A program made the position numbers and the translations under genes. Under the pieces are notes generated by a model. It had not been told where the DNA came from and did not search any database. It saw only the letters and a program-made list of their open reading frames with translations. From positions 1 to 30,089 of the IMG/VR virus record IMGVR_UViG_3300008113_005031: 30,089 nucleotides of DNA, one strand, 5' to 3'. The first letter of the stretch is position 1. Every line of letters starts with the position of its first letter. Of this stretch, positions 1-30,089 are shown one piece after another. The stretch comes from a virus.

Positions 1-2
1 AC

Positions 3-35
3 TACGAATCAACCGAGAAAAAAGGAAGCGAGTGA
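3..35 (+). CDS. 3' end of an upstream gene (partial)
   Basis: Reading frame 3 is open from the window edge and ends at TGA 33-35, giving the hydrophilic tail YESTEKKGSE. The stop overlaps the GTG of the next gene as GTGA, the same junction seen again at 817-820, which suggests a real co-translated upstream gene. Only about ten codons are visible, so no function can be given. Confidence 0.45.
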   Translation, partial: YESTEKKGSE

Positions 36-820
36 CGATGAGCGAAATTCAACGCTCTCTTACTGTAATGGTGTACGGAGAGAGCAAGGTTGGTAAATCA
101 AGTCTTGCTGTCACAGCACCTTACCCACGACTCATGCTTGACGTTGAAGGCGGTCACAGATTTTTGCCTATCGTCGTTAAGTATTGGGATCCATTGCGTG
201 AGGAACCACCTCTGGCAGATGGAACATGGGACACTGTTGTAGTTACAGTTCGTGATTATGACACTGTTCTAAAAACATACCAATGGCTTCAACTTGGAAA
301 GCATCATTTTAAGAGTCTCATTATTGACTCTGTATCTGAGCTTCAAGTGAAGTGTTTGGAGAACATTGCTGGTGTCAATCAAATGACACAGCAGCAGTGG
401 GGTGAATTACTTCGTCATATGGGCGGTCTTTTGCGAGATCTCCGTGACCTAACTATGCACCCAACTAATCCGCTAGAAGCTGTGGTTCTTACTGCAATGG
501 CTAGAACTGATAAAGATGGGCGATATCGTCCATACTTACAAGGACAGCTTGCAATTCAAGCACCCTACTTCTACGACATTCTGGGAGCTATCACTGTTGA
601 AGAACGGATGAACCCAGATCCAACTCAACCGCCATACAAAGTTCGTCGTATGTATGTTGAGAGAACAAATCAATACGAAGCTGGCGAGCGTGTCCAAGGA
701 CGCCTCGGCAAGGTCGTAGAACAACAAGACATGTCAATTGAGCGAATGCTCGACATTGTTTTTGGACAAAGACAAGCAGCGGCAGCTGAAACTACAACAC
801 AGAAAGAAGGCACCAAGTGA
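32..820 (+). CDS. Sak4/AAA_24-type RecA-like ATPase, phage recombination
   Basis: Likely a phage single-strand annealing/recombination ATPase of the Sak4 (AAA_24, 'phage nucleotide-binding') group, acting on phage DNA in the cytoplasm. Seen: a Walker A motif GESKVGKSS at residues 16-24, the LMLDVEGG strand at 34-41, and a Walker B-like SLIID at 95-99. The 262-aa length fits the family. The start is GTG 32, which overlaps the preceding stop as GTGA; AAAGGAAG at 21-28 is a good Shine-Dalgarno. ATG 38 is an alternative start, better spaced from that site, and would shorten the protein by two residues. The 3' end overlaps the next gene by GTGA (817-820). A DUF669-type ssDNA-binding protein lies directly downstream, the expected partner of a Sak4-type enzyme. 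Arginine codons are mostly CGN, unlike the genes after 1425. A RecA-like ATPase of another subgroup is possible. Confidence 0.8.
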   Translation: MTMSEIQRSLTVMVYGESKVGKSSLAVTAPYPRLMLDVEGGHRFLPIVVKYWDPLREEPPLADGTWDTVVVTVRDYDTVLKTYQWLQLGKHHFKSLIIDSVSELQVKCLENIAGVNQMTQQQWGELLRHMGGLLRDLRDLTMHPTNPLEAVVLTAMARTDKDGRYRPYLQGQLAIQAPYFYDILGAITVEERMNPDPTQPPYKVRRMYVERTNQYEAGERVQGRLGKVVEQQDMSIERMLDIVFGQRQAAAAETTTQKEGTK

Positions 821-1356
821 GTTCACGCAATTGGGCAGACCTCATTAAAGACGCTGGAGATTCGGGTAACTATGACCCGCTACCAGACGGCGACTACGAT
901 CTCGTAGTAGTCGAAGCAACTGCGACAACATCGCAATCTGGCAAAACCATGTTCAAAGTAAAGGCGCAAGTTGAAGGCGGAGCCCACAACAAGCGTCTAG
1001 TATGGGACAACTTAGTTGTTTCACCTGATTCACCAGCTGCGCTGGGAATCTTGTTTAAGAAGTTCCACGCCATGGGAATTGGTCGTGGATACTTCGACAA
1101 CAATCCATCAAATGCTCAGATTGAGCAAGCATTACTGGGTCGTCGATTCCGTGCTCAGATTGGTAGCCGTCTATATAACGGCGCTAAGAAGAACGAAATC
1201 AAGAACTACTACCCAAGCGCACAGACAATTGCTGCAATGAATGGGGAGACACCTGCTCCTGCCGCAACTGCTGCTGCACCTGCTCCAGCACCTGCTCCAG
1301 CGCCAGCACCTGCTGCCGCTCCTGCACCTGCTGCAGCCCCAACCGCTCCGTTCTAG
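817..1356 (+). CDS. DUF669-like ssDNA-binding protein with Ala/Pro tail
   Basis: Probable phage single-stranded DNA-binding protein, partner of the upstream ATPase. The first ~140 residues have the DUF669 look: PLPDGDYDLVVVEA at 21-34, a SGKTMFKVKAQVEGG strand pair at 41-55, a VWDNL motif at 62-66, and GRRFRAQIG at 108-116. From about residue 144 the protein becomes an almost pure Ala/Pro tail, a flexible linker type, ending in TAPF. The terminal Pro-Phe recalls the SSB C-terminal tip that recruits partner proteins, although the usual acidic residues are missing. The start is GTG 817, overlapping the previous stop, with GAAGG at 806-810 as ribosome site. A strong hairpin follows the stop. The family call comes from pattern recognition only. 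Confidence 0.72.
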   Translation: MSSRNWADLIKDAGDSGNYDPLPDGDYDLVVVEATATTSQSGKTMFKVKAQVEGGAHNKRLVWDNLVVSPDSPAALGILFKKFHAMGIGRGYFDNNPSNAQIEQALLGRRFRAQIGSRLYNGAKKNEIKNYYPSAQTIAAMNGETPAPAATAAAPAPAPAPAPAPAAAPAPAAAPTAPF

Positions 1357-1370
1357 CTGGTTTTGCTAGG

Positions 1371-1404
1371 TTGCTACCCAACGGAAATCGTTGGGTAGCA
1401 ATTT
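1371..1404 (+). terminator. Hairpin terminator after the ssDNA-binding gene
   Basis: TTGCTACCCAACG (1371-1383) and CGTTGGGTAGCAA (1389-1401) form a perfect 13-bp stem around a 5-nt loop, starting 14 nt after the stop at 1356. Only three T residues (1402-1404) follow, so this is a strong stem with a weak U-tract. It may terminate transcription partially or protect the 3' end of the mRNA. It also marks a visible change in base and codon use. Confidence 0.6.
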
Positions 1405-1424
1405 AGTAAGCCAAGAAAGTAAAA

Positions 1425-2453
1425 ATGAAGATACTAATAACTGGATGTACAGCTTCTCAGACTTCAAGTAAAAACATAGAAAGACATCCTTCTTTTACAG
1501 GACTTCTGTCTAGATCTATGTCTGAACTTGGTCACGATGTTGTAATAAATTATCCAAGGTTTGGGTATACAAAAGAGTATCTAGACTCTTTTGATCTTAT
1601 ATATGTTGGCATATCTTCTCCTAGCAATTTATCAGCTCATTATTCTTATGGAGCTTTTGCCATTGCTGAAACAGCTAGAGAGTTAGGGAAATTAAAACTA
1701 ATTATTGACATGCCAGAGCCTCAAAAAATTAAAAACACTATTAGAGATTTTTATAATAAAACTGATGATTTTTATAAAAGCTTTTATCAAAAAAGAGTTC
1801 AATATCAAGATGCTATTAGAAAAGAAAATAGAGAAAAAATAGATTCTTTTATAAATCATCTACATACCGAGCAGTGGGAGCAGTCTTACGTCCCAAGTAT
1901 GCCTTGGTTCTCTAAATCTGTAGTCACTCAATCTATACCAAATTTATCTGAAGAAAACATAGTAACTTTATGTTACGACAGAGTTCTTATAGACTCTGTA
2001 GAAGATAGAACAGAACCTGTATATGGAAACTATTGGTGTGCAGACAACACTAAATCAGCGTGGACAAAGAAAATATCTAAAACTATACAATTTTCAATTC
2101 ATCCAACTAGATACAATAACTACAGTACAAGTGAAGCTGTTGTAGAAAAAATAAAGAATTCAACTGGAACACTTATCAGTACATACCAAGGAGGAGACCC
2201 TTGGTGGTCTGTCTCAATACCTCAAACTCTGATGGCAGGTGTTCCTGTAGTAACTGACTGGCGTCACACCGCAGAGCTAGGAGCAGAATGGGCATATTTA
2301 CCTTCGACGATAGAGGAGATGAGTCCAGAAGAAAGGCTAAAAGTGGCTCAGAGTCAAAAAGATTTTTACAGAGAGGCAGCTCCTTCATACGAAGACTCTC
2401 TGGAAAAAACAGCGAGAGCTCTGGACAACCAGAGCCAGTTGTCGTTAGTCTAG
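1425..2453 (+). CDS. Putative GT-B-like glycosyltransferase
   Basis: A 342-aa protein whose C-terminal half looks like the nucleotide-sugar-binding domain of a GT-B glycosyltransferase. Seen: STYQGGDPWW at 252-261, then IPQTLMAGVPVVT at 265-277 (the usual 'E-A-x-x-x-G-x-P-V-V' region, here Q in place of the common Glu) and a helical C-terminus. The N-terminus MKILITGCTAS (1-11) is a Rossmann-type first strand. A charged helical insert lies around 100-150. The donor and acceptor are unknown; candidates are phage DNA, host surface glycans or virion proteins. The ATG at 1425 has only a weak ribosome site (GAAAG). Arginines are almost all AGA, unlike the two genes upstream. The call rests on motif shape. 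Confidence 0.5.
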   Translation: MKILITGCTASQTSSKNIERHPSFTGLLSRSMSELGHDVVINYPRFGYTKEYLDSFDLIYVGISSPSNLSAHYSYGAFAIAETARELGKLKLIIDMPEPQKIKNTIRDFYNKTDDFYKSFYQKRVQYQDAIRKENREKIDSFINHLHTEQWEQSYVPSMPWFSKSVVTQSIPNLSEENIVTLCYDRVLIDSVEDRTEPVYGNYWCADNTKSAWTKKISKTIQFSIHPTRYNNYSTSEAVVEKIKNSTGTLISTYQGGDPWWSVSIPQTLMAGVPVVTDWRHTAELGAEWAYLPSTIEEMSPEERLKVAQSQKDFYREAAPSYEDSLEKTARALDNQSQLSLV

Positions 2454-2479
2454 GCAAAACTGTACGAAAGGACAGCGAG

Positions 2480-2920
2480 ATGGCCAAAGTAGATATGCCG
2501 TGGGTCAAAGAACAATTGACTAACAACCGCACAAAGCGAGTTGTCGGAGATCATGTTCTTGCCCTACTAGAAAAATGGGAAGATCTAAAAAACACAGATC
2601 CAGACCCAAAGAAAAATGAAGCGAACTTAAGTCAAATTATTGAATTATTTGGAAAATTGGCTTTAGGACATGCTATCGTAAAAGAAGATAAGAATGAAAC
2701 TTGGGTTCCTGCTCAAGCTGGTCAGATTGTTATATCTGATGAAGTCAGAGTTAAATGGAATGCATTCGATGGAGATATGGGGAAAACCCATAATGGACGT
2801 CGTGGAAAAGTTGTTTCTATTAGATATGGAGACATTATTGTCAAAACCACTGATGGAAAAGAGCCAATGCTAGACGGATTTCATTACACTCCTCAGCAAC
2901 TAGAGAAAAGGATAAATTAA
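2480..2920 (+). CDS. Unknown phage protein with KOW/SH3-like C-terminal motif
   Basis: A 146-aa protein starting MAKVDMPWVK. The frame is open upstream to an ATG at 2288, but that would overlap the preceding gene by 166 bp. ATG 2480 has a good ribosome site (AAAGGA at 2467-2472, 7 nt before the start) and gives a clean 26-bp gap, so it is preferred. The N-terminal half is helical and charged. The C-terminal half carries VRVKWNAFDGD, then NGRRGKVVSIRYGDIIVKTTDG split by basic residues, resembling a small beta-barrel nucleic-acid or ribosome-binding fold (KOW-like). That resemblance is weak, and no function is assigned. The stop overlaps the next start by one base (TAATG). Confidence 0.65.
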   Translation: MAKVDMPWVKEQLTNNRTKRVVGDHVLALLEKWEDLKNTDPDPKKNEANLSQIIELFGKLALGHAIVKEDKNETWVPAQAGQIVISDEVRVKWNAFDGDMGKTHNGRRGKVVSIRYGDIIVKTTDGKEPMLDGFHYTPQQLEKRIN

Positions 2921-3138
2921 TGAGAGTAGTAAAAGTAAAAAGCATGGTTACAGGATTTACTTATGATGAACTTCTAGAAAAGGTAGATAAAAAGCTCTGT
3001 AACTTTTTTGAAGTTTCTATTGATGAGCTTAAAGACAAGGTAAATTATGATGTAATGATCTGGGAAAGTGCTGATGACGGAATCACTCTACCTATATTTT
3101 CTGCAGAAGTCGTAGCTCAAGTTAAGAAGGACTTTTAA
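2920..3138 (+). CDS. Small hypothetical protein (72 aa)
   Basis: A 72-residue protein that I do not recognise. It starts at ATG 2920, overlapping the previous stop by one base, with an AAAGG ribosome site about ten bases upstream. It has a basic N-terminus (MRVVKVKSM), a helix-forming DELLEKVDKKL segment, and alternating hydrophobic strands near the end (NYDVMIWES, LPIFSAEVVAQV). There is no signal peptide, membrane segment or cysteine pair. Tight packing between coding neighbours is the best evidence that it is real. Confidence 0.6.
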   Translation: MRVVKVKSMVTGFTYDELLEKVDKKLCNFFEVSIDELKDKVNYDVMIWESADDGITLPIFSAEVVAQVKKDF

Positions 3139-3140
3139 TT

Positions 3141-3458
3141 GTGGAGAACGAGTACACAAAGCAAAGCACAGATACTCCTTACAGAGTAGAAGCTCTTCGT
3201 GAAGCTGCTCGAATAACTACTCAGGAGAGAAACGCTAACTATGGTGGACCTGAAGAAAACTTTACTAGAACAGCTAAAATTTGGTCAGTGATACTTGGTC
3301 AAGATATTTCTAATGAGCAAGTAGCTATGATGATGGTTGGTCTTAAAATGGCTCGTTTTGCTCATGGGTCTGGGTTTCAACCAGATACTTGGATAGATAT
3401 TGCTGGCTATGCTGGATGTGGCTACGAAGTAGGAAAAATAGACTCAGAAAACATCTAA
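3141..3458 (+). CDS. DUF6378-like phage protein
   Basis: A 105-aa protein matching my memory of the phage/bacterial DUF6378 pattern. An N-terminal helix (REAARITTQERN) leads into NYGGPEENF (residues ~33-41), followed by a W in TAKIWSVIL, the helix VAMMMVGLKMARFAHG, and a closing DIAGYAGCGY. The conserved R-N-x-x-Y-G-x-P-E-x-N-F and D-x-x-G-Y-A elements are the recognisable features. The family has no established biochemical role. The start is GTG 3141, two bases after the previous stop, with GAAGG at 3126-3130 upstream. It probably belongs to the same transcript as its neighbours. Confidence 0.65.
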   Translation: MENEYTKQSTDTPYRVEALREAARITTQERNANYGGPEENFTRTAKIWSVILGQDISNEQVAMMMVGLKMARFAHGSGFQPDTWIDIAGYAGCGYEVGKIDSENI

Positions 3459-3477
3459 ATAATGTTAGGGAGCAAAA

Positions 3478-3753
3478 GTGTCAAAATTGACGCCGCCTTG
3501 GGAGTTTAAAGAAGCCCTCTGTGCTCAAATAGGTACAGAGGTCTTTTATTTAGAAGACAGAGATGAAGTTAAAGAACATGCTAAACAAGCAGACTACACT
3601 ATGGCAAAAAAAGTATGTCAAATCTGTACTCATCTTGTTGAATGCAGTGAATGGGGTATAAATAAAGAAAAATTTGGACTTTGGGGCGGCCTTACTCCAC
3701 AAGAAAGAAGATTTATAAGAAGAAAAAGACACATAGTTATAAATGAAGAGTAG
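3478..3753 (+). CDS. WhiB-like Fe-S transcription regulator (compact)
   Basis: A 91-aa WhiB-family protein. WhiB proteins hold a [4Fe-4S] cluster on four cysteines and usually act through the primary sigma factor on host or phage promoters. All four cysteines are present: C15, C47, C50 and C56 (C-x2-C-x5-C for the last three). They are followed by the turn GLWGG at 67-71 and the basic tail TPQERRFIRRKRH, which in the family contacts DNA. The start is GTG 3478 with AGGGAG at 3467-3472, five bases upstream. In mycobacteriophage TM4 a phage WhiB blocks host WhiB2 and contributes to superinfection exclusion, so a host-takeover role is plausible here. The gene is strong evidence for an actinobacterial host. 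Confidence 0.88.
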   Translation: MSKLTPPWEFKEALCAQIGTEVFYLEDRDEVKEHAKQADYTMAKKVCQICTHLVECSEWGINKEKFGLWGGLTPQERRFIRRKRHIVINEE

Positions 3754-3786
3754 ACTAGTAACCTAACTTATTAGAAAGTAGGACTT

Positions 3787-4083
3787 ATGGCTGCAGAACC
3801 TGTCATAAGTCCGTTCCCTGTTTGTGAATCTTGCTGGATGGAATCTCATGCAAAATGGGAGCCAGAAAGTATGGACAAAACTGGAAGAATATTAATGAGG
3901 CTAAAAGGTATAGAAGTGCCTCAAAAAATAAATAATGGAACTGTGGAAGTTTGCGCTATGTGTGGCGCAGTAACAATAGCTGGTATATATGAACTAAAGT
4001 TGACTAGTGAAGTTTATTTTACAAACAAACCAAGCCCAGATTTTGAATTAAATATTAACCCTACAGAGGAAGATCAGGAATAG
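3787..4083 (+). CDS. Small zinc-ribbon-like protein
   Basis: A 98-aa protein with two CxxC pairs, CESC at 13-16 and CAMC at 56-59, spaced as in a zinc ribbon. The segment between them is a charged region with MRLKGIEVPQK. The C-terminus is acidic (NPTEEDQE). It probably binds one zinc ion, and a nucleic-acid or protein adaptor role is typical of such phage proteins, but no specific family is recognised. The ATG at 3787 has AGGA at 3780-3783 only three bases upstream, a short spacing. It sits between the compact WhiB gene and an unknown acidic gene in the same direction. Confidence 0.6.
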   Translation: MAAEPVISPFPVCESCWMESHAKWEPESMDKTGRILMRLKGIEVPQKINNGTVEVCAMCGAVTIAGIYELKLTSEVYFTNKPSPDFELNINPTEEDQE

Positions 4084-4086
4084 TTA

Positions 4087-4422
4087 ATGAAAGACCAAAG
4101 ACCAGGTGAGTCTTTATGGGAAGAGTGGCAAGGTCTTGGCTATGAAAACAAAGTAGAGTCTTCTGTGACTTATTATACTTTTGAACACATAGATTTAGAT
4201 AATGATCTTGTCAGAAGAGCTCTAGCTTCAGCTTTACAAAGAGACGGAGTTGCTATATCTCTTGGAGATGGCTTTGCTATGATAGAGAAAAGTGTTCCCT
4301 ATTATGGTTGGTCTGGGTTCATAGAAGATGATAACGAGTACTCGGTATGCGACGAGCATGGTGAAACCGAATATGGGGACCTTATAGATTTGGTACTACC
4401 TACAACTTGGATAGAGATATAA
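4087..4422 (+). CDS. Hypothetical acidic phage protein (111 aa)
   Basis: An acidic 111-residue protein that I do not recognise. It has WEEWQGLGY near the N-terminus, a helix LVRRALASALQRDG around residues 46-59, then several aromatic residues (YYGWSGF) and an acidic stretch. There is no cysteine cluster, signal peptide or membrane segment. The start is ATG 4087, three bases after the preceding stop, with AGGAA just upstream. It is followed by a 73-bp gap that holds a candidate promoter for the next gene. Confidence 0.6.
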   Translation: MKDQRPGESLWEEWQGLGYENKVESSVTYYTFEHIDLDNDLVRRALASALQRDGVAISLGDGFAMIEKSVPYYGWSGFIEDDNEYSVCDEHGETEYGDLIDLVLPTTWIEI

Positions 4423-4439
4423 TTAAATAATTACATATA

Positions 4440-4490
4440 GTGACATAATCGTGTCTAATCGTATATTTTAATAGTTTATAGTCTACTATA
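4440..4490 (+). promoter_or_regulatory. Candidate promoter and operator before the second WhiB gene
   Basis: A sigma70-like promoter can be read here: GTGACA (4440-4445) as -35, a 16-bp spacer, and TATATT (4462-4467) as -10. The spacer contains two direct TAATCG repeats (4446-4451 and 4456-4461) exactly 10 bp apart. A perfect short dyad TATAGT-CT-ACTATA lies at 4477-4490, where the transcript start would be. The dyad or repeats could be binding sites for a regulator, possibly the WhiB protein itself. These are sequence readings only. Confidence 0.45.
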
Positions 4491-4495
4491 GTCAT

Positions 4496-4990
4496 GTGTG
4501 GAAACCTTCTGACAATCTAAACTGGCAAGAAAACGCAACTTGTGCAAAACCAAGCAATAGACATGCTATAAATTGGTTTTTCTCTAAAGATTTTAATGAA
4601 AAGTATGCTGCAAAAAATATGTGTTTTACTTGCCCAGTACGCTCTCAATGTTTACAATGGGCTTTAGAGCATAGACAAATATGGGGTATATGGGGCGGTA
4701 AAGATGAAGTAGATATTCGCAGAGCTCTTTCTGTGTCCTATAAAGGTGAAGAAACTAGAAGACGTAGATATCCTAATTGTCCATTTTGTACTGCTAGACC
4801 CTCTAAATTAGAAACATCGGTAGAGCAGCTTCCTGATGGAGGTAGATGGACTACTGCAAAAGTAGTGACTTGTACAGAATGCGGATTTGCTTGGAGAAGT
4901 CGCACTAGCGCTAATGCCGTCGAGTCCTATAAACTTGATAGACTAGATAAGTCAAAAAAGAAGAAAAAGACGAAACGGAAAACAACATGA
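4496..4990 (+). CDS. WhiB-like regulator fused to a C-terminal zinc ribbon
   Basis: A 164-aa protein in two parts. Residues 1-80 are a WhiB domain with C16, C43, C46 and C52 as [4Fe-4S] ligands and the turn GIWGG at 64-68. Residues ~90-135 add a zinc-ribbon-like unit with CPFC at 95-98 and CTEC at 126-129. The protein ends in a strongly basic tail (KSKKKKKTKRK). Typical WhiB proteins lack the extra ribbon; it may add DNA or RNA-polymerase contacts. The start is GTG 4496, and no ribosome site is visible; with the candidate promoter upstream the message would have a leader of only about 20 nt. An ATG at 4494 is out of frame. The last bases overlap the next gene (ATGA). The role is probably transcription control in the actinobacterial host. 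Confidence 0.85.
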   Translation: MWKPSDNLNWQENATCAKPSNRHAINWFFSKDFNEKYAAKNMCFTCPVRSQCLQWALEHRQIWGIWGGKDEVDIRRALSVSYKGEETRRRRYPNCPFCTARPSKLETSVEQLPDGGRWTTAKVVTCTECGFAWRSRTSANAVESYKLDRLDKSKKKKKTKRKTT

Positions 4991-5571
4991 CAGAAAACCT
5001 TCCTAACTGGTTTGCAAGCGACGGGTTAAAAAATTTTGAGACCCATTTAGTAAAAGAGTTTTCTGATAAACCAATAAAATCTTTACAAATTGGAGCTTAT
5101 AAAGGTGATGCAAGTATTTGGTTATACAATAACATTTTAAAGAAAAACTCTGATTCCTTTTTAGTAGATATCGATACTTGGGAAGGCTCTGAAGAGCCTA
5201 GCCATAAAAATATGAATTGGGGCTCCATAGAAGAGACTTATGATTTCGTTACTCAGGAGGGGCAAGCTGACGGATCAATAATAAAATATAAAGGGACAAG
5301 TGACAGATTTTTTAAAGAAAATGAAAAAACTTTTAATTTTATATATGTAGACGGAGACCATACTGCTTACGGTGTTATAAAAGATGCAATAAACTCTTAC
5401 GAATACTTAGATGTAGGCGGTATTCTAGCTTTTGACGACTATAGATGGTCTGCTGGATTAGGTCCTTTAAAAGAACCTAAAATGGCTATAGACTTCTTTT
5501 CAGATATATACAGAGATAAAATTAAACTTATATTTAGAGATTATCAGTGCTGGTATAGAAAGGTAGCTTAG
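4987..5571 (+). CDS. Class I SAM-dependent methyltransferase (Methyltransf_24-like)
   Basis: A 194-aa Rossmann-type methyltransferase. SAM-binding motif I is SLQIGAYKGDAS at 32-43. An acidic LVDIDTWEGS (59-68) fits motif II. YVDGDHTAY at 120-128 and LDVGGILAFDDY form the characteristic VDGDH and post-VDGDH strands of Methyltransf_24 enzymes, many of which act on sugars or small molecules. The substrate is unknown. The gene is wedged between the WhiB-zinc ribbon gene (ATGA overlap at 4987-4990) and a family 2 glycosyltransferase one base downstream. This suggests that the methyltransferase and glycosyltransferase modify the same glycan or glycoprotein. No membrane or signal segment is seen. 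Confidence 0.78.
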   Translation: MTENLPNWFASDGLKNFETHLVKEFSDKPIKSLQIGAYKGDASIWLYNNILKKNSDSFLVDIDTWEGSEEPSHKNMNWGSIEETYDFVTQEGQADGSIIKYKGTSDRFFKENEKTFNFIYVDGDHTAYGVIKDAINSYEYLDVGGILAFDDYRWSAGLGPLKEPKMAIDFFSDIYRDKIKLIFRDYQCWYRKVA

Positions 5572-5572
5572 T

Positions 5573-6643
5573 ATGAAAGTAGCTGTATACACAATCGCTC
5601 TTAACGAAAGACAGTTTGTTGAGAAATGGTTTGAATCTGCAAAAGATGCAGACTATTTAATGATTGCAGACACTGGATCAACTGATGGAACTATTGAACG
5701 AGCTAGAGAGCTGGGAATAGTTGTATACAGTATAAAAGTAACTCCATGGAGATTTGATGACGCAAGAAACGCTGCTCTTGCACTTCTTCCAGAAGACATC
5801 GATATGTGTGTTTCTCTAGACATGGACGAAGTCCTTGCTCCAAATTGGAGAGAACCTTTAGAAGACCTTTGGAAACGTGGAGTAACTAGACCAAGATATA
5901 AGCATATTTGGTCTTGGAATGATGACGGATCGCCTGGATTAGAATTTAGCTACGATCATATACATGCTAGAAAAGGTTATAGATGGAGACATCCTGTACA
6001 CGAGTGTTTATATGTATATGGGATGGATGAAGTCCAAGAATGGACAGATAAAATAGAAACTCATCACCATCCAGATCCAACCAAAAGCAGATCTCAATAC
6101 CTTCCTCTTCTTTCTATGTCAGTAAAAGAAGATCCGTGGAACGATAGAAATGCTTTTTACTATGGAAGAGAGTTGTATTTTTACGGAAAATACAGTGAAG
6201 CAGCCGTAGAACTGCAAAGACATTTAGATCTTCCTACAGCCCGCTGGGCACCAGAAAGAGCTGCATCAATGAGATTTATTGGAAAGTCTCTACCAGACGA
6301 AGCAGAAAAATGGTTTAGAAGAGCTGTACATGAAGCTCCTGGAAGAAGAGAGCCTTTTGTAGATTTAGCAAAACTCTACTATCAAAACCAAGAATGGGAT
6401 AAATGTTTAGAGGCAGCTAAAGAAGCAATAGCTATAAAAGAAAAACCTCTAGAGTATTTATGTGAGGCAGAAGCTTGGGGGTATGCTCCTTGGGACTATG
6501 CAGCTATAGCAGCTTTCAATTTAGGTCTTGTAGATGAATCTATTTTGTATGCTCAGGAAGCATATCGAATTGAACCTACCGATGAACGACTAAAGGAAAA
6601 CCTAAAAGCTTGTTTAGCAGCTAAAAGTTTTAAACCTCAGTGA
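5573..6643 (+). CDS. Family 2 glycosyltransferase with C-terminal TPR repeats
   Basis: A 356-aa enzyme with an N-terminal GT-A domain and C-terminal helical repeats. Seen: AVYTIALNE at 4-12, DTGSTDGT at 33-40, DFDDARN-type WRFDDARN at 59-66, the metal-binding DMD at 83-85, and a VHE motif at 142-144. From about residue 185 to the end there are TPR-like helix pairs (for example YGKYSEAAVELQRHL and DKCLEAAKEAIAI). Enzymes of this layout transfer sugars from nucleotide donors to proteins or surface glycans, with the TPR part usually binding protein. The start is ATG 5573 with AGAAAGG nine bases upstream. The gene ends the + strand block and overlaps the 3' end of the minus-strand protease by 14 bp. 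Confidence 0.85.
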   Translation: MKVAVYTIALNERQFVEKWFESAKDADYLMIADTGSTDGTIERARELGIVVYSIKVTPWRFDDARNAALALLPEDIDMCVSLDMDEVLAPNWREPLEDLWKRGVTRPRYKHIWSWNDDGSPGLEFSYDHIHARKGYRWRHPVHECLYVYGMDEVQEWTDKIETHHHPDPTKSRSQYLPLLSMSVKEDPWNDRNAFYYGRELYFYGKYSEAAVELQRHLDLPTARWAPERAASMRFIGKSLPDEAEKWFRRAVHEAPGRREPFVDLAKLYYQNQEWDKCLEAAKEAIAIKEKPLEYLCEAEAWGYAPWDYAAIAAFNLGLVDESILYAQEAYRIEPTDERLKENLKACLAAKSFKPQ

Positions 6644-8194
6644 ATGTGAAAGGTCTTTGACCTTTCATAGGCATATAACAAACTCTGTTATTTCCTCCAT
6701 GTAAAGCTGTAGACACTGCATAGTCATTAGTTAAACCAGTGTCTCTCAGCTGTGCCTGAGACTTAGAAATCATCCACCTAACTACCTGAGATGGGGTCCA
6801 GTCTGGATGAGCTTGTAGAACTAATGCGGCTAGTCCAGCAACTTGCGGTGAAGCCATAGAAGTTCCTCCTAAAATGTCTTGTTTAAAATTTGAATTTTCG
6901 TTATATGGAAAACTAGTCGCACCATCGTTTGTTTCACTCATTGCACTTAGAATTCTTGATCCAGCTGCATATAGTGTGATGGCTGGGCCAGAATTGCTAA
7001 AAGAAGACTTAGTATCTAAACCACCAAAAGTTCCAGAACCTAAAGAACCAACATCAAAACCAAAACTAGTTCCAACTGTTGGAGATCCTTTTCTATGATA
7101 ATAGAAAGTACCAAAACCAGTTAAATTAATACTATTATCATAGTCTATTCCGCCTAAAATATCGGCTTTTACACTGTCATTTCCAGCAGCATTACATACA
7201 ACCACTCCAGCTGCTATCAGCTGAGCAATGTCTGCATCTGTTGAAGACACTTTATAAGGGAATCCATAAACCCCATTACCATAAGAAGCTCCTGTATGTC
7301 CTTTAGCTGTATCTCTAACTGAACCAGTCCAAGGTGTTCCTCTATATGTACCACCGTTTACTGCATAAGTAGTGCCACCACTAAAAGAGAAAGAAAAAGC
7401 ATTATCGTTTGTTCTCCAAAAAATACTATAACCCCAACTGTTATTTATTACAGTAGGTCTTGTATTATTTTTTGCTTGATGCCAACCTAGTAAAACATCA
7501 AAAGCTTGAGCTATAGATAATCCGTTTCCTGGATCTGGAGCTCCTTTTAGATCATTTAACTTTATAGCATAAATACGAGCATTTTTTGCCCATCCAAAAG
7601 TTTTGCCAGCTACAGTTCCAGCAACGTGAGTTCCATGTCCATCGTAATCTGTGTAAAAATTTGCTGGCATAGTACCTGGAACACCACTGGCAGCGAACCA
7701 ATCTATTTGTTGAAGTCTGCTATTCCCCTGAGCATCTTGCCATTCTGGGTGATCTGCTTGTATCCCGCTATCTAAGATAACAACATCTACCCCAGTTCCA
7801 TCTAAAACATAATCGTAAGTTCCGCCTGGATCTGCTGTAGAAGTACCAAAAACATTAGTAGTATTTGTATGACGTAAAAGACCCCAGTTACCTTTTCCTA
7901 GCTCAGCGCCAGTAGTTTTACTAAAATTAGAATCTTGAAATGCAAATTTTGTTACTGGAACAGAAGATGGATCAAAAACATCTACTACTCTAGGATCATT
8001 TTTAAGAGCTTCAGCTTCCTCTTCAGTAAGTAGATAATTAGTGTTTAGTTGATTAATAGCTCTTTCATCGGAAACTTCTACAGATCTATTAGGTACAGTG
8101 TTAGATGAAGTATTGTCAGAAACTAAATCATCCCAAACAGAATCAGTGTCTTCTAAACTAGATGTCGTGACTATATATTCTTTAAAGTCACTCA

Positions 8195-8195
<1 letters not shown>
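6630..8195 (-). CDS. Subtilisin-family (S8) serine protease
   Basis: A 521-aa subtilase with the full catalytic set: D142 in VVILDSGIQ, H187 in DGHGTHVAGTVAG, oxyanion-hole N339 in NAAGND, and S446 in GGTSMASPQVAG. Residues ~1-75 look like an I9-type propeptide (YLLTEEEAEALKNDPRVVDV region at 54-73). There is no signal peptide, so the enzyme is made in the cytoplasm and would reach the outside only with virions or after lysis. It is the last gene of the minus-strand structural block, overlapping the upstream fibre gene by one base (TAATG) with a weak ribosome site, so translation is probably coupled. Likely roles are maturation of virion or fibre proteins, or cutting host surface proteins. 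An insertion of about 60 residues (~255-315) rich in aromatics and glycine precedes the oxyanion strand. Confidence 0.92.
6645..6669. terminator. Hairpin at the convergent gene junction
   Basis: TGAAAGGTC (6647-6655) and TGAAAGGTC's complement (6659-6667) pair as a 9-bp stem with a TTT loop, extendable by a G-T and a T-A pair. It lies just after the + strand stop (6643) and inside the last codons of the minus-strand protease. It could act as a structure limiting read-through between the convergent transcripts. There is no T-run on either side, so a classical terminator is doubtful. Confidence 0.3.
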
Positions 8196-10072
<1,877 letters not shown>

Positions 10073-10088
10073 GGTTTTCCTTTCGTCC

Positions 10089-11594
10089 CTAGATTGCGCT
10101 TAGCGCCTTATGAATTATAGACCCTGTCATAACTGCATGTATCTGACAAATGTATCTGTAACCGCCAGAAGCAGGTGTCATAGGGACATTCCAGTAAATT
10201 GTTCCAGATCCTTTAGCTTGAGCCTGTGCACCAACACTTACTTCTCCACTTACACTTATATGGGTTATTCCTGTTTCTATATTAACAAAACCAGACCCTG
10301 TGTCTTCTTGAATAAGAAATGGATGAGCTAACAAGCCTTGTAGTTTAAAAGCAATAGTGGTTCCACCTAAAACATAAACTGAAGGGTTATCACCAGAATA
10401 ATGACTGCTTACTAAATAAGCACTAGCTCCATTATTAGTTACTTGAAGTTGTGCAATAGCTGGTTTAACTACATCTACAGTAACTCCAGCGCTTACAGCG
10501 TCGGTTAAATCGTTAAATTGAGTACTAGATTGTGGTCCAGTAGGTCCAGTAGGTCCTTCAGGTCCAGTAGGTCCTGTTACAGTACTAGCTGCACCAGTTG
10601 CACCTGTAGGTCCAGTATCTCCTGTTGCGCCAGTAGCTCCCGTTGGTCCTGTAGGGCCAGGAATAGTAGAAGGAGCACCTGTAGATCCTGTTGGACCTGT
10701 AGGACCAGCAATATTTCCTACATCATTCCAAGAAGTTCCGTCCCAGACATAAACTTTATTACTTTCTCCAGTAACAAAATAAGCGTGACCTACAGTTGCA
10801 CCAGTTGGTAGTAGTCCTATAGTTGCAACACTTCCTTGAACTTGAAGAGTTGTTCCTTGTGGACCAGTTGCTCCAACTGGGCCAGGACCACCGCCAGGTC
10901 CAGTAGGACCTGTAGGTCCTTCAACTCCACCAATTCCAGCAGGACCAGTTGCTCCCGTAGGTCCTGTTGCACCAGTTGGTCCAGTAGGACCTCCAGAAGG
11001 TCCAGTTGGACCTGTAACACCTTGCGGGCCTGTTGGTCCTGTAGATCCTGTAGTTGGAGTAGCTCCAGTTCCAACAGTTTCCCAGCCATTTTCTGTTTTT
11101 ACTTCAAGTGCGCCAAAACCATCATTTATTTCTGTATTAAATCTTACATAACCTACCTCTGCAGATCCTCGACGCTCTGCAGTAGTTCCTTTATCTAAAT
11201 AAAGAGTATTGTTTAATCCTCTAATTTCTTTATTAGTAAAAGTTTGAACTATGTTTTCAATTAAACCTAGTTCTTCTTGGACCATACCGTTTAATGTGAA
11301 AGAAACTGTATTTGTATTAGATCTTACATATAAAGAATCTCCATCACTAACAGCAAATCTAAATGTCTCAAAAGAAGAACCTATTGGAAGAACTAGATTA
11401 AAAGCAATATAACCGTACTGGGTAGTTAGTACAGCATTAGATGGGACAATCCAAATACTTACTCTAGTTATTGGATTTGCAGTTACAGCTCTATTTGCGG
11501 CAACTACTGACACTAAATGTGCAGAGTTAAAGGTCGTTAAACTAGTGTCGGTGTTAGCCGCAGGATTAGAGATTGCAAGTCGTTGTATCGCCAT
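10089..11594 (-). CDS. Collagen-like tail fibre with cupredoxin-like tip
   Basis: A 501-aa fibre. The N-terminal head (1-110) is a paralogue of the head of the downstream fibre ([26 protein letters not shown]). A segment with [12 protein letters not shown] lies within it. Gly-X-Thr collagen repeats follow, interrupted by a knob with [14 protein letters not shown]. Residues ~385-495 look like a cupredoxin: H424 in LLAHPFLIQ, and C483, H486 and M489 in [15 protein letters not shown]. That C-x2-H-x2-M spacing is the one seen in amicyanin, and the His-Cys-His-Met set is what a type-1 copper site needs. Similar domains occur, as I recall, in marine phage proteins, with no known role. AGGAG six bases before the ATG is a clear ribosome site. 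Copper binding is a prediction. Confidence 0.82.
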
Positions 11595-11603
11595 TGTAAT
11601 CTC

Positions 11604-14600
11604 CTATGCCTGAGCTTCAGCCCATGACATCTTTGCAGCTGTTAATGTATTAGATCCAGTTAACCTAGACACTGCAATTGTTAAAATGTCTGGTCCATCT
11701 GGGAAGATAGAGTCTCCACCAAGAATAGAGTTAGACAACTCAAACAATGTGCTAAGAGGAACTGTAGTTGTAGATTCTGTACCACCAGATCCACCAGACG
11801 CTCTAAAGTTGTAAACCTGAACTCCACCAGAAACAGTATCTTGAGCTGTGTGCTCAACTACTTGGGTAAGTGATGGAGAATCTACTGGGGCAAAGTTTAA
11901 GTTGTTTAGACGTGGATTCAAAAGAATCTTGACATCTACCAACTGATTAGTAGAAACAGAAACTTCTTGCAATCTAAGTTGCATTCGGTTAATAACGTCT
12001 CTATCTCCTAGCTTTCCAGTCAAACCTTCAGATACTGAAGGAGATAGACGTAGTGAGAGAAGAGGTTGGTAGTTAGGTCCAGAAGTATTATTTAATGATC
12101 CATCTGGATATAAGAAGTATGTATACTGAACGTTTCCTTGGGTTGTAAAGTTTAGAACTTCAGCTATAGCAATAGTTGTAGAAGCAATTGCAGTAACTGT
12201 TTGAGTTCCACTAACGTTAAATGTAAAACTAGTTGGGCTTGTTACAGACACTGGACCAACATAATCTGGAATATTGGCTACACCAGATGCATAAACACCG
12301 ACGTTATTATTTCCAGTGTTAGGTATGTTGTGGTTATTTGTAGTAGTTACAGTAACTGTGCTGCCAGATCTAGCAACAGTGATGGCTTGAGTGGCTCCCA
12401 AGCTAATAGTTGCAGTGAGAGGAGTTAAATGTATTAGGTTTGCAGAGTTAACAAAAGCTCTATACTTAACATTATTTGTTAAGTTTGCAAAAGAGTTAGA
12501 TCCAATAACTTGAGTTGCTGGATTTAAAGTATTTACTCCTGGAAGACCGTTTGTTGCTACAGAAGTAAACTGTAGTATGTCTCCAGTTGCAAAACCGTGA
12601 CTCTGAACCGTAAACAAATCTGTTGATAAATTGATACCGCCAGATGCGAATGACTTTGCTGTTGTTCCAGGAACACCGAGAGTCTGGCTACCTGCAGTAA
12701 AGAGGTAAGCATTATCGTCATCAAAACGACCATCCATCATAACCGAAGTACCCCAGTGGAAGAGGTATGGAATGTATGTAGGGTTTAGATTAGTGACAAC
12801 TTCATATCTAGCTGGCAAGTTACCAGAACGGAAATATGACTCGAATAAATTATTGTTGTGGACAAATTCGTGAACATATTGAACTTGACCTTCTACCGTC
12901 TTAAATCCAAAGCGGATCTTTCCAGCTCCGTACCATGAGTAGTCTATGTAGCTCATCTGGATACGGCTAAGGTCAAGGTTATATCCTGTAGGTCCAGAAC
13001 CATCGCAGACATCTAGAGACCAGCTGGATTGAGGAATTTTTGTATCAACTGTCTTAGTTACGATAATACCTGACTTAGCAGGAGTAAACGAGTGGATAGT
13101 AGTAGTTCCTGTCGTAGATAAATCAACGACGCTAACAGAGTCTGGAGATGCTTTTAGTTTAAAGGAGTTGTTATCTATAAGATCTACATAGTATGTACGA
13201 CCATTGATAAGACCACCGATAACTTCACCATCAATAGAGTTATATACAACTGGAAGTAGGTTACTAAATCCGTGTCCAATGATTGCAAATACGTTTGTTG
13301 TAGTATTTACTACAGCTTGAGGATTAAACTCTTTTTCTGTTCCAGAAGCTCCTTTATACTCTGGTCTAACAGACATTCTTGTGTCAGATTCAATTTCAGT
13401 AATTCTATAGCTTTGACCTCTCATAACTACAAAATCACCTACATCTAGCTGAGCTTGGAAGCTAGTATTTGTTCCAAATATAAGTTCGCTACCCTGAAGA
13501 GCAGCTACGGTTCCAGCAATCTGCTGAGTTGAAGAACGACGAACACAGTAGATATCTGTTCCATCAAACTCGAAGAACATACCGTTCTGGAAATCGAACA
13601 TACCAGAACGTACAGCTCCGTTAGTCCATTCACGAACATAGAATTGAGGGAATCCAAATGCTCTAGTTTCTGGAATAGGTTGCCCAGCTGGGAATCTAAA
13701 GGTTGTTAAATCTACTACTGTTACTTGGAAATCTCCATTATAGACTGTGCTTACGTTTCCAAATGAATCTAAAGCCTGAGCAATTCTCACAAACAGACCT
13801 GACACCAAACCATGAGGTCTGCGTGTCTTAGCTTCTATAGTTGTAGTTGAGAACTTAGTTAAGCTTTCAATATCGATAGATGGTTGGAAGTTAATACCGC
13901 AAGAAGTCTGTAGACCCTTACCTGACTGGTAACGGAAGTACTTACGAGTCTGACGGATAATCTGTCCATACGATGTTTTTGCACCGACAGACATTTCTAC
14001 ACCACCGTCGAATGGACGGTGTAGAGAATACCCTTGAGGGCGTACATATACGAATGTTGGGTATGAATATGAAATACCGTTGTATGCAGAAGCATAAGGA
14101 CGGTCTACAGTAATCTGGGTATCAGAACCGATAGCAGCAATTCTTCGAATAATTGGTCCTACTGGAACTGTTCTTGTTAATGTAAATAAAGATCCAGTTC
14201 CTTGAGTACTGAAATCTACAGCATTAGTATTGTTTGTTGCATCTGCGGCAGAATTGTGCAAAGTAATTTCTGTACCAGATACAGCTCTTACAAAGTAGTA
14301 GTAGCCATCTACAAGTGGGCTAGGAGCCACTCCACCGCCAGCAGAGAATTTAACAGAATCCCCAGTGCTATATGTATGAGCTTTTGTTACTCTATTGGTT
14401 ATAACATTTACATCACCTGAAGCAAAAGTTATAGAGTTTGTAGTGTTCGGTGGGAAAATACGGAATCTATCTCCTACCTTAAGAATCTTTGAAAATGCAG
14501 TACCTGTTCCATTTACAAGAACAGATCCAGATGCAATGCTGATAGATCCAGAACCAGTAATGTTACCGTTTATCTGACTTGAAATAAACTTATGAGCAAC

Positions 14601-17426
14601 ACCTGTTCCATAATCTGTTACAGACAAAGTAATACCTGCTGCAGCATTTTCTGCAGTTGTAGCTAATTTTATGTAGTCTCTGTTTATGGCAACCACATAA
14701 TAAGTATTTTGATCAACGAGACCGCTGATATCTGTAGCAGCATCTCCTTGCTGATACTCAATAGCTGTTCCTGTAGAGAAACCGTGAGAAGGTATTAAAA
14801 ATGTGCTTAGATTTAGATCTACAGCTGCTCTTGGGTTATACGTTTTTGTAATAATAGGAACGTTTCCTGCTGCTTCGGCTGTAAAACTATCTGGACTAGG
14901 TACTGACTCAACAACATAAATTCCGTCTGGAGTTTTTGTGAGAGATTGAAGAGTATGTCTTCCAACTCCAGCTGGGCTTTCTAAAATATTAACTGCTGTT
15001 CCAGCATTAGCATTTTCAGGAGTTGTTGCTAATTTAATGTTATCTCCGTCAATGAAAATTACATAATAAGGAGTTCCTGAAGTAAGACCATTTACTACAG
15101 TTTGACCTCTAGAGTCGTACTGAACCAACTCTCCTTGTAAAAATCCGTGATTAGGAAGAGTTAATGTATCACTTGCAAAGTCTAGAGATGTAATAACTAG
15201 AGAATGTGTTCCTACACCTGGTCCAGTTATGTTTGCAGATGTAGTAAGAGCTTTAGTAGTAGCAAGTTTTACAATGCTGTTATCTACTTTTATAATGTAG
15301 TAAAGAGTTCCACTAGTTAAACCTGGAACGGAAGTTCCGCCATTATTCTGATATCTAACTGCCTGACCTGAAACAAGACCGTGGTTAGGTATGTAAAGAG
15401 TGTCCTCGATATCATTAACTGTTAAGAAGATAAAGCTGTGAGCTGTACCAGTTCCAGCAGAAGTAAAGTTAATAAATGTAGGAGAGTTCAATGAAGACTT
15501 TAGTCTTATCTGATTTGCATCTACAACTTCAGCTACATAATAAGTAACCTGATCTTGAAGTGGAACTATAGGAGATCCTCCACCAGTATCGTACTTAAGA
15601 GGCTGATCTACTAAGAAACCATGGTTGTTTATTGTTAAAGTGTCAGTTGAAGTATTTACAATAACTCTACTCAAGAAAGAAGAAGTTATTGTATCTCTTC
15701 TTGCTGGAATTGTAAGATTTATTGTTGTAAAAGTAGGTGCAGGAGTTGAGCTTAGTCTATATGTATAGTCATTGACTTTATTTACATAATAAACTGTTGC
15801 ATTTTGTACCCCAGAAGGTGCTCCTTGTTGGAATGTAAATACAACGGCTTCTCCGTTAGATAAAGTATGCGGAACAGCGCTATGAATAAGATCATTTTGA
15901 GAATCAAAGTTAATTGGGACTAAAGCGTGATATGAATTTCCAGCTGGAGCTATATTAATACGATTTGTATCGGCATTAGCATCGACAGCAGTTGGGTATA
16001 GTCTGTTTCCAGTAGTAAATGAAGAAACTAGAGATACTCCTACGCTTCCATCACCTGTATTGTAAGCATTTAAGTTTGTAATTGCAGAACCGTTAAATGT
16101 TCCAGCTCCATCAAAAAGACCAGTTGAAGTTGCAACGTTTGTAGCTGAGTTAATTATGAAAGATCCACCACCACCACCAGCATGGTTTAGAGTTGTAGTT
16201 CTTGATCCACCGCCTCCAGAGTATCCACCCGCACCAGCTGCTTGACCTAAATCGTTTGCATCTGGTTGTCCTCCACCACCAAAACCACCGTAACCGCCTC
16301 GTCTAGTATTTAAAGGCATAGTTAGACCGTCTAGGAAAGATCCTCCACCGCTCTGCTTCTGTGACGTAACAAATGGTAAACCGCTGTTTTCACCTCTTGA
16401 GTTAAAGCCACCACCAGCAGCAGAATAACCGCTAGGGCTAGAAGCTCTACCACCAAAACCTGGAGTAGTTCCAGCAGCTAAAGTTCCGTTAGTAGAAGTA
16501 CCTCCGAGCTGCGTTAAAACACCATCTCTACCAGTTCCAGAACTAGGTTCACCTGTACCGCCTCCAGCAATAAACAAAGGCTGGTTTCCAGTTTTGCGTA
16601 CTACGAAAGTACCTCCACCAGAACCGCCATATAAAGTAGTTCCACCTGTTGGGGCTTCACCTACTTGTCCTACAGCAATAGTGATAACTTCACCTTTTGT
16701 AAGAGAGACTCTTCCTTTTACAGTTGCTCCTCTACCTACAGACCCAGCACCAGTTCCATTCCAACCTGAAGCTCCACTTACTGTAAATTCATATACACCA
16801 GAAACTGGAACTGTCCAGTCTTGGTATCCCTGAAAAGCTCCTAGATTTAAATAAGAACTAGCCCATCCAGTTGCAGCATAAGCATTTCTCATTTGAGTTA
16901 GAGTTGGCCCTACTCTTCCAGTAACGCCGCAGCTAGTAAAAGTATGTGCTGAGAAACTATATAAAGACTGTTGACCTACGAAATCTGAAATGGATACGTT
17001 TTTTAAGAAATAAGTATCTCCACTTGTAAGACCTGTTAGAGGAGTACCTGTTGTGTAATATTTAACAGCTTGGTTAGATGAAGTAGAAGCGTCTATGTTT
17101 AATCTTCCATCATAAACAATAGGAGAGTTAAATTTAATAGCTCCAGCGGCATAACCAGTTATGTTTGTAAGAGATCCACCTGAAGTACTACTAAAAGTTA
17201 ATTTTTTAGGTTCTGTTGTGGCTACATACAAAAGACCACCGCTGGTGTATCCAGATATAGAACCTACACCGTCTGTGTAGATAAAAGTAGTAGCGTTGTT
17301 AAAGGCAGAAGGAATTACATCTTGTCCAGTGTTCTTAAAATAGATGAAGTTATCGTCTACGTTAACATTTGTTTTTCTGAAGGTGTGTGTACCTGCTCCA
17401 CCTACTGAAGTTATATTTACTGGCAT
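11604..17426 (-). CDS. Giant virion/tail protein (1940 aa), T4-like phage type
   Basis: A 1940-aa structural protein. Residues ~153-470 are a glycine-rich domain of the ALK/LTK type: FTSCGVTG-x-VGPT, DWTVPVSGVYEFTVSGASG, an AVGQVGE strand, LFIAGGGTG and many GGGG turns. Residues ~500-1050 hold six degenerate ~80-aa repeats of the form NHGF/L-x-G-x-x-V-x-Y...GL-x-GT-x-YYVI-x-VD-x-x-x-IKLATT, with further copies near 1365-1440 and 1600. Between ~1140 and 1580 is a non-repetitive core (RKYFRYQSGKGLQTSCGINF and SWSLDVCDGSGPTGYNLDL) that resembles, from memory, structural proteins of T4-like cyanophages and pelagiphages. No signal or membrane segment is seen. It is probably a baseplate-associated or long-fibre protein. 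GAGGA lies four bases before the ATG. Confidence 0.8.
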   Translation of the reverse strand: MPVNITSVGGAGTHTFRKTNVNVDDNFIYFKNTGQDVIPSAFNNATTFIYTDGVGSISGYTSGGLLYVATTEPKKLTFSSTSGGSLTNITGYAAGAIKFNSPIVYDGRLNIDASTSSNQAVKYYTTGTPLTGLTSGDTYFLKNVSISDFVGQQSLYSFSAHTFTSCGVTGRVGPTLTQMRNAYAATGWASSYLNLGAFQGYQDWTVPVSGVYEFTVSGASGWNGTGAGSVGRGATVKGRVSLTKGEVITIAVGQVGEAPTGGTTLYGGSGGGTFVVRKTGNQPLFIAGGGTGEPSSGTGRDGVLTQLGGTSTNGTLAAGTTPGFGGRASSPSGYSAAGGGFNSRGENSGLPFVTSQKQSGGGSFLDGLTMPLNTRRGGYGGFGGGGQPDANDLGQAAGAGGYSGGGGSRTTTLNHAGGGGGSFIINSATNVATSTGLFDGAGTFNGSAITNLNAYNTGDGSVGVSLVSSFTTGNRLYPTAVDANADTNRINIAPAGNSYHALVPINFDSQNDLIHSAVPHTLSNGEAVVFTFQQGAPSGVQNATVYYVNKVNDYTYRLSSTPAPTFTTINLTIPARRDTITSSFLSRVIVNTSTDTLTINNHGFLVDQPLKYDTGGGSPIVPLQDQVTYYVAEVVDANQIRLKSSLNSPTFINFTSAGTGTAHSFIFLTVNDIEDTLYIPNHGLVSGQAVRYQNNGGTSVPGLTSGTLYYIIKVDNSIVKLATTKALTTSANITGPGVGTHSLVITSLDFASDTLTLPNHGFLQGELVQYDSRGQTVVNGLTSGTPYYVIFIDGDNIKLATTPENANAGTAVNILESPAGVGRHTLQSLTKTPDGIYVVESVPSPDSFTAEAAGNVPIITKTYNPRAAVDLNLSTFLIPSHGFSTGTAIEYQQGDAATDISGLVDQNTYYVVAINRDYIKLATTAENAAAGITLSVTDYGTGVAHKFISSQINGNITGSGSISIASGSVLVNGTGTAFSKILKVGDRFRIFPPNTTNSITFASGDVNVITNRVTKAHTYSTGDSVKFSAGGGVAPSPLVDGYYYFVRAVSGTEITLHNSAADATNNTNAVDFSTQGTGSLFTLTRTVPVGPIIRRIAAIGSDTQITVDRPYASAYNGISYSYPTFVYVRPQGYSLHRPFDGGVEMSVGAKTSYGQIIRQTRKYFRYQSGKGLQTSCGINFQPSIDIESLTKFSTTTIEAKTRRPHGLVSGLFVRIAQALDSFGNVSTVYNGDFQVTVVDLTTFRFPAGQPIPETRAFGFPQFYVREWTNGAVRSGMFDFQNGMFFEFDGTDIYCVRRSSTQQIAGTVAALQGSELIFGTNTSFQAQLDVGDFVVMRGQSYRITEIESDTRMSVRPEYKGASGTEKEFNPQAVVNTTTNVFAIIGHGFSNLLPVVYNSIDGEVIGGLINGRTYYVDLIDNNSFKLKASPDSVSVVDLSTTGTTTIHSFTPAKSGIIVTKTVDTKIPQSSWSLDVCDGSGPTGYNLDLSRIQMSYIDYSWYGAGKIRFGFKTVEGQVQYVHEFVHNNNLFESYFRSGNLPARYEVVTNLNPTYIPYLFHWGTSVMMDGRFDDDNAYLFTAGSQTLGVPGTTAKSFASGGINLSTDLFTVQSHGFATGDILQFTSVATNGLPGVNTLNPATQVIGSNSFANLTNNVKYRAFVNSANLIHLTPLTATISLGATQAITVARSGSTVTVTTTNNHNIPNTGNNNVGVYASGVANIPDYVGPVSVTSPTSFTFNVSGTQTVTAIASTTIAIAEVLNFTTQGNVQYTYFLYPDGSLNNTSGPNYQPLLSLRLSPSVSEGLTGKLGDRDVINRMQLRLQEVSVSTNQLVDVKILLNPRLNNLNFAPVDSPSLTQVVEHTAQDTVSGGVQVYNFRASGGSGGTESTTTVPLSTLFELSNSILGGDSIFPDGPDILTIAVSRLTGSNTLTAAKMSWAEAQA

Positions 17427-17433
17427 GTTTTCC

Positions 17434-20400
17434 TCAGATCCTCGTAATGATTACTTGGCCGTTACCGTTGTTTGAATCGCCAAAATTCAACTGGTTTGAT
17501 CCATTGTTAATAGATCCTCCACCGCCACCAGACTGGTTAGATGACCACTGACCACCTGCACCGCCTGAATAACCTCCACCGCCACCAGCAGCTAGACCTC
17601 CGCCACCGCCACCGCCGCCGAAGCCACCACGAGCGTTACCGCCACCCCAACAACGTGCGCTTTCTCCACCGTTAGCAGATTCACCGCTAGTAAATCTTCT
17701 TGCAGGATCTCCAGAACCGCAGCCAGCACTTGCATTAGAGAAGAATCCAGCACCTGGACCACCAGTTGTATCTCCAGATGCACCGTTACCACCAGTACCA
17801 GCTGGGCTGTTAATGCTGTTATCCCAACGGCTACCGTTCTGACCTGTAACACCTCCGCGGCCTGGAGCGTTTGTCCAGCTATTTCTAGCTCCACCGCCAC
17901 CGCCACCAGCAATAATTAAAGGAGAATCTGAAGTGTTAATTACACCGCTCCATCCTCCACCAGAAGCAACAGGCTGACCATCTTGGCTGTGGCTTGTGTT
18001 AACTCCAGGTTGACCTACAAGTATCTGAAGAATTGTTCCTTCAGTAAAGCTGAAGTCACCTTGAATTCGAGCACCGTATCCACCTCTTTGACCTGGTGCA
18101 TCTCCACCTTTAGCTCCATAACAGTCAATACGATAGTTTCCAGTTGCAGGAACTGTCCAACGCATCTTTCCATTTTGAGTCATATTTAGATATGTAGGAG
18201 CCCAAGAAGGATTTCCTACACCAGCACGAGCTTGAGTGATGTTTGGTCCAGAGCTACCAGTTTGACCACCGCTTGTAAATGTTGCACTAGTAAATGAGTA
18301 AAGTTCTGGACGAGGGTTGATCTGATATGTATGTGTCTGGAATGCATCCAAATTACCTACGTCACGAGCTCTGATAACAACTGTTCTACCTGGAGCGTTA
18401 ATTACTTCATTTGGAGTACCTGAAACAACACCATTTGAAGTGTTTAAGGTTAATCCTGCAGGAAGAGTTCCGCTAAATACAGACCAAGTAATTGGAGCAA
18501 CAAGGTTTGTTGTGGTTGCTGTTGTTGGTGTCATAGCGGTTCCAACAAACAAACCAGTTCTAGAAATTGTGTCTGGTGTAATACTTCCTACTGTTGGATT
18601 AACAGTAATGTCAAGAATTTGAATAGCTTGAAGACCTCTAGAGTCTGTTCCAGTAATAATAACTTGACGGTTAGTTACAACTTCTACTGGAGTACCTGAA
18701 ACAACACCAGAGCTTGTATTTATAGAAAGACCGTTTGGAAGAACGCCAGTAGTTACAGCATAAGATATCGGTGCAACTAATCCTACTGTAGTGACAGTTG
18801 TAGGGGTAATTGCGGTACCACGATTGACATTTATTGTTACGTTTCTAGGGATAATATCGCCAGTGGTTTCATTTAAAGTAAAATTATGTGCATCATAACG
18901 AACAGTGATAAAGTAATAATTCTTTTCTTGATCTACAGCAGCTACACCAAATCTTGATCCTACAGGATAATTGTATTCAATCATGTCGTTAACAACAAAA
19001 CCATTATCTTTTACATGGAAAATATCTTTATCAATAGAAACACCGATTTGTTTAAATGTTTGTGTACCTGTTCCACCAGAAATTGAAGTAATAACAGATC
19101 CTGTAGGCAGTGGCTTTAAAGTAAAAGAGTAGTTATTAGATGTTCCTTGACGGAAAAAGCTATCAATAAAATAAGTAGTGTTATTTGTAAGCCCAGTAGC
19201 TGCAGACCCAGTAGTGTTATAAAACACCATGGTACCAAAATACCAATCTAAAACTTCAGCACTGTTTACAGTAACGTTTGAACCGCTGTAACTAGTTACA
19301 GTGCCAGTTGTTCCAAGATTATTTCCCGCATCAAAAACTTGTTCTGGGTCTTTTACAACAGTGATAATTTGTTCTGTTGAAAGGTTTACGTTGTTACCAG
19401 CAAAAATACGAGCCTGATTTGCTATTTGAAAAGTTCCAGTTATTGTTGTAACAATATCTATTGGATCTCCGTCTGGAAGTTCACTGACTTGGAATGTAGA
19501 AGTTGATGTGCCTAATTGATTAGTTGTTTTTAGGTAAACAACGCCTCTAGGGTTCTCGTTAAAAAACCCTGAAGATGTAGTTACATCATAATAAAGAGGA
19601 GTTCCTATAGGTCTTGCATTAAAATTCTCTGTTCCATGAGCTACAGTTATAGTGTCATTTGTAGTATTTACAGAGCTAATATTGCTGGTGATACCTGCTA
19701 CAACACCAGAGTTAGACCAGTCGATGTTTATTGAAGATAGGGTGTTAGATCCATCAAAAGTCTGCGCTGTAGCGGAGTTGGATGAGTCAAAAGATTTTGC
19801 TTCAGTGTTAGCTGCTTGAAACTCTTGAGAGATTGTAGAGTTAAGATTCAAAAAATAAAAAGGAGTATCGACACCAAAACCGTGAGTACTTCCTGTTTTA
19901 ACTGTCAAAGTAGATAATGGAAGTCCATCTGTAATAATACCTTCAGAATCAGCGAGTCTAAGCTGAGACCCTTGAAAAAACTCTCCAGTGATAATAGAAG
20001 AATAAAGATCTTCAATAGAAGCTGTGGTGTTTTGATTATCTCTACATAGATAAGTAAATGTAGTAGAGTTAGGAATAGAGTTAATAATGTAAGAACCGTC
20101 AGCGGTAATTGACTTAGTTCCAGAAACGTTAATAGGAATACCTACAGCTAAACCATGATCTAAGCCTGTTTTTACAGTAATTTCTCTAGTTCCAGCATTA
20201 GTTGTAATTGCAATAATGTTAGGAATAGTTGTATCACCGCTCTTCGAGAAGAACGATGGGGTGTTGTTAATCAGCTCAACTGTTTCCCACTTGGTTGGCT
20301 GTAGACCGTATTCAAAGTCTGTATCGATCAGGTTCTGAGGCTGCGATACACGGAGTTTCGTGACTGGATCGATAAACTCTTTTGGAAAAGAAATCTCTCC

Positions 20401-20445
20401 GCCTGTACCAGACGAGCTAGAACCGCCTCCAAGAAAACCAGGCAT
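17434..20445 (-). CDS. Tail/baseplate-associated protein with Ig-like and glycine-rich domains
   Basis: A 1003-aa virion protein. The N-terminus has a Gly/Ser linker (MPGFLGGGSSSSGTGG) then LRVSQPQNLIDTDFEYGLQ and TKWETVELINN, a segment I associate with tail proteins of T4-like environmental phages. The middle is beta-rich with HGL/HGF elements like those of the gene downstream. Residues ~535-619 and ~620-712 are two putative Ig (He_PIG-like) repeats, each with LPxGLxxNTSxGVVSGTP. Residues ~715-1003 are a glycine-rich ALK/LTK-like domain (YSFTSATFTSGGQTG, RWTVPATGNYRIDCYGA, ILVGQPG, IIAGGGGGG). It probably binds a surface ligand. The ribosome site is AGAGG nine bases before ATG. A 79-bp gap without a gene lies upstream. 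Confidence 0.8.
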   Translation of the reverse strand: MPGFLGGGSSSSGTGGEISFPKEFIDPVTKLRVSQPQNLIDTDFEYGLQPTKWETVELINNTPSFFSKSGDTTIPNIIAITTNAGTREITVKTGLDHGLAVGIPINVSGTKSITADGSYIINSIPNSTTFTYLCRDNQNTTASIEDLYSSIITGEFFQGSQLRLADSEGIITDGLPLSTLTVKTGSTHGFGVDTPFYFLNLNSTISQEFQAANTEAKSFDSSNSATAQTFDGSNTLSSINIDWSNSGVVAGITSNISSVNTTNDTITVAHGTENFNARPIGTPLYYDVTTSSGFFNENPRGVVYLKTTNQLGTSTSTFQVSELPDGDPIDIVTTITGTFQIANQARIFAGNNVNLSTEQIITVVKDPEQVFDAGNNLGTTGTVTSYSGSNVTVNSAEVLDWYFGTMVFYNTTGSAATGLTNNTTYFIDSFFRQGTSNNYSFTLKPLPTGSVITSISGGTGTQTFKQIGVSIDKDIFHVKDNGFVVNDMIEYNYPVGSRFGVAAVDQEKNYYFITVRYDAHNFTLNETTGDIIPRNVTINVNRGTAITPTTVTTVGLVAPISYAVTTGVLPNGLSINTSSGVVSGTPVEVVTNRQVIITGTDSRGLQAIQILDITVNPTVGSITPDTISRTGLFVGTAMTPTTATTTNLVAPITWSVFSGTLPAGLTLNTSNGVVSGTPNEVINAPGRTVVIRARDVGNLDAFQTHTYQINPRPELYSFTSATFTSGGQTGSSGPNITQARAGVGNPSWAPTYLNMTQNGKMRWTVPATGNYRIDCYGAKGGDAPGQRGGYGARIQGDFSFTEGTILQILVGQPGVNTSHSQDGQPVASGGGWSGVINTSDSPLIIAGGGGGGARNSWTNAPGRGGVTGQNGSRWDNSINSPAGTGGNGASGDTTGGPGAGFFSNASAGCGSGDPARRFTSGESANGGESARCWGGGNARGGFGGGGGGGGLAAGGGGGYSGGAGGQWSSNQSGGGGGSINNGSNQLNFGDSNNGNGQVIITRI

Positions 20446-20524
20446 TATTTATTACCTCTTTCGAAGCTAGAGAGATTAAATAGTAGAATACCATTAAATC
20501 TAAATAACGATTTTATTTTTTTCA

Positions 20525-21175
20525 TTACACACCTAACCACCATGATGTAGAAACAGCGAAAAGTCCAGAAGATCCTGTTGGACCCGTGGCTCCAGTTGTT
20601 CCACCTGCTGCTTGAACAAAAACTCCATTATAAAAAACATAAGTTAAAGCCGTGTTTGTATCAAACCAAGCGTCGCCATTAACTGCATCTTCTATATCAG
20701 GCTGAGTTGGGCTTGCAGTAAATTTACCCACTGGACCAGTTGGGCCTGTAGGTCCTGGAATTTCAGACTGAGCACCAGTTGGACCTGTAGGTCCAGTTTG
20801 TCCACGAGGTCCAGTTGGGCCTTGAGGTCCTGTTACATATGAATCAGCTCCTGTTGGTCCTGTAAAACCTCTAAGACCTTGAAGACCTTGAAGACCTTGC
20901 GGACCAGTAGGTCCTTGAGGTCCTGTTGGTCCTTGAGGTCCTTGTGGTCCAGCTACATCAGATACTGGGCCAGTTGGACCCTGAATACCTTGAGGTCCTG
21001 TTGCACCAACAGCACCCGTTGCACCAGTTGGACCCTGAATACCTTGAGGTCCTGTAGGACCTGTAGGAGTTACTCTTAAAGCTTCCCATGCGAGACCTGT
21101 CCAAACCCAGGTTTGACCATTGACTGTAAATTCTTCGCCAACAACCGTTGGTGATGGGAAATCTATGGCTGCCAC
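20525..21175 (-). CDS. Short collagen-like fibre protein (AIDFP adaptor)
   Basis: A 216-aa protein. The N-terminal adaptor ([16 protein letters not shown] then [12 protein letters not shown]) is shared with two other fibres in this cassette. Residues ~38-150 are Gly-X-Y repeats, with several [10 protein letters not shown] triplets that are less Thr-rich than elsewhere. A knob with [18 protein letters not shown] follows, then a short tail ending SWWLGV. It lacks a large C-terminal tip domain, so it may be a spacer or a decoy fibre. The start is GTG 21175 with the strong ribosome site GGAGAGG about ten bases upstream. Its function as a minor fibre is inferred. Confidence 0.78.
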
Positions 21176-21205
21176 TTAAGTTTGTCCTCTCCGTATGTCT
21201 TTATT

Positions 21206-21373
21206 TTACTCTGGAACAGGTTCTTCAATACCTGAATTTTTTAATCCAACGTAGGCTTCTGCCCAGTTAATAGCTGCAGTAAGTGACTCCCAAGGACCAC
21301 TTTCATCGATAATATTTGTTCCATAAAGAATCTGAACACGGGGTCCTTCTTCTATTATCAAATATGAAAACAT
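21206..21373 (-). CDS. Small conserved-looking protein between fibre genes (55 aa)
   Basis: Reading the 209-bp gap between the propeller and the short fibre on the minus strand gives an ATG at 21373 and a TAA at 21206-21208. The 55-aa product begins MFSYLIIEEGPRVQILYG, continues TNIIDESGPWESLTAAINWA and ends EAYVGLKNSGIEEPVPE. A ribosome site GGA/AGGA lies 5-9 bases upstream, and it is 11 bp from the preceding gene. The GPWES...A...WA...YV pattern recalls short proteins encoded among phage tail genes. The role is unknown; a small fibre-associated or chaperone protein is possible. Confidence 0.6.
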   Translation of the reverse strand: MFSYLIIEEGPRVQILYGTNIIDESGPWESLTAAINWAEAYVGLKNSGIEEPVPE

Positions 21374-21384
21374 ATCATTCCATC

Positions 21385-22302
21385 CTATACCGAGTAAGAG
21401 AGCTTTCCAGAGGCTCCAACAGCCAAAGCATTATTTTCTCCTATAAAAACTCCATTTATAGTAGAAGTTCCAAAAGCTGAAACTCTCTGAGCCCATGTAT
21501 TTCCATCAAAAGAAGTTGCCAGTTTACCTGTAGCTCCTCCTGCAATAAAAGTACCGTCATCTGATACAGCAATAGCTCTTACAGAAGATGCACCAAAAGA
21601 ACTTACTGGAAAAGTTTGAGTCCAAGATGTTCCATTTGTAGAGCTAGCAAATTTACCTGAATCACCACAGGCATAGAATCTTCCTCCATTAGTGGCTGTT
21701 ATAGCAAATATGCTGCTAGTACCAAAACTTGAAGATCTTTGTGTCCATGTTGTTCCGTTTGTTGAAGTAGCTAGTTTTCCATCATAACCAACTGCTACAA
21801 CAACAGAATTATTTGCCCAAACTCCATTAATATAAGTAGTTCCAAAACTTGAAGTTCTTAAAACCCATTCAATGCCGTCAACTGATGTAGCAAGTTTTCC
21901 AGATCCTCCAACAGCAATCCAAAGAGAAGCAGCTGCAAAATAATAAACTCCAAGAATTGGACTAGCTCCAAAACTAGAAGATCTAGCAGTCCAAGTAATT
22001 CCGTCTAAAGAAGTAGATAATCTTCCAGAGCTTCCTCCTGCAACATAAAGATTGTTTCCATAAGATATACAGTAAAGATTGTATTCTCCTATGTTTGAAT
22101 CTCTTGATGTCCAATTTTGAGTATCTGTAGATGTAAAAATTTTCCCATTGTTTCCAACAGTTGTATATAAACCACTATCAGGTTCATAATTAATTGCATT
22201 TATGTTAGATAAATTAAAACCAGAATTTTCCACTAACTGCCATGACACGGGAGTAAAGGGGAAAACTAAAGTTGCATGAAAAGCATGGGATGCTCTGAGC
22301 AC
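21385..22302 (-). CDS. Seven-bladed beta-propeller, BNR/Ycf48-like virion protein
   Basis: A 305-aa protein made almost only of ~40-residue repeats of the form I-x-x-V...AVG-x-SGKLATS-x-DG-x-x-WT-x-R-x-SSFG. Six full copies can be counted, plus a last partial copy ending GKLSYSV. The N-terminal WQLVENSGFN segment can supply the missing strand, which would close a seven-bladed propeller by the usual velcro arrangement. The blades resemble BNR/sialidase-type repeats, but no catalytic residues are recognised. A binding role, perhaps to host glycans, is more likely than hydrolysis. The start is taken as GTG 22302, one base after the preceding stop region, but no ribosome site is visible there; translation may be coupled, or start at the GTG nearer PVSW. 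Confidence 0.75.
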   Translation of the reverse strand: MLRASHAFHATLVFPFTPVSWQLVENSGFNLSNINAINYEPDSGLYTTVGNNGKIFTSTDTQNWTSRDSNIGEYNLYCISYGNNLYVAGGSSGRLSTSLDGITWTARSSSFGASPILGVYYFAAASLWIAVGGSGKLATSVDGIEWVLRTSSFGTTYINGVWANNSVVVAVGYDGKLATSTNGTTWTQRSSSFGTSSIFAITATNGGRFYACGDSGKFASSTNGTSWTQTFPVSSFGASSVRAIAVSDDGTFIAGGATGKLATSFDGNTWAQRVSAFGTSTINGVFIGENNALAVGASGKLSYSV

Positions 22303-22303
22303 T

Positions 22304-24193
22304 TTACACCGTCAGATTTCCGCTTAGAAGCCATTCGTTAGCTGATAGTTTTATCAAAGAACCTACAGCATATCTAGATTTAGTAGTAACTCTAGATCCT
22401 TCACTTCTAAGAGCAACTGAACCTAACGCTCTTACAGTTACTTGACCGACTCCAAGCTGTGTAAACAAAATTTGAGTTCCTGTAGGGAATGTATATCCAT
22501 TTGTTCCATCTTCTGGGATATCTAAGGTCATAGCTGAAGAGCTGTTCATTTTTACTATAGTTGCAACATCTGCGGCAACTAAAACGTGAGATGCGAGTCT
22601 GTTAGCTCCAACTACTTCAAAATTAGCAGGTCCTGTAGGACCAGTGGGTCCTGTTGCACCTGTTGGCCCTAGCGCTCCTTGCGAACCAGTTGCTCCTGTA
22701 GGTCCTGTTACAGTGCTATCCGCACCTGTAGGTCCTTGAATACCTTGTGCTCCTGTCGCACCTGTCGCACCAGTTGGTCCTTGAATAGGACCAGCGCTAG
22801 TCCAAGAAGTTCCATTCCAAACATATAAATTTCCATCTGATAAAACTGTCCAAGCATCATTGATTTGGTTTCCAGAGCTTGGAAGATTTCCAAATGTATT
22901 TACACTTCCTTTAAACTTAATAGAAATTCCTTGCGGACCAGTTGGGCCTTGGGGGCCAACTTCTCCAGATCCAAGAACTAAATTCCAACTAGCATATGTG
23001 TTTCCAGATCCTCCAACTTTATCTACAAGCATAGTTATGGAAGTTCCAACAATAACTGTTAAAAGTCCTTCCATAAAATTAGAAGGAACAGCTGTGCTAG
23101 CCAATCTTGCTCTAGTTCCAACAGTAAAGGCATCTACTTTATTTACAACAAAGTTTTTTGTTACTCCATTGTCAATAGTTAAATTGCTAGTAGAAGTTAC
23201 TCCTCTATAGCTAGGGCCTTCAGCACCTGTAGAACCTGTAGGTCCAGTAGCTCCCGTTGGTCCTGTAGGACCAGTTGGGCCAACAACGTTAGAAGCAGCT
23301 CCTGTCGCTCCTGTTGCACCAGTAGGTCCTGTTGGTCCTGGAATAGTTGAAGCAGATCCAGTTGCACCAGTTGCGCCCGTAGCTCCACGAAGACCTACTT
23401 CACCTTGTGCACCAGTTGCTCCCGTTGGTCCCGTGCTTCCTGTAGGACCTGTTGGTCCACCAGCAGGACCAGTTGGGCCAGTAATACCTGTAGCTCCTGT
23501 TGCACCTGTTACAGATGGTCCAGTTGCACCAGCAGGACCTGTGGGTCCTACGAAACCTCTAGGACCAGTAGGTCCTGTTGCACCAATCGTACCGATTGGA
23601 CCTGTCGCTCCAGTTGGTCCTGTATCACCTGCAGGACCTGTAAAACCTATAGGTCCTTGCTGTCCTATAGGACCTCTTTCACCCTCTGCTCCAGTTGCAC
23701 CTTGTACACCTGTAGGACCTTGAGGGCCTGTAGGACCAGTTATAGCTAAACCCTGAGAGCCTGTAGGTCCTGTATTTCCTTGAGGACCTGTCGCTCCAGT
23801 AGGACCAGTTGGACCAGTAATAGTAGATGCAGCACCTTCAGGACCAGTAGGACCCGTAGCGCCAGTAGGACCAGCTGGGCCTATATTTGAAGAAGCTGAC
23901 TCAACCCAATAACCATCATAGTAAATATAAATTTGACCAGTTTCAGAGTTAAACCAAGCATCGCCTTCGTCTCCTGATAGTGGAGGAGATACATTTGCAA
24001 TTGAAAAGGCACCAGTAGCACCAGTTGGTCCTGTTACGTTTGATGCAGCTCCTGTTGCTCCAGTTGGTCCTGTAGGGCCAACAACTTGAGAGATTACAAG
24101 ATCCCAAGAAACTCCGCTCCATATCCAAGTTTGACCGTTGGCGGAAAAAATTTCATTTGGTGTAGGTGAGTTAGGAAAATCTATAGCTGACAT
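22304..24193 (-). CDS. Collagen-like tail fibre with AIDFP adaptor
   Basis: A 629-aa fibre. The N-terminal adaptor [16 protein letters not shown] followed by [12 protein letters not shown] is shared with two neighbours. A knob with [19 protein letters not shown] lies near residues 75-95. Long Gly-X-Thr repeats are broken by a beta segment ([17 protein letters not shown] region) and an LYVWNGTSW knob. The last ~105 residues (from [14 protein letters not shown] to WLLSGNLTV) form a tip with [17 protein letters not shown], a common phage tail C-terminal fold. The ribosome site is GGAG ten bases before ATG. It probably forms a trimeric receptor-binding fibre. Confidence 0.83.
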
Positions 24194-24206
24194 TTTTTAT
24201 TCACTC

Positions 24207-24911
24207 CTAACTCAAAGCTGATTCGTAGGTTATTTGAATTAAAATTTTGTCATTTGCGCTGAATAAGAAAGGGCTACTTTCAGTTACAGCAAAACCTTCA
24301 TCAAAACTTGCAACCTGAGACTGTATAAAAAGCTCTACTCTATTTGGGTTATTGTTATTAAAAATAGCTGTTCCAAAGTAAGTAATACCTGGACCCTCGT
24401 CTCTCATAACAACTTGACCTACTGGTTGGTAGTTTTCATATATAGCAGCTGTAGGTAAACTTACAGAATATGTTCCTAGTCCTCTGCTAAACCCGACAGT
24501 TCCAGCAGCTATTCTAATTTCACCAATTATTGTTGCGCCAATACTTACATATCTTCCAGTAATGCTTCCATTTCCTATGTTTGGATTAGTTGTGCTTCCA
24601 TACAATACTGGTGTATAAGTTGTCCAAGGAGTTATTCCAAAAGATCCAGTAGGACCAGTTGCTCCCGTAGGGCCAGGAATAAGTGAAGGAGCTCCTTCTG
24701 GTCCTGTAGGTCCAATAGGACCTAATGCACCTGTTGGTCCAGTTGCTCCAATAGCTGTTGAATCTTGTCCAGCAGGACCAGTAGGTCCAGTAGGTCCAAC
24801 AGCACTAGTGCGAACTAAACGCCAAGCAGTACCGTTCCAGCGATATGTTTGAATACCGTTTGTGTATTCTTCATTTGGAGTTGGATTATTTGGAAAATCA
24901 ATTGCTGGCAT
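24207..24911 (-). CDS. Collagen-like fibre with YTP-type beta tip
   Basis: A 234-aa fibre. The N-terminal adaptor [16 protein letters not shown] and TYRWNGTAW is shared with two neighbours. Only a short Gly-X-Y segment (~38-97) follows. The C-terminal domain (~98-234) begins [10 protein letters not shown], includes [19 protein letters not shown] and GTYSVSLP, and ends in beta strands. This layout is common in phage receptor-binding tips, and the C-terminus of the 1681-aa fibre upstream has the same one. It has the best ribosome site in the window, AAGGAGG at plus 24921-24927, nine bases before ATG and overlapping the stop of the upstream gene, so the two are translated together. Confidence 0.82.
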
Positions 24912-24925
24912 ATTTGTCTACCTCC

Positions 24926-30089
<5,164 letters not shown>

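Follow-up and report, generated by a model that had tools for sequence, protein, structure and literature searches.

A predicted cupredoxin domain with a complete set of type-1 copper ligands on a collagen-like phage tail fibre

The stretch of DNA analysed here, called the window throughout, comprises the 30,089 nucleotides of the IMG/VR virus record IMGVR_UViG_3300008113_005031. One of its genes encodes a collagen-like tail fibre protein of 501 amino acids, and the C-terminal domain of this protein is supported as a member of the cupredoxin superfamily by its predicted fold and by the order of its putative ligands. A known fold was thus found in an unexpected place and with a wide distribution, and the comparison of related sequences points strongly to selection acting on the site.

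Layout of the collagen-like fibre

The fibre gene (10089..11594, minus strand) is an open reading frame with an ATG start, and its product matches PHROG tail and tail fibre families. When the entire protein was searched with Pfam, Collagen was the sole match (1.6e-8). The protein begins with an N-terminal domain of approximately 108 residues (11271..11594, minus strand), followed by a linker, a first collagen-like stretch with GPTGPTG repeats (approximate limits 10845..11069, minus strand; matches to PHROG tail fibre families start at residue 176), a spacer (residues ~251-292) and a second collagen-like stretch (approximate limits 10515..10718, minus strand; Pfam Collagen at residues 297-355). 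The latter runs into the ligand-bearing cupredoxin domain (residues 378-501; 10089..10463 including the stop codon, minus strand). The adjacent gene (8195..10072, minus strand) encodes a collagen fibre of 625 amino acids, as judged by Pfam and sequence comparison. Its N-terminal ~108 residues resemble those of the 501-residue fibre (37% identity over 108 amino acids, E 2e-19) while the C-termini differ, therefore the common domain is presumed to be the attachment end. This arrangement suggests exchangeable far ends, as in tip swapping. The N-terminal domain of the 501-residue fibre also matches a stand-alone protein of the phage DSL-LC01 at 54%. A spacer module of ~45 residues with the pattern GS...LPTG...DAY.V...LYVWNGT.W..VG lies between the collagen stretches of several fibres; it is found at 10719-10844 (minus strand), with similar modules in 8195-10072, 22304-24193 and 24926-29971.

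Predicted fold of the C-terminal domain

An earlier note, made from the sequence alone, had proposed a cupredoxin-like domain in the C-terminal ~110 residues of the fibre. The predicted structure, its comparison with known structures and the profile alignments all support this fold and the register of the ligands. The C-terminal location was right, while the length given was slightly short, as the domain spans about residues 378-501. The same note had named a fold other than a Greek-key beta barrel as grounds for giving up the idea, and on this point the prediction turned out in favour of the note. Using AlphaFold2 with an alignment of 22 sequences (alignment A1), residues 378-501 were confidently predicted as a beta sandwich (mean pLDDT 92.7, pTM 0.86) with cupredoxin matches in the PDB. 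At the top of the Foldseek list stood copper nitrite reductase (2dv6) together with rusticyanin (1gy2), at E 8.6e-4 and probability 1.00, with amicyanin, laccases and plastocyanin at lower ranks. VIA-align gave a Z of 10.5 to 3wia (107 residues, rmsd 2.4 A) and of 10.3 to 2dv6 (97 residues, rmsd 2.4), and the matches listed are proteins of the cupredoxin fold. In the predicted model H424 stands directly before a strand, and C483, H486 and M489 are found where one strand ends and on the loop that leads to the final strand, a placement as in the type-1 copper proteins of the cupredoxin group.

The ligand set and its register

The translated reading frame carries H424 (within LLAHPFL; codon at 10323..10325, minus strand), C483, H486 and M489 exactly where the earlier note had placed them, with the last three forming a C-x2-H-x2-M loop (10128..10148, minus strand). 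The note had compared this spacing to amicyanin, and the alignments to PDB proteins agree. Type-1 copper sites classically use such a His-Cys-His-Met set in cupredoxin register. In alignment A1 the four residues are invariant among 22 relatives of 43-99% identity, and the full motif was found in 110 of the 113 profile matches from the first loci, the remaining 3 being split or partial matches; both observations indicate that the motif is more than chance.

A profile built from 47 ligand-bearing domains with less than 70% identity (A2) retrieved almost exclusively copper proteins from the PDB; the best E-values were modest (8.9e-4 to 0.01), the list being consistent. In the full-length alignments to plastocyanins, the C-x2-H...M loop coincides with that of plastocyanin and the histidine falls on the plastocyanin histidine (PPHNILF, TGHNIVF), so that H424 is the predicted N-terminal His ligand. 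The profile alignments also bring the ligands into register with amicyanin. The four ligands are the sole invariant columns of A2, partly by construction, as the members were selected as ligand-bearing. The Pfam model PF00127 (Copper-bind) scored the C-terminal piece at 12.5 to 12.8 bits, below its curated cut-off of 21.2, and yielded nothing above threshold over the whole window; the relative from phage S-MbCM7 (AHB80591.1) reached 19.4 bits. Among the NCBIfam models, including the amicyanin model TIGR02657, the window domain found no match, though its loop has the amicyanin length. A PDB search with the single domain sequence gave no useful match, profiles being required. Pfam PF25489 (At5g54830-like domain) was matched by ten of the 47 domains in A2, at best with 1.6e-5, which suggests a link to a eukaryotic domain family.

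Distribution of the module and joint retention of the ligands

Related sequences in marine phages, mentioned in the earlier note, do exist: 253 GenBank phage records, nearly all of cyanophages, contain the domain. In IMG/VR at least 400 confirmed loci were obtained in one scan with the domain, and two further scans with cyanophage queries returned about 400 loci each. An iterated profile run over all reading frames of the fetched loci yielded 348 domains, 271 with all four ligands and about 70 with none, with very few intermediates (HSTL, HCHQ). Reducing the set to less than 70% identity left 67 domains: 47 with four ligands, 18 with none, 1 with one and 1 with three. All-or-none states were therefore observed in 65 of 67 domains (97%), compared to 27% expected if the ligands were independent of each other. 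As this expectation assumes independence and related sequences are not independent, a tree was built. On this tree the ligand state has to change three times, and well-supported branches force two or more of these changes; shuffled ligand states require 20 changes, and none of 500 shuffles was as low. We were aware of the fact that some of the search patterns included HPF or C-x2-H. Such patterns as the source of the ligand conservation were rejected by counting outside the search seeds: the 135 non-seed domains comprise 74 with four ligands, 59 with none and 2 with one. From the counts and the tree we conclude that the four residues are retained or lost jointly, the behaviour that a single metal site would be expected to show.

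Within the ligand-bearing copies, 130 of 267 domains lie within 40 residues of the C-terminus. Some copies are internal, so that not all of them are tips. In a single case, the HCHQ domain of locus L241 (ORF 3271, residues 416-533), glutamine stands at the methionine position; glutamine is the axial ligand in stellacyanin-type sites.

A ligand-free relative in the window and the proposed role of the site

The window contains a second predicted cupredoxin-fold domain, at residues 1428-1533 of a collagen fibre of 1681 amino acids (25373..25690, minus strand), which lacks the ligands. It was found with the family profile (E 5e-10) and scored 31.9 bits with the profile from the first round of A1 matches; AlphaFold2 predicted it with a pLDDT of 90.7, and VIA-align gave a Z of 9.9 to the NirK 2dv6. 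Profile drift as the source of the ligand-free class was considered and is disfavoured by the earlier-round profile together with the independent structure prediction. This domain has its own family of 32 loci with 50-82% identity, and the ligands are absent from all 22 translated relatives. A conserved ligand-free fibre domain with a predicted cupredoxin fold indicates that the fold can serve a fibre without metal. Both options given in the earlier note, copper binding by the tip and use of the fold with or without metal, thus seem to be realised in the family, which has ligand-bearing and ligand-free lineages, one of each being present in the window. That the fold apparently serves without metal in some lineages while the site stays intact in others favours a working metal site, most likely of copper, over a leftover.

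We give about an even chance to the explanation that the domain is a metal-stabilised receptor-binding or attachment module, with copper as the most likely metal. The cupredoxin would form the far tip of a collagen-like tail fibre, which is probably a trimer. A single copper ion, acquired once the protein has folded or the cell has lysed, would be held in a type-1-like site by the four conserved residues of the domain; the ligand set points to copper rather than another metal. The metal would lock the compact beta barrel, which would work outside the cell as an exchangeable tip for receptor binding or attachment, and the subtilase encoded nearby may act at the same step at the host surface. 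Against this explanation count the PF00127 score below the cut-off, the ligand-free relative and the internal ligand-bearing copies.

Copper might also play no part at all, the domain being an adhesin built on the cupredoxin fold, with four residues that are purely structural or bind another metal such as zinc. Such an adhesin agrees with the ligand-free members, which are conserved fibre domains of the same predicted fold, and with the use of metal for stability in some fibre tips. The iron of the long tail fibre tip of phage T4 (gp37) is the precedent; it resembles the window fibre in placing a metal in a host-contacting tip, as proposed here, and differs in that the iron is held by HxH motifs of a needle and not by a cupredoxin. 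We nevertheless consider a copper-free adhesin somewhat unlikely, since Cys-His-His-Met in cupredoxin register is the type-1 set and is retained or lost as a whole, and since the set includes methionine, a poor zinc ligand.

Cellular relatives

Known cupredoxins of the PF00127 type (amicyanin, plastocyanin, rusticyanin) share with the window domain the fold and the ligand set in the same order, and the C-x2-H-x2-M loop has the amicyanin length. They are, however, soluble or lipoprotein electron carriers, whereas the window domain is presumed to belong to a virion fibre and stays below the sequence cut-off of the family. A first scan of genome contigs with A1 gave no match. With a cyanophage domain as query, 24 loci were found in bacterial and archaeal genomes, mostly metagenome-assembled genomes (MAGs) of Bacteroidota and Myxococcota. 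Several of these proteins are short and carry all four ligands, and some of the contigs are phage-like (for example L321). A plasmid search returned one weak match. The MAG cupredoxins of Bacteroidota, Myxococcota and Bdellovibrionota contain a GHPFYIKT...C-x2-H-x2-M domain as in the phage module, but they are short, seem on inspection by eye to have a signal peptide and a lipobox, and are not located on phage fibres.

This likeness to lipoprotein-like bacterial surface cupredoxins, together with the position of the module on presumed host-contacting proteins, would fit a Trojan horse, in which a loaded site mimics or presents copper to a copper-binding surface protein of the host and thereby mediates adsorption. 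An analogous proposal exists for iron in phage tails, the Ferrojan horse hypothesis. For copper we regard it as improbable: neither a copper uptake gene nor a receptor could be tied to the module in this analysis, and the phages that carry relatives have very different hosts.

Domain combinations and the neighbouring subtilase

The module was found in combination with a gp9 N-terminal domain, with collagen, with a YHYH domain and with a subtilase. In cyanophage gp9 it forms the C-terminus after a T4 gp9/10 N-terminal domain, while in P-SSM2 it follows collagen; in S-MbCM7 and AG-345-P14 it stands at the end of subtilases, and the fused forms are seen in loci L306 and L307. In the DSL-LC01 protein WJZ48554.1 (L304:14991-16361), annotated as hypothetical, a cupredoxin domain with the ligands comes after a YHYH domain. 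The module matches seven PHROG families, of which five are tail or baseplate proteins. The window domain matches phrog_677 (E 2.8e-19 and, over profile positions 304-407 of 412, 1.8e-18), the family of cyanophage gp9, annotated as baseplate wedge tail fiber protein connector. Like the window protein, gp9 of S-SSM5 carries a C-terminal cupredoxin module with four ligands; it matches PF07880 (T4 gp9/10-type N-terminal domain) and has no collagen, whereas the window protein combines another N-terminus with collagen.

The C-terminal piece of the window fibre also matches the end of phrog_9158 (5.3e-9). The remainder of this family is covered by the window subtilase of the S8 type (6630..8195, minus strand; Peptidase_S8 2.1e-32; phrog_9158 1.2e-75 over residues 5-501), in which the Asp, His and Ser motifs are present. 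In the fusions (phrog_9158, S-MbCM7 AHB80591.1) both modules belong to one polypeptide, but in the window subtilase and cupredoxin fibre are separate reading frames, with the subtilase downstream of the fibre and one fibre gene between them. A full-length subtilase was present within the fetched flank in 15 of the 17 nearest loci. The window subtilase is probably a virion protein.

Both the C-terminal place in cyanophage gp9, named a fibre connector, and the fusion to subtilase would agree with an assembly role, in which the module docks fibre, gp9 and protease to one another within the tail. We see little likelihood in this, as the connector function of gp9 is a name transferred from T4 and, in the window, collagen repeats lead into the domain at the C-terminus of its fibre. 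Electron transfer or redox sensing, with a change of state at the host surface that triggers contraction or protease action, is very improbable: type-1 sites are electron-transfer sites and the fusions with subtilase and gp9 place the domain near triggering parts, but a search of the window for a redox partner gave none that could be recognised, and the sequence carries no sign of a partner-docking patch.

Relation to the literature and significance

Previous work on phages and metals has mostly dealt with iron in tail tips. In the open-access literature we found no description of a cupredoxin on a virion, and neither a paper that links cupredoxins to phage tail fibers nor one on cupredoxins in cyanophages. 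The main text of the virion proteomics paper on S-SM1 gives 41 virion proteins, and in that text gp9 was not found.

For the metal-stabilised attachment module preferred here, a complete blue-copper ligand set, retained as a unit in hundreds of contigs of aquatic phages and in gp9 of common cyanophages, means that the host-contacting parts of these phages may be loaded with copper. The general form of this idea, that many aquatic phages bear copper-loaded centres on the tail parts in contact with the host and need the metal for adsorption or for triggering of delivery, appears unlikely; if true, copper supply would affect phage infection in lakes and oceans. Whether copper is present in these virions and whether adsorption depends on it are testable questions, since cyanophages with laboratory hosts are available and the matched ligand-free lineages offer natural controls. 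Independent of the metal, a concrete predicted fold is gained for proteins whose sole label has been hypothetical protein or baseplate wedge tail fiber connector.

Host and further genes of the fibre cluster

The window is syntenic with DSL-LC01. This phage could not be treated as an isolate, as it is metagenome-assembled; it is predicted to infect Actinomycetia (PMC10611076). Two WhiB-family genes of the window (3478-3753 and 4496-4990, both plus strand) point to an actinobacterial host, and the window phage probably infects freshwater actinobacteria. Within the fibre cluster, 21385-22302 (minus strand) encodes a protein of 305 amino acids with repeated SFGTS...W..R blades and with matches to DUF6242 and, weakly, to WD40/Kelch. 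In DSL-LC01 the gene at the matching end of the cluster is annotated as photosynthesis system II assembly factor.
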